From: Ruminococcus bovis
Lineage (GTDB): Bacteria > Bacillota > Clostridia > Oscillospirales > Acutalibacteraceae
DNA: 64,000 bases
NCBI RefSeq assembly: GCF_005601135.1
Contig: NZ_CP039381.1
Coordinates: 865,941-929,940 of the forward strand
Direction: 5' to 3'
Shown: positions 1 through 64,000 of the stretch, in pieces
Numbering within the stretch: the first letter of the stretch is position 1
Layout: each line of letters starts with the position of its first letter
Translations under genes and position numbers: made by a program
Notes under the pieces: generated by a model
The model's input: the letters and a program-made list of their open reading frames with translations, nothing else
Databases searched by the model: none
What the model was told of the DNA's origin: nothing

Positions 1-677
1 TTCCATTTGAAAAGGCTTTGGCAAAGGAAGGACTTTCCTACATATGTGAAGTAAAGAAAGCAAGTCCAAGCAAAGGTATTATTGCAGAAAACTTCCCTTA
101 CAAAGAAATTGCCAAAGACTATGAAAAAGCCGGTGCATCAGCAATTTCTTGCTTAACCGAACCAAAATATTTTAAAGGTAAGAATGAATATCTTGAAGAA
201 ATCACCAAGGAAGTTTCTATTCCTATTTTAAGAAAAGATTTTACAGTATGTGCCTATCAGATTTACGAGGCAAAGGTAATCGGTGCATCTGCTATACTAC
301 TAATATGTGCAATTCTTACCGAAGAAGAAATTAAGGAATACTTAGATATTGCAACTTCTCTTGGACTTTCGGCTTTAGTTGAGGCTCATACAGAAGAAGA
401 AGTTAAAATGGCACTAAACTGTGGTGCAAAAATTATCGGTGTTAACAACCGTAACCTAAAGGACTTTACAGTTGATATTAACAACTGTATCAACCTAAGA
501 AAACTTGTTCCGGAAAATATTTTATTTGTTGGAGAAAGTGGTATCAAAACAAGCACAGACATTGCTAACCTAAAGAAAGCTAATGTAAATGCTGTTTTAA
601 TCGGTGAAACACTTATGAGAAGTGAAGATAAATCAAAGGCTCTTGCTGAGCTTAACGGTGAACCATTATATAAATAA
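1..677 (+). CDS. trpC: Indole-3-glycerol phosphate synthase, 5'-truncated by window edge
   Basis: TrpC converts CdRP to indole-3-glycerol phosphate in tryptophan synthesis, in the cytoplasm. The reading frame is open from base 3 ([10 protein letters not shown]...), so the real start lies outside the window. About 225 residues are visible, against roughly 255-260 for the family. The phosphate-barrel motifs are clear: the catalytic-lysine region [10 protein letters not shown], then [14 protein letters not shown] and VGESGI. It ends 17 bases before trpB and is clearly co-transcribed with it. The usual trpF gene between trpC and trpB is missing here. The family call is certain; only the N-terminus is unknown. 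Confidence 0.95.
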
Positions 678-694
678 GAAGAAGGAGAATTAAT

Positions 695-1879
695 ATGTCA
701 AACGGAAGATTTGGCAGACATGGTGGTCAGTTTATCCCTGAAACACTAATGAATGCCATTATGGAACTAGAGGATGCTTATAATAAATACAAAAATGATA
801 AAGACTTTAACGATGAACTAAATGAACTGCTTAGAGAATATGTTGGTCGTCCATCTCGTCTTTATTATGCAGAAAAGATGACTAAGGACCTTGGTGGTGC
901 TAAAATCTACTTAAAGAGAGAGGACCTTAACCACACAGGCAGTCACAAGCTAAACAATGCTTTGGCACAGGTACTACTTGCAAAGAAAATGGGCAAAACA
1001 AGAGTAATTGCCGAAACTGGTGCAGGTCAGCACGGTGTTGCTACTGCTACTGCAGCAGCACTTATGGGTATGGAATGTGAAATCTTTATGGGTAAAGAGG
1101 ACACAGACCGTCAGGCACTAAATGTATTTAGAATGGAACTTCTTGGTGCAAAGGTTCACGCAGTAACAAGTGGCACAATGACACTAAAAGATGCAGTTAA
1201 CGAAACCTTCAGAGAATGGACTAACAGAATCAGCGATACTCACTATGTACTTGGTTCAGTTATGGGTCCTCACCCATTCCCAACTATTGTAAGAGATTAC
1301 CAGAGTGTTATCGGTAAAGAAATCAAAAGTCAGATTATGGAAAAGGAAGGCAGACTTCCTGATGTAGTTATGGCTTGTGTTGGTGGTGGCAGTAATGCTA
1401 TCGGTGCATTCCACGAATTTATCCCTGATGAAGAAGTAAGACTTATCGGTTGTGAGGCTGCCGGTAAAGGTATTGACACAGACAAAACTGCTGCTACAAT
1501 TTCAACAGGCAGAGACGGTATTTTCCACGGTATGCACAGTTATTTCTGTCAGAATGAATACGGTCAGATTGCACCGGTATATTCAATTTCTGCCGGTCTT
1601 GACTATCCCGGTGTTGGACCTGAACACGCATATCTTCACGATATTGGCAGAGCAGAGTATGTTGCTATTACAGATGATGAAGCAGTAAATGCTTTTGAAT
1701 ATTTATCAAGAACCGAGGGTATTATCCCTGCTATTGAATCCTCTCACGCAGTTGCTTATGCAATGAAACTTGCTCCAACTATGGACAAAGACAAAATCAT
1801 TGTTGTAAACCTATCAGGTAGAGGAGATAAGGATGTTGCAGCAATCGCTAGATACAGAGGAGTTGAGATTTATGAGTAA
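695..1879 (+). CDS. trpB: Tryptophan synthase beta chain
   Basis: This is the PLP-dependent beta subunit, which joins indole to serine to make tryptophan in the alpha2-beta2 complex. It has 394 residues, the usual length. The PLP lysine is in HTGSHKLNN (K85), the catalytic glutamate in AETGAGQHG (E107), and the phosphate-binding glycine loop is GGGSNAIG. A strong ribosome site (GAAGGAG) lies 7-8 bases before the ATG. It overlaps trpA by 8 bases, consistent with translational coupling of the two subunits. It is the classical TrpB1 type by length and start. Very confident. Confidence 0.97.
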
Positions 1880-2645
1880 AATTACAGATGCATTTAAGAA
1901 TGGCAAGGCATTTATCCCATTCGTAACTGCCGGTGACCCTTGCCTTGAAGTTACAGAACAACTATTAATTGAAATGGACAAAAACGGTGCTGATATTATT
2001 GAAATCGGTATTCCTTTCTCTGACCCTGTAGCTGAGGGTGTTGTTATTCAAGAGGCTGACATTAGAGCGTTAGCAGCAGGTGCAACAACAGATAAAATCT
2101 TCCAAATGATTGCAAAAGTAAGGGAAAAACTTTCTTGTGCAGTAGCAATTATGACATATGCAAATGTTGTTTATGGTTATAATACTGACAAGTTCCTTGC
2201 TAACTGTAAGCAAGTTGGTGTTGATGCACTTATTATCCCTGATGTTCCATATGAAGAAAGAGATGTTATAAAGCCATCTTGCGAAAAGTACGGTGTTGAA
2301 TATATTTCATTCGTTGCACCAACAAGTCACGATAGAATCAAGATGATTGCAAATTATGCATCAGGCTTTATGTACTGTGTATCTTCCCTAGGTGTTACAG
2401 GTGTACGACAGAATATTACAACAAATATCGGTGAAATGATTGACCTTGTAAAGTCAGTTAAGGATATTCCTTGTGCAGTGGGTTTTGGTATTTCAACTCC
2501 TGAACAAGCAAAGGAAATGGCAAAAAATGCAGACGGTGTAATTGTGGGTTCTGCTATTGTAAAGATTTGTGCAAAGTACGGCAAGGACTGTGTTCCTTAT
2601 GTTGCAGAATATGTTAAGTCTATGAAAGATGCAATTTCACAGTAA
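1872..2645 (+). CDS. trpA: Tryptophan synthase alpha chain
   Basis: TrpA cleaves indole-3-glycerol phosphate and passes indole to TrpB. I chose the ATG at 1872 because it has a GAGGAG ribosome site inside the end of trpB and gives 257 residues; the frame is open further upstream but would duplicate trpB coding sequence. The catalytic Glu is in [11 protein letters not shown] (E44, Glu49 of the E. coli enzyme). At the position of E. coli Asp60 the sequence reads AEGVV rather than ADGPT, so the second catalytic acid is Glu55 and the following proline is Val. The rest of the barrel (GFGIS, VGSAIV) is normal. A terminator follows 23 bases later. Confidence 0.95.
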
Positions 2646-2667
2646 ACAAAATTTAATAATTCCATAC

Positions 2668-2697
2668 AAAAAGACCTTTTAAGTAAGGTCTTTTTTC
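2668..2697 (+). terminator. Rho-independent terminator of the trp operon
   Basis: An AAAAGACCTT/AAGGTCTTTT hairpin with a short loop is followed by six T. It lies directly downstream of trpA. Confidence 0.85.
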
Positions 2698-2756
2698 TAT
2701 TTCTAACTATATTTACAGTGTAGTTCAAATGTGCTAAAATCGTGATGGTGATAATT

Positions 2757-3560
2757 ATGAAATATGATTTAATAGCACTTGATATGGATGGTACTTTGTT
2801 AAATGATGACAAGGTTATTCCAAAAGAAAATGTTGATGCAATTATAGAAATGCAAGAACAAGGCAAAACCGTTGCTATTTGTACCGGCAGACCTGCAAGT
2901 GGTGCGTTGCCATTTGTTAAGGATTTACACCTAGAGAAGTACGGTGGATATGTACTTTCCTACAATGGTGGCAGAATTTATGATGTAAAGAATGACAAGG
3001 TTCTTTACAACAAGGCTTTCCCTAAAGAATATGTACAAAAAGTCTTTGACTTAGTAAAGGGTACAACAATTACAGTTTCTTCCCCACTTGACCACAAGAT
3101 TATTGCCGGTCATGCACTAAATGATTGGTCTAGAACCGAAGCTAATGTTGTTCACCTACCATTTGAATATCACGAGGACTTTTTAACACTTGATACGGAA
3201 ATGAACAAGCTACTGCTTGTTGATGACCCAAAGGTTATCGGTGCAAACTATGACAACATTCACGATACATTAGAACCAAAGCTTCATGTATTCCTAAGTG
3301 AACCATTCTTCCTGGAAATTACACCACAAAATGTAAATAAAGGTGAGGGACTTCACAACCTTGCAAAAATCACAGGTGTTCCTGTTGAAAAGATGATTGC
3401 AATGGGGGACAGCTTTAACGATATTGAAATGCTAAAGGAAGCAGGTCTTGGTGTTGCTATGAAAAATAGCAAAGAGGGCGTTTCAGACTATGCAAATCTT
3501 GTAACAGTCAGCAACAATGACTGTGGTGTTGCAAAAATTATTAAAGAATATATCCTTTAG
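2757..3560 (+). CDS. Cof-type HAD-superfamily hydrolase
   Basis: This is probably a sugar-phosphate or flavin-type phosphatase of the Cof/YidA subfamily (HAD-IIB), cytosolic, 267 residues. Motif I is DMDGTLL (nucleophile D9, acid/base D11), motif II is CTGRP, and motif IV is GDSFNDIEM. The large alpha/beta cap between motifs II and III fits HAD-IIB. I place the start at 2757, where a GGTGAT sequence sits four bases upstream, a spacing seen at several other starts here. In-frame GTG (2742) and ATG (2745) starts lack such a site. The substrate cannot be told from sequence. It stands alone between two terminator-like hairpins. Confidence 0.85.
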   Translation: MKYDLIALDMDGTLLNDDKVIPKENVDAIIEMQEQGKTVAICTGRPASGALPFVKDLHLEKYGGYVLSYNGGRIYDVKNDKVLYNKAFPKEYVQKVFDLVKGTTITVSSPLDHKIIAGHALNDWSRTEANVVHLPFEYHEDFLTLDTEMNKLLLVDDPKVIGANYDNIHDTLEPKLHVFLSEPFFLEITPQNVNKGEGLHNLAKITGVPVEKMIAMGDSFNDIEMLKEAGLGVAMKNSKEGVSDYANLVTVSNNDCGVAKIIKEYIL

Positions 3561-3631
3561 AAATACTTTATTCATAATCAATTCACATATTATGAATAAT
3601 AGACAAATTTAATAGTAAATTATTGGATACC

Positions 3632-3677
3632 TAGCTATGGCTATAATTCTTTTATAGAAATATAACCATAGCTTTTC
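3632..3677 (+). terminator. Hairpin, likely terminator after the HAD gene
   Basis: AGCTATGGCTAT pairs with ATAACCATAGCT (one mismatch) and is followed by a weak T-rich tail. It could instead shape the amylase leader, because the amylase gene starts 46 bases on. Confidence 0.55.
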
Positions 3678-3722
3678 TGTTTATAATTATAATAATGAAA
3701 TATGCAAAAGGAGATAACGCCA

Positions 3723-5957
3723 ATGAAAAAATTAGTCGCAATCTTAATGGTTCTAACTTTGGCTATGTCAGCACTTGTAGTTTCTGCATCTGCTGCACAG
3801 ACAGATAAAGAATCAACCGGTGCAACAGGCATTACTGTTCACTACTACACAGAAAAAGGAACTCCAAGCGTTTACTACTGGAATGCACTTCCAAACAATA
3901 TTTCTACAGAGTATCCCGGTGTAAAAATGACAAGTGAGGGTGGTAACTACTACAGATACACATTCTCAAGTGTTTCTAAGATTAACCTACAGTTCATCGA
4001 AAGTGACGGTACTCAGGGTAAAGAACTTACAAGAAACACAAACAGTGGTACTAACGAATTCTGGTACAAGAGTAACCGTTGGTACAACAAACAACCATCA
4101 GATACAGATTATGAAAGAACAGACCTTAGAGAAGACTCTATCTACTTCGTAATTACAACAAGATTTTACGATGGTGACCAGAGTAACAATGTTCACTGTT
4201 GGGATGACGGTCAGGCTAACAACCCTGACACAGACCCAGCATGGAGAGGTGACTTCAAGGGTCTTATCCAAAAGCTAGACTACATCAAGGCTCTTGGCTT
4301 CTCAGCAATTTGGATTACACCTGTTGTAGAAAATGCATCAGGCTATGACTACCATGGCTACCACGCATTTGACTTTACAAAGGTTGACCCAAGATACGAA
4401 AGTGATGACACTTCATATCAGGACCTAATTGATGCAGCTCACGAAAAAGGCTTAAAGATTATTCAGGACGTTGTATTTAACCACACAGGTAACTTTGGTG
4501 AAGCTAACCTAGCTCCTATGTTCACTAAGGACTATAGCAACCTAGGTTCATCAGACTGTATGAAGGTTATCTCAGGTTCTACACTAGCTAATAAGTATTC
4601 TGACTATAGCAATATGAAGCCGGATGCTCAGTATCAGGCAAGACTTGCAGTTATGAAGGAAGATGCTAACGATACTCAGCACAACTATCACCATGACAAG
4701 TCATTAAGCTACGGTTCATACACAGAACAAACAGGTCAGATGGCAGGTGACTGTGTTGATATTAATACAGAAAATCCAACAGTTGCAAAGTACATTACAG
4801 ATACATATTCTAAGTACCTGGATATGGGTGTTGATGCATTCAGAATGGATACAGAAAAGCACATTAACCGTTGGACACTAAACAACGCTTTCTTCCCTGT
4901 ATTTAATCAGTACAAGAACTTCCACCTATTCGGTGAAGTTTGTGCAAGATACCATGGTGCTTACAACGAAGGTGGTTCTTCCGACTCATGTTTCTTCTAC
5001 ACATGGAACGAAACAGACAGTGCATGGCAGAACAACTGGAGCAACTCTGACTGGAAATCTAACTATGATAACTCTGTTAAGCATTATCAAGCTTACCAGA
5101 ACAGAAGTTTCAACCAGACAAGTAACAATGCTTTCCTAAACGGTGTATCTTATCACACACCTGACTATAGCAAAGCAAACGGCACAAGTACAATCGACTT
5201 CCCTATGCACTGGGCATTTAAAGATGCAGGTTCAGCATTCGGTGCTGCTAAGGGTGAAGATTCACTATACAATGACGCAACATGGGCAGTTACATATGTT
5301 GACTCTCACGACTACGGTCCTGACGGTCAAGAAAAGACTCGTTACCAGGGTGGTGCTGCTGCTTGGGCAGAAAATATGGACTTAATGTTCACATTCCGTG
5401 GTATCCCATGTATCTACTATGGTTCAGAAGTAGAATTTAAGAAAGATGTTCCAATTGATGTTGGTCCTAACGCTCCACTAGACAAAACAGGTCGTGCATA
5501 CTTCGGTGACTACCTAGAAGGTTCAGTTACTGCAAGTGACTACGGTAAATATACAGCTTCAGGCACAGTAGCTTCTACACTAAATGCTCCACTTTCAAAG
5601 CATCTGGAAAAGCTAAACCAGATTAGAAGAGCTGTTCCTGCTCTACAAAAAGGTCAGTACACAACTGATAGCAACTATGTAAGTGGTAATATGGCTTACA
5701 TCAGAAGATATACAAATGCTGATGAAGGCGTTGATTCAGTAGCTTGTGTAACAATCAGTGGTGACGCAACATTCAAGGGTCTACCAAACGGCACATATAT
5801 TGATGCAGTTACAGGTGACAAGAAAGTTGTTACAGGTGGCACACTTTCAACAAGTGGTGCTAGTGGCCAGGGTAATATGAGAGTTTATGTTCTACAGAAC
5901 TCAGGCAGTGAAGTTAACGGTGCAATTGGCGACACAGGTTTAACTTACTTAAAATAA
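3723..5957 (+). CDS. Secreted alpha-amylase, CBM26-like + GH13
   Basis: This extracellular endo-acting alpha-glucan hydrolase has 744 residues. It begins with a signal peptide (about 1-26, ending SASAA). A CBM26-like starch-binding module follows at about 35-130 (GITVHYYTEKG...WNALP...YPGVKM...). The GH13 barrel then carries all conserved regions: DVVFNH (D249, H254), GVDAFRMDTEKH (nucleophile D376), FGEV (acid/base E405) and VDSHD (D530). A C-terminal beta-sheet domain ends at YLK, with no dockerin or LPXTG anchor, so the enzyme is probably released. The start at 3723 has an AAAGGAGA ribosome site; the longer frame from 3702 includes that site. Starch degradation fits a gut fermenter. Confidence 0.93.
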   Translation: MKKLVAILMVLTLAMSALVVSASAAQTDKESTGATGITVHYYTEKGTPSVYYWNALPNNISTEYPGVKMTSEGGNYYRYTFSSVSKINLQFIESDGTQGKELTRNTNSGTNEFWYKSNRWYNKQPSDTDYERTDLREDSIYFVITTRFYDGDQSNNVHCWDDGQANNPDTDPAWRGDFKGLIQKLDYIKALGFSAIWITPVVENASGYDYHGYHAFDFTKVDPRYESDDTSYQDLIDAAHEKGLKIIQDVVFNHTGNFGEANLAPMFTKDYSNLGSSDCMKVISGSTLANKYSDYSNMKPDAQYQARLAVMKEDANDTQHNYHHDKSLSYGSYTEQTGQMAGDCVDINTENPTVAKYITDTYSKYLDMGVDAFRMDTEKHINRWTLNNAFFPVFNQYKNFHLFGEVCARYHGAYNEGGSSDSCFFYTWNETDSAWQNNWSNSDWKSNYDNSVKHYQAYQNRSFNQTSNNAFLNGVSYHTPDYSKANGTSTIDFPMHWAFKDAGSAFGAAKGEDSLYNDATWAVTYVDSHDYGPDGQEKTRYQGGAAAWAENMDLMFTFRGIPCIYYGSEVEFKKDVPIDVGPNAPLDKTGRAYFGDYLEGSVTASDYGKYTASGTVASTLNAPLSKHLEKLNQIRRAVPALQKGQYTTDSNYVSGNMAYIRRYTNADEGVDSVACVTISGDATFKGLPNGTYIDAVTGDKKVVTGGTLSTSGASGQGNMRVYVLQNSGSEVNGAIGDTGLTYLK

Positions 5958-5984
5958 TCTTACAACTACAATCTCCTAAGTTTT

Positions 5985-6017
5985 GAAAAAGTCTTCCCAA
6001 ATGGGAAGGCTTTTTCT
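5985..6017 (+). terminator. Terminator of the amylase gene
   Basis: The AAAAAGTCTTCCC/GGGAAGGCTTTTT hairpin (one G-U) ends in a T run. Confidence 0.88.
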
Positions 6018-6232
6018 ATTTTATATAGAAATTTATAATTATTTTATTTGCATAAAAATAATATAATTTTTTGTGAAATATATCCAATCCAACAAAGTAT
6101 AATATCACTTCACTTAGCTAATGCTCTAAACTTTAAAATATATGTAACTTTTAGCCCCTCTAAATCGTGTTATATATGGGGATAGAATGAATTTTTCTGT
6201 CCTCAATAATACATCTGTAAATTTGTGTACAG
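6018..6232. other. AT-rich intergenic stretch
   Basis: No open reading frame with a ribosome site is visible here. There is one short GCCCC...GGGG pairing near 6153-6181. I see nothing else before the promoter of the next operon. Confidence 0.6.
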
Positions 6233-6261
6233 TTGATTTTTTCCTTAAAAAGGTGTATATT
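6233..6261 (+). promoter_or_regulatory. Sigma-A promoter of the glycosyltransferase operon
   Basis: TTGATT and TATATT are separated by 17 bases, with the start codon 38 bases downstream of the -10 hexamer. Confidence 0.65.
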
Positions 6262-6299
6262 AATGTTGTTTTTTGACAAAAAAGATAGGAAGTTATAAA

Positions 6300-8489
6300 A
6301 TGAAGAAATTTTCAAATTGCGTAAGCAAAGTATTCGCTATCCTTATGGGGATACTTATTTGCATCACCATTTCAGGAATTATTATCTCTTATCCGGAATA
6401 CGGAAACTACTTTTCAGCAACAAGTCAGGATGGTAAACAGTTGTTCTGGCTATTTACCTCAATTGCAGTAGGTGGCATAATTATCACCTGTACAATAATG
6501 GGACTGTTTAGGCTTATTAATAAACTGTCAAAAAAGGGACTGCTGATTTTTACGATAGCACTGTTTGTGATTTACGGTATATCTGTTGTAGCTATCACCT
6601 ACCTTTTCCCTACAATTCCAATGACTGATAGCTTTTATGTACACGACCAAGCAGTTGGTATGGCTCATGGTACTAAGGATGTAATCAATGGCAATTCACA
6701 GTACTTTAGAAAGTATAGCAACAACAACCCACTGATTATTCTGCTTTATTTTATTTACAAAATAGCTTATTCACTTGGAATTACCGACCTAATTCAAGTT
6801 GGCAGATTGTTTAATGCTTCTTGCATTATGGGTAGTCTGGTACTGTTCTACCTTGCAATACAGAAACTATCCAAAAGAGAAACTACCGGTGCAAAATTTA
6901 TTTTGTTAAATCTACTTTTTGTACCAATGATTTTTATGACTTCTTGGGTATATACAGCCACTATCTGCCTACCTTTTATAGGTGGTATAATGTTATGTGG
7001 TGCAAACCTTATTAAGAATCAATCAAAAAAATCAATTATCATTAATTCAGCAATTATCGGTGTTTTGAGTATTGTTGGTTACAACATCAGACCGGTTGTA
7101 CTTATCCTATCTATTGCCGGTTTTATATGCTTATTCCTATGGACTGTTAAAGACAAAAAGCGTTTAATGAAGTCTGCTTTAATGGTAGGTATTTGTGCAG
7201 TTTTTGCTTTAGGTTCATTTGCAACAACTAAGGCACTTAACAACCACTACTACACAGGTAGTGATGGTAACTTCCCTCTTACTCACTGGGTAGCTATGGG
7301 TCTTACTGAAAACGGTATGTATGACCCACAGTTGGTACAAGAGAATATGAGGCTTTCTAACACAGATGAAATGAAAGCTAATGTAAATAAACATATCAAA
7401 GAAAGACTAAGCAATTACAATGCCGGTTCATTTATCAGCCATCTATATATTAAGAATGGCAATATCTGGGCTATCGGTTCACTGGAATATCAATCTCGAT
7501 TAATCGGTTCTGCTGAAAAATACACACCACTAAGCAAATGGTTATATGGCTCAAAAAGTGACTTAATGTGTCTATATACTCAGATGTTGTGGCTATCTCT
7601 CCACATACTTACACTAATTTACATAATAAGATTTATCTTTAACAAAGAAAGTAAATACGGCTTATTACAAATTCTTACTTTGCTAGGTGGTTATGGTTTC
7701 TATATGATATGGGAAGTAAAAACTGCCTATGCAGTACCATTTGTATTCTTTATTATAGGTATGGCTACTTTAGGTGGTGAAAGTATTGAAAATGCTTTTG
7801 CTATGTCAAATGCTAAGGTTAAGAACATTGGTAGAATTTCTTATTCTGCTGTAGCAATTTTCTCAATTGTACTTATGTTCATCGGTGCACCATTCTTTAC
7901 CGACAATGTTATGAAAGTAAGTGACAAGAAACTTCTTGTTAAGTCAACTCACAACTGTTCAATCAAAAAAGTTGCAACAAAAAAGAGAACAATCACTCAA
8001 GAGTTTTACACTAAAGAAAAGTTCAACAGAGTTTACCTAAATGTAGCTTGTAGAAACAACCCTTCTGTTAGTAACAGTAAATACAAGATAACTCTAAAGA
8101 ATAGCAAAAACAAAACTATTTCCACAAAGCTGGTTGATAGCAAGGACTATACAAATCGTATTTCCGATATAAAACTGAAATTACCTAAAAAGTACACACC
8201 ATCAGGTGAAGAAAAGTTCAAGATAACAGTTAAGGGTATTTCCGGTACTAGAGAGGCTTTTAACTTTGGTTATAGCCATGGTAATGACATTGACCCTATA
8301 AGGGGTAACCTAAGAACTAACGGTAAGCTTGTGAAAGGTGACTTAAGACTTACTGTTTCTGAAATGCACAAAAGTTCACTTCTTTTACCAAAAAGATACT
8401 GTGCTTTTTGTGTAAGAATTGTCTTGATAGAAGTTATAACAGCATTTCTTTATTTTGGCTTTTCTAAGAAAAAGCATTATAATGATTAA
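6300..8489 (+). CDS. Polytopic GT-C-type glycosyltransferase-like membrane protein (copy 1)
   Basis: This 729-residue integral membrane protein resembles GT39/PMT-like GT-C enzymes, which transfer sugars from a lipid carrier outside the membrane. About 11-12 hydrophobic segments lie in residues 8-530. An acidic first loop follows the third (FPTIPMTDSFYVHD), as expected for a GT-C active site, and there is a conserved NHYYTGSD...FPLTHWVAMGL loop. An extracellular beta-rich domain (about 540-700) and a last membrane helix with a KKKH tail end the protein. I chose ATG 6300 because TAGGAAG lies upstream and it aligns with its paralogue; the TTG at 6273 has no such support. Donor and acceptor are unknown; a wall or teichoic polymer is an inference. 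Confidence 0.7.
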   Translation: MKKFSNCVSKVFAILMGILICITISGIIISYPEYGNYFSATSQDGKQLFWLFTSIAVGGIIITCTIMGLFRLINKLSKKGLLIFTIALFVIYGISVVAITYLFPTIPMTDSFYVHDQAVGMAHGTKDVINGNSQYFRKYSNNNPLIILLYFIYKIAYSLGITDLIQVGRLFNASCIMGSLVLFYLAIQKLSKRETTGAKFILLNLLFVPMIFMTSWVYTATICLPFIGGIMLCGANLIKNQSKKSIIINSAIIGVLSIVGYNIRPVVLILSIAGFICLFLWTVKDKKRLMKSALMVGICAVFALGSFATTKALNNHYYTGSDGNFPLTHWVAMGLTENGMYDPQLVQENMRLSNTDEMKANVNKHIKERLSNYNAGSFISHLYIKNGNIWAIGSLEYQSRLIGSAEKYTPLSKWLYGSKSDLMCLYTQMLWLSLHILTLIYIIRFIFNKESKYGLLQILTLLGGYGFYMIWEVKTAYAVPFVFFIIGMATLGGESIENAFAMSNAKVKNIGRISYSAVAIFSIVLMFIGAPFFTDNVMKVSDKKLLVKSTHNCSIKKVATKKRTITQEFYTKEKFNRVYLNVACRNNPSVSNSKYKITLKNSKNKTISTKLVDSKDYTNRISDIKLKLPKKYTPSGEEKFKITVKGISGTREAFNFGYSHGNDIDPIRGNLRTNGKLVKGDLRLTVSEMHKSSLLLPKRYCAFCVRIVLIEVITAFLYFGFSKKKHYND

Positions 8490-8543
8490 TAGATAACCTT
8501 GGTTCTTTAAGGATTTATAGTTTGTTTTATAGGAGGAATTTCA

Positions 8544-10721
8544 ATGACGAAGTTTACAAATTTTTTTGCTAAACTAATTTCTATTGTTTTAGGCATTCTT
8601 ATTTTACTTAACATTTCGTCTATTATAGCTAATGACAAAATAGCATTACTTTTAACTAAAAATCCTAACAATACAACTTCACAATTATTAGTTTACTCGC
8701 TAATTGCTATTGGTGGCATATTGATGGTAATTGGCATTATGGCACTTTTTAAGCTAATCAATAAGCTTTCAGATAAAGGGTTAACAACCCTTGCAATTGT
8801 GCTGATAGGAATTTACAGTATAACAACTATAGCAAATATATTTTTATTTCCTGCTATTCCTAACTCTGACTCTTACTATGTTCAGGATTATGCAATTAAA
8901 ATGGCAAGAGGAGATATTAATATAATAGATGGCAATGACAACTACTTTGGAAAATATAGCAACAACAATGCTATTGTTCTTATCCTATATTATCTATTCA
9001 AAGCATTTTTCTTTGTAGGACAGGACAACCTTCTTTGGGTTGGTAGAATTTTTAATTCACTATGTATTATAGGCACAACTGTTCTTTTCTACTTTGCCAT
9101 TGTTAAATTTACAGGTAAAAAAGCAACAGCTACTAAGTTCCTACTACTAAGTGTACTACTACCATCTGTTCAATTTTCATCCTCATGGGTATATACTGCA
9201 ACAATATGTATGCCTTTTATAGGTGGCATCTTCCTATGTGGTGCAAACCTAATCAAAGCCACAACACGGAAATCTATAATCATTAATTCAGCCATTATAG
9301 GTGTGCTAAGTGTTGTTGGTTATAAGGTTAGACCGGTTGTTATCTTTATTTCTTTAGCCGGCGTTATCTGTATGTTTTTCTGGGCATTTAAAGACAAAAA
9401 GAATCTGCTAAAATCAGCCTTTTCCCTTGCAATTTGTGCAGTAGTAGCCGGTACATCATTCTTAGCCTGTAAAGGAATTGACAACCACTACTACACAGGT
9501 AGTGATAAGCAATTCCCTATTACTCACTGGATTGCTATGAGTCTTAAAGGTGACGGTGCTTATGACTTACAGTACAAAAATAAGCATGAAGCAATGAATA
9601 CCACAGAAGAAATCAACAAGGACTCTATTAAGGATATTAAGAGAACTCTTAAAAGTTATACACCACTAACTTTGTTTAAACATCAATACGAAAAAAGCAG
9701 CCTTATGTGGAGTGAGGGTTCTGTAGGTTACTATACAAGACAAAAAGGCAGTAACACATATAGAAGTTTTAATGACTATATTTGTGGACCAAAGAAACAT
9801 ATGCTAATGATGTATTGTCAAATGTTATGGTTAGCCTTTAACATTTTTATTATGGTTTATTTATATAAGCTATTTATAAACAAATCATCAAAGAAAGATT
9901 TACTACTTGCAATCACTTTACTTGGTGCATTGGTTTTCTATATGATATGGGAAGTAAAGATTAATTACGCATTGCCTTTCGTACCGATTATTATTGCAAT
10001 GGCTAGTATGGGTGGAATTTCAATTGAAAATAAATTCACTGTACCGGAAGTTAGCACTAAGAAGTGTTATAAAGTTTCTTACATAACAGTTGCAACTTTG
10101 TTTATTGCCTTATTACTTTCAAACATTTATTATGTTTCATTTAATCAAATAGTAAGGGAAACTCCAAAAATAGAGAACTTTTCTTCTGTAAGCAATGAAA
10201 TTGATAATGTTTCCGAACATAATAAAGTACTTAAACAAACATTCTATGCTGACAGTGACTTTAATAAATTATCATTTTTCAGTATTGATCATCATGACAA
10301 TCCTTCTTCTAAGTATAAAATCAGACTGAAAAACAGTAAAAATAAGGTTCTTGCAGAAAAGACTTATTCCAGCTATTATACATTTGAAAAGACAAGGAAT
10401 GTTATATTAAAACTGCCTAAAACATACTCACCTACTCATAACGAGAAATTCACCTTAACAATTAAAGGTTTAGGAGCTGACTCTGACTATCAAGAATTTA
10501 ACTATTCAGACAGTTCACAGATTGACTGCTTACCCGGTGAATTAAAAATTAACGGTGAACCTATTAACGGTGACCTGAAGTTCGGTTTGTTTTATAGCGA
10601 AAGAACAGCATTAATGAGTTTACCGGCTTACATAGCACTAATTGCTACTATTGCTTTAGCAGAAGTTTTAATATATGCCTCATTATTTAAAAAGAAAAAT
10701 TACAACTTAGCAAAGAGATAA
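8544..10721 (+). CDS. Polytopic GT-C-type glycosyltransferase-like membrane protein (copy 2)
   Basis: This is a 725-residue tandem paralogue of the preceding protein with the same order of parts. The membrane bundle carries an acidic first loop (AIPNSDSYYVQD), the HYYTGSD...FPITHWIAMSL motif and YMIWEVK...YALPF in the second half. A beta-rich outer domain (SKYKIRLKNSKNK) and a final helix follow. AGGAGG precedes the ATG. The gap to copy 1 is 54 bases, and the next gene starts 2 bases after its stop, so they form one transcription unit. The copies diverge most in the outer domain and near the membrane-proximal middle, which suggests different acceptors. Function is inferred from fold only. Confidence 0.7.
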   Translation: MTKFTNFFAKLISIVLGILILLNISSIIANDKIALLLTKNPNNTTSQLLVYSLIAIGGILMVIGIMALFKLINKLSDKGLTTLAIVLIGIYSITTIANIFLFPAIPNSDSYYVQDYAIKMARGDINIIDGNDNYFGKYSNNNAIVLILYYLFKAFFFVGQDNLLWVGRIFNSLCIIGTTVLFYFAIVKFTGKKATATKFLLLSVLLPSVQFSSSWVYTATICMPFIGGIFLCGANLIKATTRKSIIINSAIIGVLSVVGYKVRPVVIFISLAGVICMFFWAFKDKKNLLKSAFSLAICAVVAGTSFLACKGIDNHYYTGSDKQFPITHWIAMSLKGDGAYDLQYKNKHEAMNTTEEINKDSIKDIKRTLKSYTPLTLFKHQYEKSSLMWSEGSVGYYTRQKGSNTYRSFNDYICGPKKHMLMMYCQMLWLAFNIFIMVYLYKLFINKSSKKDLLLAITLLGALVFYMIWEVKINYALPFVPIIIAMASMGGISIENKFTVPEVSTKKCYKVSYITVATLFIALLLSNIYYVSFNQIVRETPKIENFSSVSNEIDNVSEHNKVLKQTFYADSDFNKLSFFSIDHHDNPSSKYKIRLKNSKNKVLAEKTYSSYYTFEKTRNVILKLPKTYSPTHNEKFTLTIKGLGADSDYQEFNYSDSSQIDCLPGELKINGEPINGDLKFGLFYSERTALMSLPAYIALIATIALAEVLIYASLFKKKNYNLAKR

Positions 10722-10723
10722 TT

Positions 10724-11653
10724 ATGAATTCAAAAAAATTTTTCAGTAACAAAATAATAGCACCTTTAATTGCCCTACTATGTGTAACATTGTGGGGCAC
10801 TGCTTTTCCTGTAATTAAAAAGTGCTATGAAATATTTTCAATTCCAACAAGTGATTATGCCTCAAAGGTGCTTTTTGCCGGATATAGGTTCTTTATTGCC
10901 GGTATAATGGTGCTTATTGTGGCAATTATATTGCAAAAAAGATTTGTAAAACCCGGTAGGAAAGATATTTTACCAATATCAATTATGGGTTTCCTACAGA
11001 TATTCTTGCAATATCTATTTTCTTACATAGGACTTTCCAACACTACCGGTACAAAAACCTCAGTAATCACTTCCCTAGGTTCATTTATCGGTGTGCTGAT
11101 TTCACCAATCTTTTTCACATCGGACAAGCTAAATGTTAAAAAGATTTTAGGTTGTATTATCGGTTTTATAGGTGTAATTGTCATTAACCTTGATGGACTT
11201 ACTACCGGTGGGTTTACTCTTTTTGGAGAAGGCTTTGTGGTATTCTCCACAATTGCAGCAACCGGTGGCAATATTTATTGCAAAAAAATCAGCAAAGGCA
11301 GAGACCCTATGACTGTTTCAGCCTATCACCTACTTATAGGTGGTGGTGGACTTATTATTGTAGGTGCATTGTTTGGTGGTTATCTTGACTTTTCAAACAT
11401 TACAATATATCTGCTACTAATTTACTTAGGTATTGTTTCTGCTGCCTCATTTACCTTGTGGACAGCTTTATTAAAATACAACCCTGTATCCAAGATTCTT
11501 ATTTTCAACCTACTAATCCCAATTTTCGGCACAATATGGAGTGGTATTCTGTTAGGTGAAGATATAATTAATCTTTACAACATTGTATCTGTTGTGTTAA
11601 TATCAATAGGTATTATTCTTGTAAATTTAAGGAGTAAGAAAGATGAAAATTAA
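10724..11653 (+). CDS. EamA/DMT-family permease
   Basis: This inner-membrane drug/metabolite transporter has 309 residues and ten predicted helices arranged as two EamA repeats (about 12-155 and 165-303). Typical features are the N-terminal WGTAFPVIK, GLSNTTGTKTSVI at the end of repeat one and the G-rich GEDIINLYNIVSVVLISIGI last helices. It starts two bases after the glycosyltransferase copy 2 stop and overlaps the following HAD gene by 11 bases, so it belongs to the same operon. The substrate is unknown; family members export amino acids and other small metabolites. Confidence 0.88.
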   Translation: MNSKKFFSNKIIAPLIALLCVTLWGTAFPVIKKCYEIFSIPTSDYASKVLFAGYRFFIAGIMVLIVAIILQKRFVKPGRKDILPISIMGFLQIFLQYLFSYIGLSNTTGTKTSVITSLGSFIGVLISPIFFTSDKLNVKKILGCIIGFIGVIVINLDGLTTGGFTLFGEGFVVFSTIAATGGNIYCKKISKGRDPMTVSAYHLLIGGGGLIIVGALFGGYLDFSNITIYLLLIYLGIVSAASFTLWTALLKYNPVSKILIFNLLIPIFGTIWSGILLGEDIINLYNIVSVVLISIGIILVNLRSKKDEN

Positions 11654-12287
11654 AGGTGCAATTTTTGATATGGATGGTGTACTGCTAAACTCAGAAATTC
11701 TTTATCAGCGTTTTTGGTTAGAGGCACTACACTACTTTAACTATCCGGCAACAGAAAGCCATGTACTTGCTTTACGCTCATTAACCGGCAAAAAGGCTGA
11801 GGCAAAGCTAAAGTCATTTTTTGGTGAAGATTTTGATTATCCCACAGTTAAAGCAAAGAGAATTGAACTGATGGATAACTTTGTAAATGAAAAGGGTGTT
11901 GAAATGAAGAAAGGTGCTGACATACTTTTACCTTATCTAAAGGAAAAAGGTATAAAAATAGCCCTTGCAACATCTTCACCTTTAGAAAGGGCAAAAGACC
12001 ATTTGTCAAGGGTTAATCTGTTTCAGTATTTTGATACTTGTGTATGTGGTCCAATGGTTAAGAACTCAAAACCTGCACCGGATATTTACCTATTAGCAAG
12101 TGAAAAACTGGGACTAAAACCGGAAGAATGTATTGCAGTAGAGGACTCACCAAACGGTGCATTGTCTGCAATTAATGCAAATTGCAAAACTATTGTTGTG
12201 CCTGACCTAACACCTTGTGATGAAAGTATAAAGCCAAAGTTATTTGCACTTTGCGACTCATTATTAGATATTAAAAATTATGTATAA
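11643..12287 (+). CDS. Beta-phosphoglucomutase-like HAD hydrolase
   Basis: This is a cytosolic HAD-IA phosphatase or phosphomutase, 214 residues. Motif I is FDMDGVLLNSE (D9, D11), motif II is ATSSP, the motif III lysine is in KNSKPAPDIY and motif IV is VEDSPNG. The helical cap lies between residues 16 and about 85. It has the SKPAPD and EDSPNGALSA signatures of the beta-PGM/CbbY group, but the substrate is not decided by sequence. AAGGAG precedes the ATG inside the end of the EamA gene, indicating coupled translation. It is the last gene of its operon, followed by a strong hairpin. Confidence 0.85.
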   Translation: MKIKGAIFDMDGVLLNSEILYQRFWLEALHYFNYPATESHVLALRSLTGKKAEAKLKSFFGEDFDYPTVKAKRIELMDNFVNEKGVEMKKGADILLPYLKEKGIKIALATSSPLERAKDHLSRVNLFQYFDTCVCGPMVKNSKPAPDIYLLASEKLGLKPEECIAVEDSPNGALSAINANCKTIVVPDLTPCDESIKPKLFALCDSLLDIKNYV

Positions 12288-12290
12288 AAG

Positions 12291-12330
12291 AAATGCTCAA
12301 GTAGGATAAAACTTACTTGAGCATTTTTTA
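12291..12330. terminator. Bidirectional terminator between convergent genes
   Basis: AAATGCTCAAGTA and TACTTGAGCATTTTTT form a 13-bp stem. It can serve the HAD gene (+) and the lipoprotein gene (-). Confidence 0.85.
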
Positions 12331-12337
12331 ATCTTTA

Positions 12338-13618
12338 TTAAACTTTCTTAGCTGAAGAACTAAACATTACTTGTAATGTTTTGCTATCAACAGTACCGGT
12401 AGCACTTAGCTTATTATTCTTTTGGAATGTTTCAAGTGCTGTCTTTGTCATATCACCAAAGTAACCTGTAGCATTGCCACTTGCAAGATAACCTAGGTCA
12501 GTAAGTCTTTCTTGCATAGCCTTGTTGTAGTCATTCTGTGACTGTAGTGTCATTGTTTTAATAGCACTATCGGTAAACTTAACCTTGTACTTTGACTGTA
12601 GTGGATACTTTTCTTTAGGTTTAGTTGTTGTAGGTACAGTTGTGGTTGTTACTGTTGTAGTTGCTTTACTTACAGTTGTAGAAGCAGTACCCTTAGTAGT
12701 CTTTTCTACAGTAGTTGTAGCAGTAGACTTTATCTTTTCAAAGGTACTCTTATCAATAGTCTGCAAGATTTTTTCCACATTTTCTATGGCAGTTTTGCCT
12801 TGTAACTTTAGCTTATCTTTCTCAATAATAATATGACCGTTAGACTTGTTAAAGTCACACTTTTTCAGCGTATCTTTATTCTCTAAACTTTTATATGTAT
12901 CATTATTACAAACCAGATACTTAGGGTTTAGACTACCAATCATATTAACATCATAAGTTGAGTTATTAACATCCTTAGTAACAACATCAGTACCGGTAAA
13001 GGCAAGTAGCTTACCGTACCAACTTTCCTTAATTACAGAAACATATGGACCTGTACCCTCAAGGAAAAGTAGCTTGTCCTTACTGTGCTTTTTGCTAAAC
13101 TCAGCTTTATAATTCTTAAGAGTAGTCATTAGCTTAGTATAAGCCTTGTTACCCTGAGTTTTACCTATTTCACCATTTAGAATTGCACCGACAGAAGTAT
13201 ATGTTGTCAGTATATCTTCACCGGTATTTCCGTAATGAAACTGTACAACCTTAACATCATTATCTTCAAGTGTCTTTATAGCACCATCGGACATATTGTC
13301 ATCAGCCAGTACAACTTCAATATCGTTATCAATAATCTTCTTTGTATCAGGTTCAATAGCAGTACCACAAGTTTTCTTATTCTTAATGCTATCTGTAATA
13401 ACATCACTGCTAATTAAAGTAATATCCTTTTCCATACCAAGCTGACAGACAATATCAGCCACATTAGGGCTTAATACTGCAACTTTCTCAGGCTTAGAGT
13501 TAAAAGTAGTATTTCCTATTGTAATGGGATAGGAACTGTCACTACTGTTGCAACCAACAGTAAAAATCAATGTGCAAAGTAAAAGCAATGCACATATGGT
13601 TGTTTTCGCTATTCTCAT
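12338..13618 (-). CDS. Lipoprotein: metal/cofactor-type binding domain fused to a peptidoglycan-binding domain
   Basis: A lipoprotein signal (about 1-23, ending FTVGC) anchors this 426-residue protein outside the membrane. Residues 30-295 resemble the helical-backbone ABC binding proteins of the BtuF/FecB type (VAVLSPNVADIVCQLG, DIEVVLADD, GNTGEDILTTY). A Thr-rich linker (about 298-335) follows. Residues about 350-420 match a PG_binding_1 module (RLTDLGYLASG...GYFGDMTKTALETFQKNNKL). No ABC permease or ATPase gene lies nearby, so import of B12 or siderophore is not supported. It sits 11 bases downstream of the DUF815 gene in one operon. The fusion of a ligand-binding domain with a wall-binding domain is unusual; a sensor or wall-linked scavenger role is a guess. 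Confidence 0.75.
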   Translation of the reverse strand: MRIAKTTICALLLLCTLIFTVGCNSSDSSYPITIGNTTFNSKPEKVAVLSPNVADIVCQLGMEKDITLISSDVITDSIKNKKTCGTAIEPDTKKIIDNDIEVVLADDNMSDGAIKTLEDNDVKVVQFHYGNTGEDILTTYTSVGAILNGEIGKTQGNKAYTKLMTTLKNYKAEFSKKHSKDKLLFLEGTGPYVSVIKESWYGKLLAFTGTDVVTKDVNNSTYDVNMIGSLNPKYLVCNNDTYKSLENKDTLKKCDFNKSNGHIIIEKDKLKLQGKTAIENVEKILQTIDKSTFEKIKSTATTTVEKTTKGTASTTVSKATTTVTTTTVPTTTKPKEKYPLQSKYKVKFTDSAIKTMTLQSQNDYNKAMQERLTDLGYLASGNATGYFGDMTKTALETFQKNNKLSATGTVDSKTLQVMFSSSAKKV

Positions 13619-13629
13619 TATATTTTCCT

Positions 13630-14856
13630 TTATAGTAATGATTTAATAAACTGCTGAGCAGTTCTTGGAGAACGAGTTGCTCTCTGTGTAGCAAAAGATT
13701 CTGCCTGTAGGAATAACTGTTCCTGATCCATATCAATATGATGAGCCTTTGCAAGTTCTTCAACAATATGTAAAAATCTTCTCTTGTCAGGAACATAATA
13801 ACCAACTGCAAGACCAAATCTATCTGATAGAGAAAGTGTTTCCTGCATATTATCTCTACGGTTAACATCGTTACAATCTCTGTCTTCAAAGTTCTCCTTA
13901 ACAAGGTGTCTTCTGTTACTTGTTGCATAAATAAGAGCATTCTTTGGAAGTGCTGCAACACCACCCTCAAGGACAGCCTTTAGGCTTGTGTAACATTCAT
14001 CTTGTCTTTGGAATGAAAGGTCATCAATAAAGATAATGAACTTCATTGGTACTTGAGCGATAGCATCAATAAGTAGTGGGAATTCCATTAGCTTTTCCTT
14101 AGGAATTTCAACAATTCTTAAGCCATAGCGTCTAAATTCGTTTACAGTAGCTTTTACTGTTGTACTCTTACCTGTACCCATATCACCATAAAGTAGGCAG
14201 TTATTGGCGTTTCTGCCCTCAATAAAGGCTCTTGTGTTCTCAACAACAAGGTCTCTCTGATATTCATAATCAACAAGGTCAGAAATTCTTACCTTGTCAT
14301 CATTAATAATAGGTTCGATGCCCTTATCTCTCCATACGAATGAACGGTATCTTGCAAACATACCACAACCCTTTTCTCTGTGGAACTTTGCAATCTTGTC
14401 TAGGTTATCGTTAAAGTCAACAAATTCTTCTGATGGAGTACCACAATGCCACTTAGGAAGGCAATCAATAATATCATCAATCTCCTCCTTATATTTATAG
14501 TCATTAATAACATCCTCAGGAGTAATCTGTGATGCAAAAAGAATTGCATCAATATCTCTCACTACTGCTTTCTTTTCATCCTCTGACATTTCACTAACCT
14601 TATCGGCAGTTGCTGTTCTTGTAAAATAGTTTTCGTCAAACAAAGCAGCCTCTGTCATAGTGTAGCTTAATGAGTTAGATGCGTTTCTGTCACATAGTAA
14701 TCTGTAGAAGTCACCGTAAGCATTTAGGAATGTTTCAGGTTCTTCATCAACAGAAAGCAATAACTTATGAAAAGCACTTGGTACACTTCTTGTTAGCACA
14801 CCTTTATAAATAGAAAGTGATGATAACATAAAAGCAGCTTTTTTTGTTTTTTTCAT
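13630..14856 (-). CDS. DUF815-family AAA ATPase
   Basis: This 408-residue cytosolic ATPase of the DUF815 family has a Walker A at LLYGDMGTGKSTTVKA and a Walker B at FIIFIDDLSF. An arginine-rich sensor region IYATSNRRHLVKE and the second-sensor region TARSPRTAQQF are also visible. The N-terminal 180 residues are helical and carry no recognised domain. The exact cellular role of DUF815 proteins is not established to my knowledge. It is the first gene of a two-gene operon with the binding-protein lipoprotein. A GGTATAAT -10-like sequence lies on the minus strand near 14905. Confidence 0.85.
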   Translation of the reverse strand: MKKTKKAAFMLSSLSIYKGVLTRSVPSAFHKLLLSVDEEPETFLNAYGDFYRLLCDRNASNSLSYTMTEAALFDENYFTRTATADKVSEMSEDEKKAVVRDIDAILFASQITPEDVINDYKYKEEIDDIIDCLPKWHCGTPSEEFVDFNDNLDKIAKFHREKGCGMFARYRSFVWRDKGIEPIINDDKVRISDLVDYEYQRDLVVENTRAFIEGRNANNCLLYGDMGTGKSTTVKATVNEFRRYGLRIVEIPKEKLMEFPLLIDAIAQVPMKFIIFIDDLSFQRQDECYTSLKAVLEGGVAALPKNALIYATSNRRHLVKENFEDRDCNDVNRRDNMQETLSLSDRFGLAVGYYVPDKRRFLHIVEELAKAHHIDMDQEQLFLQAESFATQRATRSPRTAQQFIKSLL

Positions 14857-14990
14857 ACAAATCCCTTACTTCCTTTTAATATGTTTATATTTTACTCCAA
14901 TTATACCTTGTAGTCAATCGTCTAAAAATGGCTATTTAATGGGATTTTCAAAGTTTTTCAAAATTTTTTTAATTTTTTTTGAAAAAACAC

Positions 14991-15019
14991 TTGCATTTTT
15001 CAGAAAAGGGTGATATAAT
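14991..15019 (+). promoter_or_regulatory. Strong promoter of the 5S rRNA gene
   Basis: TTGCAT and TATAAT are 17 bases apart. The sequence around the -35 (AAAAAACACTTGCATTTTT) is identical to that at the rpsT promoter. A six-base-pair hairpin (15025-15046) begins at about +1. Confidence 0.85.
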
Positions 15020-15061
15020 CTATCTTGTCGTTGAGAGAGACGACAAAACAAAAAGAAAATA

Positions 15062-15177
15062 GTTGGTGTCGATGACGCTGAGGGTCCACCTGTTCCCATC
15101 CCGAACACAGAAGTTAAGCTCAGTAGTGCCGAAGATAGTTGGCTGGAAGCGGCCTGTGAAAATAGGAAGACGCCAAC
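15062..15177 (+). rRNA. rrf: 5S ribosomal RNA
   Basis: The ends GTTGGTGTC (15062-15070) and GACGCCAAC (15169-15177) form the closing helix I. The internal consensus CCCATCCCGAACACAGAAGTTAAGCTC is recognisable across 15096-15121, as is the GCCGAAGATAGT arm. No 16S or 23S gene is adjacent, so this is an isolated 5S gene with its own promoter and terminator. Ends are placed by helix I and may be off by one or two bases. Confidence 0.96.
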
Positions 15178-15186
15178 ATCAACAAG

Positions 15187-15218
15187 TGTCTATCCAATAG
15201 GGTAGGCATTTTTCTTTT
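15187..15218 (+). terminator. Terminator of 5S rRNA
   Basis: A nine-pair hairpin TGTCTATCC/GGGTAGGCA with an AATA loop is followed by TTTTTCTTTT. Confidence 0.82.
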
Positions 15219-15349
15219 GTTAAATTTATTTATCCGATTATTATATCAATAATTCTACTATTTGTCCAATAGTTTTTATGTATCTGTAAATTTACTTTAT
15301 TCATTTTAATAATTTTAATTATCTTCACATTACAAAATCCGAATATAAC

Positions 15350-15382
15350 AAAACCCCACTTTTAAGTGGGGTTTATTTTTTT
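15350..15382. terminator. Second terminator-like hairpin downstream of 5S
   Basis: AAAACCCCACTT/AAGTGGGGTTT is a near-perfect stem with T and A tracts on either side, so it can act in both directions. Confidence 0.75.
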
Positions 15383-15420
15383 ACATTAAATAATATAATT
15401 AACTACACAATATAGCCTAC

Positions 15421-15455
15421 AAAAAACACCTAGCAAAATTGCTAGGTGTTAGTTT
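15421..15455 (-). terminator. Terminator of the L,D-transpeptidase gene
   Basis: ACACCTAGCAA/TTGCTAGGTGT forms a perfect hairpin. Read on the minus strand it ends in a U run. Confidence 0.85.
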
Positions 15456-15482
15456 AATATTAACTATCTTTTTAATATTAAC

Positions 15483-16721
15483 TTACTTTACTGTTACTAC
15501 TCTATACTGAGTTGTACTTCTGCCCATATCATCGGAAACAGTATAAATAATCAGGTAATCCCCTGCTTTATCCGTATTGACTTTACCGTCAACCTTAATA
15601 TTACTTTTATCAATACTGCTACCACTTGTATCTTTAGCAGAAACATTCTTCATTGAGTCAAAGTATTCACCAAGTTCAACAGTAACATTATCAGCACCTG
15701 TAAATGTTGGTGCTTTACTGTAATAAGGGTTGTCCTTGTCATTATCGGTAGGGTCCCAATAAACTGTTTTGTTTTCGTTAATCTTCATTGACTTAGGTGT
15801 ACCTAATGGACCATCCTTGTCACTTTCATAAACTCTGACAGTTGTACCAAAGTCACAGTTCTCGTAAATCCACTTAGCATCAGCTACTGCAAGACGAACA
15901 CAACCCATAGAAATACTTGTACCAAGACCGTTGTAGTCCTGAACTTCTACAGTTTCAGGTTGATTCATCTTTTCATATGGAACTGAATGGAACAGAATAT
16001 CATTGTTAAAACCTGTTACATACTGACCGTAAACATCACCGAAAAGTGGATGCCATCTGTTCTTTACAAAAATAGAGAATGTACCCTTTGGTGTATTATC
16101 ACCATCACCACAAGAACAAATCATTGCCCTTACAGGAACAGTATATTTACCATCTTTATCGTAAGTATAAACAGTAACACAGTTTTTCTTTCTATTAACA
16201 TCAATAGAATATAGATTTCTGCCACTACCGTCATTTTTATTTTTCTTTAAAGTTACTTCATTAGCAGTAAAAGCTGTGGAATAACCCTTAGAAACTTCTG
16301 TAGGGTTGCTTGTAACCTGAACATCGCAAGTTGAACTGTAATATCCGGCAGTTGCAGTAATCTTTACCTTGCCCTTTTTCAGACCGATTACTGTACCGCC
16401 TTGGTCAACAAAAGCTGTATTCTTATCGCTACTTGTCCATTTAATAGCCTTTGAGGCATTTTCATCATTGGACTTTATCTTAATTGTTTTTCGTTCATTA
16501 GATTTTACCTTGATAGACTTTGTTTCTATGCTAAAGACACAAGTACCATAGTCCTGGTTAGCAGTCTGTACTACATCAGCTTGGTTTCTGCCAAACCATT
16601 GGTCACCATAAAAAACATACAAAGCTCCACCAACAGATAGAGAAATCAGAAGAACAAAGAACACAACAAGAACGATAACTCCACCGTATCTGCCAAAGCT
16701 ATTCTTTACATATTTCTTCAT
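15483..16721 (-). CDS. Membrane-anchored L,D-transpeptidase (YkuD) with Ig-like domains
   Basis: This 412-residue enzyme is predicted to form 3-3 peptidoglycan cross-links outside the membrane. One N-terminal helix (about 15-38) anchors it. A bacterial Ig-like group-2 domain follows (about 60-137). The YkuD domain (about 168-305) has the catalytic pair H245 (ILFHSVPY) and C274 (SISMGCVRL). A second Ig-like/DUF5011-type domain (about 330-412, DKAGDYLIIYTVSDDMGRSTT) ends the protein. The catalytic motif reads SMGCVRL rather than the more common SHGCVRL, a known tolerance at that position. It has its own promoter and terminator. Confident about family and catalytic residues. Confidence 0.92.
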   Translation of the reverse strand: MKKYVKNSFGRYGGVIVLVVFFVLLISLSVGGALYVFYGDQWFGRNQADVVQTANQDYGTCVFSIETKSIKVKSNERKTIKIKSNDENASKAIKWTSSDKNTAFVDQGGTVIGLKKGKVKITATAGYYSSTCDVQVTSNPTEVSKGYSTAFTANEVTLKKNKNDGSGRNLYSIDVNRKKNCVTVYTYDKDGKYTVPVRAMICSCGDGDNTPKGTFSIFVKNRWHPLFGDVYGQYVTGFNNDILFHSVPYEKMNQPETVEVQDYNGLGTSISMGCVRLAVADAKWIYENCDFGTTVRVYESDKDGPLGTPKSMKINENKTVYWDPTDNDKDNPYYSKAPTFTGADNVTVELGEYFDSMKNVSAKDTSGSSIDKSNIKVDGKVNTDKAGDYLIIYTVSDDMGRSTTQYRVVTVK

Positions 16722-16749
16722 AAAACTCTCCTTTATACTTATATCTGTT

Positions 16750-16778
16750 ATAATACAATAAAGTTACGGTTTTGTAAA
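16750..16778 (-). promoter_or_regulatory. Promoter of the L,D-transpeptidase gene
   Basis: Read on the minus strand, TTTACA and TATTAT are separated by 17 bases, 28 bases before the start codon. Confidence 0.65.
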
Positions 16779-16792
16779 CCAATTTTAGTATT

Positions 16793-16820
16793 TTGTAATT
16801 ATTTCATTTTGTGATATAAT
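16793..16820 (+). promoter_or_regulatory. Promoter of the DUF5662-HD gene pair
   Basis: TTGTAA and TATAAT are separated by 16 bases, 31 bases before the ATG at 16852. Confidence 0.65.
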
Positions 16821-16851
16821 AAAGTCATAACAATGGGAAGGAAATGAAACA

Positions 16852-17385
16852 ATGGCACATCCACTAGGACATTTTAAGACAATAACAAAGCACAGACACA
16901 AGGTAATAAGAAATTGTTTTAAGGCAGGAATCTTTTGGCAAGGGCTAAGGCATGACCTATCAAAGTACAGTCCAACAGAGTTTATTCCCGGTGCAAAATT
17001 TTACTTAGGCACTAGAAGTCCCAACGAAAAGGAAAGAGAAGTTTATGGCTATTCAATGGCTTGGATGCACCACAAAGGCAGAAACAATCACCATTATGAA
17101 TATTGGACAGATATAAACTTAAAGACTAAAAAGGTTGAACCGGTAGAAATGCCAAAGAGATATTTAGCAGAAATGTTCTGTGACAGAGTAGCAGCCAGTA
17201 AAACATATAACGGCAAAAACTATACCAACCACCACCCTCTGGATTATTTCTTAAAAGGTCAAGCCAGATACCATATGCACCCTCAAACTGCAAAGGACTT
17301 AGAAATAATGCTGAGACTACTTGCAGATAAAGGTGAAGATGAGGCTTTTGCCTATGTAAAAAGGATGGTTAAAAATGATAAATAA
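16852..17385 (+). CDS. DUF5662-family protein
   Basis: This 177-residue cytosolic protein matches the DUF5662 family as I recall it. The N-terminal part has HFKTITKHRHKVIRNCFKAG and LRHDLSKYSP; the middle has MHHKGRNNHHYEYW and MPKRYLAEMFCDRVAAS. The many conserved His and Asp residues suggest a metal site. No activity is established. The DLSKYS and HHKGRNNHH motifs resemble HD-like metal centres, and the next gene, overlapping by 11 bases, is a true HD-domain protein, so the two may work together. GGGAAGGAAATG precedes the start. Confidence 0.75.
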   Translation: MAHPLGHFKTITKHRHKVIRNCFKAGIFWQGLRHDLSKYSPTEFIPGAKFYLGTRSPNEKEREVYGYSMAWMHHKGRNNHHYEYWTDINLKTKKVEPVEMPKRYLAEMFCDRVAASKTYNGKNYTNHHPLDYFLKGQARYHMHPQTAKDLEIMLRLLADKGEDEAFAYVKRMVKNDK

Positions 17386-17857
17386 ACTTTTCTTAGAAAT
17401 GACAAGTTACTTTAAAGGTGACCAAAAGCGAATTAACCACTTTATTAAGGTACATTCATTTGCAAAATTAATAGGCGAAGAAGAAAATCTAGATAAAGAA
17501 ACTATGTTTATTCTTGAAACTTCAGCACTAACTCACGATATTGGCATCAAAAAAGGTGAGGAACTTTATTCCAGAAATGATGGTAAAATTCAAGAAAAGC
17601 TAGGTCCTGATGAGGCAGAAAAAATGCTGAGAAAACTTAACTTTACAGACAATGTAATTGATAGAGTAAAGTTCCTTATTGCTCATCACCATACATACAG
17701 TAACATTGATAGTATGGACTATCAAATACTTGTTGAGTCAGATTTTTTGGTAAATATTTGTGAGGATAATTTAAGCAAAGATTCAGCAATGAAAATTAAG
17801 GAAAAAATCTTTAAAACCCAAACCGGTAAAAAACTACTTGAAAACTTATTTATATAG
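17375..17857 (+). CDS. HD-domain phosphohydrolase
   Basis: This 160-residue cytosolic HD protein is probably a metal-dependent phosphohydrolase on nucleotides. The signature is H (IKVHSFAK), then THDIG for the HD pair, then IAHHHTYS. The family is short and broad, so the substrate is unknown. Its start codon lies within the last codons of the DUF5662 gene with AAGGATGG upstream, indicating translational coupling. A strong hairpin terminates the pair. Confidence 0.82.
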   Translation: MINKLFLEMTSYFKGDQKRINHFIKVHSFAKLIGEEENLDKETMFILETSALTHDIGIKKGEELYSRNDGKIQEKLGPDEAEKMLRKLNFTDNVIDRVKFLIAHHHTYSNIDSMDYQILVESDFLVNICEDNLSKDSAMKIKEKIFKTQTGKKLLENLFI

Positions 17858-17893
17858 AAAAATCACCTACCCAAAGGGATAGGTGATTTTCTT
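17857..17893 (+). terminator. Terminator of the DUF5662-HD operon
   Basis: AAAATCACCTA/TAGGTGATTTT forms an 11-bp stem followed by CTTT. Confidence 0.85.
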
Positions 17894-17944
17894 TAGAAAG
17901 GTTCAAATATTTATGTGTAAATAAAATTAACACCAATGTAAAAA

Positions 17945-18091
17945 CTACTTTTCATCATATATAACTTTCACCTTGCCGTAAGGTGTATTCATTACATATT
18001 TTCTTCTGTATTTTGGTTTAGCCTTTATCATCTTGTATATTGCTCTACCTGCATATCCGAAAAATATAAATAAACATAAATTTAAAATCAT
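17945..18091 (-). CDS. 48-residue single-helix membrane peptide
   Basis: I do not recognise a family. The start is the ATG at 18091, preceded by AGGGGGAT; a longer frame to 18154 would run through the promoter element. The peptide has one hydrophobic helix (about 2-20), then a very basic segment (KAKPKYRRKYV) and a C-terminal YGKVKVIYDEK. It is shorter than most annotated genes but has a clear ribosome site and its own promoter. That promoter carries the same 32-bp palindromic element found before the WYL/AEC/Nif11 operon, so the peptide is probably controlled by the same regulator. Confidence 0.65.
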   Translation of the reverse strand: MILNLCLFIFFGYAGRAIYKMIKAKPKYRRKYVMNTPYGKVKVIYDEK

Positions 18092-18140
18092 TGTAATCCC
18101 CCTAAAACTGTACCTCTTTAAGACAACTATATAATAACAT

Positions 18141-18172
18141 ATTAACTGTCCCAAAAATGGGACTTATCTTTT
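18141..18172 (-). promoter_or_regulatory. Palindromic operator/promoter element, copy 2
   Basis: This 32-base segment is identical to 20455-20486. It is centred on the palindrome GTCCCAAAAATGGGAC (18148-18163). On the minus strand it lies about where the -35 of the 48-residue peptide gene should be, with TATTATATAG following. It is proposed as the binding site of the neighbouring WYL regulator. Confidence 0.7.
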
Positions 18173-18206
18173 GTTTTAGGGAATTTTTTGAAAAAATTTT
18201 GAAAAA

Positions 18207-19211
18207 TTATTTATGATTATAAAGATTATTTACATCGGCAAGTTTCTTAGCATATTCATCAGCTACAAATTGAGGTGAAATAATCTTTACACTGTCACCA
18301 AAACCAAATAGCCAACCAAAGAACTGAGGGCTTAGATCCACCTTAGTAGTTACAAAGAAACTTTCTTCATCAGCCTTTGAGATAAAAACATTCTTTCCAA
18401 ATCTATCCATAACAACACCGATAAGGTCGTTTCTAAACAGTAGCTTAACCTCTACTTCATCACCACCGAACATACCAAAAACTTTCTTTGCATATGTAGC
18501 CGGATCACACTTTCTTTCTATGCCTTTTTTATCAATCTTTTCATCAAGGACTTCTATTTGAGCCATCTTGTCAACACGATAGTGCTTTATCATATTAACC
18601 TTACTGTCGTAACCGATTAGATAATAATTTTCATCATCAATAGCCAAAAACAGTGGTGAAATCTTGTACAGTTTATCTTTCTTCCTTAGAAGTGCCTTTG
18701 ACTTAGTATTAAAGTCAACTACCCAATGGTAATAGTTAAATGTAATTCTTTTACATTCATTAATAGCCTTGTGGATATTGTCTGTATTGTGGTAAATTTT
18801 CTCATTCATTGACTTTACACGATTAGCTACAACAACCTGTCTTTGAAGTTCTTTACCCTCATATTCGGAAGTCAGACTTTCTAACTTTTTAATTAGCTGA
18901 ACACTTTTTTTCTCGGTAATATATTTACTGCTTTGAATAGAATCCACAAGTAGCTTTAGTTCAGGCAATTCAAAGGTTCTGCCAAGTAATTTATAGGAAA
19001 CATCCTTGCTTTTATATTTATTAATATCAATGCCAAATTCCTGCAAAGTCTTTATATCCCTATAAACTGTCTTTCTCTCTACCTCAATATCATTTTTCTC
19101 TAAATAATCAATAATTTCATAAACATTCATACCATGGTCTTCATCTGTTTTTTCATAAAACATCTTAAGAAGATACAGTAACTTTTGCCTATGATTTTCA
19201 CTTCTTGCCAT
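18207..19211 (-). CDS. WYL-domain transcriptional regulator
   Basis: This 334-residue DNA-binding regulator has an N-terminal winged helix (about 5-60, VYEIIDYLEKNDIEVERKTVYRDIKTLQEFG) typical of DeoR/YobV-like proteins. A WYL ligand-sensing domain follows (about 150-225, KRITFNYYHW...KISPLFLAIDDENYYLIGYD) and then a C-terminal WCX-like extension (about 240-325). It is the last gene of a three-gene operon with the AEC permease (12 bases away) and a Nif11-like protein. Two copies of a palindromic element lie at both ends of this operon, suggesting autoregulation. WYL domains usually sense nucleotides or other small ligands; the ligand here is unknown. Confidence 0.9.
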   Translation of the reverse strand: MARSENHRQKLLYLLKMFYEKTDEDHGMNVYEIIDYLEKNDIEVERKTVYRDIKTLQEFGIDINKYKSKDVSYKLLGRTFELPELKLLVDSIQSSKYITEKKSVQLIKKLESLTSEYEGKELQRQVVVANRVKSMNEKIYHNTDNIHKAINECKRITFNYYHWVVDFNTKSKALLRKKDKLYKISPLFLAIDDENYYLIGYDSKVNMIKHYRVDKMAQIEVLDEKIDKKGIERKCDPATYAKKVFGMFGGDEVEVKLLFRNDLIGVVMDRFGKNVFISKADEESFFVTTKVDLSPQFFGWLFGFGDSVKIISPQFVADEYAKKLADVNNLYNHK

Positions 19212-19223
19212 AGAAACAACCCC

Positions 19224-20153
19224 TTATGCAAACATCTGTGAAATAGCAACAATAGTTGGCATTGTCACAATAGATGCAAGTGTTGTAGCAGAAACCAAGC
19301 TAACAGAAAGTGGTACATCTCTGTCATACTTTGTAGCAAACATTGTAGTTGTTGCTGCCGATGGTGCTGAAGTTGCAATAACTGTTGCCACAAGCATATT
19401 GCCCCTTACACCAAAGAGATAAAGCAAGAATAAGGAAACTAAAGGTATTGCCACTAACCTTACACCTATACATAGATAACTGTACTTATCGGTAAACATA
19501 CTTTTTAATGAAGTATTTGCAAGTTGACAGCCAACGATAATCATAGGTATAGGAGTATTTAATGCACCTAAATAATCAATAGGTGAATAAAGAATAGTTG
19601 GTAACTGAATATGGAAAACCCAAAGTAAAATTGCAATAATAACACCTACAATACCGGGATTTGTAATCAGCTTTTTAAGGCTAAGTTCCTTTTTGTCACC
19701 ACTCATTGTAACAAGGCCGTAGGTCCAAATAAATATGTTAAATGCTGCAACATAAATTGCACCGTAAAACACACCGTCATTGCCTAAAATAGCCTTTTGA
19801 AGTGGCAAACTCATAAACCCACAGTTTGAGAAAATACTGCCAACCCTAAGGACAACCTTCTTTGCCTCATCTTTGTTCCTAAAAATAAGAGTACAAACCA
19901 CTATACTGCCAATATGAATCAGTGCAACCGACAAAATCATTATAAACATATTAACCAGTTTATCACTTGTAAATTTACAATTTTGGAATGACACAATAAT
20001 AACACAAGGTGTTGCCACATAAAGGGCAAGGTTTGTTAAACTTTTTATGGCTTTGTCACTTATTAATTTAGCCTTTTTGCATACAAGACCAACACCGATA
20101 AGTATAAACAAAACCACTACTTGCTGACCTACAGTTAAGAAATTACTTATCAT
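19224..20153 (-). CDS. AEC-family permease (auxin efflux carrier type)
   Basis: This 309-residue inner-membrane transporter has about ten helices in two inverted halves. Family signs are the opening FILIGVGLVCKKAKLIS, TPCVIIVSFQNC, the crossover IPMIIVGCQLANTSLK and SAPSAATTTMFATKY near the end. Bacterial members export carboxylates such as malate or other anions. Its ATG overlaps the TGA of the Nif11-like gene (ATGA, four bases), so translation of the two is coupled. A permease coupled to a leader-type peptide is unusual, since mature peptides normally leave through ABC exporters; AEC is more likely to move a small metabolite. Confidence 0.88.
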   Translation of the reverse strand: MISNFLTVGQQVVVLFILIGVGLVCKKAKLISDKAIKSLTNLALYVATPCVIIVSFQNCKFTSDKLVNMFIMILSVALIHIGSIVVCTLIFRNKDEAKKVVLRVGSIFSNCGFMSLPLQKAILGNDGVFYGAIYVAAFNIFIWTYGLVTMSGDKKELSLKKLITNPGIVGVIIAILLWVFHIQLPTILYSPIDYLGALNTPIPMIIVGCQLANTSLKSMFTDKYSYLCIGVRLVAIPLVSLFLLYLFGVRGNMLVATVIATSAPSAATTTMFATKYDRDVPLSVSLVSATTLASIVTMPTIVAISQMFA

Positions 20154-20437
20154 TTCATTCCCTCCAATGATGCGAAAAACATATCATAGGCATCGTCCCA
20201 TCCGTCAATAGAACAAACACCACCACCGTTTACAGAACGCATCTTAGAGTCATTCATTTCTTGACCGTAAGCAAAAAGCTCACCAAGATAAATTTCATAT
20301 CCAAGGCTAATACAAGTGTCACAAAAACACTTCATAGGGTCGTCGGAATTCTTAGTTTCCAATAGCTTATTTCTTAAGTTTTCATCCTTACTTGCATCTT
20401 CAAGTAACTGCCTTAGCTTTTCTTCCACTACTTTCAT
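20150..20437 (-). CDS. Nif11-like leader-peptide-type small protein
   Basis: This protein has 95 residues from ATG 20437. The N-terminal 60 residues look like the Nif11-type leader (EEKLRQLLEDASKDENLRNK, then ISLGYEIYLGELFAYGQ). A GGG step follows (MRSVNGGGVCSIDG) and then a 20-residue acidic aromatic tail. This is the layout of RiPP precursors with Nif11 leaders, but no modifying enzyme or peptidase exporter is in the window, so it may be a conserved non-RiPP relative. AGGAG lies directly against the ATG, which is too close; GTG at 20428 (nine-base spacing) may be the true start. It is first gene of the operon, four bases overlapping the AEC gene. Confidence 0.65.
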   Translation of the reverse strand: MKVVEEKLRQLLEDASKDENLRNKLLETKNSDDPMKCFCDTCISLGYEIYLGELFAYGQEMNDSKMRSVNGGGVCSIDGWDDAYDMFFASLEGMK

Positions 20438-20454
20438 CTCCTATATAATATCAC

Positions 20455-20486
20455 ATTAACTGTCCCAAAAATGGGACTTATCTTTT
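20455..20486 (-). promoter_or_regulatory. Palindromic operator/promoter element, copy 1
   Basis: The palindrome GTCCCAAAAATGGGAC (20462-20477) sits inside a 32-base block identical to copy 2. It precedes the Nif11-AEC-WYL operon, with a TATTATATAG -10 region after it on the minus strand. The 5' leader before the ATG is only a few bases. Confidence 0.72.
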
Positions 20487-20701
20487 ATATTTCACTACTA
20501 TTATATAATTTTTACAATAGATTTGCAATTTTTCGTTAAAGCCACCTAAATTTCACCTTAAATTTGTTGCAGTATGAATAACAAATGAAAGATTTTTGTT
20601 GATAACTACCGAAATCGACAAAATCTTTTGTAACAATTGTGCAAACGAATATTTTACAAAACAACATATCTGTACAGATTTCCGAATTTTACCACAACAA
20701 A

Positions 20702-20730
20702 TTGACTTAACATTGTAAAAATCTTATAAT
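20702..20730 (+). promoter_or_regulatory. Promoter of the H1-like gene
   Basis: TTGACT and TATAAT are separated by 17 bases. The region 20488-20701 upstream is AT-rich and I see no gene in it. Confidence 0.75.
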
Positions 20731-20781
20731 TTTAACATAAGGCATATTACTGCCGTATATATTGAAAGAAGGTTTTTCATA

Positions 20782-21393
20782 ATGGCAACAAAAAAGACTA
20801 CAGCCTCTAAGGCAGTAAAGGCTACTACAACTACTGCAAAGGCTGACGCAAAAACAGAAAAGGTAGCTACAGTTGCTACTAAGGCTACTGAAAAGGTAAC
20901 TGCTCCTGTTAAGGCAGAAGCTACTAAGAAAGTAGAAACAAAGACAGTTGAAACTAAGGTTGCACCAAAGGCTACAACTGCAGAAGTTAAGGCTGAACCT
21001 AAGAAAGCTGAAAAGGTAGAAGAAAAGAAAGTAGAAAAGGTTGCAGAAAAAACACCTGCAAAGAAAACTACTGCTAAAAAGACTACTACAAAGAAAACAG
21101 CTACTAAGAAAGCTACAACTAAGACACCTACAAAGAAGATTACAGAAAAGACTCCTTCAAAGAGAGTTCCTTCAGCTAAGAAAGAAGAAGCTCCTGCTAA
21201 GGTAGAAACTGCTGTAAAGGTATTTGTTGAATATAACGGTGCTCAGGTTGCTCTTGAAGATGTTATCAACAATGTTAAGATTGTTAACGGTAAAGACGCA
21301 AAGGAAATCACTGTATATCTAAAGCCTGAAGAACAGAAAGCATATTTTGTTGCTGACGGTGAAGCAAAAGAAATGGATGTTTTCTTCTGCTAA
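20782..21393 (+). CDS. Histone H1-like Lys/Ala/Thr-rich protein with DUF6465-like C-terminal domain
   Basis: This protein has 203 residues. Residues 1-145 are low-complexity and strongly basic, with repeats of KKTTAKKTTTKKTATKKATT type like bacterial H1/Hc1 proteins. Such tails bind DNA or other polyanions. Residues about 148-203 form a small folded domain (VKVFVEYNGAQVALEDVINNV...EITVYLKPEEQKAYFVADGE) that I recall as DUF6465, known from Clostridia. GAAAGAAGG precedes the ATG. It has its own strong promoter and terminator, consistent with high expression. A nucleoid role is inferred from composition; RNA or envelope polymers are other possible targets. Confidence 0.75.
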   Translation: MATKKTTASKAVKATTTTAKADAKTEKVATVATKATEKVTAPVKAEATKKVETKTVETKVAPKATTAEVKAEPKKAEKVEEKKVEKVAEKTPAKKTTAKKTTTKKTATKKATTKTPTKKITEKTPSKRVPSAKKEEAPAKVETAVKVFVEYNGAQVALEDVINNVKIVNGKDAKEITVYLKPEEQKAYFVADGEAKEMDVFFC

Positions 21394-21414
21394 TTTCATA
21401 TAGCTATTTACTTA

Positions 21415-21443
21415 AACCACTTGTATTTATGCAAGTGGTTTTT
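21415..21443 (+). terminator. Terminator of the H1-like gene
   Basis: AACCACTTG/CAAGTGGTT stem with a TATTTATG loop, followed by TTTCTTTT. Confidence 0.85.
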
Positions 21444-21468
21444 CTTTTGTTTTTAACATAATTTTTCA

Positions 21469-21498
21469 TTGACAAGATTGTTTTATAAGGTGTACAAT
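21469..21498 (+). promoter_or_regulatory. Promoter of the mgtE leader
   Basis: Perfect TTGACA and TACAAT are separated by 18 bases. Predicted start of transcription near 21505, about 188 bases before the mgtE ATG. Confidence 0.8.
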
Positions 21499-21504
21499 AA
21501 TAGT

Positions 21505-21692
21505 AGCCCTATTGGGCAAATTTTTATGTAATTGAGGTGAAATCGTGGACACTGGAGGTAGTTTAGGCTCGGTTCCCGGGAAAAGCACAAAGATGTTCTG
21601 TGGACTTCTAGGGTTCATAGATTTCTTTTAGATTTTTTCGGGGAAAGATTCTTTACTTTAACTAAAATTTAAATAAGAAAGGAGTTTTCCCC
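21505..21692 (+). ncRNA. Structured 5' leader of mgtE, candidate cis-regulatory RNA
   Basis: The leader folds by eye into a three-way junction. GTGGAC-A-CTGGAGGT (21545-21559) pairs with ACTTCTAG-G-GTTCAT (21604-21618), 14 pairs with one internal mismatch. Inside are a hairpin CTCGG/CCGGG (21568-21580) and a hairpin CACA/TGTG (21586-21602). A GCCC/GGGC hairpin precedes it. Downstream, GGGGAAA (21640-21646) can pair with TTTCCCC (21686-21692), which encloses the AAAGGAG ribosome site. It does not show the M-box (ykoK) consensus that often precedes mgtE. A riboswitch role is an inference from position and pairing. Confidence 0.6.
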
Positions 21693-23075
21693 ATGGAAAC
21701 AACAAGTACTGTTACTTTGCAAGATACTATTGAAACTCTGCTAAAGAGCAAGAAGTATGCAACATTACGTGACATACTTACAACAATGAATCCTGTGGAT
21801 ATTGCCGCAATTTTTGAAGAACTTCAAGATGAGAAAATGCCACTTCTCTACAGACTATTGCCAAAGGATATTGCTGCCGATACTTTCGTAGAAATGGATG
21901 ATGAAACCCAGAAGTTTCTTATTCATTCACTAAGCGATACTGAGCTTAAAGAAGTTTTGGACGATATGTTCCTTGATGATGTGGTTGATATGATTGAAGA
22001 AATGCCTGCTAATGTAGTTAAGCGTATTCTTCGTCAGAGTTCTCCGGAAGAAAGAAAACAAATTAATATGTTGCTGAAATTTCCAGAGGATTCAGCCGGT
22101 TCAATTATGACAACTGAGCTTGTTATTTTGAGACCAAGTATGACTGCCGAAGAGGCAATCAAAAGAATCAGAAGGACAGGTGTTGATAAAGAAACTATCT
22201 ACACTTGTTATGTTGCCGATAATTTAAGCAAACTTATCGGTATTATCACTATTAAAGATTTGCTACTTGCCGATGATGACACAAAGGTTTCCGAACTGAT
22301 GGACACCAATGTTATCTCTGTTATGACACTAACCGACCAGGAAGAAGTAGCAAGTATTATCAAGAAATATGACTTCCTAGCAGTACCGGTAGTTGATAAA
22401 GAAAATCGTCTTGTTGGTATTATCACTGTTGATGATGCTGTTGATGTTATGCAAGAAGAGGCTACCGAAGATATTCAGAAAATGGCTGCTATCACACCTA
22501 ATACCGATACACCATACCTAAAGATAGGTATTTTTGAAACATGGAAAAGCCGTATTCCTTGGCTACTGTTACTGATGATTTCTGCTACATTTACAGGTAT
22601 GATTATCAGTTCATTTGAAGATGCTTTGGCCTCTTCAGTTGTACTGACTGCATTTATCCCAATGCTTATGGATACAGGTGGTAACTCAGGCAGTCAGTCC
22701 TCAGTTACAATCATTCGTGCATTATCACTACATGAAATACAGTTTAAAGACCTTGTAAAAGTCATATGGAAAGAAGTCCGAGTTGCCCTAATGTGTGGTG
22801 TTGCTCTTTCTCTTGCTGCTTTTGCAAAGGTAATGCTGATTGACAGACTTCTGCTAGGCAATCCTGATGTTACTGTCTTTGTTGCATTGGTAGTTTGTTT
22901 AACCCTTGCAATTACTGTTGTTGTAGCCAAAATCATAGGTTGTTGTTTGCCTATGTTTGCTTACAAGTTAGGATTTGACCCTGCTGTTATGGCGTCACCG
23001 TTTATTACAACAATTGTTGATGCAGTTAGCCTTGTAGTTTATTTCCTAATTGCAACAAGTATTTTACACTTATAA
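21693..23075 (+). CDS. mgtE: MgtE-family magnesium transporter
   Basis: MgtE is a dimeric Mg2+ channel in the cytoplasmic membrane. This one has 460 residues, near the usual 450. The N domain of helical repeats occupies about 5-130 (LRDILTTMNPVDIAAIFEEL, MLKFPEDSAGSIMT). Two CBS domains follow (about 135-255, with IGIITIKDLL and VGIITVDDAVDV). Five membrane helices lie at about 280-460, including the selectivity region PMLMDTGGNSGSQSS. AAAGGAG lies upstream of the ATG. CBS domains gate the channel by Mg2+ binding, and the long structured leader suggests RNA-level control as well. Confidence 0.95.
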   Translation: METTSTVTLQDTIETLLKSKKYATLRDILTTMNPVDIAAIFEELQDEKMPLLYRLLPKDIAADTFVEMDDETQKFLIHSLSDTELKEVLDDMFLDDVVDMIEEMPANVVKRILRQSSPEERKQINMLLKFPEDSAGSIMTTELVILRPSMTAEEAIKRIRRTGVDKETIYTCYVADNLSKLIGIITIKDLLLADDDTKVSELMDTNVISVMTLTDQEEVASIIKKYDFLAVPVVDKENRLVGIITVDDAVDVMQEEATEDIQKMAAITPNTDTPYLKIGIFETWKSRIPWLLLLMISATFTGMIISSFEDALASSVVLTAFIPMLMDTGGNSGSQSSVTIIRALSLHEIQFKDLVKVIWKEVRVALMCGVALSLAAFAKVMLIDRLLLGNPDVTVFVALVVCLTLAITVVVAKIIGCCLPMFAYKLGFDPAVMASPFITTIVDAVSLVVYFLIATSILHL

Positions 23076-23167
23076 TTTAACCATTAAATCACCTTTCATT
23101 TTTTTACAATAGACTTCAACACTCTTATTGCACTTTGGAAGGTGTTTTATTTTTTCATTAACAAAAG

Positions 23168-23200
23168 TAACCCTTTACCGAGTGGTAAAGGGTTTTGTTT
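23168..23200. terminator. Bidirectional terminator between mgtE and nth
   Basis: AACCCTTTACC/GGTAAAGGGTT, an 11-bp perfect stem with a GAGT loop, is followed by TTGTTTT; it serves both convergent genes. Confidence 0.85.
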
Positions 23201-23826
23201 TAAATATTCTTTTTGCAAAAGTCTTTCATACAACACTGTTCACACTTAGGTTTTCTTGCATCACAAGTTTTTCTGCCGTGAAGTACAAGCCTATGGCAGA
23301 AGTCATTACTTTCTTCCGGTGGAAGTAAATCTCTAAGTATAAACTCAATTTTCTTTGGGTCTTTCTCATTATGCAAACCTAACCTTCTTGTAATACGGAT
23401 ACAATGAGTATCAACAACTACTGCCGGTTTACCGAAAATATCACCCATTACTAAGTTAGCAGTTTTTCTGCCTATACCGGGAAGTTTGATTAGTTCTTCC
23501 AATGTATCAGGCACAACACCATTGTACTGTTCAGTTAAGGCTTTACCCATTGCAACAAGGGACTTAGCCTTTGTCTTATACAATCCACAGGACTTTATTA
23601 ATTCTTCAACATCCTCTACATTTGCATTGGCAAAGTCCTCAGCACATTTATACTTATCAAATAGGGCAGGTGTTACCATATTTACTCTTGCATCGGTACA
23701 TTGTGCTGCAAGTCTTGTAGCAACTAATAGTTGTAGTGGGTCTTTATATGTTAGTGAGCAGATTGCATCAGGAAATTCTTTTCTTAGTGCATCTACTGCA
23801 AGAAGTGCAATTTCTTTCTTAGTCAT
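23200..23826 (-). CDS. nth: Endonuclease III
   Basis: This base-excision-repair glycosylase/AP lyase removes oxidised pyrimidines. It has 208 residues, the typical size. The helix-hairpin-helix LPGIGRKTAN carries the catalytic lysine K121, and VDTHCIR the catalytic aspartate D139. The 4Fe-4S cluster motif C-x6-C-x2-C-x5-C is complete near the C-terminus (CDARKPKCEQCCMKDFC). A GAGGAAAAG ribosome site precedes the ATG. It stands alone and converges on mgtE. Very confident. Confidence 0.97.
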   Translation of the reverse strand: MTKKEIALLAVDALRKEFPDAICSLTYKDPLQLLVATRLAAQCTDARVNMVTPALFDKYKCAEDFANANVEDVEELIKSCGLYKTKAKSLVAMGKALTEQYNGVVPDTLEELIKLPGIGRKTANLVMGDIFGKPAVVVDTHCIRITRRLGLHNEKDPKKIEFILRDLLPPEESNDFCHRLVLHGRKTCDARKPKCEQCCMKDFCKKNI

Positions 23827-23924
23827 AGCTTTTCCTCATTAATTAAATATTTATTTCATTATAACACAGTAAATTTTCATTGCAAATATTTATTTATTAT
23901 GTTAAAATCCCCTTAGGTGATATT

Positions 23925-24656
23925 ATGTTTAAAAACTACATTTTCGATTTATACGGAACACTAATCGACATTAACACAGATGAGTGGAGTGACGATTTGT
24001 GGGAAAAGATGGCACTATTCTACAGTTATAAAGGTGCTAAATACACAGGCAAAGAATTCCACAAGGAATACAACCGTCTTTGTAAGGAAGAAAAGGCAAG
24101 AATCAAGGCTATTCATCCTGAATACAAAAACAATGTTGACATTAAAATTGAAAAGGTTTTCAAGGAACTTTTCAACTTAAAAGATGTTGAAGTAACAGAT
24201 GAAGAAGTACTGAATATATGTGCAATCTTCCGTTGCTACTCAACAAAATATGTTAAGCTATATGACGGTGTAATTGACCTATTAGACACACTAAAGGCTA
24301 AAGGTAAAAAGATTTTCTTGCTATCAAATGCACAGAGAAGTTTCACTATGAATGAAATGAATATGCTGGGACTGACACCATATTTTGATGGTATTTTTAT
24401 CAGTTCAGACAGAGAAGTAAGTAAGCCTAATCCTTGTTTTTACAATGGTCTAATTGAAGAATACGGACTTGACAAAAAGGAATGTGTAATGATTGGTAAT
24501 GACTACAAAGCTGACATTAACGGCAGTAAAAGAGCAGGTATTAAGAGCCTATACATTCATCAATCAATCAGTCCTGAAATTAAAGGAAAAGTAAATACAC
24601 CATACCAAATTATGGACGGTAATGTTTATAAAATTAAGGAACTAATTGTAAAATAA
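23925..24656 (+). CDS. HAD-IA hydrolase with a haloacid-dehalogenase-type motif I
   Basis: This is a 243-residue cytosolic HAD protein. Motif I reads FDLYGTLID, so the nucleophile D8 is followed at +2 by Tyr rather than the Asp used by phosphatases. L-2-haloacid dehalogenases have this DxYGT form, although many uncharacterised clostridial HADs share it. Motif II is LLSNAQ, the lysine is in REVSKPNPCFY and motif IV is IGNDYKADINGSKRAG. The start at 23925 has GGTGAT three bases upstream; an in-frame upstream start at 23880 lacks a site. Terminated by a strong hairpin. The substrate is unknown. Confidence 0.82.
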   Translation: MFKNYIFDLYGTLIDINTDEWSDDLWEKMALFYSYKGAKYTGKEFHKEYNRLCKEEKARIKAIHPEYKNNVDIKIEKVFKELFNLKDVEVTDEEVLNICAIFRCYSTKYVKLYDGVIDLLDTLKAKGKKIFLLSNAQRSFTMNEMNMLGLTPYFDGIFISSDREVSKPNPCFYNGLIEEYGLDKKECVMIGNDYKADINGSKRAGIKSLYIHQSISPEIKGKVNTPYQIMDGNVYKIKELIVK

Positions 24657-24666
24657 CAGATAGTAA

Positions 24667-24698
24667 CAAAGCCTTATCCACAAGGATAAGGCTTTTAA
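24667..24698 (+). terminator. Terminator of the HAD gene
   Basis: AAAGCCTTATCC/GGATAAGGCTTTT hairpin, in the convergent space to the next minus-strand gene. Confidence 0.85.
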
Positions 24699-24701
24699 AA
24701 A

Positions 24702-25112
24702 TTACAATAATATTCTTTTTTCAAAGTATTCATTGCACTTAGGACAATGAACTTTGTGTTTACCACGCTGATACTTTACTCTAAGTTGTGCTTTACAGTA
24801 AGGACATTTTACATATCTATGGGTTTTACGGTCATGCCACATTCTCTTTAGAAGATTGAATTTCTTACTAATACCACTTGTAATTGAAAGGAATTTACGG
24901 TTTTCGTACATTCTTTTCTGAATATTTTTTGACAAACTTCTATACACTATTAGCACAATTACAAGTATATCTAAGATACCAACAATCCAAAATCTTGTAA
25001 ACATCCAAATAATTTGAAGTACAAGCCAAAAGATAAGCAAAGCCATATTTAGCTTATCGTGACCATATCTACCGTTCATAAACTGAGCTATTTTGTAAAA
25101 AAAGTTTCTCAT
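24702..25112 (-). CDS. Membrane protein with C-terminal zinc ribbon
   Basis: I recognise no named family. The 136-residue protein has one or two hydrophobic segments (about 22-58, MALLIFWLVLQIIWMFTRFW and ILDILVIVLIV). A basic stretch and a C-terminal zinc ribbon (about 98-130, CPYCKAQLRVKY...VHCPKCNEYF) follow. Two CxxC pairs 15-20 residues apart are diagnostic for a zinc knuckle. AAAGGAAGAG precedes the ATG. The ribbon would face the cytoplasm if the basic linker stays inside. The gene is alone in its transcription unit. Confidence 0.65.
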   Translation of the reverse strand: MRNFFYKIAQFMNGRYGHDKLNMALLIFWLVLQIIWMFTRFWIVGILDILVIVLIVYRSLSKNIQKRMYENRKFLSITSGISKKFNLLKRMWHDRKTHRYVKCPYCKAQLRVKYQRGKHKVHCPKCNEYFEKRILL

Positions 25113-25235
25113 TATACTCTTCCTTTGATTTTTATTTTCACATTATATCACATAGAAAATAATTATTCAAATCATTACTACTTGACAATTATATACATTT
25201 AAATGATAATTATATTACAGAAAGGTGATTATATT

Positions 25236-25934
25236 ATGAAAAAAATTATCTCACTCTCACTTTTAATAATAATTTCACTAGCCCTTTTTACCGGTTGCAA
25301 AGATACAAAAACATACAATGTTTTAATTAAGGACAACAACTCACCTTATAGCAATTTTGAAGATAACAAGGCAAAGGGCTTAGAGGTTGACTTATTAGAT
25401 GCTATTAGCAAGGAAGAAAATTTCACTATCAACTATGTAAAAGACTCAGAAAAGGATGATTACATTTCTGCAAGTAGTGAATTAATAAATGAAAACGGTA
25501 ATTACGACTCAACAGACAGTTACTATCAAAAGGGTATTATCTTCACCACTAGGGATGATAGCAATATTAATTCTTACGAACAGTTACTTCATCAGAAAAT
25601 CGGTGTTATAAAGGACAGTTACGGTGAGGACTTTGGAAACCAAATTGCACCACAGTACAACCTAACAGTTAAGGAATATTCCACAGAAAAGGAAATGTAT
25701 GGTGATTGCAAAAATAATAAAATTGTAGGTTTCTTTGATGACACATTAACTGTTAAATCAGCTATTAAAAATGGTGAAAAGTTCAAAACCTTTGAAAATG
25801 AAGAAAAGACCGACTCACTTTCACTAATGGTTAATAAAGGTGAAGAAAAGGAATTTGTAAAAGCCTTTAACTCAGGTCTAAAGCAGATTATGAGTAACGG
25901 TGAATATGAAAAGATAGTTAATAAATACAAATAA
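25236..25934 (+). CDS. Lipoprotein of the family-3 solute-binding type, atypical
   Basis: A lipoprotein signal ending LFTGC anchors this 232-residue protein. The remainder resembles amino-acid-type SBP_bac_3 proteins: TYNVLIKDNNSPYSNF, then KGLEVDLLDAISKEENF, then YEQLLHQKIGVIKDSYGEDF, and the C-terminal EFVKAFNSGLKQIMSNGEYEKIVNKY. The usual central block with the substrate arginine and TPERK motif is absent, replaced by a Ser/Asn-rich segment. It may therefore bind something else or nothing. The start at 25236 has AAAGGTGAT upstream. No transporter genes are adjacent and a terminator follows, so it is a solitary binding protein. Confidence 0.75.
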   Translation: MKKIISLSLLIIISLALFTGCKDTKTYNVLIKDNNSPYSNFEDNKAKGLEVDLLDAISKEENFTINYVKDSEKDDYISASSELINENGNYDSTDSYYQKGIIFTTRDDSNINSYEQLLHQKIGVIKDSYGEDFGNQIAPQYNLTVKEYSTEKEMYGDCKNNKIVGFFDDTLTVKSAIKNGEKFKTFENEEKTDSLSLMVNKGEEKEFVKAFNSGLKQIMSNGEYEKIVNKYK

Positions 25935-25959
25935 ATTTTCTATAACACAAAGAATAACA

Positions 25960-25996
25960 CAAAGACCGACAGTTAAGCTACTGTCGGTCTTTTTAT
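25960..25996. terminator. Bidirectional terminator
   Basis: AAAGACCGACAGT/ACTGTCGGTCTTTT, a 12-13 bp stem between convergent genes. Confidence 0.87.
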
Positions 25997-26003
25997 ATTG
26001 TTT

Positions 26004-26552
26004 TTAATTTTCTTGTAGTTGCTTTTTGCCTTTCTTTTTTGTCATTATTAAGAGAACTGCACCAACAAGAGCCATAACTATACCTATGTAAAATAAGTAG
26101 TAACCAATGCCCCAATTATAAGCACTTCTCATAAGACCTCTATCTCTAAAGTCCCAACCTAAAAATGTAAATACACCAAAAGCCAACACATCAGATATTA
26201 TTAGTGGAATAGGCTTTTTCAGTAAAGCAAAAATCAATGATAAAAGAGAGAATATTCCTATGCCTACAACTATCACAACATAGATTATGCCCACAGATGA
26301 CTGATGTAAAATCTCTTTACTGTTACTGCTGTACATACTAGCATACTGAACCATAGAAACATTTTTCACATCACTTGCTTTAATATCAGTATTACTATAA
26401 GCTACTGCCTCAGGGTAAGAGTCTATCCTTTCTGCAAACTCCTTAGTTGCTGATGTATAAGGTAAGAAAATTGTCAGTATCATTAAGGCTGAACCGATAA
26501 CTGCCACAATGAAAGGTATAAATAAATTATTTTTCTTCTTTAAAGTATCCAT
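26004..26552 (-). CDS. Four-helix membrane protein of unknown function
   Basis: The family is not recognised. The 182-residue protein has four hydrophobic helices (about 10-30, 84-108, 112-130, 142-168) and an outer loop of about 50 residues after the first helix. It ends in KKKGKKQL. I choose the ATG at 26552, preceded by GGAGGG; the longer GTG frame begins inside that site. It is third in an operon behind two lipoproteins, 14 bases after the DUF6591-like gene, so the three may act together at the membrane. Confidence 0.6.
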   Translation of the reverse strand: MDTLKKKNNLFIPFIVAVIGSALMILTIFLPYTSATKEFAERIDSYPEAVAYSNTDIKASDVKNVSMVQYASMYSSNSKEILHQSSVGIIYVVIVVGIGIFSLLSLIFALLKKPIPLIISDVLAFGVFTFLGWDFRDRGLMRSAYNWGIGYYLFYIGIVMALVGAVLLIMTKKKGKKQLQEN

Positions 26553-26566
26553 ATTGCCCTCCACTA

Positions 26567-27076
26567 TCAGTTAGCAACTTCTGCAAGTTTCTTTGTAATA
26601 CGAGCATTAACTTCATTATAATAAGCCAAATCTGCTGTAGAAAGGTCCTCTGACTTAATGTCATTAAGTTTTTGCATCATATCGCTATACTTAGTCATAT
26701 AGTCAGCATAATCACTTGCCATTGATGTAATATCAGTTGAATTTTTATACTTTTTCATAAAGTCAACATAGTCATTGAAAAATTCTTCATAACTGTCCAT
26801 TGTTGCCTTAAAATTAGCATTGACACTACTTGTTGAATTTGACTTTTGGCTTGTTGTTTTCTTAGTAGCCTTAGGCTTAGTTGCTTCAGTAGTAGTTTCT
26901 TCTTCTGTTACTTCCTCTGTAGTAGGTTCAGTTACTTCTTCTGTAGTTGTTTCTGCTTTAGTTTCAACTTTAGAAGATGAACTGTCTTTACTGTTATCAC
27001 TTCCACAACCTGTAAACACCACACCTGTAGTTGCTAAAATTAAAATTGCTAGAATTGAACATAAAACTTTTTTCAT
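26567..27076 (-). CDS. DUF6591-like lipoprotein
   Basis: The signal peptide ends FTGC (lipobox). A Ser/Thr/Glu/Lys-rich linker (about 23-72) follows and then a helical domain (about 82-169, MDSYEEFFNDYVDFMKKYKN, ADYMTKYSDMMQKL, ADLAYYNEVNARITKKL). I recall this domain as DUF6591, common on clostridial lipoproteins, function unknown. The ATG at 27076 has GGTGAT four bases upstream; the track-length start at 27088 does not. The signal and first linker residues are nearly identical, at DNA level too, to those of the preceding lipoprotein. Confidence 0.7.
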   Translation of the reverse strand: MKKVLCSILAILILATTGVVFTGCGSDNSKDSSSSKVETKAETTTEEVTEPTTEEVTEEETTTEATKPKATKKTTSQKSNSTSSVNANFKATMDSYEEFFNDYVDFMKKYKNSTDITSMASDYADYMTKYSDMMQKLNDIKSEDLSTADLAYYNEVNARITKKLAEVAN

Positions 27077-27087
27077 AATTATCACCA

Positions 27088-27564
27088 TTATTCTGATAAG
27101 GACATATTGAATGATTTTTTAACTCTTATTTCTAAAGTATTATCATCACTATGATACTTTACTGTTAGACCGTGACCATCTTTATCTTCTGCCTTGTAAA
27201 AATCATCTCTTTTACTATAATTTTCAGTAAAGCCTTTACTCTTACAATCATTTACATACTGTTCAAAATCATCTAGAGATGCACCAGCCATAGTAACATA
27301 ATAACGAGTGTCTTTTTCTAACTTAACTTTACCATAAGTTAAGTTTGGTACAGGTAGCTCTGAGCCTATTCCACTAGTAGCCCAAGTTACCTTTTGGTAT
27401 TCCTTACCATTAGAATCTACAGGTACAGTTGTAACCTCTGATGTTGTAGAAGCTGAACTGTCTTTACTGTTATCACTTCCACAACCGGTAAACACCACAC
27501 CTGATGTTCCCACAATCAATAGAGCCATAACTGTACATAAAATTTTCTTAACAGGGTTTTTCAT
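27088..27564 (-). CDS. Lipoprotein of unknown function
   Basis: This 158-residue lipoprotein begins with a signal ending FTGC. A short Ser/Thr linker leads to a small alpha/beta domain (about 60-150) with YQKVTWATSGIGSELPVPN, YYVTMAGASLDDFEQYVNDC, SKGFTENYSKRDDFYKAED and LTVKYHSDDNTLEIRV. The WP/LPxP opening and the GFT.....Y step resemble small domains often seen beside DUF6591 proteins; I cannot name it. It is the first gene of a three-gene operon, 11 bases before the DUF6591-like gene. AGGAGG precedes the ATG. Confidence 0.65.
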   Translation of the reverse strand: MKNPVKKILCTVMALLIVGTSGVVFTGCGSDNSKDSSASTTSEVTTVPVDSNGKEYQKVTWATSGIGSELPVPNLTYGKVKLEKDTRYYVTMAGASLDDFEQYVNDCKSKGFTENYSKRDDFYKAEDKDGHGLTVKYHSDDNTLEIRVKKSFNMSLSE

Positions 27565-27689
27565 ATTAATTCCTCCTTATTTGAATTCCCTGTCTATATA
27601 GTAAATTATTATTATAGCTATTTGTTATGCTACTAGCATACAACCAATGTAAAAAAATAGGGTATAATGTTATACAATTTAACATATTA

Positions 27690-28730
27690 TTATACTTTGT
27701 CCAACAATAAAGTAAGGTTAGGAATTATCACCATAAGGGCTACACCTATAATTTTCAGTAATGTTTTTTTACTTTTCTGAGTGCCTTTACCTAAGAACCT
27801 ACTAATGTTTCCCACATCAAAGAAACATATATAGGGTACTAAAGTCCAGGATATGCAAAGATTTATAAAGGACCTAAAGTCACCTGTATTAAGGCAACTG
27901 ATAAAACCATTGTAGGAAATGAACAAATAAAAAACATATCCGATAATGGCAATTATTTTATGTGAAGTTTTGTTACTGCGAAAACCGGGTAGATTAAGCA
28001 AGAATTTATCGGCAAATGACAACTTTTCATTACCGTTACCCTGTAACGCAAGTTCCATTTGATACACATTAGTATATCTGTCTTCTTCCTTGATTTGGGT
28101 TGCTTTCTTGACTATTGATGCATACTTACCACTACACAACTTTTCGTTAGGCATTTTACCTGTTAGCATAAAGTTAAGCAATACACCCATAGCATAAATA
28201 TCAGCACCAAAACCGGTTTGGGTAAAGCCGAATTGTTCAGGAGATGCATAACCTGCTGTACCCATTACTGTGGTATCTCTGGAGGCACTTTGCTTTCTTT
28301 CTCGTGAAATATTAAAGTCAATCAGCTTAATATTTCCCTCATAGTCCACCATAACATTATTTGGTGTAATATCCCTATGGATAATATTTCTGTTGTGCAA
28401 ACTTTCCACACCACTACAAAGTTGCAACATCCACTTTTCAGCAGTTTTAGGGTCAACTCCCATTTTGGTATAAACAATTTTATCCAAATTACTGCCAAAT
28501 ACAAATTCACATAGGCAATTACAGTTTATACCGTCATCCATAACATCATATATTTCCATCAAGTTAGGGTGCTTAATTTTCATTATATCCTTCAAAACAG
28601 GAAGGTCCTGTCTTGGCAAAATTTTTAGAATCATTTGTCTTTTTAGGTAATCATTATACACAACAACAGTGTTCTTATTTATCTGACCAATCTCTCTAAA
28701 TTGCCAAAGAAGTAATTTACTTTTATCCAT
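27690..28730 (-). CDS. Membrane-anchored Ser/Thr protein kinase, divergent
   Basis: This 346-residue Hanks-type kinase (domain about 12-235) is followed by three hydrophobic helices (about 260-345). The lysine of strand 3 is K36 (MILKIL), the catalytic loop is HRDITPNN (D120), and the metal-binding triad is DFN (D138) instead of DFG. The APE-like motif is SPEQF. The Gly-rich loop is degenerate (EIGQINKNTVVV). Catalytic K/D/N/D residues are present, so activity is possible. It lacks the PASTA domains of cell-wall kinases. It is transcribed divergently from a helical protein at 28799 across 68 bases, which I infer to be its partner. Confidence 0.85.
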   Translation of the reverse strand: MDKSKLLLWQFREIGQINKNTVVVYNDYLKRQMILKILPRQDLPVLKDIMKIKHPNLMEIYDVMDDGINCNCLCEFVFGSNLDKIVYTKMGVDPKTAEKWMLQLCSGVESLHNRNIIHRDITPNNVMVDYEGNIKLIDFNISRERKQSASRDTTVMGTAGYASPEQFGFTQTGFGADIYAMGVLLNFMLTGKMPNEKLCSGKYASIVKKATQIKEEDRYTNVYQMELALQGNGNEKLSFADKFLLNLPGFRSNKTSHKIIAIIGYVFYLFISYNGFISCLNTGDFRSFINLCISWTLVPYICFFDVGNISRFLGKGTQKSKKTLLKIIGVALMVIIPNLTLLLDKV

Positions 28731-28798
28731 TACATACCCCTTGATAATTTGCTAAAAATATTATAACATATAAAATATAGATATAAAAGAGGTTTACT

Positions 28799-29221
28799 AT
28801 GAACAAGAAAACAGATGATCTTTTTAAAATCTTAGAAAACGGTGAAAATATAGGGGAGTATTTCTCCGAAAATATTGAAGAAATTTATCCCGATAGCATA
28901 CCGGAAATTTTGGCTTATTTTCTGAAAGAAAAAGGCTTAACAAAAAGCCAAGTCCTAGACAATAGCCTTATTGAAAAACACTATGGCTACCAGATTTTTT
29001 CCGGTACAAAAAAGCCAAGTAGAGATAAAGTTATTATGCTATGCTTTGGTATGGGACTTAACCTTAGGGAAACTCAATCTTTCCTGAAGAAATGTACATA
29101 TAGTGAACTTTATCCGAGAAATAGGCGAGATGCTGTTGTAATCTTTTGTTTGCAACACGATTGCTCTATTATGGAAACCAATGATATACTTTACGAATAC
29201 AGTTTACCTGTTTTTATGTAA
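28799..29221 (+). CDS. Helical, HTH-like protein divergent from the kinase gene
   Basis: This 140-residue cytosolic all-helical protein has no family I can name with certainty. Residues about 38-90 resemble an XRE-type helix-turn-helix (ILAYFLKEKGLTKSQVLDNS, YGYQIFSGTKKPSRDKVIML), followed by GMGLNLRETQSFL as in lambda-repressor folds. The C-terminal part (KKCTYSELYPRNRRDAVVIF, SIMETNDILYEY) looks like a conserved extension. The arrangement with a divergent kinase suggests that it is either the kinase substrate or the regulator of the pair. An RBS GAGG precedes the ATG. Confidence 0.65.
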   Translation: MNKKTDDLFKILENGENIGEYFSENIEEIYPDSIPEILAYFLKEKGLTKSQVLDNSLIEKHYGYQIFSGTKKPSRDKVIMLCFGMGLNLRETQSFLKKCTYSELYPRNRRDAVVIFCLQHDCSIMETNDILYEYSLPVFM

Positions 29222-29257
29222 AAAAATCTGCACCTCATTTGAAGTGCAGATTTTTTC
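29221..29257 (+). terminator. Terminator of the HTH-like gene
   Basis: AAAAAATCTGCAC/GTGCAGATTTTTT, a 13-bp stem with a U tail. Confidence 0.88.
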
Positions 29258-29310
29258 GTTATTTACAGTTTTTTCTGTATATATAAATGTGTTTTACCAC
29301 TATTCATACC

Positions 29311-30075
29311 TTATTTAATGCCATACATTCTTTTGGCATTTTCTGTTGTAATATTGATTAGCTCTTGTGTGTCCATATTTTTGATTTCAGCAATCTTTTC
29401 AGCAATATAGCTGATATATGAACTATCGTTTCTTTTTCCTCTATAAGGCACAGGAGCTAAGTAAGGAGCATCTGTTTCTAGCAGTAGTCTGTCAACAGGT
29501 ACTGCCTTTGCTACTTCTACCGGCACTCTGGCATTCTTAAAAGTAACAACACCACCAAGAGAAATATACATACCTATCTTTAGGACTTCCTTCAGCATTT
29601 CTGTGCTACCACTGTAACAATGCAAAAGTCCCTTAGGTTTATACTTTCTCAGTAGCTCCATACTATCACCATGAGCCTCTCTGTCGTGAAAGACTACCGG
29701 CATATTAAGGTCATTGGCAAGTTTAAGCTGAGATTTTACAACCTCCATCTGCTTATCCTTTGGAATATCCCAATGATAATCAAGTCCGATTTCACCAATG
29801 GCGACTATCTTCTTATTTTCAGATATTTCTGCCACTTTGTCAAGATAATTTTCTTGTAAATTTTCTAAACATTCAGGATGAATACCCACTGTACCATAAA
29901 CAAAGTCGTATTTACTGCAAAGGTCAAGTACGGTTTTTACATTTTCAAGGTCTGTACCGTTAGTTACAACACCACAAACACCTTTACTCTTTAAACTTTC
30001 CACAAGACTATATCTATCTTCATCAAACCATTCGTCATCATAGTGACAATGACCGTCAAAAATATTGTTATACAT
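29311..30075 (-). CDS. tatD: TatD-family metal-dependent DNase
   Basis: This TIM-barrel metallohydrolase has 254 residues, the family length. Metal ligands are visible: DGHCHYDDEWF (HxH), GEIGLDYHW (Glu), VFHDREAH and LLHCYSG (His), and LLETDAPYLAP (Asp). It acts in the cytoplasm on DNA ends and possibly D-Tyr-tRNA. It follows metG directly on the same strand, a common arrangement in Firmicutes. A GGAGA site lies before the ATG, just after an inverted repeat. Confidence 0.95.
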   Translation of the reverse strand: MYNNIFDGHCHYDDEWFDEDRYSLVESLKSKGVCGVVTNGTDLENVKTVLDLCSKYDFVYGTVGIHPECLENLQENYLDKVAEISENKKIVAIGEIGLDYHWDIPKDKQMEVVKSQLKLANDLNMPVVFHDREAHGDSMELLRKYKPKGLLHCYSGSTEMLKEVLKIGMYISLGGVVTFKNARVPVEVAKAVPVDRLLLETDAPYLAPVPYRGKRNDSSYISYIAEKIAEIKNMDTQELINITTENAKRMYGIK

Positions 30076-30087
30076 ATATTCTCCACT

Positions 30088-30116
30088 ATTAGAGGTTAGG
30101 TAATCTAACCTCTAAT
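30088..30116 (-). repeat. Inverted repeat between metG and tatD
   Basis: ATTAGAGGTTAG/CTAACCTCTAAT, a perfect 12-bp stem with a five-base loop. On the minus strand no U run follows, so it is more likely an RNA processing or stability hairpin than a full terminator. Confidence 0.7.
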
Positions 30117-30129
30117 ATTTTAAGTAAAA

Positions 30130-32082
30130 TTAAGAAATTTTGCTACCTGCAGGGATTTCATTATCTAGGAAGATAACCTTTACATCATCACCGGCACTTG
30201 CAGCAAGAATCATACCGTTGCTTTCAACACCACAAAGTTTTGCAGGTTTTAGGTTAGCAACAAGAACAATCTTCTTGCCAACAAGTTCATCAGGCTTATA
30301 ATAAGGAGAAATACCTGAAGCAACTGTTCTGTCCTTTTCACCGTCAAATACTGTTAGTTTTAATAACTTCTTAGACTTCTTGATAGGTTCACAAGCCTTG
30401 ATTTCACCAACACGAAGTTCTACCTTTGCAAAGTCATCAATACCGATTTGTGCAAGACCTTCAATCTTTGGTGCATTTTTCTTTTCGTTCTTCTTAGCTT
30501 CTGCTTCTTGCTTTTCGTGAATTTCAGCAAGTAACTTTTCAGAATCAAGTCTGTTAAATAGAGGAACTGCCTTGTTAACCTTTACACCCGGCTTAATTGT
30601 ACCAAATGAATCAAGTGTATCGTAATCCTTATTGTCACAATTTAACTGTTCCATAATCTTGTCTGATGTTTCAGGCATAAATGGTGAAAGTAAAATTGCA
30701 ATATATCTGATACCTTCAAGTAAGTTGTAAAGAACTGTACCAAGTCTTGCTTTCTTTTCTTCATCCTTTGCTAATGCCCAAGGCATTGTTTCGTCAATGT
30801 ACTTGTTGCATCTCTTAGCTAAAGCTACAATAGTTTCCAGAGCATCAGCAACTCTATATGTTGCAAGTAACTCATCAACCTTTTTAACTGTATCTGTACA
30901 AGCAGTCTTGATTTCAAAGTCAAGAACTTCTTCAGCAGTTGGTTCTTGAATAACACCATCAAAATACTTGTTGTTCATAGCAATTGTACGGTTAACTAAG
31001 TTACCGATTGTATTAGCTAGGTCAGAGTTGTATCTTTCAAAGATTGTTTCATATGTGATAGAACCATCAGATGCATAAGGCATTTCTGATAGTAGGTAAT
31101 ATCTAACTGCATCAACACCGATTAGCTTAACAAGGTCATCAGCATAGATAACATTACCTCTTGACTTACTCATTTTGTCCTGACCAAATAGTAGCCATGG
31201 GTGAGCAAATACCTGTTTAGGTAGTGGTTCACCAAGAGCCATTAGCATAATTGGCCAATAAATTGTGTGGAATCTTAGAATATCCTTACCGATAATATGA
31301 ACATCAGCAGGCCAATACTTTCTGTACTTATCACTATTTTCGCCACAATCATAACCTAAAGCAGTGATATAGTTTGATAGTGCATCAATCCATACATAAA
31401 CAACATGCTTAGGGTCAAAGTCAACAGGAATACCCCACTTAAATGATGTACGGCTAACACATAAATCCTGAATACCCGGTTTAATAAAGTTATTAACCAT
31501 TTCCTTTTTACGGCTTTCAGGATAAATAAAGTTAGGATGTTCTTCAATAAAATCTTCCAGCTGTTTCTGATACTTAGATAGCTTTAGGAAATATGCTTCT
31601 TCCTTAGCAGGTTTAACTTCTCTGCCACAGTCAGGACACTTACCGTCAACTAACTGGCTTTCTGTCCAGAAACTTTCACAAGGTGTACAGTAAAGGCCTT
31701 CATATTCGCCCTTATAAATATCACCTTGGTCATATAATTTCTTAAATATCTTTTGAACTGTCTTTTCGTGATGTTCGTCAGTTGTTCTAATAAAGTGATC
31801 GTAAGTTGTATTTAATAGGTCACAAATTTCTTTAATTTCTCCGGCAACCTTATCAACATATTCCTTAGGAGTTACACCGGCTGCCTCAGCATATTCTTCA
31901 ATCTTCTGACCATGTTCGTCAGTACCTGTACAGAAGAATACATCGTAGCCCTGCATTCGCTTATATCTGGCAATAGCATCTGTCATAACAATTTCGTAAC
32001 TGTTACCTATATGTGGTTTTCTTGAAGTGTAAGCGATAGCAGTTGTAATATAAAATTTCTCTTTATCGCACTTTTTACACAT
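30130..32082 (-). CDS. metG: Methionyl-tRNA synthetase
   Basis: MetRS charges tRNA-Met. From ATG 32082 it has 650 residues; AAGGAG lies eight bases upstream, while the longer frame to 32169 has no ribosome site. The class I signatures are HIGN (residues 24-27) and KMSKSRGN. A zinc knuckle is present (CTPCESF...GKCPDCG). The C-terminal EMAP-type tRNA-binding domain (about 550-650, FAKVELRVGEIKACEP...KLCGVESNGMILAAS) is fused, giving the dimeric form. No T-box is seen upstream. Followed by tatD. Confidence 0.97.
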   Translation of the reverse strand: MCKKCDKEKFYITTAIAYTSRKPHIGNSYEIVMTDAIARYKRMQGYDVFFCTGTDEHGQKIEEYAEAAGVTPKEYVDKVAGEIKEICDLLNTTYDHFIRTTDEHHEKTVQKIFKKLYDQGDIYKGEYEGLYCTPCESFWTESQLVDGKCPDCGREVKPAKEEAYFLKLSKYQKQLEDFIEEHPNFIYPESRKKEMVNNFIKPGIQDLCVSRTSFKWGIPVDFDPKHVVYVWIDALSNYITALGYDCGENSDKYRKYWPADVHIIGKDILRFHTIYWPIMLMALGEPLPKQVFAHPWLLFGQDKMSKSRGNVIYADDLVKLIGVDAVRYYLLSEMPYASDGSITYETIFERYNSDLANTIGNLVNRTIAMNNKYFDGVIQEPTAEEVLDFEIKTACTDTVKKVDELLATYRVADALETIVALAKRCNKYIDETMPWALAKDEEKKARLGTVLYNLLEGIRYIAILLSPFMPETSDKIMEQLNCDNKDYDTLDSFGTIKPGVKVNKAVPLFNRLDSEKLLAEIHEKQEAEAKKNEKKNAPKIEGLAQIGIDDFAKVELRVGEIKACEPIKKSKKLLKLTVFDGEKDRTVASGISPYYKPDELVGKKIVLVANLKPAKLCGVESNGMILAASAGDDVKVIFLDNEIPAGSKIS

Positions 32083-32376
32083 AATACTCACTCCTTGTCC
32101 CATAATATCATTATTAATTGTGTAGTAACACTTATATTTCATTATAACAAAGTGAAGATAAAAATGCAATTAATATGTATTAATTTATATTAATTCTCAT
32201 ATAATATATTAGTATTTTAATTTTATTATTTAATTCTCTTCTAAATTTTACTCTAATTTTAAAGATTAAAATACTAAAAGAACAAGAAATTATCTACTCA
32301 AAAGTCATTTTTAACTTATTTAAACACCGATTTTACGATAATTTAAAAAGTTTTTAATATTTTTTATATATAGCCC
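32083..32376. other. AT-rich spacer upstream of metG and tRNA-fMet
   Basis: This very AT-rich stretch has no gene, no T-box consensus and no strong hairpin that I can see. It presumably contains the metG promoter on the minus strand. Confidence 0.5.
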
Positions 32377-32405
32377 TTGACAAGTATATATAGATTTGAT
32401 ATACT
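32377..32405 (+). promoter_or_regulatory. Promoter of initiator tRNA
   Basis: Consensus TTGACA and TATACT are separated by 17 bases. A hairpin ACGCCA/TGGCGT (32412-32431) followed by GTTTTT starts at about +1. Confidence 0.85.
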
Positions 32406-32445
32406 GTATTTACGCCAAGAGGAATTGGCGTGTTTTTATGAATAT

Positions 32446-32522
<77 letters not shown>

Positions 32523-32523
32523 A

Positions 32524-32556
32524 CAAAGCACTAGTTTCTTAACTAGTGCTTTTTCT
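32524..32556 (+). terminator. Terminator after tRNA-fMet
   Basis: AAAGCACTAGTT/AACTAGTGCTTTTT, 12-bp stem with a TCTT loop. Confidence 0.87.
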
Positions 32557-32576
32557 TTTATTATCTATATATTGTA

Positions 32577-32604
32577 TTGATTTTCTTTATATATATCATA
32601 TAAT
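32577..32604 (+). promoter_or_regulatory. Promoter of the putative small RNA
   Basis: TTGATT and TATAAT are separated by 16 bases; predicted start near 32611. Confidence 0.65.
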
Positions 32605-32610
32605 ATAAGT

Positions 32611-32716
32611 GTAGAAAGAACGATTTGATTGCTCATTTTATTGGTGCTCACCACCATTTAAGGGTAGAGTTAAGCAATCAACTAAAGGAAGAAGAGAAAT
32701 CTTCTTCCTTTTCTTT
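32611..32716 (+). ncRNA. Putative free-standing small structured RNA
   Basis: A transcript of about 105 bases is predicted between its own promoter and a strong intrinsic terminator (AAGGAAGAAG/CTTCTTCCTT, 32685-32710, then TTCTTTTT). Its core is closed by a perfect nine-pair helix TTGATTGCT (32625-32633) with AGCAATCAA (32673-32681). Inside, TGGT/ACCA forms a seven-base loop GCTCACC. No known riboswitch or small RNA consensus was recognised. The next gene has a separate promoter downstream, so this RNA is probably independent rather than a leader, though attenuation of fliB is possible. A 65-codon frame across it lacks a ribosome site. Confidence 0.55.
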
Positions 32717-32733
32717 TTATAAATTGATTTATA

Positions 32734-32762
32734 TTGTAAAACAAATAAAATTTAGCTATAAT
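32734..32762 (+). promoter_or_regulatory. Promoter of the FliB-like gene
   Basis: TTGTAA and TATAAT are separated by 17 bases, 53 bases before the ATG and after the small RNA terminator. Confidence 0.65.
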
Positions 32763-32815
32763 AAAAACAGATATTACATAAGAAGTAGAAAGTCACACCT
32801 TTCTTTGGAGGAAAT

Positions 32816-33814
32816 ATGGTAACTGTAAAACCGGATTATTATGATGATTTTAGGTGCTTAATGGGAGAATGTCCCTCATCTTGTTGCACATTATGGCAGA
32901 TTGATGTTGACGAGAAAACATATGAATATTATCAAAAGTTAGATACACCATACGGTGAATACATAAGAAGTCAAATTGATAACATTGGGGATGAACATTG
33001 GATTAAGGTTTACAATGGCAGATGTGCATTTTTGAATGATGAAAATTTATGTGATATGCACTGTCAGATTGGACCTAAGCATATGGCATTTACTTGTAGG
33101 CAATATCCTGACTTTACTATTGCCTGTGATACATATGAAGTAACCGGCAGAACTTTATCTTGTCCATATGTAGCTAACAGAATTGTCAGAGAAAAATCTA
33201 AAACAAAGTTAATTATTGAAGGCAAATCTCACGATGAATATGAAAATGAAATTTTTCACATTGTAAATAAGTGCATAGAAATTGCACAAGATGACTCCAT
33301 AAAATATCGTGATAGAGAAAAAGCTATCATTGACTATATCCGTAAAGAGCAAATGTACCTTGTGGAGAAATTCAAGGTTGATGAAATCTTTATGACCGAA
33401 GATAACAAGACAATATGGGACTATTGCGACACATTAAACAGTTTAAATGTTGTAACTGAAAAGTGGCCTAAAATTCTCAGTCAGCTTGAAGAACTTGAAT
33501 ATTCCGAAAATGACATTGTAAAATTTGAAGAATATTTAGGGGATAGAGAAAAGGAATATGAAAATATTTTAGTCTATTTCCTATACAAACATATTATGTA
33601 CAGCACTAATGACGGCAATGTATTTCAGAGAGTTAGGTTTGCTATTATTGCAACAAGAATTATCTTTATGGTCGGACTGATGAAATTCATTGAAAATGAG
33701 GAATTTACAACAGAAGATAACATTAAGGTTGCATATATTTTCAGCAAAGAAATTGAACATGATGATGAAAATATTGATACAATCTTGGAAGATATTTCCC
33801 TGGGTATGATTTAG
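32816..33814 (+). CDS. FliB-like (flagellin lysine-N-methylase family) protein
   Basis: This 332-residue cytosolic protein has the Cys pattern of the FliB/YkgJ-like family. The N-terminus CLMGECPSSCC and the later GRCAFLNDENLCDMHCQIGPKHMAFTCRQYP provide eight or more cysteines that could hold a metal or Fe-S site. The rest is helical. FliB methylates flagellin lysines in Salmonella, but no flagellar genes occur in this window and the annotation is transferred widely to non-flagellated Clostridia, so the true substrate is open. GGAGG precedes the ATG. It has its own promoter. Confidence 0.75.
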   Translation: MVTVKPDYYDDFRCLMGECPSSCCTLWQIDVDEKTYEYYQKLDTPYGEYIRSQIDNIGDEHWIKVYNGRCAFLNDENLCDMHCQIGPKHMAFTCRQYPDFTIACDTYEVTGRTLSCPYVANRIVREKSKTKLIIEGKSHDEYENEIFHIVNKCIEIAQDDSIKYRDREKAIIDYIRKEQMYLVEKFKVDEIFMTEDNKTIWDYCDTLNSLNVVTEKWPKILSQLEELEYSENDIVKFEEYLGDREKEYENILVYFLYKHIMYSTNDGNVFQRVRFAIIATRIIFMVGLMKFIENEEFTTEDNIKVAYIFSKEIEHDDENIDTILEDISLGMI

Positions 33815-33860
33815 ACAATTTTCTCAGCAATTACCGGTATAATTATTATTGGTGATTAAT

Positions 33861-34211
33861 TTGAAGAAAATATTTATACTATTATTTTGTGTTGTTTTGT
33901 TGTCAGTAGCTTTCTGTGGATGTGGCAATAGTGACGAAGAACTTAGAAAAGTTAATAATAACTCAACTGATATTTCCACAAAAGTTAAAGTTCCACCATT
34001 AAATAGAAATTTAAAAACTGAGTCATCAACTACTGCAAATAACAGTACAATTAAAGAAAGCACAACTGAATTTTCCACAAACATAAAGGAAAATGTGGAA
34101 AAAGGAACTGAAAAATCAACTACAAAATCTAATAATTTCAAAAGTAAAAACAAAAATAAGCCTACTAAAAATCAAGAAAAATCTACCTTAGGATTTTTTG
34201 ATGAAGATTAG
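33861..34211 (+). CDS. Small Ser/Thr/Lys-rich lipoprotein
   Basis: The protein has 116 residues from a TTG start at 33861. I chose it because GGTGAT lies four bases upstream, the spacing seen at other genes here. An earlier TTG at 33849 lies before this site. A lipoprotein signal ends FCGC. The rest is low-complexity (NNSTDIST..., TTKSNNFKSKNKNKPTKNQ) and ends TLGFFDED. I recognise no domain. It may be a surface spacer-type lipoprotein. It converges with dnaJ across a terminator. Confidence 0.6.
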   Translation: MKKIFILLFCVVLLSVAFCGCGNSDEELRKVNNNSTDISTKVKVPPLNRNLKTESSTTANNSTIKESTTEFSTNIKENVEKGTEKSTTKSNNFKSKNKNKPTKNQEKSTLGFFDED

Positions 34212-34221
34212 TAGGCAACAG

Positions 34222-34253
34222 AAAACCCATTTCTAAACAGAAATGGGTTTTGT
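34222..34253. terminator. Bidirectional terminator before dnaJ
   Basis: AAAACCCATTTCT/AGAAATGGGTTTT, a perfect 13-bp stem with an AAAC loop, between convergent genes. Confidence 0.9.
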
Positions 34254-34269
34254 TATATAATATTAAAAA

Positions 34270-35421
34270 TCAGTCTTTAAACAAATCTTTGATTTTATCC
34301 ATAAAGGACTTTCTCTTCTGATAATTCTTATCGGTAGTTACCTTTTGAAGTTCCTTAATAAGTTCCTTTTGCTTTGTATTTAGGTTCTTAGGAATTTCAA
34401 CAGTAACCTTAACATACTGGTCACCACGACCTCTGCCGTTTAGGTTAGGAATACCTTTGCCCTTTAGTTTGAAAATATCATTAGGTTGAGTACCTTCATG
34501 AACAGTATATTTAACATTACCGTCAAGTGTAGGTACAGTAACCTCAGCACCTAAAGTTGCCTGTGCAAATGTTATTGGCATTTCACACCAAACATCATTG
34601 CCTCTTCTTTCAAACACTGCATGAGGACGAACATTTACAAATACATGTAGGTCACCTGCAGGGCCACCGTTAACACCGTCATTACCATGACCACCAATGT
34701 TAAGAATCTGACCGTCTGCAATACCGGCAGGGATTGTAACATCAACTGACTTTGTCTTACGAATTCTGCCCTTACCGTCACAATGGTGACAAGGTTTTTC
34801 AACAATCTTACCTTGACCGTGACAAGCATCACAAGCCTTTTGAGTTTGAACTACACCGAAAGGTGTTCTCTGATTAATTGTCACTCTACCTGAACCGTTA
34901 CAAGATGTACAAGTCTTTGGACTGGTACCCTTTGCAGCACCTGTACCGTTACATTCAGGACAAGTTGAGATAACCTTGTACTGAATCTTTTTCTTAGCAC
35001 CCTTAGCTGCTTCTTCAAAAGATACATATACACTGGTTTCAACATCAGTACCTCGTCTTGGTGCGTTAGGGTTGGCTCTTCTGCCACCTCCACCAAAGCC
35101 ACCAAAGCCTCCGAATACAGAGTTGAAAATATCGCCTAAGTCAATATCTTGACCAAATGGACTACCACCGGGACCACCTGCACCAAAGTTAGGGTCAACA
35201 CCGGCATGGCCAAATTGGTCATATCTTGCTTTCTTTTCTGAGTCAGAAAGCACTTCATATGCTTCATTTACTTCTTTAAATTTTGCTTCAGCCTCTTTAT
35301 CACCGGGATGTAAGTCAGGGTGATATTTTTTTGCTTGTTGTCTAAAGGCCTTTTTTATATCTTGTTCAGAGGCATTTTTGTCAATACCAAGAACTTCATA
35401 GTAATCTCTTTTATCTGCCAT
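34270..35421 (-). CDS. dnaJ: Chaperone DnaJ
   Basis: DnaJ (Hsp40) delivers unfolded proteins to DnaK and stimulates its ATPase. It has 383 residues. The J domain (1-70) has HPD at 34-36. A Gly/Phe-rich linker (about 78-118) follows. The zinc domain has all four CxxCxGxG repeats: CPECNGTG, CTSCNGSG, CDACHGQG and CHHCDGKG. The C-terminal substrate domains end at LFKD. The ATG has a GAGGTGA site. It is last in the heat-shock cluster, but a second promoter lies between it and dnaK. Confidence 0.98.
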   Translation of the reverse strand: MADKRDYYEVLGIDKNASEQDIKKAFRQQAKKYHPDLHPGDKEAEAKFKEVNEAYEVLSDSEKKARYDQFGHAGVDPNFGAGGPGGSPFGQDIDLGDIFNSVFGGFGGFGGGGRRANPNAPRRGTDVETSVYVSFEEAAKGAKKKIQYKVISTCPECNGTGAAKGTSPKTCTSCNGSGRVTINQRTPFGVVQTQKACDACHGQGKIVEKPCHHCDGKGRIRKTKSVDVTIPAGIADGQILNIGGHGNDGVNGGPAGDLHVFVNVRPHAVFERRGNDVWCEMPITFAQATLGAEVTVPTLDGNVKYTVHEGTQPNDIFKLKGKGIPNLNGRGRGDQYVKVTVEIPKNLNTKQKELIKELQKVTTDKNYQKRKSFMDKIKDLFKD

Positions 35422-35462
35422 TTATAGTCACCTCGTTTTGAGAGTACATATTTCTGCAGTTA

Positions 35463-35491
35463 ATTATAACTGTACAAATCTATACTTTCAA
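35463..35491 (-). promoter_or_regulatory. Internal promoter of dnaJ
   Basis: Read on the minus strand, TTGAAA and a perfect TATAAT are separated by 17 bases, 42 bases before the dnaJ ATG. Confidence 0.7.
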
Positions 35492-35513
35492 GTTTTTTTT
35501 AATACAGCACATA

Positions 35514-35541
35514 TCGTTGGGTGGCAAAAGCCACCCAACGA
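35514..35541 (-). repeat. Perfect 12-bp hairpin between dnaK and dnaJ
   Basis: TCGTTGGGTGGC/GCCACCCAACGA with an AAAA loop. No U tract follows on the minus strand, so it looks like an mRNA processing or stability element, or a leaky stop for dnaK transcripts. Confidence 0.75.
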
Positions 35542-35575
35542 CTCTGTGTATTGATTATGAGAAAGGAAATACGAA

Positions 35576-37420
35576 TTAATCTACATCCTTGAAATCTGCA
35601 TCATAAACATTGCCGTCATCACCATTGTTATTGTTTGGTGCACCACCCATATCAGGAGCCGGACCAGGCTGAGGCTGACCGTTTGGAGCAGCCTGCTGAT
35701 ATAGTTTCTGAGAAACTGACATTAATGTTTTTTCTAGATCTTCCTTAGCAGTCTTGATTAGGTCTGCGTCATTTTTCTGACAAGCATCCTTAACTGCCTG
35801 AGCCTTTGTATTTAGAGCAGTCTTGTCTTCTTCAGCTAGTTTGTCGCCATTTTCGTTAACAAGCTTTTCTGCCTGATAAGCCATATTTTCAGCTTCATTC
35901 TTAGCATCAACTGCTTCTCTTCTCTTCTTATCTTCAGCAGCGAACTGTTCAGCTTCCTTAACAGCCTTATCAATATCGTCTTTGCTCATTGATGTTGAGT
36001 TACTGATTGTAATTTTCTGTTCAGCACCTGTACCAAGGTCCTTAGCAGATACATTAACGATACCGTTAGCATCAATATCAAAAGTAACTTCAATCTGAGG
36101 AACACCACGCATTGCAGGAGCGATACCTGTTAGAGCAAATAGACCTAACTGCTTGTTATCTCTTGCAAATTCTCTTTCACCCTGTAGAACATTGATTTCA
36201 ACCTGTGTCTGGTTATCAGCAGCAGTTGAGAAAATCTGGCTCTTCTTTGTAGGGATTGTTGTGTTTCTGTCGATAATCTTAGTCATTACGCCACCCATTG
36301 TTTCAACACCTAGTGATAGTGGAGTAACATCTAGAAGTAGTAGACCGTCAACTTCGCCACCAAGAACACCAGCCTGAATAGCAGCACCGATAGCAACACA
36401 TTCATCAGGGTTAATGCCCTTAAATGGTTCTTTGCCGATTAAGTTCTTAACAGCTGTCTGAACTGCAGGGATTCTTGAAGAACCACCAACCATAAGAACC
36501 TTATCAATTTCGTTAATTGATAGACCTGAGTCGCTTAGAGCCTGTTTAACAGGACCCATTGTTGACTGTACTAGGTCAGCAGTCAGTTCATCAAACTTTG
36601 CTCTTGATAGAGTTAAGTCAAGGTGCTTAGGACCTGTCTGAGTAGCTGTGATAAATGGTAGGTTAATAGCAGCCTGAGTAACACCTGAAAGTTCAATCTT
36701 AGCCTTTTCAGCTGCTTCCTTTAGTCTCTGCATAGCCATCTTATCGGATGTTAGGTCAACACCTTCAGCAGTCTTAAATTCCTGAACCATCCAGTTAATA
36801 ATTCTCTGGTCAAAGTCATCACCACCAAGACGGTTATTACCGGCAGTAGCTAGAACTTCCTGAACACCATCGCCCATTTCGATGATACTTACATCAAATG
36901 TACCACCACCAAGGTCATAAACCATAACCTTCTGGTCGTTTTCTTTATCTACACCGTATGATAGAGCAGCAGCTGTTGGTTCGTTGATAATTCTCTTAAC
37001 ATCAAGACCGGCAATCTTACCTGCATCCTTAGTAGCCTGACGCTGAGCATCTGTAAAGTAAGCAGGAACTGTAATAACTGCCTGAGTTACTGTTTCGCCT
37101 AGATAAGCTTCTGCATCTGACTTTAGCTTCTGAAGAATCATTGCTGAAACTTCCTGTGGTGTATATGATTTGTTGTCGATTGTTACTTTATATGAAGTAC
37201 CCATTTCTCTCTTAATTGATGAGATTGTCTTTTCAGGGTTTGTGATAGCCTGACGCTTTGCAACCTGACCAACCATTCTTTCGCCATCTTTACCGAAAGC
37301 AACAACTGATGGAGTTGTTCTTGCACCTTCTGCATTAGCGATAACTACAGGTTCGCCACCTTCAATAACTGCTACACATGAGTTTGTTGTACCTAAGTCA
37401 ATACCAATTGTCTTTGCCAT
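35576..37420 (-). CDS. dnaK: Chaperone DnaK (Hsp70)
   Basis: This 614-residue Hsp70 is in the usual range for Firmicutes. The nucleotide-binding domain (1-360) opens with [14 protein letters not shown], has the phosphate loop [12 protein letters not shown] and [11 protein letters not shown]. The hydrophobic linker [14 protein letters not shown] leads to the substrate domain. The lid ends in a Pro/Gly/Asn-rich tail [15 protein letters not shown]. It lacks the extra NBD segment of Gram-negative DnaK. AGGTAATTT precedes the ATG. It is third in hrcA-grpE-dnaK-dnaJ, 63 bases after grpE. Confidence 0.98.
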
Positions 37421-37483
37421 AATAAATTACCTCCGAATATATTTTCTAAATAAGTGTTAATTTCTAATTTATGTTAATTGTGA

Positions 37484-38035
37484 TTAATCACAATTAGCTA
37501 CCTGAACCATTGCGTGACGAATAATCTTGTCACCAATCTTGAAACCTTTTTGATAAATCATTGAGATTTGATTTTCTCCAACTTCATCACTTTCTATCTT
37601 AGCAATAGCATTGTGAATATTTGGGTCAAATTCATCACCGATTTCACCAAAGGCTTCAACTTTTAATTTATCCATAGAAGTTTTGAACTGGTTTTGAATC
37701 AACTCAAGACCTTTCAAAAATTCCTGTGGTGCATCTTTTGCATTTTGCAAAGCCATTTGTAAAGCATCTGCCATTGGTAGTAGCTGTTCAACTGCCTTTG
37801 CTGTTGCATCATCATAGATGCCTAATTTTTCTTGTTGTGTACGCTTGCGGTAGTTATCATACTCAGCTGCAAGTCGCATATATTTTTCTTTTTCTTTTTT
37901 TAGCTCCTCTGTCAGCTTTTCTTCTGCAGTAGGCTCTTTTTCTTCTGTGGCTTCTTCGGCTTTAGTTTCTGTTTCTGTAGCTTCTACAGTTTCTTCCTGA
38001 GCCTTAGAATTTTTCTTCTTTTCTTCTTTAGCCAT
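37484..38035 (-). CDS. grpE: Nucleotide exchange factor GrpE
   Basis: GrpE releases ADP from DnaK. It has 183 residues. An acidic disordered N-terminus (1-50, repeats of EETVEATETETKAEEATEE type) leads to the dimerising coiled coil (about 50-90, YMRLAAEYDNYRKRTQQEK). The beta-wing head (about 130-183) contains VEAFGEIGDEFDPNIHNAI and MIYQKGFKIGDKIIRHAMVQVA. It begins 11 bases after hrcA. Regulated with the operon by HrcA/CIRCE. Confidence 0.96.
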   Translation of the reverse strand: MAKEEKKKNSKAQEETVEATETETKAEEATEEKEPTAEEKLTEELKKEKEKYMRLAAEYDNYRKRTQQEKLGIYDDATAKAVEQLLPMADALQMALQNAKDAPQEFLKGLELIQNQFKTSMDKLKVEAFGEIGDEFDPNIHNAIAKIESDEVGENQISMIYQKGFKIGDKIIRHAMVQVANCD

Positions 38036-38046
38036 TATTTCATCTC

Positions 38047-39075
38047 CTAATCTGCCTCAAGCAGTTCACTTATTAATTCACCGGACTTATCGGCTACATA
38101 TTCTGTTGCCGAAACAATGTCCTTATAACTCATTCTTTGTGGACCAATAACGGCAACTGCACCTGCCATTGAACCACCTAAGTTATATCTTGAAACAACA
38201 ATTCCCGAATTAGAAAGCTCATATTTACCACTTTCCTCACCAATAATAACCTTTGTACCGGTGTTCATTGTAAGTAATTCGGAAACATTGTTTTTGTCAC
38301 TTAAAAACTTTAAAATATCTCTTGCTGAAAAAATATCAAAATCATTTAAGAACAACAACTTAGTCATTCCACTTTCAGCTACAGATATGTGAGAGGCTTC
38401 TTTGGCTGCATCCCTGATTGCCAAAAGAACATTTGGCATAAAGAATGAAAGTTCACCAAAACCTAAAGCAGTGGTTTGGATAAAAGCCTTTGTAATATCT
38501 TTTAGTGGAAGTCCTGCAAAAGATTTGTTAAGTGCTTCATCAAACACTCTAAGCATATCAGGTGTTAAAACAAATTCAGTTCTAAATAACTGGCTCTTAA
38601 CCATACCTGTTGAAGTTATCAGTACAACCATACCGGTATATCTGCCTGTTTGTACAAACCTTAGCTTATGGACTCTTGAATTACCCTCAGGAGGTGTTGT
38701 TGCAACTGATGGCAAACCGGTTAACTCAGTTAATAGAGTTGACGCTGCATTCAGTACACTTTCCGGTGACTCAGCTCTTTTTCTAAGATAAGAGTCGGCA
38801 TATTGGGTAAATCGTGGATTAAGTTCTGTCTTTTCCATTAGGTTATCAATATAATAACGATAACCTTTTTGTGATGGGATTCTACCGGCTGAAGTATGAG
38901 GTTGAATTAAATAACCTTCATTTTCAAGGGCAGCCATCTCATTTCTAATAGTAGCAGAAGAAACTTCAAAATCTAAAGCAGCTTGAAGTGTTTTTGAACC
39001 TACAGCCTCACCATCGGCAATGTAAGACTCAACAACACAGGAGAGGATTTTCTTTTTTCTGTCTGATAGACCCAT
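38047..39075 (-). CDS. hrcA: Heat-inducible transcription repressor HrcA
   Basis: HrcA binds CIRCE and represses the class I heat-shock genes until GroEL is titrated. It has 342 residues. The winged helix (about 1-75) contains KKILSCVVESYIADGEAVGSKTL, SSATIRNEMAALENEGYLIQPHTSAGRIPSQKGYRYYID across positions 35-75. The ligand/dimer domain follows, with NNVSELL and VIGPQRMSYKDIVSATEYV at the end. It is the first gene of the operon and its own operator lies 31 bases upstream. Confidence 0.97.
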   Translation of the reverse strand: MGLSDRKKKILSCVVESYIADGEAVGSKTLQAALDFEVSSATIRNEMAALENEGYLIQPHTSAGRIPSQKGYRYYIDNLMEKTELNPRFTQYADSYLRKRAESPESVLNAASTLLTELTGLPSVATTPPEGNSRVHKLRFVQTGRYTGMVVLITSTGMVKSQLFRTEFVLTPDMLRVFDEALNKSFAGLPLKDITKAFIQTTALGFGELSFFMPNVLLAIRDAAKEASHISVAESGMTKLLFLNDFDIFSARDILKFLSDKNNVSELLTMNTGTKVIIGEESGKYELSNSGIVVSRYNLGGSMAGAVAVIGPQRMSYKDIVSATEYVADKSGELISELLEAD

Positions 39076-39105
39076 TTAAATCGCCTCACCGTTTATTCTT
39101 CTTGT

Positions 39106-39132
39106 TTAGCACTCTACATACCCGAGTGCTAA
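39106..39132 (-). promoter_or_regulatory. CIRCE operator
   Basis: TTAGCACTC-N9-GAGTGCTAA matches the consensus exactly. It lies between the predicted promoter and hrcA. Confidence 0.97.
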
Positions 39133-39143
39133 CTACAGTTATT

Positions 39144-39172
39144 ACTTTAGCACCGAGAGTGCTAAAAGTCAA
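39144..39172 (-). promoter_or_regulatory. Promoter of hrcA-grpE-dnaK
   Basis: Read on the minus strand, TTGACT and TAAAGT are separated by 17 bases. The spacer is occupied by a second HrcA-like palindrome. Confidence 0.7.
39147..39165 (-). promoter_or_regulatory. Second, short-spaced CIRCE-like palindrome
   Basis: TTAGCAC-N5-GTGCTAA uses the CIRCE arms but with a five-base spacer rather than the nine-base one. It lies between the -35 and -10 hexamers. Whether HrcA binds it is unknown. Confidence 0.65.
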
Positions 39173-39267
39173 TACTTTTTTAAAAAAATATCTGAAAAAA
39201 TATAGTTTTTCTTTACTTTATTTAAATATGTATATATAATATAAATTGAAAGGTAGGTTTTTCGACT

Positions 39268-39543
39268 ATGAGTGACATTTTACCTTATTTATATGCAATC
39301 CTTTGGTTCTTACTTGCCATTGGTACTTTTGCTTTTGGAAAGAAAAATAAATTAGGTGCAATTACAGTTGTTGCTTCCATTATGTTTATTTTTATGGGCA
39401 TATGGTGGACTATTGACGCATTAATACCTAGTGTCAACTTGCTAAAAGGTACTTACGGAATTATTGTCAGAGTTGTTATAGCTGTATTTGTATTAATTAT
39501 GCTATTTATGTATTTACGAATCAAAAAGAACGAGAAAAAGTAA
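39268..39543 (+). CDS. Small three-helix membrane protein
   Basis: The family is not recognised. This 91-residue protein has three hydrophobic helices (about 5-23, 29-48, 62-82) and a basic tail KKNEKK. A short outer loop between helices two and three holds LIPSVNLLKGTYG. AAAGGTAGG lies upstream of the ATG. It is transcribed divergently from hrcA, whose operators lie between them, so heat-shock control of this gene is possible but unproven. Confidence 0.65.
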   Translation: MSDILPYLYAILWFLLAIGTFAFGKKNKLGAITVVASIMFIFMGIWWTIDALIPSVNLLKGTYGIIVRVVIAVFVLIMLFMYLRIKKNEKK

Positions 39544-39641
39544 TTTTCCTTGTTTTTTGCCTACAAATCCTTGTGTTTTACAGAATAGCACCACAATATG
39601 TTGATTTTTTAAAATATATTTGAAAAATTTGAAAAAAACAC

Positions 39642-39670
39642 TTGCATTTTTGCAATAATAATGCTACAAT
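39642..39670 (+). promoter_or_regulatory. Promoter of rpsT
   Basis: TTGCAT and TACAAT are separated by 17 bases; the block AAAAAACACTTGCATTTTT is identical to the 5S rRNA promoter. Confidence 0.82.
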
Positions 39671-39714
39671 AAGCCTTGCGTTATGATTTAATAATATTTT
39701 TTGGAGGTGAGACA

Positions 39715-39969
39715 ATGCCAAACATTAAATCAGCTAAAAAGCGTGTTAAGGTTATCGCTACAAAGACAGAACAGAACAAGATGATTAAGTCTAACCTAAA
39801 GACTACAGTTAAGAAAGCTTATGAAGCAATCGAAAACAACGATGCTAACAAGGCTGAGGCAGTTAGTCTTGCTACAAAGAAGATTGACCAGGCTGCAGCT
39901 AAGAACATTATGCACAAGAACAAAGCTGCTAGAATGAAGTCATCTTTAGCTACTAAGGCAAACGCTTAA
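39715..39969 (+). CDS. rpsT: 30S ribosomal protein S20
   Basis: S20 binds the 5' domain of 16S rRNA. From ATG 39715 it has 84 residues, the usual length, with [13 protein letters not shown] at the start and the [20 protein letters not shown] region near the end. GGAGGTGAGA is an excellent ribosome site that fixes the start; the longer frame to 39676 includes that site. It is a single-gene unit with its own strong promoter and terminator. Very confident. Confidence 0.97.
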
Positions 39970-39983
39970 TTTAATGAAATGTG

Positions 39984-40014
39984 AGCAGAGTTTTTTAACT
40001 CTGCTTTTTTCTTT
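39984..40014 (+). terminator. Terminator of rpsT
   Basis: GCAGAGTT/AACTCTGC stem with a TTTT loop and a T6 tail. Confidence 0.88.
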
Positions 40015-40119
40015 TGTAAAATTCACTTGATTTATTGACTAATTTAATTAAAAGTGATAAAATAATCTACATTAGATAGACTAATTATATCGACTTTGAT
40101 ATTTAGGAGGTATTTTGAG

Positions 40120-40278
40120 ATGAAAAAGATATGTGGAATGAGCGTTAGCGTCTTTGTTGCTTTAGTTTCCTCAGTTGTTGCACTTCTTGCAACTGTAACA
40201 ACCTTCTTTGTTATTAAAGAAAAGAAGAAAAAGGATGACGAAGAACTAGAGCGTTACCTAGATAGTTCAATTCAGTAA
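40120..40278 (+). CDS. 52-residue single-helix membrane peptide
   Basis: The start ATG at 40120 has AGGAGG eight to nine bases upstream; the TTG frame from 40096 would include that site. The peptide has one hydrophobic helix (about 8-33, VSVFVALVSSVVALLATVTT) followed by a highly charged tail (KEKKKKDDEELERYLDSSIQ). I recognise no family; it resembles the small inner-membrane peptides common in Clostridia. It has its own terminator. Confidence 0.6.
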   Translation: MKKICGMSVSVFVALVSSVVALLATVTTFFVIKEKKKKDDEELERYLDSSIQ

Positions 40279-40283
40279 TTTTT

Positions 40284-40318
40284 AGGACTGACTTACTTGG
40301 TAGGTCAGTCTTTTTTTG
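40284..40318 (+). terminator. Terminator of the 52-residue peptide gene
   Basis: GACTGACTTAC/GTAGGTCAGTC hairpin (one G-U) followed by seven T. Confidence 0.87.
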
Positions 40319-40395
40319 TACTGATTATACCCTTGTATTTTTAGCAGAAATACAGTAAAATTAAAAGGTATTATTATTTTAGGATTGGTGATTTT

Positions 40396-41313
40396 ATGGA
40401 TTGGACAGAAATTACTGTTACAATAGACAACAAGGATGTTGACATTACTTCCGATATAGCTAATGAGGTTGTACCTTATGGTATCTATATTGAGGACTAC
40501 ACAAACCTTGAACAAGATGTTGAAGAAATTGCACACATCGACCTTATTGATGAAGACTTATTAAAAAAGGATAGGACTAAAGCTAAGGTTCATATGTATA
40601 TTAGTTGTGAGGACAATCCTCTTGAAGCAATCAGTCAGATTTCCGAAAAGTTAAAGGAAGCTAATATTGAATTTACTATTGATTCACTTGACTGTGCCGA
40701 TGAGGATTGGCTTAACAATTGGAAACAATATTTTCAGCCTACACCTATTGGCAAAAAACTATTAATTCGCCCTACATGGAGAGAAAACTATGACCCTCAA
40801 GGCAGAATTGTAATTAACCTAGATCCCGGTCTTGCCTTTGGTACAGGTACTCACGAAACAACAAGCCTATGTCTCAGTGTACTTGAAAAGGTTGTTACAG
40901 AGAATTCTACTGTACTTGATGTTGGTTGTGGCAGTGGTATCCTTGCTATTGCATCTTTATTACTAGGTGCAAAGGAAGCTGTTGGTGTTGATATTGATGG
41001 TCTTGCAGTTAAGACAGCTAAAGAAAATGCTGAACTTAACAATGTATCGGACCGTTTCACTGCTATTGAGGGTAACTTTACAGAAAAAGTTACCGGCAAA
41101 TACGACATTGTTGTTGCAAATATTGTAGCAGATGCAATTATGTTCCTGTCAGAAGGTGTTAAAGAGTTTATGAAAGAGGACTCTATCTACATTATGAGTG
41201 GTATTATTGACACCAGAGTGGATGAAGTTATTGAGTCGGTTTCGAAGAATTTTGAAATTACAGACAAGTTGTTCTTAAACGGTTGGTACTGTTTAACTGC
41301 AAAAATTAAATAA
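40396..41313 (+). CDS. prmA: Ribosomal protein L11 methyltransferase
   Basis: PrmA trimethylates ribosomal protein L11 with S-adenosylmethionine. It has 305 residues, as usual. The N-terminal substrate-recognition domain (1-100) starts MDWTEITVTIDNKD. The SAM motif I is VLDVGCGSGILAIASLLLGA, preceded by GLAFGTGTHETT, a hallmark of PrmA. Motif IV is DIVVANIVADAI. GGTGAT lies three bases before the ATG. The gene is the first of a run followed by a membrane protein and mrp. Confidence 0.95.
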   Translation: MDWTEITVTIDNKDVDITSDIANEVVPYGIYIEDYTNLEQDVEEIAHIDLIDEDLLKKDRTKAKVHMYISCEDNPLEAISQISEKLKEANIEFTIDSLDCADEDWLNNWKQYFQPTPIGKKLLIRPTWRENYDPQGRIVINLDPGLAFGTGTHETTSLCLSVLEKVVTENSTVLDVGCGSGILAIASLLLGAKEAVGVDIDGLAVKTAKENAELNNVSDRFTAIEGNFTEKVTGKYDIVVANIVADAIMFLSEGVKEFMKEDSIYIMSGIIDTRVDEVIESVSKNFEITDKLFLNGWYCLTAKIK

Positions 41314-41384
41314 TTCATATATCTATCACATAGATACTTTATAATACTAACTAACAAAAATTTTATCCTTCGGAGGGAATAATA

Positions 41385-41909
41385 ATGAATAAGAAAAACA
41401 CAATAAACTTAATCCTATCTGCTTTTTTGGTAATTGCTTTTATCGTATGCACATACTTCTTTAGCACACTTAACCAGACAACTACAGTACAAAGTGTGAT
41501 TAACGCACTTGTAACAGTAGTATTTGGCTTAATTCTATTTTATGCAACAAGAGTTGGTGACGGTAAACCTGTAAAGAGATTTAGTGTTGCTACACTAATT
41601 ATTATGGTACTACCATCACTTTACATTTTACTTACAAGTCTTGCACCATCACTACCACTGGGCGACACACTCGGCAACAGCTCAATTGTTGTTTGTTTAG
41701 CAGGTGTAGCACTTGGTTACGGTATTCCATATACATTCCTAAGTGGTTTTGAAGTAGAAAGAGAAGAAGTAGAAGAAGGCAATGTTGAAGGTGGCATTAT
41801 GGAAGAAATTGATGCTACAGATGAAAACGAAACTGACGAAACAGAAGAACTTGAACAGAACGAGGAAGTAACAGAAGACGATACTCCTGTTGAAGATAAT
41901 CAAGAATAA
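41385..41909 (+). CDS. Four-helix membrane protein with acidic tail
   Basis: Family not recognised. The 174-residue protein has four hydrophobic helices in residues 8-125 (about 8-26, 35-55, 66-86, 102-122). A strongly acidic C-terminal tail (about 126-174, rich in Glu/Asp/Thr) follows. GGAGGG precedes the ATG. It ends 14 bases before mrp and is probably co-transcribed. No role can be assigned. Confidence 0.65.
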   Translation: MNKKNTINLILSAFLVIAFIVCTYFFSTLNQTTTVQSVINALVTVVFGLILFYATRVGDGKPVKRFSVATLIIMVLPSLYILLTSLAPSLPLGDTLGNSSIVVCLAGVALGYGIPYTFLSGFEVEREEVEEGNVEGGIMEEIDATDENETDETEELEQNEEVTEDDTPVEDNQE

Positions 41910-41923
41910 AAAGAGGTAATAAA

Positions 41924-42754
41924 ATGGGTTGTACTCACGATTGTTCCAGTTGTGGCGAAAGTTGCAACAGTAAAAAACCGGAAAATTTAATCGAAAAGTT
42001 AAATCAATACAGTTCAGTAAAAAAGGTAATCGGTGTTGTATCCGGCAAAGGTGGTGTAGGCAAGAGCCTTGTAACATCTACACTTGCCGTTACAATGAAC
42101 AGAAAGGGCTATAAGACAGCAATTCTTGACGCTGATATTACCGGTCCTTCTATTCCAAAATCTTTTGGTATACACGAAAAGGCAAAGGGTAATGATGATG
42201 GCATCTTCCCTGCAAAAACTAAAGACGGCATTGATATTATGTCTATTAACCTACTGCTACCGGATGAAACAAGTCCTGTAGTATGGAGAGGTCCTGTAAT
42301 TGCCGGTGCAGTTAAACAGTTTTGGACTGATGTTATTTGGAGTGATATTGACTATATGTTTGTTGATATGCCTCCGGGAACAGGTGATGTTCCTCTAACA
42401 GTATTCCAAAGCCTTCCAGTAGACGGTATAATCATCGTAACTTCACCTCAGGAACTTGTATCTATGATTGTAGAAAAAGCCGTTAATATGGCAAATATAA
42501 TGAATATTCCTATCCTTGGTATTGTAGAGAATATGAGTTACTTTAAGTGTCCTGATTGTGGCAAAGAACATAAAATTTACGGTGAAAGCCATATTGAAGA
42601 AATTGCAAAGAAAAATAACCTTGAAGTTCTTGCAAAACTTCCAATTGACCCAAGTTTAGCAAAGCTGGTTGATGCAGGTGAAGTAGAAAACTTCCAAGGT
42701 GACTTTATGGATAATGTTGCAAAGAAAGTTGAAACAACTTGTAAAATTAAATAA
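41924..42754 (+). CDS. Mrp/NBP35-type iron-sulfur carrier ATPase
   Basis: This 276-residue P-loop ATPase is of the Mrp/ApbC/NBP35 family, which binds and transfers 4Fe-4S clusters. The deviant Walker A is SGKGGVGKSLVTST, and Walker B lies at YMFVDMPPGTGDV. An N-terminal Cys patch (CTHDCSSCGESCNSKK) and a C-terminal CxxC (FKCPDCGKEH) provide cluster ligands, as in NBP35-like proteins. The N-terminal DUF59 domain of longer Mrp proteins is absent. Co-transcribed with the upstream membrane protein. The family is confident; the client is unknown. Confidence 0.92.
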   Translation: MGCTHDCSSCGESCNSKKPENLIEKLNQYSSVKKVIGVVSGKGGVGKSLVTSTLAVTMNRKGYKTAILDADITGPSIPKSFGIHEKAKGNDDGIFPAKTKDGIDIMSINLLLPDETSPVVWRGPVIAGAVKQFWTDVIWSDIDYMFVDMPPGTGDVPLTVFQSLPVDGIIIVTSPQELVSMIVEKAVNMANIMNIPILGIVENMSYFKCPDCGKEHKIYGESHIEEIAKKNNLEVLAKLPIDPSLAKLVDAGEVENFQGDFMDNVAKKVETTCKIK

Positions 42755-42766
42755 TCCAAACTAAAA

Positions 42767-42800
42767 TAAGGACTTGCTTAACTGCAAGTCCTTTATTTTT
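42767..42800 (+). terminator. Terminator of the mrp unit
   Basis: AGGACTTGC/GCAAGTCCT hairpin with a TTAACT loop and TTTATTTTT. Confidence 0.87.
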
Positions 42801-42814
42801 GCCTTATATAGATA

Positions 42815-42843
42815 CAAAAAAGCGGTGCTGAAAAGCACCACTT
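42815..42843 (-). terminator. Terminator of the FN3-repeat gene
   Basis: AAGCGGTGCT/AGCACCACTT stem (one mismatch) with a GAAA loop; on the minus strand it ends in a U run. Confidence 0.8.
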
Positions 42844-42851
42844 AATTTTTA

Positions 42852-45800
42852 TTATTTTACAGTAATTGTAACACCTGTTTTGTTATAACCACCGGAAATA
42901 TAACCGGCAGGACAGATAATATATGCCTTTACTGTGTAAGTATATTTCTTGCCACTAACAACATTCTTATCTGTATAACTCTTAACATTGCCACCCTTAA
43001 CATCAGCAATTAGCTTATAACCACTGTTGCCTGTTTTGCTATATACATAGTAGCCTGTAGCACCAGGTACTGTTGACCAATTAATCTTTGCTTGACCCTT
43101 AGTAGTTGATGGTGAACCTAGCTTTACTGTCTGAGGAACAGCCTTGCCCTTTACTGCTTCACTGTCAAAGCTACCGTACTCAACCTTATTATTAATTACA
43201 TAAGCAGTAACATAGTAGTAATACTCTGTACCACACTCTACTGTATCGGTAAAGCCTGTTGCAGCACCACCACTAATATTTCTAATTAGCTTATATGTAC
43301 CGTTTACAACTTTTCTGTAAACCTTATAGCCTGTAGCACCGTTACTTCTGCTCCAACTAACATTTAGCTTATTATAGTTAGATGAAGTTACCATTACAAC
43401 AGGTCTGTCAGGAATAGTCATAATCTCTAAACCGTTAGAGTTGTAAGAACCAAGTACAGGTTTCTTGCTAACATTTCTGTATGCTCTGACTGTGTAATGA
43501 TACTTAACACCACAAGTAACCTTCTTGTCAGTATAAGAAAGTTTCTTAGAGTCGGTTGTACCAATTGTTGACCATGTTTTGCTACCGTCTGCTTTACGCA
43601 TTACCTTGTAGCCGTTAGCACCACTTACTGCTTCCCACTTAACAGTTACATTAGTAGCTGTAGAAGAAGTAACAGAAACCAGCTTTGGTGCTGATGTAAC
43701 AGGTTTCTTAGTAACACCTGTTTGGTTAAAGTCACCCCAGATAGTCTTGCTACCGTCTTTATAGTAAGCTCTAACTGTATATGTGTAGTTAACACCTGTT
43801 GTTAGTTTGCGATGTTCACAACTTGTAAGTGAACCGTTCTCAAATGTTGCAAGTGTTGTCCAATTCTTTGCATTATCTTTCTTAAAGTAAATTCTGTAAC
43901 CTGTTGCACCGTTTACCTTTTCCCAACTAACATTTAATGAATTGTAGCCGGTTGAAGCAACCTTTACCTTTACAATCGGTGGAACAGCCTTGCAACTTAC
44001 TGCTGAGTTGTTGCCACTTGTATATGTCTTGCCGTTTTCATATCTAAATGACTTGATAATATACTGATAAGTTGTACCACAAGTTACTGTTTGGTCTGTG
44101 TATTTATCTGTTTGTTCATAAAGAGTAATAAGTTCTTTATAATTTTTGTCTGATGGTAATTTTCTGTAAATCTTATATCCGTTAGCACCGTCAACCTTGT
44201 CCCACTTTAGTTCAATAGCGTTGTACTCAACACTGGTTACTGAAGTTAAGTTAGGGTTGCTTGGATAAGCAGTACCGTGAATATAATTTTCATATGTACT
44301 TACTCTCTTAATACCATCTTTGTTATAGAAAGCTCTTACTGTGTATTGATATTTAACACCGGTAACTGCCTTTTCATCCTTAAATGTTACAGTTGACTGC
44401 TTATCTACTGTACCAATCTTGCTATATGTACCGGTTGTCTTTCTATAAATATCATATCCGGTAGCACCCTCAACCTTAGTCCATTCAATTGAAATAGTGT
44501 TATAACCAAGGCTCTTTGCACTTTTTAGTGCAGGTTGTGCAGGAGTTGTCAGTCCTAAATAATCCTTGCTACCAAGACCTTCATAATTTTTGCCATCAAC
44601 TGTTCTAAAGCCATTAACTCTGTAGTAGTATTTAACACCACACTTTAGGCCACTATCAGTAAATTCTACATTACCGTTGCCGTTAATAGTCTTTATTAAT
44701 TTATAGCTTTTATCATTTTCAAGTTTACGATAAACATTGTAGCCACTTGCACCATTTACCTTGCTCCAAGTTAGTTTTAACTTGTCACTTACTGTACTAA
44801 CACCACTTTTAATAGTAGGGGATTTAGTACAAGCAGTAGCTGTGACACCCTTTGAGTCATAAGAACCGGCATATGGTTTACCGTCACGATTTCTGTATGC
44901 TCTTACTGTATATTGATATTTTACACCTGTAGTAGCTGAAAGGTCAGTAGATGAGAAAGTTTTGTTTCCGTTTACTTCAGCAATCTGCTTAAAGTACTTT
45001 TCGCCATCAGCTTTTCTATAAACATAGTAGCCGGATGCTCCATCTACCTTTTCCCAAGTAACCTTAATTGCATTAAAGTCAACACTTTCTGCAGTTTTTA
45101 GTGTTGGTTTCTTTGGTAGTGCAACACCCTTAATGCCGTTTTTATCAAATGAACCTAGGTTTGAAGTTTCACCTACATAAGCTCTGACAGTATAGTAATA
45201 TTCTTGACCGACTTGAGCTGAGTCATCTTTATATGTAGTACCCTTTACAAATCCAAGTGCAGTAAAGTCTTTTTCTCCGGCTTTTTTACGATAAACCTTA
45301 TAACCTGTTGCACCTTTAACTTCTTGCCACTTAACATTAATAGTATCATAATCGGCACTTGTTGCACTTAGTAGCTTTGGTGCATCGGTTTCAATATTAA
45401 TACTTTTACCTGTTTTGTTGTATTTCAAATATACTGCCTTACCGTTACTGTCGTAGTAATTACCGGTAACAGTATATTCATATGTATTACCCGGTGTTAC
45501 ATCTGTATCGGTACAAGTACGAATACCTTCACCGGCTGATGAAGAGAATGTCTTGAAACTTTTACCTGACCAAGAAGTTGCACCTTTCTTTCTTTTATAT
45601 ACAGTGTACTTTTCACAAGCACCGTTAGGATACCAAGAAAGTGTTACTGCTGTAGACTTAGTTTCAGCAAGTGACTTTAGCTTTACAGTGTTGTTATTCT
45701 TAAATACTACAAAATAACAAGCAGTATAATTAGTTGATGAAAGTTTCTTTAGTGCTAAAGCGTTATAATAATCATTAGCAGTATTGTATCTTGTACCACC

Positions 45801-46388
45801 ATCATAAATAGCAGTTGAATCGTTAATAACCAAAGTCTTTTGCTTTACAGTAGCCTGACGGTCAATCTGTACATAGTGTGATGATGTTGTTGGAGATACA
45901 ACCTTTAGTAGTAGGTGATACTGAGTATTAGGGTCATTAAAGTACCTCATAGCAGTACTGTAAAAAGAACCTGATGGGTACTGCTGAAAACTTACGCAAC
46001 TCATACCGAACTGTCCGGCTAAAGTTGACCAATAAATACCTACATCACCGATACCCTTAGATGGTGAACCGTACTTTGTCATTAGAGTCCCGGGGTTTAC
46101 TGAGTTAGGGTCTGCAACACCGGCTTCTACAAACATCTTAGCCATTGCAACTGTACTACAACCGTAACGGTTCATCCAGTCACTTTCCCAAGCATCACTG
46201 GGTTTTGTATTGTGCCAAGGAAATTGGTCCTGACTCCATGCTCTGTAATATTTGTAACCATTTGTCTTAATCATCTTAGCACCATCAAAATAGTTAACGG
46301 CACTAACTGATGTCATAGGCACAATCATTAGAAAAGCAGTAAGCAAAACTAATGTTAGTGTTATAGAAATCTTCTGTACTTTTCCCAC
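42852..46388 (-). CDS. Secreted C39-like peptidase-fold protein with ten fibronectin type III domains
   Basis: This 1178-residue extracellular protein has a signal peptide (about 1-30, TSVSA). A papain/C39-like domain (about 35-225) has the putative triad C77 (NRYGCSTVAM), H171 (SSHYVQID) and D190 (LVINDSTAI). Ten FN3 domains of about 92 residues follow (from about 229 to the end), each with the [W]xxVxGAxGYxVYRK strand-C motif and the YxYTVRAY strand-F motif. There is no LPXTG or dockerin. It may be a wall- or substrate-bound protease, a bacteriocin-like enzyme, or a structural protein whose catalytic domain is now a ligand binder. Its size and repeats suggest surface display. Single-gene unit. 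Confidence 0.85.
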   Translation of the reverse strand: MGKVQKISITLTLVLLTAFLMIVPMTSVSAVNYFDGAKMIKTNGYKYYRAWSQDQFPWHNTKPSDAWESDWMNRYGCSTVAMAKMFVEAGVADPNSVNPGTLMTKYGSPSKGIGDVGIYWSTLAGQFGMSCVSFQQYPSGSFYSTAMRYFNDPNTQYHLLLKVVSPTTSSHYVQIDRQATVKQKTLVINDSTAIYDGGTRYNTANDYYNALALKKLSSTNYTACYFVVFKNNNTVKLKSLAETKSTAVTLSWYPNGACEKYTVYKRKKGATSWSGKSFKTFSSSAGEGIRTCTDTDVTPGNTYEYTVTGNYYDSNGKAVYLKYNKTGKSINIETDAPKLLSATSADYDTINVKWQEVKGATGYKVYRKKAGEKDFTALGFVKGTTYKDDSAQVGQEYYYTVRAYVGETSNLGSFDKNGIKGVALPKKPTLKTAESVDFNAIKVTWEKVDGASGYYVYRKADGEKYFKQIAEVNGNKTFSSTDLSATTGVKYQYTVRAYRNRDGKPYAGSYDSKGVTATACTKSPTIKSGVSTVSDKLKLTWSKVNGASGYNVYRKLENDKSYKLIKTINGNGNVEFTDSGLKCGVKYYYRVNGFRTVDGKNYEGLGSKDYLGLTTPAQPALKSAKSLGYNTISIEWTKVEGATGYDIYRKTTGTYSKIGTVDKQSTVTFKDEKAVTGVKYQYTVRAFYNKDGIKRVSTYENYIHGTAYPSNPNLTSVTSVEYNAIELKWDKVDGANGYKIYRKLPSDKNYKELITLYEQTDKYTDQTVTCGTTYQYIIKSFRYENGKTYTSGNNSAVSCKAVPPIVKVKVASTGYNSLNVSWEKVNGATGYRIYFKKDNAKNWTTLATFENGSLTSCEHRKLTTGVNYTYTVRAYYKDGSKTIWGDFNQTGVTKKPVTSAPKLVSVTSSTATNVTVKWEAVSGANGYKVMRKADGSKTWSTIGTTDSKKLSYTDKKVTCGVKYHYTVRAYRNVSKKPVLGSYNSNGLEIMTIPDRPVVMVTSSNYNKLNVSWSRSNGATGYKVYRKVVNGTYKLIRNISGGAATGFTDTVECGTEYYYYVTAYVINNKVEYGSFDSEAVKGKAVPQTVKLGSPSTTKGQAKINWSTVPGATGYYVYSKTGNSGYKLIADVKGGNVKSYTDKNVVSGKKYTYTVKAYIICPAGYISGGYNKTGVTITVK

Positions 46389-46551
46389 AGTTATTCCTCC
46401 TAGAATTTCTAAGTAATTTCAAATATATTTATTCATTTGTCTTTTAAATTAATTCCTTGTTACTATTACAACAAGGATGTTACCAATTTTCATTATAACA
46501 TTTACATATATTTTTTTCAACTTATGGGGCATTTTGTAACTATTCTTGTGA

Positions 46552-46585
46552 AAAAGAAAAAATGCTCCCTAGTTTTAGGGAGCAA
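46552..46585 (-). terminator. Terminator of valS
   Basis: GCTCCCT/AGGGAGC stem with an AGTTTT loop; the A-tract on the plus strand gives the U run on the minus strand. Confidence 0.82.
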
Positions 46586-46591
46586 ATTTGT

Positions 46592-49219
46592 TTATTTTAG
46601 TGCATCCATAGCAGCATGGATAAGAGCAATCTTTTCTCTTTCCTTTTCTGCTTGACCTTTAATCTTTTCAATAACCTTTTCAGGTGCTTTAGACATAAAG
46701 CCCGGATTATTAAGTTTTCCTTCATCCTGAGCAAGCATTTTTTCAACCTGCTTTAGTTCCTTATTAAGACGCTTTAGTTCAGCTTCTTTGTCAACAAGTT
46801 CTTCCATTGGAATATAGATTTTTGCATCACTTGTAACAACAGTAACTGCACCGTCAATATCAAATGAATCACTGATTTCAACTTCACTTGCTGATGCTAA
46901 CTTCTTAAAGAACTGTTCACCGTTACTGAATGTTTCAGGAATAGCAGTAGCAATAAATAGCTTTGCTTTCTTTGATGGTGGAACATTCATTTCGTTTCTC
47001 TGAGTACGAATAGCAGTAATAGCTTCCATAACCTTCATCATTTCTTCAGCTTCACTTGGGAAGTCAAGGCTAGGATCATATTCAGGATACTTCTCAAGCA
47101 TAACAGTCTTACCATCAGTATCGTGAGGAATTGTCTGCCAAATTTCTTCTGTGATAAATGGCATAAATGGATGTAATAGCTTTAGAATTTTGTCAAGAAC
47201 ATAAATAAGTACCTGACGAGCATTCTGAGCAGTTTCACCTTCACTCTGAAGTCTAGCCTTACAAAGTTCAATATACCAGTCGCAGTAGCTGTTCCAAATA
47301 AAGTCATAAATCTTAGAAAGTGCAATACCAAGTTCAAACTTTTCAAGATTTTCGTTAACTTCTTTAGCTACATTATTTAGTGTATGAAGAATCCACTTAT
47401 CTTCTGTTTCAAGAGTAGCAGGTAGTTCATTCTTAACATCATAATCATCAATGTTCATATGAACAAATCTACTTGCATTCCATAGCTTATTAGCAAAGTT
47501 ACGACAAGCTTCAACTCTCTTTTCGGAATATCTCATATCGTTACCAGGTGAGTTACCTGTAGCTAGGAACATTCTTAGAGCATCAGCACCGTACTGATCA
47601 ATAACAAGTAGTGGGTCAATACCGTTACCAAGTGACTTACTCATCTTAACACCGTTTTCATCACGAACAATACCGTGAATAAATACAGTATCAAATGGCT
47701 GACTATTCATCTGTTCAACTGAGCTGAAAATCATTCTTGCAACCCAGAAGAAGATAATATCATAACCTGTAACAAGTGTATTAGTTGGGAAGTAGTAGTC
47801 TAGTTCAGGTGTCTTATCAGGCCAACCTAAAGTTGAGAAAGGCCATAAAGCTGAGCTAAACCAAGTATCAAGTGTATCTTCATCCTGATGTAGGTGAGTA
47901 CAACCACACTTAGGACACTTTTCAGGCATTTCCTTTGCAACTGTTACTTCGCCACATTCATCACAATAGTAAGCAGGAATTCTGTGACCCCACCATAGCT
48001 GACGAGAAATACACCAGTCACGGATATTTTCCATCCAGTGATAATAAATCTTATTAAATCTTTCAGGAACAAACTTAGTTTTGCCACTCTTAACACATTC
48101 AATAGCAGGACCTGCTAGTTCATCCATCTTTACGAACCATTGCTTAGAAACTCTTGGTTCAACTGTGCTGTGACATCTGTAACAAGTACCAACATTGTGG
48201 TCATGCTTTTCAACCTTAACAAGGAAACCACCTTCATCAAGATCCTTAACGATAGCTTCTCTTGCTTCGTATCTATCCATACCGGCATACTTTGGATAAT
48301 CCTCAACAATCTTAGCGTCATCTGTCATTACATTAATAACAGGTAGGTTGTGTCTTAGACCAACCTGGAAGTCGTTAGGGTCGTGAGCAGGAGTAATCTT
48401 AACTACACCTGTACCAAAGTCAACATCAACATAATCATCGGCAACAATTGGAATTTCTCTGCCAACAAGTGGAAGTGTTAATGTTTTGCCTACTAAATCT
48501 TTGTATCTTTCATCACTTGGGTTAACTGCTACTGCTGTATCACCTAGTAATGTTTCAGGTCTTGTTGTAGCAAGTTCTAGGTAGCCACTACCATCTGTTA
48601 GTGGGTAACGAAGATGCCAGAAATGACCTGCTTGTTCTTCAAATTCAACTTCTGCATCAGAAATTGATGTTTTACAATGAGGACACCAGTTGATAATTCT
48701 TTCTCCTCTGTAGATTAAGCCTTTGTTGTATAGACGAACAAAAACTTCCTTAACAGCCTTAGAACAACCTTCATCCATTGTAAAGCGTTCTCTTTCCCAG
48801 TCACAAGAAGAACCCATCTTCTTTAACTGGCTTACGATTCTACCACCGTATTCTTTTTTCCACTCCCATGCTCTTTCAAGGAACTTTTCTCTGCCTAAAT
48901 CTTCTTTAGTAATTCCCTCTTTACGCATTGCTTCAACAATCTTAGCTTCTGTTGCAATACTAGCATGGTCTGTACCGGGTAGCCATAGTGCAGAATAACC
49001 CTGCATTCTTCTCCAACGGATAAGAATATCCTGTAGAGTGTTGTCTAGGGCATGACCCATATGTAGCTGACCTGTAATATTTGGAGGTGGCATAACAATA
49101 GTATAAGGTTTCTTGTCCTTATCTACTTCTGCGTGGAAGTAGTTGCCCTCCTGCCAAAAGTCATATATTTTGTCTTCAACCTCTTTTGGGTTGTAGGCTT
49201 TAGCCATCTCTTTTGCCAT
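46592..49219 (-). CDS. valS: Valyl-tRNA synthetase
   Basis: ValRS has 875 residues here. Class I signatures are [16 protein letters not shown] (HIGH motif) and MSKSLGN near residue 545. The editing domain lies at about 200-350 ([15 protein letters not shown]). A zinc-type knuckle CDECGEVT...CPKCG follows. The anticodon-binding domain has [16 protein letters not shown] before it. The C-terminal coiled coil (about 810-875) binds tRNA. AAGGAG precedes the ATG by eight bases; a second ATG at codon 5 is possible. No T-box leader is seen upstream. Confidence 0.97.
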
Positions 49220-49290
49220 AGTTTATTCTCCTTCATAGCAAAGTTCATACAGTACTTATTATCTCATTATAAAAGAAAAAAGTCAATAAT

Positions 49291-49318
49291 AAAAGCACCC
49301 ATAATGAGTGCTTTTTTG
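49291..49318. terminator. Terminator between valS promoter and CpXC gene end
   Basis: AAAAGCAC/GTGCTTTT stem with tracts on both sides; on the minus strand it follows the CpXC gene. Confidence 0.75.
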
Positions 49319-49330
49319 CAATAATAATTT

Positions 49331-50026
49331 TTATTCTTTTTCTTTTTTGTTTTTTATTCTTTGGCGTGACCTTTTATATCTATAAAGAATGTTAGTTGCC
49401 CATTCTCTGTCGATAGTTAAGAAACCCATCAAGTTCTTATCCTTTTCAGCCAATTCATCAACAATAGCAAGGCTTTTGCTATAGATTTCAAGCCTAGCTG
49501 ACTGAATATAAGGTTCTTTATCAAGACCTGTTAAGAAAGTAAATCCCATTGTGTTGCTTTCTCTGTCATACATTGATAAGTACCCTTCGGTAACTTCCCT
49601 TAGTTTTAATTTTCTGGCAACACTTTCACTAATGGCAAGTTTAGTTAGTTCAACTGCCATATCATCAAGACCGTTTTCAAAGATAAATATTTTTTCTTTA
49701 AATGTATTGAAGTTAGGTGCTAATCTTTTTCTGATGCCCTTTAAGTTCTTAAATTCTTCTTCAAGCTCATTATCGGCAAGTTGGAAACGGTCAATATCCG
49801 GAATCAGATACACCATAAATCTTCTTTTCATATCGTTATATAGTAGTGGATATGTAAGTCTTGCCTTGTGGCCACAAGCATGACATGTCCAATCAAAGAT
49901 TTTTTCTTCAAGGACTTCGTTTCTTAGGTGAGGATTGTTTGTGGCATTGATGCTTGTATATAATTTTCCCTCAGTTACTGCGTTACATTGTGGACAGATA
50001 ATCTCTTTTATAACTGTTTTAGGCAT
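49331..50026 (-). CDS. CpXC-domain protein
   Basis: The N-terminal 120 residues match the CpXC family as I recall it: IICPQCN near the start and FDWTCHACGHKARLTYPLLYND, two CxxC pairs that form a zinc ribbon. The 231-residue protein continues with a helical region about 120-225. Function is unknown in the literature I know. AAGGAGGTGG lies just before the ATG. The gene is transcribed divergently from the plus-strand gene at 51342, and the insertion sequence has landed in the intergenic region between them. Confidence 0.8.
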   Translation of the reverse strand: MPKTVIKEIICPQCNAVTEGKLYTSINATNNPHLRNEVLEEKIFDWTCHACGHKARLTYPLLYNDMKRRFMVYLIPDIDRFQLADNELEEEFKNLKGIRKRLAPNFNTFKEKIFIFENGLDDMAVELTKLAISESVARKLKLREVTEGYLSMYDRESNTMGFTFLTGLDKEPYIQSARLEIYSKSLAIVDELAEKDKNLMGFLTIDREWATNILYRYKRSRQRIKNKKEKE

Positions 50027-50067
50027 ATTGCCACCTCCTTATTCTATACAATATTATAATAAATGAA

Positions 50068-50095
50068 AAATATTCGCAAGTAAATTTTCAAAATT
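50068..50095 (+). repeat. Left copy of the 28-bp direct repeat flanking the insertion sequence
   Basis: This segment is identical to 51236-51263 (28 of 28) and abuts the left inverted repeat. Its outer context differs. It is interpreted as a target-site duplication. Confidence 0.9.
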
Positions 50096-50120
50096 GTATG
50101 TGCTAAAATGATATGACCCA
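50096..50120 (+). repeat. Left terminal inverted repeat
   Basis: 25 bases matching the reverse complement of 51211-51235 at 19 positions, with the inner 11 bases GATATGACCCA fully conserved. Confidence 0.85.
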
Positions 50121-50128
50121 ATAAAAAA

Positions 50129-50199
50129 GAGGAGTAACTTCAAAATATGGTATAATGGAATCGCTAAAAAAACATTAACCTAAGAAAGAAGTACTCCTC
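50129..50199 (+). promoter_or_regulatory. Transposase leader hairpin enclosing its promoter
   Basis: GAGGAGTAACTTC (50129-50141) pairs with GAAGTACTCCTC (50188-50199), a 12-bp helix with one bulge, closing immediately before the transposase ATG. The extended -10 TGGTATAAT (50148-50156) lies in the loop. Transcripts that read in from outside carry both arms and can mask the start; those from the internal promoter lack the 5' arm. Confidence 0.7.
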
Positions 50200-51141
50200 A
50201 TGAATATGATAACACAAGAAGCAAAGAAAAAGCAAGCCATAGTAAAATACGCACTAAGAAAAGGAAAAAGCAAAGCAAGTAGAGTGTACGGTGTAAGTCT
50301 TTCAAGCGTAAAGAGATGGTGTAACCAATATGACGGTACCTGGCAATCGCTATTGCCTAAATCACACAGACCACATAGTCATCCTAACAGGCACACAAAA
50401 AGAGAAGAAAGACAAATTAGAAATTCTTTCAAAAAGTGCTATGAAAGATATGGATGGGATGGAGTATACAGTGATTTAAAGAGAAAAGGATATACAAGAA
50501 GCTACTCAGGAATGATATATGCAGCTAAAAGAATGGGCTTAGTAAAATATAAAAAGACCAAGAAAAAGAGCCGTAAGCATAGAAGATATCCGGAACTGTT
50601 AATACCTGGAGAAAAGGTGCAGATAGATGTAAAAGAAGTGCCATATAATTGCTTAAGAGGTAAGGCTTTAAGGGACGGAAAGCATTTTTATCAATGGACT
50701 GCAATAGATGAATGTACAAGGATGAGATTTGTATATGGGTTTGAAGAACATACACGAAAACTCAACCAAATTTTGAAAATGTTATTGAAAGAATTTCCGT
50801 TTAAAATACAGACTATTCAAACAGATAACGGAAGAGAGTTCACATATAAATATCAGAGCAGTGAAGTGAAAAGTCCTTTTGAAATAGAATTAAACAAACT
50901 AGGTATAAATCATAAATTAATACCACCACGAACACCTTGGCACAACGGAAAGGTAGAAAGAAGTCATAGAAACGACCAAAGATATTTCTATGAATGGGAA
51001 ACATTCAGAAATATTGAAGAATTAAACACAAAATTAAAAGGACATTTGGAATGGAGTAATAACAAAACAATGAGAACACTTGATTACAAGAGTCCAATGC
51101 AGTTATTGAGTGAAAAGTTAGAATTGAAATCCATTCATTAA
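50200..51141 (+). CDS. DDE transposase (rve-type), IS481/IS1202-like
   Basis: The transposase has 313 residues. An N-terminal helix-turn-helix (about 10-50, KYALRKGKSKASRVYGVSLSSVKRW) binds the ends. A basic HTH linker (about 55-130) leads to the rve RNase-H-fold catalytic domain with D143 (QIDVKEV), D209 (QTDNGREF) and E253 (NGKVERSH). The last two are 43 residues apart because of a short insertion, longer than the usual 35. It has one intact frame without frameshift. The ribosome site is weak (AAGAAG). The family assignment between IS481 and IS1202 groups is uncertain. Confidence 0.88.
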   Translation: MNMITQEAKKKQAIVKYALRKGKSKASRVYGVSLSSVKRWCNQYDGTWQSLLPKSHRPHSHPNRHTKREERQIRNSFKKCYERYGWDGVYSDLKRKGYTRSYSGMIYAAKRMGLVKYKKTKKKSRKHRRYPELLIPGEKVQIDVKEVPYNCLRGKALRDGKHFYQWTAIDECTRMRFVYGFEEHTRKLNQILKMLLKEFPFKIQTIQTDNGREFTYKYQSSEVKSPFEIELNKLGINHKLIPPRTPWHNGKVERSHRNDQRYFYEWETFRNIEELNTKLKGHLEWSNNKTMRTLDYKSPMQLLSEKLELKSIH

Positions 51142-51210
51142 TTAATATTCATAATCAAAAGTCAGTAAAACAAGCGAAATATTAAATCGTATTTTATTTT
51201 TACCCTAAAA

Positions 51211-51235
51211 TGGGTCATATCTATTTACAACACAG
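51211..51235 (-). repeat. Right terminal inverted repeat
   Basis: The reverse complement begins CTGTGTTGTAAATAG and ends ATATGACCCA; it matches the left end at 19 of 25 positions. Confidence 0.85.
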
Positions 51236-51263
51236 AAATATTCGCAAGTAAATTTTCAAAATT
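51236..51263 (+). repeat. Right copy of the 28-bp direct repeat
   Basis: Identical to 50068-50095. It abuts the right end of the insertion sequence and lies four bases before the -35 hexamer of the next gene. Confidence 0.9.
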
Positions 51264-51266
51264 TTA

Positions 51267-51295
51267 TTGATTTTATTATAAAAATCTGTTTTAAT
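51267..51295 (+). promoter_or_regulatory. Promoter of the 51342 gene
   Basis: TTGATT and TTTAAT are separated by 17 bases, just downstream of the right direct repeat; the insertion left it intact. Confidence 0.6.
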
Positions 51296-51341
51296 AGTGT
51301 TATAGTACATTGTACTTATCAAATAAACTAGGAGGTTTATT

Positions 51342-51908
51342 ATGGCTATTTTAGAAACAATTACTGATGGTTTATGCTCAGCAAAAAATGCAATTGTCGA
51401 TGTAGCACAAGATGTTGTAGAAAAAAGTCATCAAAAAGCTCAGCTTAACCGTCTTCGCAGTATAATGAAAAAAGAAAACAAAACTATGGAACAGGCCTTT
51501 ACTGCACTGGGTAAGGCTTTTTATGAAAATATGACAGAAGAGGACAAGAAAGAACATCACCTAATCTGTCAAGTTATTGAAACAAGCAGTGAAAGACTTG
51601 AAAGAGCTCATAGACGCTATATTGAAATAGCTGATGGTGTTGCCGATCAGTCACCTGAAAATAAAGAAGAAATCACAAGTGAAGAACTTGATTCTCTAAC
51701 CGTTGCTTGTTCTAATGAAAACGAGTACAAGGAAATGAAAACTCCTGTAAAAGTAACTGTTAAAGAAATTAAGCGTGAAGATACTCACGAAAAAACTGCT
51801 GAAGAAGTAAGAGCAGAAAACAGAAAGAAAATCGTAAATCAGGCAATCAGCCACAATCAGCCATCAACTGATGCTGAAAATGAAATTGCAGAGGAAGATT
51901 CTTTCTGA
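51342..51908 (+). CDS. Conserved-looking helical cytosolic protein of unknown function
   Basis: I recognise no family. This 188-residue protein is predicted helical in residues 1-105 (ETITDGLCSAKNAIVDVAQD, KAQLNRLRSIMKKENKTMEQ, RLERAHRRYIEIADGVADQ), with no signal and no membrane segment. An acidic, possibly disordered C-terminal half contains VKVTVKEIKREDTHEKTAEE. The layout resembles the SPFH-neighbour or zinc-ribbon-type clostridial proteins without their Cys pairs. AGGAGG precedes the ATG. A terminator follows. Confidence 0.55.
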   Translation: MAILETITDGLCSAKNAIVDVAQDVVEKSHQKAQLNRLRSIMKKENKTMEQAFTALGKAFYENMTEEDKKEHHLICQVIETSSERLERAHRRYIEIADGVADQSPENKEEITSEELDSLTVACSNENEYKEMKTPVKVTVKEIKREDTHEKTAEEVRAENRKKIVNQAISHNQPSTDAENEIAEEDSF

Positions 51909-51927
51909 TTATAAACAAACTACTTAA

Positions 51928-51950
51928 GGCTGTCGTTGACAGCCTTTTGC
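51928..51950 (+). terminator. Terminator after the 51342 gene
   Basis: AAGGCTGTC/GACAGCCTT stem with a GTT loop and TT tail. Confidence 0.82.
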
Positions 51951-51967
51951 TATCTATGGAGGAAAGT

Positions 51968-52612
51968 ATGAGAAAAAATGTAAATGTAAGTGCAGTAATT
52001 TTTCGCACAATTTTTGTAACTTTAGGTGTAGTGGGAATTCTCTCCAGCCTAGGTTGGTTTAATAGGGAATACAACATTAACTGGTATGTATTTTACACAA
52101 ATTTATCTAACTATATTTGTATAATAGTTATGTTTATATCCTTAATCTTTTCAGCAAAAGGCAAAGATACAGTATTGCCACGATTTAGGTTTTACTGTTT
52201 AATAATGATTTTGGTAACTTTCTTTGTGTATAACATTCTACTATCAAATGAACACACACCATATACATATTTTACAGATATTTCTTGTACACTACTTCAT
52301 TGTGTACTACCTATAATGTATTTTCTTGACTGGTTACTGTTCTGCAAGAGAAACACACTAAAGGTGGTTGACCCTATATTGTCGGTAGTTATGCCACTTA
52401 TCTATGTTGCATTTATTGTTATCAGAAGTTCACTGATAACACATCCTGCAAAAGGTGTTGTAATTTACCCATACTTTTTCTTAGACTTAGGAAAGTTAGG
52501 TTGGAGTGGCTTTTTAGGTTGGGTAGGAGTATTACTTGCTATCTTTATTGCACTTGGTTATATCCTATATATGATTGACAAAGTTATAAAAGGAAAGAAC
52601 AAATCCAACTGA
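51968..52612 (+). CDS. Pr6Pr-family six-helix membrane protein
   Basis: This 214-residue membrane protein from ATG 51968 (GGAGG upstream) has six hydrophobic helices and matches the Pr6Pr family. Motifs seen are FRTIFVTLGVVGILSSLGWF near the N-terminus, WYVFYTNLSNYICI, TDISCTLLHCVLPIMYFLDWLLF and the C-terminal HPAKGVVIYPYFFLDLGKLG. The longer frame to 51947 includes the ribosome site. The function of the family is unknown. Transcribed alone, 17 bases after the preceding terminator. Confidence 0.8.
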   Translation: MRKNVNVSAVIFRTIFVTLGVVGILSSLGWFNREYNINWYVFYTNLSNYICIIVMFISLIFSAKGKDTVLPRFRFYCLIMILVTFFVYNILLSNEHTPYTYFTDISCTLLHCVLPIMYFLDWLLFCKRNTLKVVDPILSVVMPLIYVAFIVIRSSLITHPAKGVVIYPYFFLDLGKLGWSGFLGWVGVLLAIFIALGYILYMIDKVIKGKNKSN

Positions 52613-52697
52613 TTTTTAGTAAAAACTTACTATTGTCATTTACAAAAATAAATACCTATGGTATAATTTACATATCAACTATAAAGGAATTGATAAA

Positions 52698-53939
52698 ATG
52701 ATAAGTAACGAAAGAATACAAGAGCTAATCAAGGCTTTTTTTGAAGACCATGACCACGGCAGAGAAGCAATGCAAAATGCAACTGTTGCTGAAAATATCT
52801 GCTTTATAGATTATCTTGAAGAACATTGCATCCCTAAAGCAAAGGAAATCAACAACGAAGATGACCTTAAAATGTTTACAGAATATGTTATCCATTTCCG
52901 TATGCTTACTTTAGAGAAAATTCTAAATCTGGATAAAATGTGGATTGTAGTTTCACATGGCACAAGCCACTTCTATGCACACGATAAGGATGCTATTGTT
53001 CTTGTTGATACAAGTGGTGCCGATTACCTAATCGGCAACCTTGCCGAACAGAATTTTGATGTTGAAATTCGTGAAATTACCGGTGAGGACTTTATTGCAC
53101 TTGTTGAAGATATGCAAAGACTAGGTTTCCAAAACATTCAGTTTACAGATGGCAGACTAAGACCACTTGTTATCCCAAGAGATACTATCTTTAAAGCTGA
53201 AAAAAGTGAAACAACTATTAACCCTGACCTTTACATAGAGTCACTAATCTTCCTACAGCATGTTGCAAAATTCCGTAAGGAAGACAAGAACATAGCAGTA
53301 CAGGAAAACAGTCCTCTAACTTTAGCACTACAAAAGGCAACACTACTTGTACCTGCTATTGTACAAAGCAGAGACGGTGACCAAATGCAGGTTAAGTATC
53401 CTTTCCTAAATACAAATGTTGAGGGTCAGAAAATTTTGCCTGTACTAACAGACCACAAGGAATACGATTACTTTATAAACACACCATTAATGAAAGACTA
53501 TGCTTCCCTTGATGATGACAAGAAAGTATGTATTGAACTTCCATTTGTAGAGGTTTACCGTATTTTCAAGACAGATAACCTATTTGCAATTGCAATTAAC
53601 CCTGTAGGCATTAACCTAGTTATTAACAGAGATGTTATGGGTGTTGCTACTAAGAACATTGAACTTCACAACAACCCTAACATTCTTGTTGAGAGAAACG
53701 GTGAAGAGGTTGATTATGATGACAATGAAGAAGTAGAAGAAGAAACACCTTCAAACAGATATAAAGATGAAGAAACTTCTGATTTAAGAAAGAAAGTTCT
53801 TGAACACTTTATTGAAACTCAGAAAGGTGTTATTGAAAAGCACAAGGATGACACTTCAGAAGAAGGTCAAGAAAAGCTAAAGAAAGCTCAGCAGAAACTT
53901 GCTGAATTTGAGAAACAGCTGGAGGCTCTCAATGACTAA
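52698..53939 (+). CDS. SseB-domain protein
   Basis: This 413-residue cytosolic protein has an SseB-like region at about 195-330 (LQKATLLVPAIVQSRDGDQMQVKYPF, ILPVLTDHKEYDYFINT, KVCIELPFVEVYRIFKTDNLFAIAINPVGINLVINRD). SseB domains occur in type III secretion and ESX proteins and in many Firmicutes housekeeping proteins of unknown function. The N-terminal 190 residues also look like a related domain (MWIVVSHGTSHFYA, IVLVDTSGADYLIG). The tail (about 345-413) is acidic then coiled-coil. It overlaps the next gene by eight bases, giving coupling. Confidence 0.75.
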   Translation: MISNERIQELIKAFFEDHDHGREAMQNATVAENICFIDYLEEHCIPKAKEINNEDDLKMFTEYVIHFRMLTLEKILNLDKMWIVVSHGTSHFYAHDKDAIVLVDTSGADYLIGNLAEQNFDVEIREITGEDFIALVEDMQRLGFQNIQFTDGRLRPLVIPRDTIFKAEKSETTINPDLYIESLIFLQHVAKFRKEDKNIAVQENSPLTLALQKATLLVPAIVQSRDGDQMQVKYPFLNTNVEGQKILPVLTDHKEYDYFINTPLMKDYASLDDDKKVCIELPFVEVYRIFKTDNLFAIAINPVGINLVINRDVMGVATKNIELHNNPNILVERNGEEVDYDDNEEVEEETPSNRYKDEETSDLRKKVLEHFIETQKGVIEKHKDDTSEEGQEKLKKAQQKLAEFEKQLEALND

Positions 53940-54384
53940 AGGTGAAAAGGCTGAGTCCTTGTTTAAAGAGGGTTACAACTGTTCCCAGTCAGTAGCTATG
54001 GCATTTTCCGAAGAACTAAACATTCCAAGTGATGTGGTGGCAATGTCTGTTTCAGGCTTTGGTGGTGGAATGGGCAGAATGAGAGAAGTTTGTGGTTGTG
54101 TCAGTGGTATGGTATATGTGCTAAGTATTCTATACGGTTATAGCGACCCAAAGGACTTTCAGACTAAGAAAGAACTGTACCAAAGAATCAATGAAGTTGC
54201 TGACAAATACAAAGAGATTAACGGCTCTATTATCTGCAAGGAACTTTTAGGACTTGTAAAGAAAGACGGTATTGTTCCGGAAAAAAGAACTGATGAATAT
54301 TACAAGAAAAGACCATGTTCTGAACTTTGTAAAATTGCCGGTAACATTCTGGAAGAATATTTAAATTCTCACCCATATAAATAA
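53932..54384 (+). CDS. C_GCAxxG_C_C family redox-type protein
   Basis: This 150-residue protein is of the C_GCAxxG_C_C family. The Cys spacing is visible as YNCSQSVAMAF, VCGCVSGMVYVL and the later CKELLG and CSELC, with GFGGGMGRMREVCGC as the signature core. The start at 53932 lies within the last codons of the SseB gene and has CTGGAGG upstream; the frame from 53899 has no such site. It is thought to bind a cofactor via cysteines; the reaction is unknown. Co-transcribed with the SseB gene and followed by a terminator. Confidence 0.85.
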   Translation: MTKGEKAESLFKEGYNCSQSVAMAFSEELNIPSDVVAMSVSGFGGGMGRMREVCGCVSGMVYVLSILYGYSDPKDFQTKKELYQRINEVADKYKEINGSIICKELLGLVKKDGIVPEKRTDEYYKKRPCSELCKIAGNILEEYLNSHPYK

Positions 54385-54403
54385 AATTTAATTTTAATAT
54401 TAA

Positions 54404-54438
54404 GAAAGACTGTTGTACAAAATGCAACAGTCTTTTTT
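54404..54438 (+). terminator. Terminator of the SseB-C_GCAxxG operon
   Basis: AAGACTGTTG/CAACAGTCTT stem with an ACAAAATG-type loop and T run. Confidence 0.86.
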
Positions 54439-54450
54439 CTTCACAAAGTA

Positions 54451-54482
54451 AAAACCGATTAACCCTTATGGGCTAATCGGTT
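54451..54482 (-). terminator. Terminator of the 54490 lipoprotein gene
   Basis: AACCGATTA/TAATCGGTT with inner CCC/GGG pairing; minus-strand reading ends in a U tract. Confidence 0.8.
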
Positions 54483-54489
54483 GATTTTT

Positions 54490-55689
54490 TTACTTTACTT
54501 CAGTATATTTATATTCTGAATCGTAAGTCATATTCTTTTTAACTTGCTTATATGTACCTCCACTTGTTGTTGATACATACATTGAATAAGAAGTAACCTT
54601 AGCCAATTTGTTATCATCAGTAACCATTAGATAACCACCACTAACATAAGCACCTAGATAAACTGTAAATGTTTTTGTTGAGCCTTTCTTAACTTTCTTA
54701 GAATAGCCTGTATCAATAACCTTTGCAGTTATCTGTCTTGAATAAACAACACCGTATCTACAATCACTTTCACCATTATATTCCTTGTAACCATAGATAC
54801 CGTTTACCTTCTTATAGTCACCTAACTTTGTAACCTTAAGTTTAGCAAACATATAGTCATTGTCACTTATATTTAGGTCATAACCCTTTAGTGTGTCACC
54901 TACTTCAACATCTGTATCATTCTTAACTTTATTAAATAGAATTTCATCAATGTCAGAAGTATCAACACCGTCAAGTGTCTTAGGAACTGTACCTAAACCG
55001 GAAATTGTAATTTCCTTTTTAGCAGTAGTACCGTCTTTGTCTTCGCTATCCTTTAGTACTGCTTCATTGTCGTACATAGTAGCTTCAACAGTAACCTTGT
55101 CACCATTCTTTAGGTTGTATGATGGGTTAAATAGATAGTAAATCTTTGCGTTACTCTTGCCATTTTCAACTTTACCGTCACCGTCTAAACCACTGACTTT
55201 CAGTTCAAAATGTTCCTTATCAAATGGGTCAATAATTTCCTTTTCTTCAAGGCCACTTACTTTGAAAGAAAATTCATCTGACTTTATGTTTACACCAAAG
55301 TTCTTTAGCTTATCTTCCTTATACTTAGCCTTTACTGTAATAGTATCACCATTTTTGATTTTACCGTCATTACCCTTAACCAGTGAAAATGTGATATTAT
55401 TTAGAGCGTTTTTTGTTTCGGTAAGTTTAGCAATTTGTTCTGAATATTCCTTATACTTACTGTCGTTTTTATCGCTAATATCACTTCTTTTTTCTGCGAT
55501 TTCATCTCTTTCATCTTTGCACTTTTGGTAATCGGCCTTTGAATTTACTGTTGCTGTACCACTAAATCCATCAAACTTAACATACTTAGACAAATCAACA
55601 TCATAAGTACTTTTGCCACAACCTGTTGCAAACACCAAAGAAGATAAAACCACAAGGCCACAAATAATTACGCTAATTGTTCTCTTCAT
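54490..55689 (-). CDS. Large lipoprotein of unknown function
   Basis: The signal ends FATGC (lipobox). The 399-residue mature part begins with a short Asp/Lys-rich stretch and a coiled coil (about 52-95, DYQKCKDERDEIAEKRSDIS). Three repeated beta domains follow, each recognisable by NGDTITVKAKY/NGDKVTVEATM and FSFKVSGL/FELKVSGL. A C-terminal domain includes SKKVKKGSTKTFTVYLGAYV. No catalytic motif is seen. This pattern of repeat domains with internal NGD-type turns resembles DUF-type surface lipoproteins. It converges with the C_GCAxxG operon. A signal-only lipoprotein of this size is probably structural or a binder. Confidence 0.65.
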   Translation of the reverse strand: MKRTISVIICGLVVLSSLVFATGCGKSTYDVDLSKYVKFDGFSGTATVNSKADYQKCKDERDEIAEKRSDISDKNDSKYKEYSEQIAKLTETKNALNNITFSLVKGNDGKIKNGDTITVKAKYKEDKLKNFGVNIKSDEFSFKVSGLEEKEIIDPFDKEHFELKVSGLDGDGKVENGKSNAKIYYLFNPSYNLKNGDKVTVEATMYDNEAVLKDSEDKDGTTAKKEITISGLGTVPKTLDGVDTSDIDEILFNKVKNDTDVEVGDTLKGYDLNISDNDYMFAKLKVTKLGDYKKVNGIYGYKEYNGESDCRYGVVYSRQITAKVIDTGYSKKVKKGSTKTFTVYLGAYVSGGYLMVTDDNKLAKVTSYSMYVSTTSGGTYKQVKKNMTYDSEYKYTEVK

Positions 55690-55722
55690 TTCTTGCCCTC
55701 AGTTCTTTTTTCTTTTTATATA

Positions 55723-56208
55723 TTATTTGTTAAGAATAGAGTTAATAAGTCCACCCTTAGCAATAATATTCTGAATAAATTCAGGGAATGGTTCTGCCTG
55801 ATATGTTTTGCCTGTTGTATCGTTAGTGATAACACCTGTATCAAAGTTTACAGAAACAGTATCACCATCCTTAATGTCCTTAGCAGCTTCTTCACATTCA
55901 AGAATTGGAAGACCAATGTTAATAGAATTACGGTAGAAAATTCTTGCAAATGTTGATGCAATAACACAGCTAACGCCGGAAGCCTTAATAGCAATTGGAG
56001 CATGTTCTCTTGAAGAACCACAACCAAAGTTCTTTTCGGCAACCATAATGTCACCTTGCTTTACATTCTTAACAAAGTCTTTATCAATATCTTCCATACA
56101 GTGAGCAGCAAGTTCACTATGAGAAGAAGTGTTTAAATATCTAGCAGGAATAATAACATCAGTATCTACATTATCCCCAAACTTATGTACTGTACCATGT
56201 GCGTTCAT
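55723..56208 (-). CDS. leuD: 3-isopropylmalate dehydratase small subunit
   Basis: LeuD completes the isopropylmalate isomerase of leucine synthesis. It has 161 residues, the small LeuD type. Signatures are [20 protein letters not shown] at the start, the swivel motif [13 protein letters not shown] and the [14 protein letters not shown] region. AGGAGG lies before the ATG and it begins 18 bases after leuC. No leuB or leuA is adjacent. Very confident of the family (leuD/hacB-type short form). Confidence 0.95.
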
Positions 56209-56226
56209 AGTAATGAAACCTCCTAA

Positions 56227-57492
56227 TTAAAGTTTTTCCGGATCTGTAATGTAGCCCTTAACAGCTGATGCTGCAGCTACTGCAGGAGAAGCAAGGTAAA
56301 CCTCACTGTCAACATGACCCATACGACCAACAAAGTTTCTGTTTGTTGTTGAAATAGCCTTTTCACCGGCAGCCAAAATACCCATATGACCACCTAGACA
56401 AGGACCACAAGTTGGAGTTGAAACAACTGCACCTGCATCAATAAATATATCGAATAGACCTTCATGCATAGCGTCTTTCCAAATCTGCTGAGTACCAGGG
56501 AAGATAATACATCTTACACCCTTAGCAATCTTCTTGCCCTTTAGTACATTAGCAGCAGCTCTTAGGTCACTAAGTCTACCATTTGTACAAGAACCGATAA
56601 CACATTGGTCAATCTTAACTTCTGTTTCACCGATTTCATCAACAGTCTTTGTGTTCTCAGGTAGGTGAGGGAATGCTACTGTTGGACGAAGTGTTGATAG
56701 GTCAATAACATATGTTTCGTCATATTCAGCATCTTCATCAGCAGTATATTCTACAGGAGTACCCTGGAATCTACCGTCACAATATTCTCTTGTAATATCA
56801 TCAACAGGGAAGATACCGTTCTTTGCACCGGCTTCAATAGCCATATTTGCAATACATAGTCTGTCATCCATATTTAGATGCTTAATACCTTCACCACAGA
56901 ATTCCATTGACTTGTATAATGCACCGTCAACACCAATCATACCGATAATGTGTAGGATAACATCCTTACCACTAACATAACCCTGAGGTTCACCAACAAG
57001 TTCAAACTTAATAGCTGATGGAACTTTGAACCAAGCCTTACCTGAAATCATACCGGCACACATATCTGTTGAACCGACACCTGTTGAGAAAGCACCTAAA
57101 GCACCGTATGTACATGTGTGAGAGTCAGCACCGATACATAGTGAACCCGGACCTACTAAACCGATTTCAGGAAGTAGGGCATGTTCAATACCCATCTGAC
57201 CTACATCTCTATAATTCTTAATATCATACTTGTCAGCAAACTGACGAGAAATCTTTACCTGTTCTGCTGCTTTAATATCCTTGTTAGGAGTAAAGTGGTC
57301 CATAATCATTGCAATTTTTGTGTTATCAAAAACAGAGTCAGCACCATTTTCTTCAAAAACATTGATAGCAACCGGACAAGTAACATCGTTACCAAGTACA
57401 AGGTCCAAATTTGCCTCAATTAGCTGTCCTGCTTTAACCTCAGAAAGTCCTGCATGTGCTGCTAAGATTTTCTGTGTCATTGTCATACCCAT
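56227..57492 (-). CDS. leuC: 3-isopropylmalate dehydratase large subunit
   Basis: LeuC binds the 4Fe-4S cluster of isopropylmalate isomerase. I start it at the ATG at 57492 (AAGGAAG upstream) giving 421 residues, the archaeal-like short LeuC form; the in-frame start at 57516 lies before the ribosome site. Cluster ligands are in IGSCTNGR and [10 protein letters not shown]. Other motifs are [22 protein letters not shown] and the C-terminal [15 protein letters not shown]. It forms an operon with leuD. Confidence 0.95.
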
Positions 57493-57595
57493 TACAATCT
57501 TCCTTTCTATTTTCATAGTGTATAAAATAACATCATAATTGTATCACTTATTGCCATTTAATTCAAGTCTTTAACATAGCAATAATATTTATGCA

Positions 57596-57624
57596 ACAAA
57601 AAAGAGGCTATGAAAGCCTCTTTC
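57596..57624 (-). terminator. Terminator of the 57637 gene
   Basis: AAAGAGGCT/AGCCTCTTT stem with an ATGAA loop; U run on the minus strand. Confidence 0.86.
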
Positions 57625-57636
57625 CGATAATAATTA

Positions 57637-58455
57637 TTACTTAAAATATTTATCAACAGATTTTGTTAAACTGTCGTCAAGTTCATAATACTTACTGTCA
57701 ACAACTCTAATATACTTTTTGTTCTTATCCTTAGGGAATAGTTTAACCTGACTTGTCACCAATTCATCTTCACTAGTACCCCAAAAAGTACAATTTTGTT
57801 TTGTATCAATTTTATCCACATAGCTGATTTTATCCTTATCAACTTCCTTGTAGTTATCCATTGAAATTACTTTTTCAAAGAGACTTGTGCTTATATCCGA
57901 CTCATTAGTTGACATTTTCTTGTCCTTAGTGTCAAATAATGCACCACACTTAAAGTTGTCGTAATCAGTATATTTTTCTTCAAAACTTCTTTCGCTATCT
58001 TCTTCAACAAAGATAACACCGGAAATGTTGGTGTTTAATGATACTAAAATTTTATATTCACTATAACCTTTCAAGGTATTCAAATCACTTGCACCTGAGA
58101 TTACACCCTCAGCTTTTGATAGTTTATAGTCACTGTTTCCGTTATAAGTAAAATCGGTTTTCACATACATTTTACCGTCACAAATAGCCTTACTGTCACT
58201 TTTCATAGTTGAAAGGATAGTACCCACACCACTTGTTGTACCGGTAACTAACATTGCAATTAAAGACACAACAGTAATTGCCAAACCAATACCACCTACT
58301 ACATAACCGGACTTACCACCATGTTTAGGTACAATAGCTTTCTTTCTTTTTTTAAGCATTAAAAATACAAACCAAATTATAATACCGATAACCAGTAGGA
58401 TAATACCAAGAAGAATACCACCGGTTACAGATGTTGCTGTAGATAGATTCATCAT
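57637..58455 (-). CDS. Two-helix membrane protein with large outer domain
   Basis: The family is not recognised. The 272-residue protein begins with two hydrophobic helices (about 11-33 and 50-72) separated by a Lys-rich loop KKRKKAIVPKHGGK. The rest (about 80-272) is mixed alpha/beta and polar, with VKTDFTYNGNSDYKLSKAEG, ISGVIFVEEDSERSFEEKY and KNKKYIRVVDSKYYELDDS. There is no signal-peptide cleavage site. It is a single gene with a terminator. Its role cannot be assigned. Confidence 0.6.
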   Translation of the reverse strand: MMNLSTATSVTGGILLGIILLVIGIIIWFVFLMLKKRKKAIVPKHGGKSGYVVGGIGLAITVVSLIAMLVTGTTSGVGTILSTMKSDSKAICDGKMYVKTDFTYNGNSDYKLSKAEGVISGASDLNTLKGYSEYKILVSLNTNISGVIFVEEDSERSFEEKYTDYDNFKCGALFDTKDKKMSTNESDISTSLFEKVISMDNYKEVDKDKISYVDKIDTKQNCTFWGTSEDELVTSQVKLFPKDKNKKYIRVVDSKYYELDDSLTKSVDKYFK

Positions 58456-58602
58456 AAACTCCCTTATAGTTAATTTACTTTCATTATAAGTGAAGTCACA
58501 AAAATAGTCAATAAACAGTGGTTTTATTCTGCTTATTTACTGTTGATTAGTTAACCACTATTTGTTATAATACTGATTAACATTAGATATTAAGGAGTTC
58601 TT

Positions 58603-60141
58603 ATGAAATTTCTAAACAAAATTTTCTCAAGAGTTTTCATAATCGGATTTATCATTTTTATTCAAGCATTATTCCTATTATTTTTAATGTTTGAGTTCCA
58701 ACTTGCTTTTAGGATTGTAAGAGTATTTTTTATTTTAATCACAATTTCTCAGATTGTTTCTATTATTAATTCCAACAAAAATACTGCCTACAAAATGGCA
58801 TGGATTATTCCTATGGTTGCATTACCTACCTTTGGTGGTATGGTATATTTTGTTGCAGGTGGCAAAAGACCCGGTAGATTTTTGCGAAAAAGAATGGATA
58901 AAAGTGAAAGTCATTCTCAGAAGTTTAAACCTGATTGCAGTGTTACTCTTTATGAAATTGAAAAACAAGACCTATGTATGAAAAATATTTTTGGATATAT
59001 AGATAGGATGGGTTATCCTGTATATAAGAAAAGTGATGTTTGTTACTATCCTCTTGGCGAATATAATTTTCCTGTTATGCTGGAAGAATTACGAAACGCA
59101 AAGCATTATATTTTCTTAGAATACTTCATTATTGCCGATGGTTATATGTGGAACAGTATTCTTGATGTTCTAAAGGATAAGGCATCTCGTGGTTTAGATG
59201 TTAGACTGATTTATGATGATGTTGGATGTATTTCACTTTTGCCAAACAACTACCCAAAAATTTTAGAAAGTTACGGTATTAAGTGCATTAAGTTCAATCC
59301 CTTTAGACCTGTACTTTCATCAGTAGCTAACAATCGTGACCACAGAAAAATTATGGTTATTGACGGTCATACAGGCTTTACCGGTGGTATTAATTTAGCT
59401 GATGAATACATTAACAGAATAGAACGATTCGGTCATTGGAAAGATGACGGTATTATGCTGAAAGGTGACGCTGTGTGGAATTTAACAGAAATGTTCTTAT
59501 CCACATGGAATGCACTAAGACGAACAGAATGGGACTTTTCTCCTTATTTTCCTGACAAATATATTGATGAAATTTCTGTTATGCCACAAGGTGACGGTTA
59601 CATTTGTCCTTATGGTGACACACCACTTGATGATGAACCTACTTCCGAAAATGTGTATTTATCCATAATAAACAAGGCTCAAAGGTACATTTACATTACA
59701 ACACCATATCTAATAATCAGTGCTGAAATGACAAGAGCATTAACCTTAGCAGCTAAAAGAGGTGTTGATGTAAGAATCATAACACCGGGTATACCGGACA
59801 AAAAGACAGTTTTCCAAGCTACAAGGTCATATTATCCTGCACTAATTCGCAATGGTGTAAAGATTTACGAATATTCAAAAGGTTTTGTACATTGCAAAAA
59901 TGTTGTAGTGGATGATGAAATTGCAACAGTAGGCACAGTAAACTTTGACTTTAGAAGTCTTTACCTACACTTTGAAAACGGTTGTTTGTTCTATAAATCC
60001 TCAATAATAAGCCAAGTTAAGGAGGATTTCCTAGATACTCAACAATACGGCAATCAAATTGTTTTAGAAGAAAACTTGAATGTAGGTTTCTTCCGTAGAA
60101 TTTATTATGCAGTTTTACGATTATTCTCACCATTAATGTAA
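58603..60141 (+). CDS. cls: Cardiolipin synthase
   Basis: This 512-residue membrane enzyme condenses two phosphatidylglycerols to cardiolipin. Two N-terminal helices (about 9-60, PLDc_N type) anchor it. Two phospholipase-D HKD motifs are complete: HRKIMVIDG (H247) and HCKNVVVDD (H430), each followed by the conserved GGINLAD/GTVNFDFRS. The cls family length is about 480-510. AAGGAG precedes the ATG. It is followed by a strong hairpin and then tRNA-Thr. Confident. Confidence 0.95.
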   Translation: MKFLNKIFSRVFIIGFIIFIQALFLLFLMFEFQLAFRIVRVFFILITISQIVSIINSNKNTAYKMAWIIPMVALPTFGGMVYFVAGGKRPGRFLRKRMDKSESHSQKFKPDCSVTLYEIEKQDLCMKNIFGYIDRMGYPVYKKSDVCYYPLGEYNFPVMLEELRNAKHYIFLEYFIIADGYMWNSILDVLKDKASRGLDVRLIYDDVGCISLLPNNYPKILESYGIKCIKFNPFRPVLSSVANNRDHRKIMVIDGHTGFTGGINLADEYINRIERFGHWKDDGIMLKGDAVWNLTEMFLSTWNALRRTEWDFSPYFPDKYIDEISVMPQGDGYICPYGDTPLDDEPTSENVYLSIINKAQRYIYITTPYLIISAEMTRALTLAAKRGVDVRIITPGIPDKKTVFQATRSYYPALIRNGVKIYEYSKGFVHCKNVVVDDEIATVGTVNFDFRSLYLHFENGCLFYKSSIISQVKEDFLDTQQYGNQIVLEENLNVGFFRRIYYAVLRLFSPLM

Positions 60142-60145
60142 AATT

Positions 60146-60185
60146 AAGGTAGTTGGTTATTTTGTATAACCGACTACCTTATAAA
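60146..60185 (+). terminator. Terminator after cls
   Basis: A 15-bp stem AAGGTAGTTGGTTAT/ATAACCGACTACCTT with one G-U and a TTTGT loop; the T tail is weak. Confidence 0.8.
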
Positions 60186-60209
60186 TTTTATAAAAGTATC
60201 AAATAACAC

Positions 60210-60238
60210 TTGATTTTTTCTTGTATTAATGATATATT
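60210..60238 (+). promoter_or_regulatory. Promoter of tRNA-Thr
   Basis: TTGATT and TATATT are separated by 17 bases, 26 bases before the tRNA. Confidence 0.65.
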
Positions 60239-60264
60239 ATTTTTGTTATGTAAATTTTATATTT

Positions 60265-60340
60265 GCTGATATAGCTCAGTAGGTAGAGCACTTCCATGGT
60301 AAGGAAGAGGTCATCGGTTCAAGCCCGATTATCAGCTCCA
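60265..60340 (+). tRNA. tRNA-Thr (GGT)
   Basis: The 76-base cloverleaf has an acceptor stem GCTGATA/TATCAGC, an anticodon loop ATGGTAA giving anticodon GGT (Thr), a TTC arm GGTTCAAGCC and an encoded CCA. The D arm is TAGCTCAGTAGGTAGAGC. Confidence 0.95.
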
Positions 60341-60343
60341 CAA

Positions 60344-60390
60344 AAAACCCATTAGTAAGCCACTTTCGGTTGACTAGTGGGTTTTGTTTT
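60344..60390 (+). terminator. Terminator of tRNA-Thr
   Basis: AAACCCATTAG/CTAGTGGGTTT stem (one G-T) with a long loop and T-rich tail. Confidence 0.75.
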
Positions 60391-60587
60391 GCAAAAATAT
60401 TTGATAATGTGATTTTGATATTTTAATTTTGTTTGCGTATAGAGGAAATTTCCCACTACAAATTTAGGTTTGTCTTTTAGTTTAGATTGTGGGTAAAGGT
60501 AAATTTCTTTTAAATTCAATTAGCTATAAAGAAAAATTCATAGTGAGAATATATACCTGAAAATATTATGAAACTATGACTCACAGT
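60391..60587. other. AT-rich spacer
   Basis: There is no gene. I see one weak TTTCCCACTACAAAT/TGTGGGTAAA pairing near 60449-60500. It lies upstream of the repeat nest. Confidence 0.5.
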
Positions 60588-60618
60588 TGTAGGGGACATC
60601 ATTGATGTCCCGTTACAA
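60588..60618 (+). repeat. Palindromic repeat of the TGTAGGGG...CCCGTTACA type, copy 1
   Basis: TTGTA-G-GGGACATC-ATT-GATGTCCC-GT-TACAA. The inner eight-base arms are perfect and the outer TTGTA/TACAA arms also pair. It shares its outer frame with the copy at 60709-60738 but not the inner stem. Confidence 0.75.
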
Positions 60619-60708
60619 ACTAGCCTTCATATAGGTACTTTGCCCTATGTAGATATTATAAATATTTAGTCTGTAAACAGGACAATAATCCCATAGGTAT
60701 CACACTTT

Positions 60709-60738
60709 TTTACGGGCGAACGATGTTCGCCCCTACAG
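60709..60738 (-). repeat. Palindromic repeat of the same type, copy 2, inverted
   Basis: On the minus strand this reads TGTAGG-GGCGAAC-ATC-GTTCGCCC-GTA. The inner arms GGGCGAAC/GTTCGCCC are perfect. Copy 1 has a different inner stem, so the stem sequence differs but pairing is kept. Confidence 0.72.
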
Positions 60739-60799
60739 TGTAACTCATAATTCTTGTTATATTTAATAGTTAGAAATAAAGGAAAGTTTCAGATAATAT

Positions 60800-60825
60800 G
60801 GAATTGTAAATGAATTTACAATTCC
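60800..60825. repeat. Inverted repeat GGAATTGTAAA...TTTACAATTCC
   Basis: Perfect 11-bp arms around TGAA, at the left edge of the second repeat family. Confidence 0.75.
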
Positions 60826-60827
60826 AA

Positions 60828-60890
60828 CCACTCCTTCCGTCTTTGCATACGCAAAGCCACCTCCCTCAGCGAGGGAGGCAACAAGGTCTG
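60828..60890 (-). repeat. GCCTCCCTC-type palindromic repeat, copy A
   Basis: On the minus strand it contains the hairpin GCCTCCCTC-GCT-GAGGGAGG, then a second hairpin CTTTGC/GCAAAG, then GACGGAAGGAGTGG. I recall that repeats of this composition are numerous in gut Ruminococcaceae genomes. Confidence 0.7.
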
Positions 60891-60908
60891 TATAATTTCT
60901 TTTTTTGT

Positions 60909-60930
60909 GTACAAACTTACAAATTTGTAC
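60909..60930. repeat. Short inverted repeat GTACAAA...TTTGTAC
   Basis: Seven-base perfect arms, between the two repeat copies. Confidence 0.55.
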
Positions 60931-60947
60931 ATATTGTGTTTGGCTTC

Positions 60948-61018
60948 CTCAGACGAGGAAGCTGTCATTCGTGAATTGCAGAGCAATTCACCTTTTAAAG
61001 AATGACTGAAGGAGGGAA
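60948..61018 (+). repeat. GGCTTCCTC-type palindromic repeat, copy B
   Basis: GGCTTCCTC-AGAC-GAGGAAGC, then a nine-pair hairpin GTGAATTGC/GCAATTCAC (60971-60991), an outer GTCATTC/GAATGAC pairing (60964-61006) and the end GACTGAAGGAGGG. It has the same order of elements as copy A in the opposite orientation. Confidence 0.7.
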
Positions 61019-61209
61019 AAAGCTATTAATTAGATGAATTAATCGGTTACTATCTAATTAACCCACACTACATAAACATCCCCACAAACCCTAATTTGTT
61101 AAATTGTTTTTTAGATTAGAACAATCAAAATTGAAAAACCCAAATTTATCATCTAATAGAATGGAAAATTTAAAAATAGAATAGAAAAAACAACAAGGAG
61201 GAAATAAAA
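61019..61209. other. Spacer between repeat nest and the GNAT gene
   Basis: It contains a TTAATTAGAT/ATCTAATTAA inverted repeat (61026-61062) and otherwise AT-rich sequence. No gene is seen. Confidence 0.5.
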
Positions 61210-61692
61210 ATGATAGAAATTAGCAAGTTTAGAGATGAATACACCAATGATGTAATAGACCTTGTGCTACATTTTCAAAATGATGGTACAAGACCACCTG
61301 TATCGGTAGATAACCAACCTGACCTACTACACATTACAGAGGAATACATTAATGCCGGTGGTTACTTTTGGATTGCTACAGACAATGGTAAATTAGCCGG
61401 TACTATCGGTATAATGCCTTGTAATGATAAAGTAGCAGTAATGAAGAAATTCTTTGTATATGAAAAATATCAAAGCAGTCCACATCATTTAGGCAGAAAA
61501 TTATACAGTTATTTCCTTGAATTTGCCAAGAAAAACAACTACAAAACTATTATGCTTGATACTCCTTACAACACAACAAGAGCCCATAAGTTCTATGAAA
61601 AAGCAGGTTTTAAGAAAGTTACGGAAGATGAATTACCGGTAAAATTCAGCCATCCATATAAGGATTGTGACTTCTTTATTTTGAATTTATAA
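61210..61692 (+). CDS. GNAT-family N-acetyltransferase
   Basis: This 160-residue cytosolic acetyltransferase has the GNAT fold. The central strand-loop is FWIATDNGKLAGTIGI and VAVMKKFFVYEKYQSSPHHLGRKLY, where QSSPHHLGRKLY corresponds to the acetyl-CoA loop Q/RxxGxG/A in weak form. The C-terminal helix region TTRAHKFYEKAGFKKV is the usual GNAT end. AGGAGG precedes the ATG. Substrate unknown. The gene follows the repeat nest and ends in a strong terminator. Confidence 0.85.
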   Translation: MIEISKFRDEYTNDVIDLVLHFQNDGTRPPVSVDNQPDLLHITEEYINAGGYFWIATDNGKLAGTIGIMPCNDKVAVMKKFFVYEKYQSSPHHLGRKLYSYFLEFAKKNNYKTIMLDTPYNTTRAHKFYEKAGFKKVTEDELPVKFSHPYKDCDFFILNL

Positions 61693-61707
61693 TTTAATAC
61701 AGATATG

Positions 61708-61742
61708 AAAAACCCCGATTAGATATACTAATCGGGGTTTGA
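61708..61742. terminator. Terminator between GNAT and DUF4340 genes
   Basis: AAACCCCGATTAG/CTAATCGGGGTTT, a 13-bp perfect stem with ATATA loop; convergent genes on both sides. Confidence 0.88.
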
Positions 61743-61762
61743 TTATACCTTAACTATTAAGT

Positions 61763-63346
61763 TTATTTATCATCCTTAGGTGATGACTTAGTAGCATTTG
61801 TAAACTGTTCTTGTAGTGAAGTGATGGCTGTCTTATAAACATAAGAGATTTGTTCACCATTTACAACACCAACATACTTAGAATTGTTTACCTTGTATAG
61901 TTCAAGTGTATCGGCACTTCTACCTGAGTCAGATGTATATGTAAACTTAACTGTCATTTCAGGTTTACCGGTAATCTTTTCATTAGAGAAATCTTCTCTT
62001 GTAAAGTTAGCACCATGCATATAGTCAAATGCAGTTTGGAAGTAACCAAAGCTGATTTGCTTACCGTTATACTTAACTGTTGTGTCAGTTGTTGTTTGGT
62101 TATCTGAAGTAGTAGAAGTCTTTGTTTCTAGGTCAAATGTGTAGTTGTTTTTGCCGAAAGAAACTTCTGTCTTAGATAGGCTTGTTATTTTGTTATCTAC
62201 AAAGTAGTCACTTCTCATTTTGTCTAGGCTTGATGTTGTCCATCTAACTGAGTCTGTAAGAATCTTGTAAATAACATCTCCACCCTTAACCATTAGGTAG
62301 CAGTACTTCTTGCTATCCGGTTTACTTGCCTGTAGTTCAACAACTGTGTCCTTATATGTAGCAGTTAGCTCAGCATAAGGTGTTGCTAAACCGAACTTCT
62401 GTAGGTCAGCACTTGTTGGGTTTAGGCATACAACTGCTTTAGCTGCAACACCACGGATACCTGCTTCAATTTCACTACAAGTAGTATCGTTACCGTAGTA
62501 CTTAGCAGGTTGTGTGATAATGTAGTTTGTTGTAGCAGTATCATCTGTGCTATCTTCAAATTCAATATCTTCCTTGTAGTGAGTACCACTTAGGTGTACT
62601 GTCTGAGGAGTAGCTGTGTCACCCTCAGTTGCTGCCTTAGTAACATTTAAGTCAATAAGGTCATACACACTGTATAGGAATGAATCAACTGACTCTTCAT
62701 CAACTAGGTAAATTGATTTACCTGTACCGAATTTTACATAGTAGCCTGTGTTATTAGGTGCTTTGTCGCCAACATAGAACTTTGAGTTTGTGTTGTCATT
62801 ATAACCAACAGTAACTGTAGCCTTTGGCTTATCAAAACCAAAGTCACTGTCTTCATCACCACTTACAGAAACAATCTTAGTAAATGACATTGATGCAGCA
62901 TCTGATGCAACTGAATCAGGCTTACCCTCAGCCATTGTTTTGTCTTCATAGCCTACCAAAGTATATTCTGTAGCCTGAGTTTCTGTCTTTGTTTTACCCT
63001 TAGAATCAGTAGTTTTTTCTACGGGAGTATAGCTTTTTAGCTGGAAACTACCGTTATCGTTTTCAACTTTAATAGTTTTAATTTTTCTAGGAATATAGTT
63101 AATAAGTTCACCTGTACCGTTTTCTTTAACTTCACCCTTATCATCAAGAGCAGGTTCTGCCTGATGCATTTTGTTCTTATCAACAGTATCGGAAATCTTT
63201 GCTTCCTTAACTTCTTCCTGTGAATCCTTACTGTCACTACCACTTGGTAGGTTAAGTACTACGATTAATGCAACACCAATAATAACAACAACTGCTGCCA
63301 CAATAATAATCTTAAGTAGTTTTTTGTTATTCTTTTTAGTAGCCAT
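61763..63346 (-). CDS. DUF4340-domain membrane protein
   Basis: This 527-residue protein has a single N-terminal helix (about 10-31, KIIIVAAVVVIIGVALIVVL) and a large outer part. DUF4340-type beta repeats can be seen at about 175-290 (TVGYNDNTNSKFYVGDKAPN, GYYVKFGTGKSIYLVDEESV) and again at about 310-380 (FGLATPYAELTATY, KKYCYLMVKGGDVIYKI). DUF4340 proteins are typically encoded after an ABC transporter and a Gld-like protein. Here the preceding gene overlaps by one base (TAATG), giving tight coupling. The function is probably to assist an ABC-2-type exporter. Confidence 0.85.
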   Translation of the reverse strand: MATKKNNKKLLKIIIVAAVVVIIGVALIVVLNLPSGSDSKDSQEEVKEAKISDTVDKNKMHQAEPALDDKGEVKENGTGELINYIPRKIKTIKVENDNGSFQLKSYTPVEKTTDSKGKTKTETQATEYTLVGYEDKTMAEGKPDSVASDAASMSFTKIVSVSGDEDSDFGFDKPKATVTVGYNDNTNSKFYVGDKAPNNTGYYVKFGTGKSIYLVDEESVDSFLYSVYDLIDLNVTKAATEGDTATPQTVHLSGTHYKEDIEFEDSTDDTATTNYIITQPAKYYGNDTTCSEIEAGIRGVAAKAVVCLNPTSADLQKFGLATPYAELTATYKDTVVELQASKPDSKKYCYLMVKGGDVIYKILTDSVRWTTSSLDKMRSDYFVDNKITSLSKTEVSFGKNNYTFDLETKTSTTSDNQTTTDTTVKYNGKQISFGYFQTAFDYMHGANFTREDFSNEKITGKPEMTVKFTYTSDSGRSADTLELYKVNNSKYVGVVNGEQISYVYKTAITSLQEQFTNATKSSPKDDK

Positions 63347-64000
63347 TATTTCTTTCTCCTAACTGCCCAAATTACAATACCTAGGATTAGTACACCGATT
63401 GGGATAATACCTACAAATAGGATTGTTGGGAATAGTGCATCACTTGCAGCTTCAAGACCTAATGAAGTATCACTGGCACTTGCACTGTTGATTGTAACAG
63501 TTTCACTGTCGTTTTCTGTTAGTACATTAAACATATTTGTAAAGTATGTACTGTTGTTAAACTGAGTATAGCCTGTTAAGAAATCAGTAGAAACTGCATA
63601 GTAAGAACCGATTACAACAACATTTTTGTTTACACCGTCAGATACTTCAGATTGGTTAATAACTGCACCGTTAAGTGCTTTGCCTGTACCATCCTTTACA
63701 TCATCAGTTGACTTAGCATCAGATGGTAATAAGTCAGCCTTAGTTGAACTCTTTAGAAGTACCTTTGCTGAACTACCCTTTGTTAAAGTAATGTTCCATG
63801 TGTCACCCATAGCAACTCTTGTGTTGCTATCAATGCCATCTGTAAATGTAGAGTCATCATAATCATATGTTGAAAGTCTGTGGTCACTTGGAGCAATAGA
63901 AGTAATGTAGTTGTTGTCCTGTTCGTAAATCCAGTTACTTTCAACCTTCATTCCTTGTTCTTCTAGGAATGAATCCATATTAGGTGTACCGTTTTCAATA
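63346..64000 (-). CDS. GldG-like ABC-transporter auxiliary membrane protein, 5'-truncated by window edge
   Basis: The frame is open to the window edge (IENGTPNMDSFLEEQG is readable from 63999), so the N-terminal part lies outside. About 217 residues are visible. They form the C-terminal part of an ABC_transp_aux/GldG-type protein: a beta-rich outer region with IAPSDHRLSTYDYDD and VVVIGSYYAVSTDFLTGYTQFN, a low-complexity segment, and a last helix (ILFVGIIPIGVLILGIVIWAVRRKK). Such proteins accompany ABC-2 permeases. The next gene is DUF4340, a standard neighbour. Confidence 0.75.
   Translation of the reverse strand, partial: IENGTPNMDSFLEEQGMKVESNWIYEQDNNYITSIAPSDHRLSTYDYDDSTFTDGIDSNTRVAMGDTWNITLTKGSSAKVLLKSSTKADLLPSDAKSTDDVKDGTGKALNGAVINQSEVSDGVNKNVVVIGSYYAVSTDFLTGYTQFNNSTYFTNMFNVLTENDSETVTINSASASDTSLGLEAASDALFPTILFVGIIPIGVLILGIVIWAVRRKK

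Follow-up and report, generated by a model that had tools for sequence, protein, structure and literature searches.

WYL-domain proteins regulate both bacterial defence, where CapW is a defence-associated repressor, and the response to DNA damage. When bacteria express their CRISPR systems is, to our knowledge, largely an open question. The available part of the account of DriD from Caulobacter crescentus describes a homodimeric WYL activator of an SOS-independent DNA damage response, whose sites keep a constant distance from the -10 element over a poor -35; among its targets are an endonuclease, repair genes and a division inhibitor (PMC12340889). PafBC of mycobacteria is, in the accessible portion of its source, an ssDNA-activated WYL regulator of DNA-damage genes that acts through the promoter DNA beside the part of sigma which reads the -35 (PMC11804915). 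On the side of immunity, the text available for BrxR places its site downstream of its own promoter (PMC9122601), and RspWYL1 is presented, in the excerpts of its source, as the WYL protein of a type VI-D CRISPR system, an accessory that boosts Cas13d activity (PMC6547453). Two further accounts, as far as their available parts go, report control of type I-F and III-B CRISPR in Marinomonas by a two-component system (histidine kinase/response regulator; PMC8523701) and the coordination of several immune systems in Pseudomonas by a single regulatory system (PMC11888443).

The window analysed here is a stretch of 64,000 nucleotides from Ruminococcus bovis. A sequence-only reading had noted an identical 32-base block at two places in it, and we confirm both copies of ATTAACTGTCCCAAAAATGGGACTTATCTTTT (18141-18172 and 20455-20486), exactly two against none expected in shuffled sequences. 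As that reading also held, the core palindrome GTCCCAAAAATGGGAC has no third copy in the window, with up to three mismatches allowed. Each copy faces minus-strand genes, one the 48-aa ORF (17945-18091) and the other the 95-aa/AEC/WYL operon (20437 down to 18207). The features of the locus are as follows.

17945-18091, minus strand: 48-aa basic peptide with one hydrophobic stretch, homologous to WYL-adjacent peptides of relatives
18131-18136, minus strand: -10 element TATTAT, extended (preceding TGT), palindrome 11 nt away
18141-18172, minus strand: operator copy 2, exact 32-mer with core palindrome at 18148-18163, upstream of the 48-aa peptide
18207-19211, minus strand: WYL-domain regulator, 334 aa (wHTH + WYL + WCX), putative operator binder (PF13280 3e-9, PF25583 8e-7)
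19224-20153, minus strand: AEC-type (auxin efflux carrier) permease, 309 aa (PF03547 4e-36)
20150-20437, minus strand: 95-aa Nif11-like protein, scores under curated cut-offs
20445-20450, minus strand: -10 element TATTAT, extended (preceding TGA), palindrome 11 nt away
20455-20486, minus strand: operator copy 1, exact 32-mer with core palindrome at 20462-20477, promoter of the Nif11-like/AEC/WYL operon

The original labels of WYL regulator (PF13280 with WCX) and AEC permease (PF03547) hold. The label "Nif11-like" stands only in part, since a match is present but falls under the curated cut-offs (PF07862, 15.1 versus 23.8 bits; TIGR03798, 20.5 versus 32.3). With both scores below cut-off, a Nif11-type RiPP precursor was rejected, and the six other ORFs scanned contained no RiPP maturation genes (AEC, WYL, HD, DUF5662, DUF6465 or no match). 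An 84% identical counterpart of the 95-aa protein occupies the same operon position in the relative G022.

Across its own genome the core occurs in five exact copies and thus also outside the window. Taken alone, the palindrome exceeds its control only about 1.5-2-fold, because GTCCC-N6-GGGAC is found nine times versus four in reversed sequence and the core with up to two mismatches 17 times versus 11; a flank-extended search with one mismatch allowed gave no overall excess (72 versus 79 in the control). The palindrome by itself is therefore a weak unit, and we replaced it with a composite of palindrome, 11 nt and -10 element (GTNC-N8-GNAC-N11-TATWAT), which has 12 matches in the genome versus one for the reversed pattern. 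We distinguish class A sites, where the palindrome lies 11 nt upstream of a -10, from class B sites, which lie directly after a -10 or over the start. When 15 genomic sites were laid out, ten showed the 11-nt spacing and all ten of these class A sites carry an extended -10 (TGn). No -35 was found under them, with 0-2 of six matches to TTGACA at spacers of 16-18. In this the sites resemble those of DriD, pseudo-palindromes whose distance from the -10 does not vary and which cover a poor -35. Covariation between half-sites, sought as evidence of a dimer site, showed no excess beyond column composition.

The composite stands before the Nif11-like/AEC/WYL operon, the 48-aa peptide, type I-C cas, cas12a, a type IV restriction operon, sbcDC and others, and the addBA promoter carries a variant of it; by eye, a TTGACA element is also present at addBA, with a corresponding -10 that would overlap the operator. 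The five sites that lack the 11-nt promoter belong to recA, lexA, a cas9, a GmrSD gene and an NYN-like gene; the palindrome lies upstream of the first four, and the NYN-like gene has a class B-type site directly after a -10. Model searches identified the target products Cas3 and Csd1 (type I-C), Cas12a, Cas9, the type IV restriction enzyme and GmrSD, and among repair and SOS proteins AddA, SbcD, RecA and LexA; AddB and SbcC gave model matches, but under curated cut-offs. Four CRISPR-Cas operons were encountered in the genome: the composite is present at two, the palindrome alone at one, and neither at the second Cas9 operon (L251). At recA the site comes downstream of a good promoter, an arrangement that suits repression; two of the 29 further recA loci read have a counterpart (G022 and G071; 30 loci compared, out of 97 genomes with recA).

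This gene set changes the picture drawn from the window. A "small regulon" was too small a frame, as most of the 12 composite promoters (one in the control) lie upstream of other operons, and a common signal for the peptide, the permease and the Nif11-like protein is not supported as the main story; repair and CRISPR/restriction operons carry the same element. The sequence-only reading had counted wide occurrence away from WYL genes as evidence against itself; taken literally this is what we find, and we read it as a larger regulon.

The spacing recurs in relatives. Among 210 occurrences of GTMC-N8-GKAC in their loci, counted strand-wise with every place read on both strands, TATWAT lies at spacing 11 in 20 cases and at any other spacing from 0 to 40 in at most five. 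The composite has 32 matches in 1.26 Mb of non-own loci versus none for the reversed control, 7 of them from loci fetched by the motif (L026, L029, L249, L250) and 25 from others. A proposed search of related genomes for co-occurrence with the WYL gene came out in favour of the composite, which, where the flanking sequence was long enough, is found no more than 2.6 kb from this WYL gene in 29 of 104 unique loci (32 versus 2 in the control among 109 loci before five duplicates were dropped), and directly upstream of it in L065, L101 and L141. It went against the exact core, which is not kept through the genus: the cores of relatives have diverged (GTACNAAAATNCGGAC, GTCCGTTTTATCGGAC), GTCCCA-N4-TGGGAC occurs in eight of 59 genomes, its own included, and in these a -10-like hexamer at 11 nt is found only in G025, G027 and the own genome.

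Upstream of AEC-WYL pairs, 16 of 36 unique cases have a class B palindrome, each preceded by a TATAAT-like hexamer. These hexamers were accepted with one mismatch up to 22 nt upstream and had no shuffled control, so that only the distance of exactly 6 nt in 10 of the 16 argues against chance. The WYL operon promoter is of class A in the genome studied here (G000), of both classes in G022, which is counted under each, and of class B in the other 15 site-bearing AEC-WYL promoters. Mixed classes, together with the 20 of 36 promoters that have no class B site, sit uneasily with a single, unchanging sign of autoregulation. Conservation of the element at cas promoters is patchy, the strict composite being present at non-own loci in 2 of 14 for Cas3, 1 of 5 for Cas9 and 0 of 2 for Cas12a, where one Cas12a match is a fragment and several contigs stop close to the gene.

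Viral contigs were scanned twice. The first scan gave two matches, near a rough chance estimate; in the second, 71 of 72 contigs had a single copy and one (L250) had four, so that viral copies are no general phenomenon and L250 alone stands out. Separately, five viral loci carry genes for relatives of the WYL protein.

The WYL protein has a wHTH followed by WYL and WCX domains (PF13280, 37.2 bits, cut-off 21.8; PF25583, 29.7, cut-off 23.9), with an HTH_11 match slightly under cut-off (22.3, cut-off 25). Its AlphaFold2 model has a mean pLDDT of 75.7 and a pTM of 0.41. The closest solved fold in Foldseek is DriD (8tp8, E 2.8e-14), and the top matches 8tp8, 8tpk and 9pfv reach E values of about 3e-14 to 6e-12 over about 350 columns, at a TM-score of only about 0.33 and an rmsd of 17-19. 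DriD and PafBC, both activators triggered by ssDNA, come out ahead of BrxR and CapW, and four of the five matches in a sequence-profile search of the PDB are DriD. Three predicted helices (82-93, 100-112 and 116-124) separate the N-terminal domain from the WYL strands, so that the model appears to have the overall DriD fold with a linker/three-helix bundle from wHTH to WYL. In DriD-type activators, ssDNA lodged in the groove of the WYL domain triggers DNA binding; in the WYL core of the present protein, only H210, R212, D214, K215 and M216 are invariant among 16 aligned orthologues. A PafBC-type heterodimer or fused double WYL protein was rejected, the 334-aa protein being a single gene with one WYL match; the other two genomic WYL matches lie outside the window.

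The claim that the 48-aa membrane peptide goes with the element is supported by relatives. The set of WYL gene, operator-promoter and homologous tiny membrane peptide recurs in 11 further unique loci besides G000 and G022; the peptide of G022 is 54% identical, and its promoter reads ATCCCATTTATGGGAC + 11 nt + TATAAT. The peptides are 34-48 aa long, and an alignment of 13 members has a hydrophobic N-terminal part and net charges of +3 to +12. A culturable gut bacterium, Anaerotruncus colihominis DSM 17241 (locus L073), is among the carriers of the module. The division inhibitor DidA, a damage-controlled membrane protein that makes division pause, is likewise small in size. The likeness to DidA-like inhibitors lies in the tiny, basic, hydrophobic character and in the promoter, the peptide here being known from sequence alone, and by this analogy it is a possible division or growth checkpoint.

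The palindrome is probably the binding site of the WYL protein of the window, to judge from its linkage to this family, and we favour, with somewhat more confidence than doubt, a DriD-like regulator that joins recombination repair to CRISPR/restriction defence. The sequences themselves show the element, its constant spacing, the genes behind it and its linkage to this WYL family; what follows goes beyond them. The WYL protein (18207-19211) would act as a homodimeric DriD-like transcription factor on a pseudo-palindrome of about 16-20 bp, placed exactly 11 nt before an extended -10 and covering the place of the missing -35, so that the promoter would depend on the regulator. DNA damage or invasion would supply a nucleic-acid ligand, most likely ssDNA, to the WYL domain, and the ligand-bound dimer would recruit or anchor RNA polymerase at class A promoters. 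The ancestral regulon probably consisted of the WYL gene, autoregulated through a site over its start, and the tiny membrane peptide, which, like DidA, may hold up growth or division. In R. bovis it would also take in the double-strand-break repair genes addBA and sbcDC and, for immunity, type I-C cas, cas12a and type IV restriction, perhaps with a cas9 and GmrSD; recA and lexA would be reached through start-site or upstream sites.

In a wider version, a realistic proposal that we put forward only tentatively, recombination repair and immunity of this lineage would both answer to one ssDNA-sensing WYL activator as their master switch. Breaks in the DNA, or intermediates of phage DNA, would then switch on AddAB, SbcCD, a growth-arrest peptide, type I-C and V-A CRISPR and type IV restriction, perhaps also a type II system. 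Unrelated CRISPR types would be "damage-gated" through one promoter element recruited by newly acquired defence operons and perhaps copied by at least one virus for genes of its own.

The same regulon could instead be run by a repressor, whose apo-dimer over the -35 region or start keeps repair and defence genes low until a ligand from damage or infection frees them. By geometry class A fits activation and class B (AEC-WYL, recA) fits repression, and sites right after the -10 at 16 of 36 AEC-WYL promoters, recA and the NYN-like gene speak for the repressor. The change between class B and class A at the WYL operon among relatives would be easiest if both positions repress. Known WYL repressors of defence are, in the available text, BrxR and Sll7009, the latter on a type I-D CRISPR locus (PMC9122601). 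Class A, however, is dominated by spacing 11 (20 versus at most five). Repressor sites usually tolerate many positions, which disfavours a repressor at sites so fixed; class A promoters without a -35 look activator-dependent, and the folds closest to the predicted model are those of activators. We consider the repressor unlikely, if still a serious competitor.

It is improbable that another protein, LexA or one of the two other genomic WYL proteins, reads the element. The lexA gene itself and recA carry variant sites, a second WYL gene (30% identical) adjoins the GmrSD site, and near the radical-SAM site lies a third that was read as two ORFs. Against this, the element recurs beside the present WYL family in other Clostridia, including directly upstream of the WYL gene, and the lexA promoter has, by eye, a separate LexA-type box, AAACATTTGTTTG. 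The LexA box of Firmicutes is GAAC-N4-GTTC; the element, GTMC-N8-GKAC, is not such a box. The identity of the window copies across 32 bp would also suit a local two-operator autoregulatory circuit of the Nif11-like protein, permease, WYL protein and peptide only, but 12 genomic composites against one in the control, most of them before other operons, make this very improbable.

Full-text literature searches, with subscription journals and bioRxiv mostly outside their coverage, returned no recognised description of this regulon or peptide, and the WYL defence regulators found there each concern one locus or island. If the DriD-like activator is real, a WYL regulon in which several CRISPR types are tied to double-strand-break repair would account for the common command of unrelated defence operons, and it yields an exact, testable promoter of palindrome, 11 nt and extended -10. 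Such a regulon also suggests that DriD-like responses exist in Clostridia.

Compared with DriD, as far as its available account goes, the system shares the wHTH, WYL and WCX domains, the closest solved fold and the fixed-distance pseudo-palindrome over a poor -35. It differs in sequence (identity about 17-18% in the structural alignment), in its site (GTCC-N8-GGAC-type, versus ATACGAC-N7-GTCGTAT) and in a gene set to which CRISPR-Cas, restriction, addBA and sbcDC are added; ssDNA sensing is here what we infer. PafBC is likewise a WYL regulator of DNA-damage genes, but a heterodimer with a -26 promoter motif and, in the accessible portion of the source, no mention of a palindrome (PMC11804915), whereas here one WYL gene goes with a palindrome. 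BrxR and Sll7009 share the WYL protein, the inverted repeat and a phage-defence target, and BrxR also the site after the promoter, as at the AEC-WYL promoters of relatives; both are described, in the text available, for one defence island or locus, whereas the present sites are chromosome-wide and include repair genes. RspWYL1 likewise links WYL to CRISPR but is, in the excerpts, a Cas13d accessory and not the regulator of a promoter regulon. The Marinomonas and Pseudomonas systems are alike in placing several immune systems under one regulator; in the available parts of those accounts, the regulators named are not WYL proteins and repair genes are not named.

The sequence-only reading had reported two identical 32-base blocks at positions 18141–18172 and 20455–20486. 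Both are present, and the claim that the window holds no further copy of the 32-mer also stands. Of the domain labels proposed for the neighboring operon, WYL (with WCX) and AEC are recovered by Pfam; Nif11 is not, its match lying under its cut-offs. The window also carries a 5S rRNA gene at 15062–15178 and tRNA genes at 32446 and 60265.

We searched the 2.44-Mb single-contig genome containing the window (G000) for the palindromic core. GTCCC-N6-GGGAC occurs nine times versus four for the reversed control (the same pattern read backwards), and the palindrome by itself is therefore no proof. Inspection of the surroundings in G000 reveals a second constant: exactly 11 nt downstream of the palindrome follows TATTAT or TATAAT, with TG ahead. 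Taken as a unit, this composite (GTNC-N8-GNAC-N11-TATWAT) has 12 matches in G000 versus one for the reversed control. Nine are correctly oriented ahead of host genes or operons, two (L169 and L174) lie in apparent mobile-element regions, and one (L176), which overlaps an ORF, is probably due to chance. Composite sites at L247:4819 and L248:4426 are in apparent mobile-element regions; by our reading, their surroundings include an ImmA-like/Y-family polymerase region nearby and a sigma-like gene downstream. Altogether, the analysis covered 15 sites in G000, 10 with the 11-nt promoter and 5 without that spacing.

Sites of the element in G000 (L-numbers are fetched loci)
With the 11-nt promoter:
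18141–18172, facing the minus-strand gene of the 48-aa peptide
20455–20486, facing the minus-strand operon for the 95-aa (Nif11-like), AEC and WYL proteins
L016, type I-C cas3, with csd1 (cas8c) downstream
L017, protein with a sub-threshold SWIM match and type IV methyl-directed restriction enzyme
L018, operon whose third gene encodes a radical-SAM protein weakly matching one viperin model
L021, cas12a
L022, 172-aa ORF without Pfam match, then cell wall hydrolase
L024 (4301), acidic ORF, EF-hand-like by reading
L025, 71-aa ORF, then sbcD and sbcC
L242/L252, addB-addA, with TACAAT as the -10
Without the 11-nt spacing:
L020/L144, cas9, site 197 nt upstream; type II-A by reading of gene order
L019, TPR-GmrSD gene
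recA, site 36 nt upstream of the ATG; a TTGACT/TATAAT promoter precedes the site
lexA
L241, 224-aa ORF, NYN/PIN-type nuclease by reading; nearly symmetric site directly after TATAAT

AddA, SbcD, RecA, LexA and Csd1 pass their NCBIfam cut-offs; for AddB and SbcC, the model matches are good but fall short of the cut-offs, and the NYN/PIN-like ORF has no match in NCBIfam or PADLOC. The five sites without the 11-nt spacing are weaker candidates. Upstream of the cas9 of the second Cas9 operon (L251, L019), the GTMC-N8-GKAC palindrome is absent. At L019:6205–10934, the TPR-GmrSD fusion (927 aa) is accompanied by its own WYL gene (360 aa) and adjoins this second Cas9 locus, which includes Cas2. The radical-SAM operon (L018:4005–10909) adjoins RtcB, a DUF2828/DUF7788 protein and a WYL gene reading as two ORFs. 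A small acidic ORF that we read as EF-hand-like lies behind the element in a second species (G025, L026:1501), as at L024:4301, and a third, with a hydrophobic stretch, lies near cas9 in G121 (L146).

Since circularity was to be avoided, the spacing was tested on all 210 strand-wise GTMC-N8-GKAC occurrences in relatives' loci, with TATWAT counted at every distance from 0 to 40. Distance 11 gives 20 cases and any other distance at most 5. With a looser -10, the non-own loci (1.26 Mb) contain 32 composites, and the reversed pattern has no match there; of the 32, 7 come from four loci fetched via the motif itself, two of them viral. Viral contig IMGVR_UViG_3300031994_000017 (L250:8309–9593) carries four copies of the palindrome, 11 nt and TATAAT, each ahead of an ORF of 61–73 aa with a near-identical leader, and this virus may use the host's switch.

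The WYL protein has matches (E ≤ 1e-10) in 44 of 59 sampled genomes, its own included, and homologues within the genus are mostly near 50% identical. Relatives that are 47–49% identical are encoded on five viral contigs (L324–L328). A scan of named genomes, from which 80 of 591 loci were kept among the matches listed, was combined with 29 loci from the first search; removal of 5 duplicates from these 109 leaves 104 unique loci. In 29 of the 104, the composite lies no more than 2.6 kb from the WYL gene, to the extent that the flanks cover this distance (32 matches versus 2 for the reversed control before duplicate removal; among the matches listed). In these 29 loci, again among the matches listed, the next ORF encodes a tiny basic membrane peptide (MLNFCIF... 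and kin, 34–87 aa) in 11, a different small protein (VNGHIEVYDxxGxFLFSAD..., 38–43 aa) in 5 (L082, L086, L095, L106 and L115) and the WYL protein itself in 3 (L065, L101 and L141); the remainder are mixed. The MLNFCIF-type peptides align with the window's 48-aa peptide (13 members, including those of G000 and G022). The VNGHIEVYD ORF, from other Clostridia, is likewise tiny and conserved, and follows the same promoter next to WYL.

Among the matches listed, the palindrome lies upstream of 16 of 36 AEC–WYL pairs and is absent from 20. The bare palindrome has a density of 0.087 per kb in WYL loci versus 0.090 for the reversed control, giving an expectation of ∼1.3 for the 36 upstream regions together. 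All 16 sites have a TATAAT-like hexamer ahead of the palindrome, exactly 6 nt apart in 10. G022, with the closest WYL relative among the matches listed (62% identical), is arranged alike: the element precedes its own 95-aa homologue, and its peptide is preceded by a variant differing at one base. At position 51 of the HTH, G000 has R, G022 has T, and the remaining orthologues examined have D, N, S, E or G; this variation is a suggestive parallel to the change in the site.

Conservation at the target genes is patchy. A strict composite directed toward cas9 is found at one of five non-own Cas9 loci (G022, 448 nt before the gene); at the G121 locus, one site is imperfect and a strict composite points away from cas9. 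The composite is present at 2 of 14 non-own Cas3 loci (G084, 168 nt before the gene, and G110), absent at the two closest Cas3 relatives (G090 and G034) and absent from both non-own Cas12a loci, one of which is a fragment. The recA -36 site occurs in 3 of 30 recA loci among the matches listed (G000, G022 and G071) and is absent in G072, whose RecA is also ∼92% identical.

The 10 sites placed exactly 11 nt upstream of the -10 have only 0–2 of 6 matches to a -35, and TGn precedes the -10; we therefore rate activation by the WYL protein above repression. Sites over the start, directly after a -10 (recA and the AEC–WYL pairs of relatives), would fit repression, and a dual role is thus possible.

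In the literature searched, we recognised no account of a WYL regulon uniting several CRISPR types and recombination repair, or of the tiny membrane peptide family. PADLOC contains WYL models labelled CRISPR-associated signalling. Its Cas3c model PDLC01766 (1009 positions) is matched at 31–317 by the WYL protein and at 327–1003 by the G000 Cas3, which suggests that fused or joined forms exist elsewhere. WYL repressors of single defence loci, BrxR and Sll7009, are already known (PMC9122601). An AlphaFold2 model of our WYL protein (pLDDT 75.7, pTM 0.41) matches DriD first and PafBC second, followed by BrxR and CapW, and four of five PDB sequence matches are named DriD. DriD is reported to target a division regulator, an endonuclease, recJ and dnaG (PMC12340889). 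The proposed system would work like DriD and share its geometry, with single-stranded DNA, by analogy, as the putative trigger.
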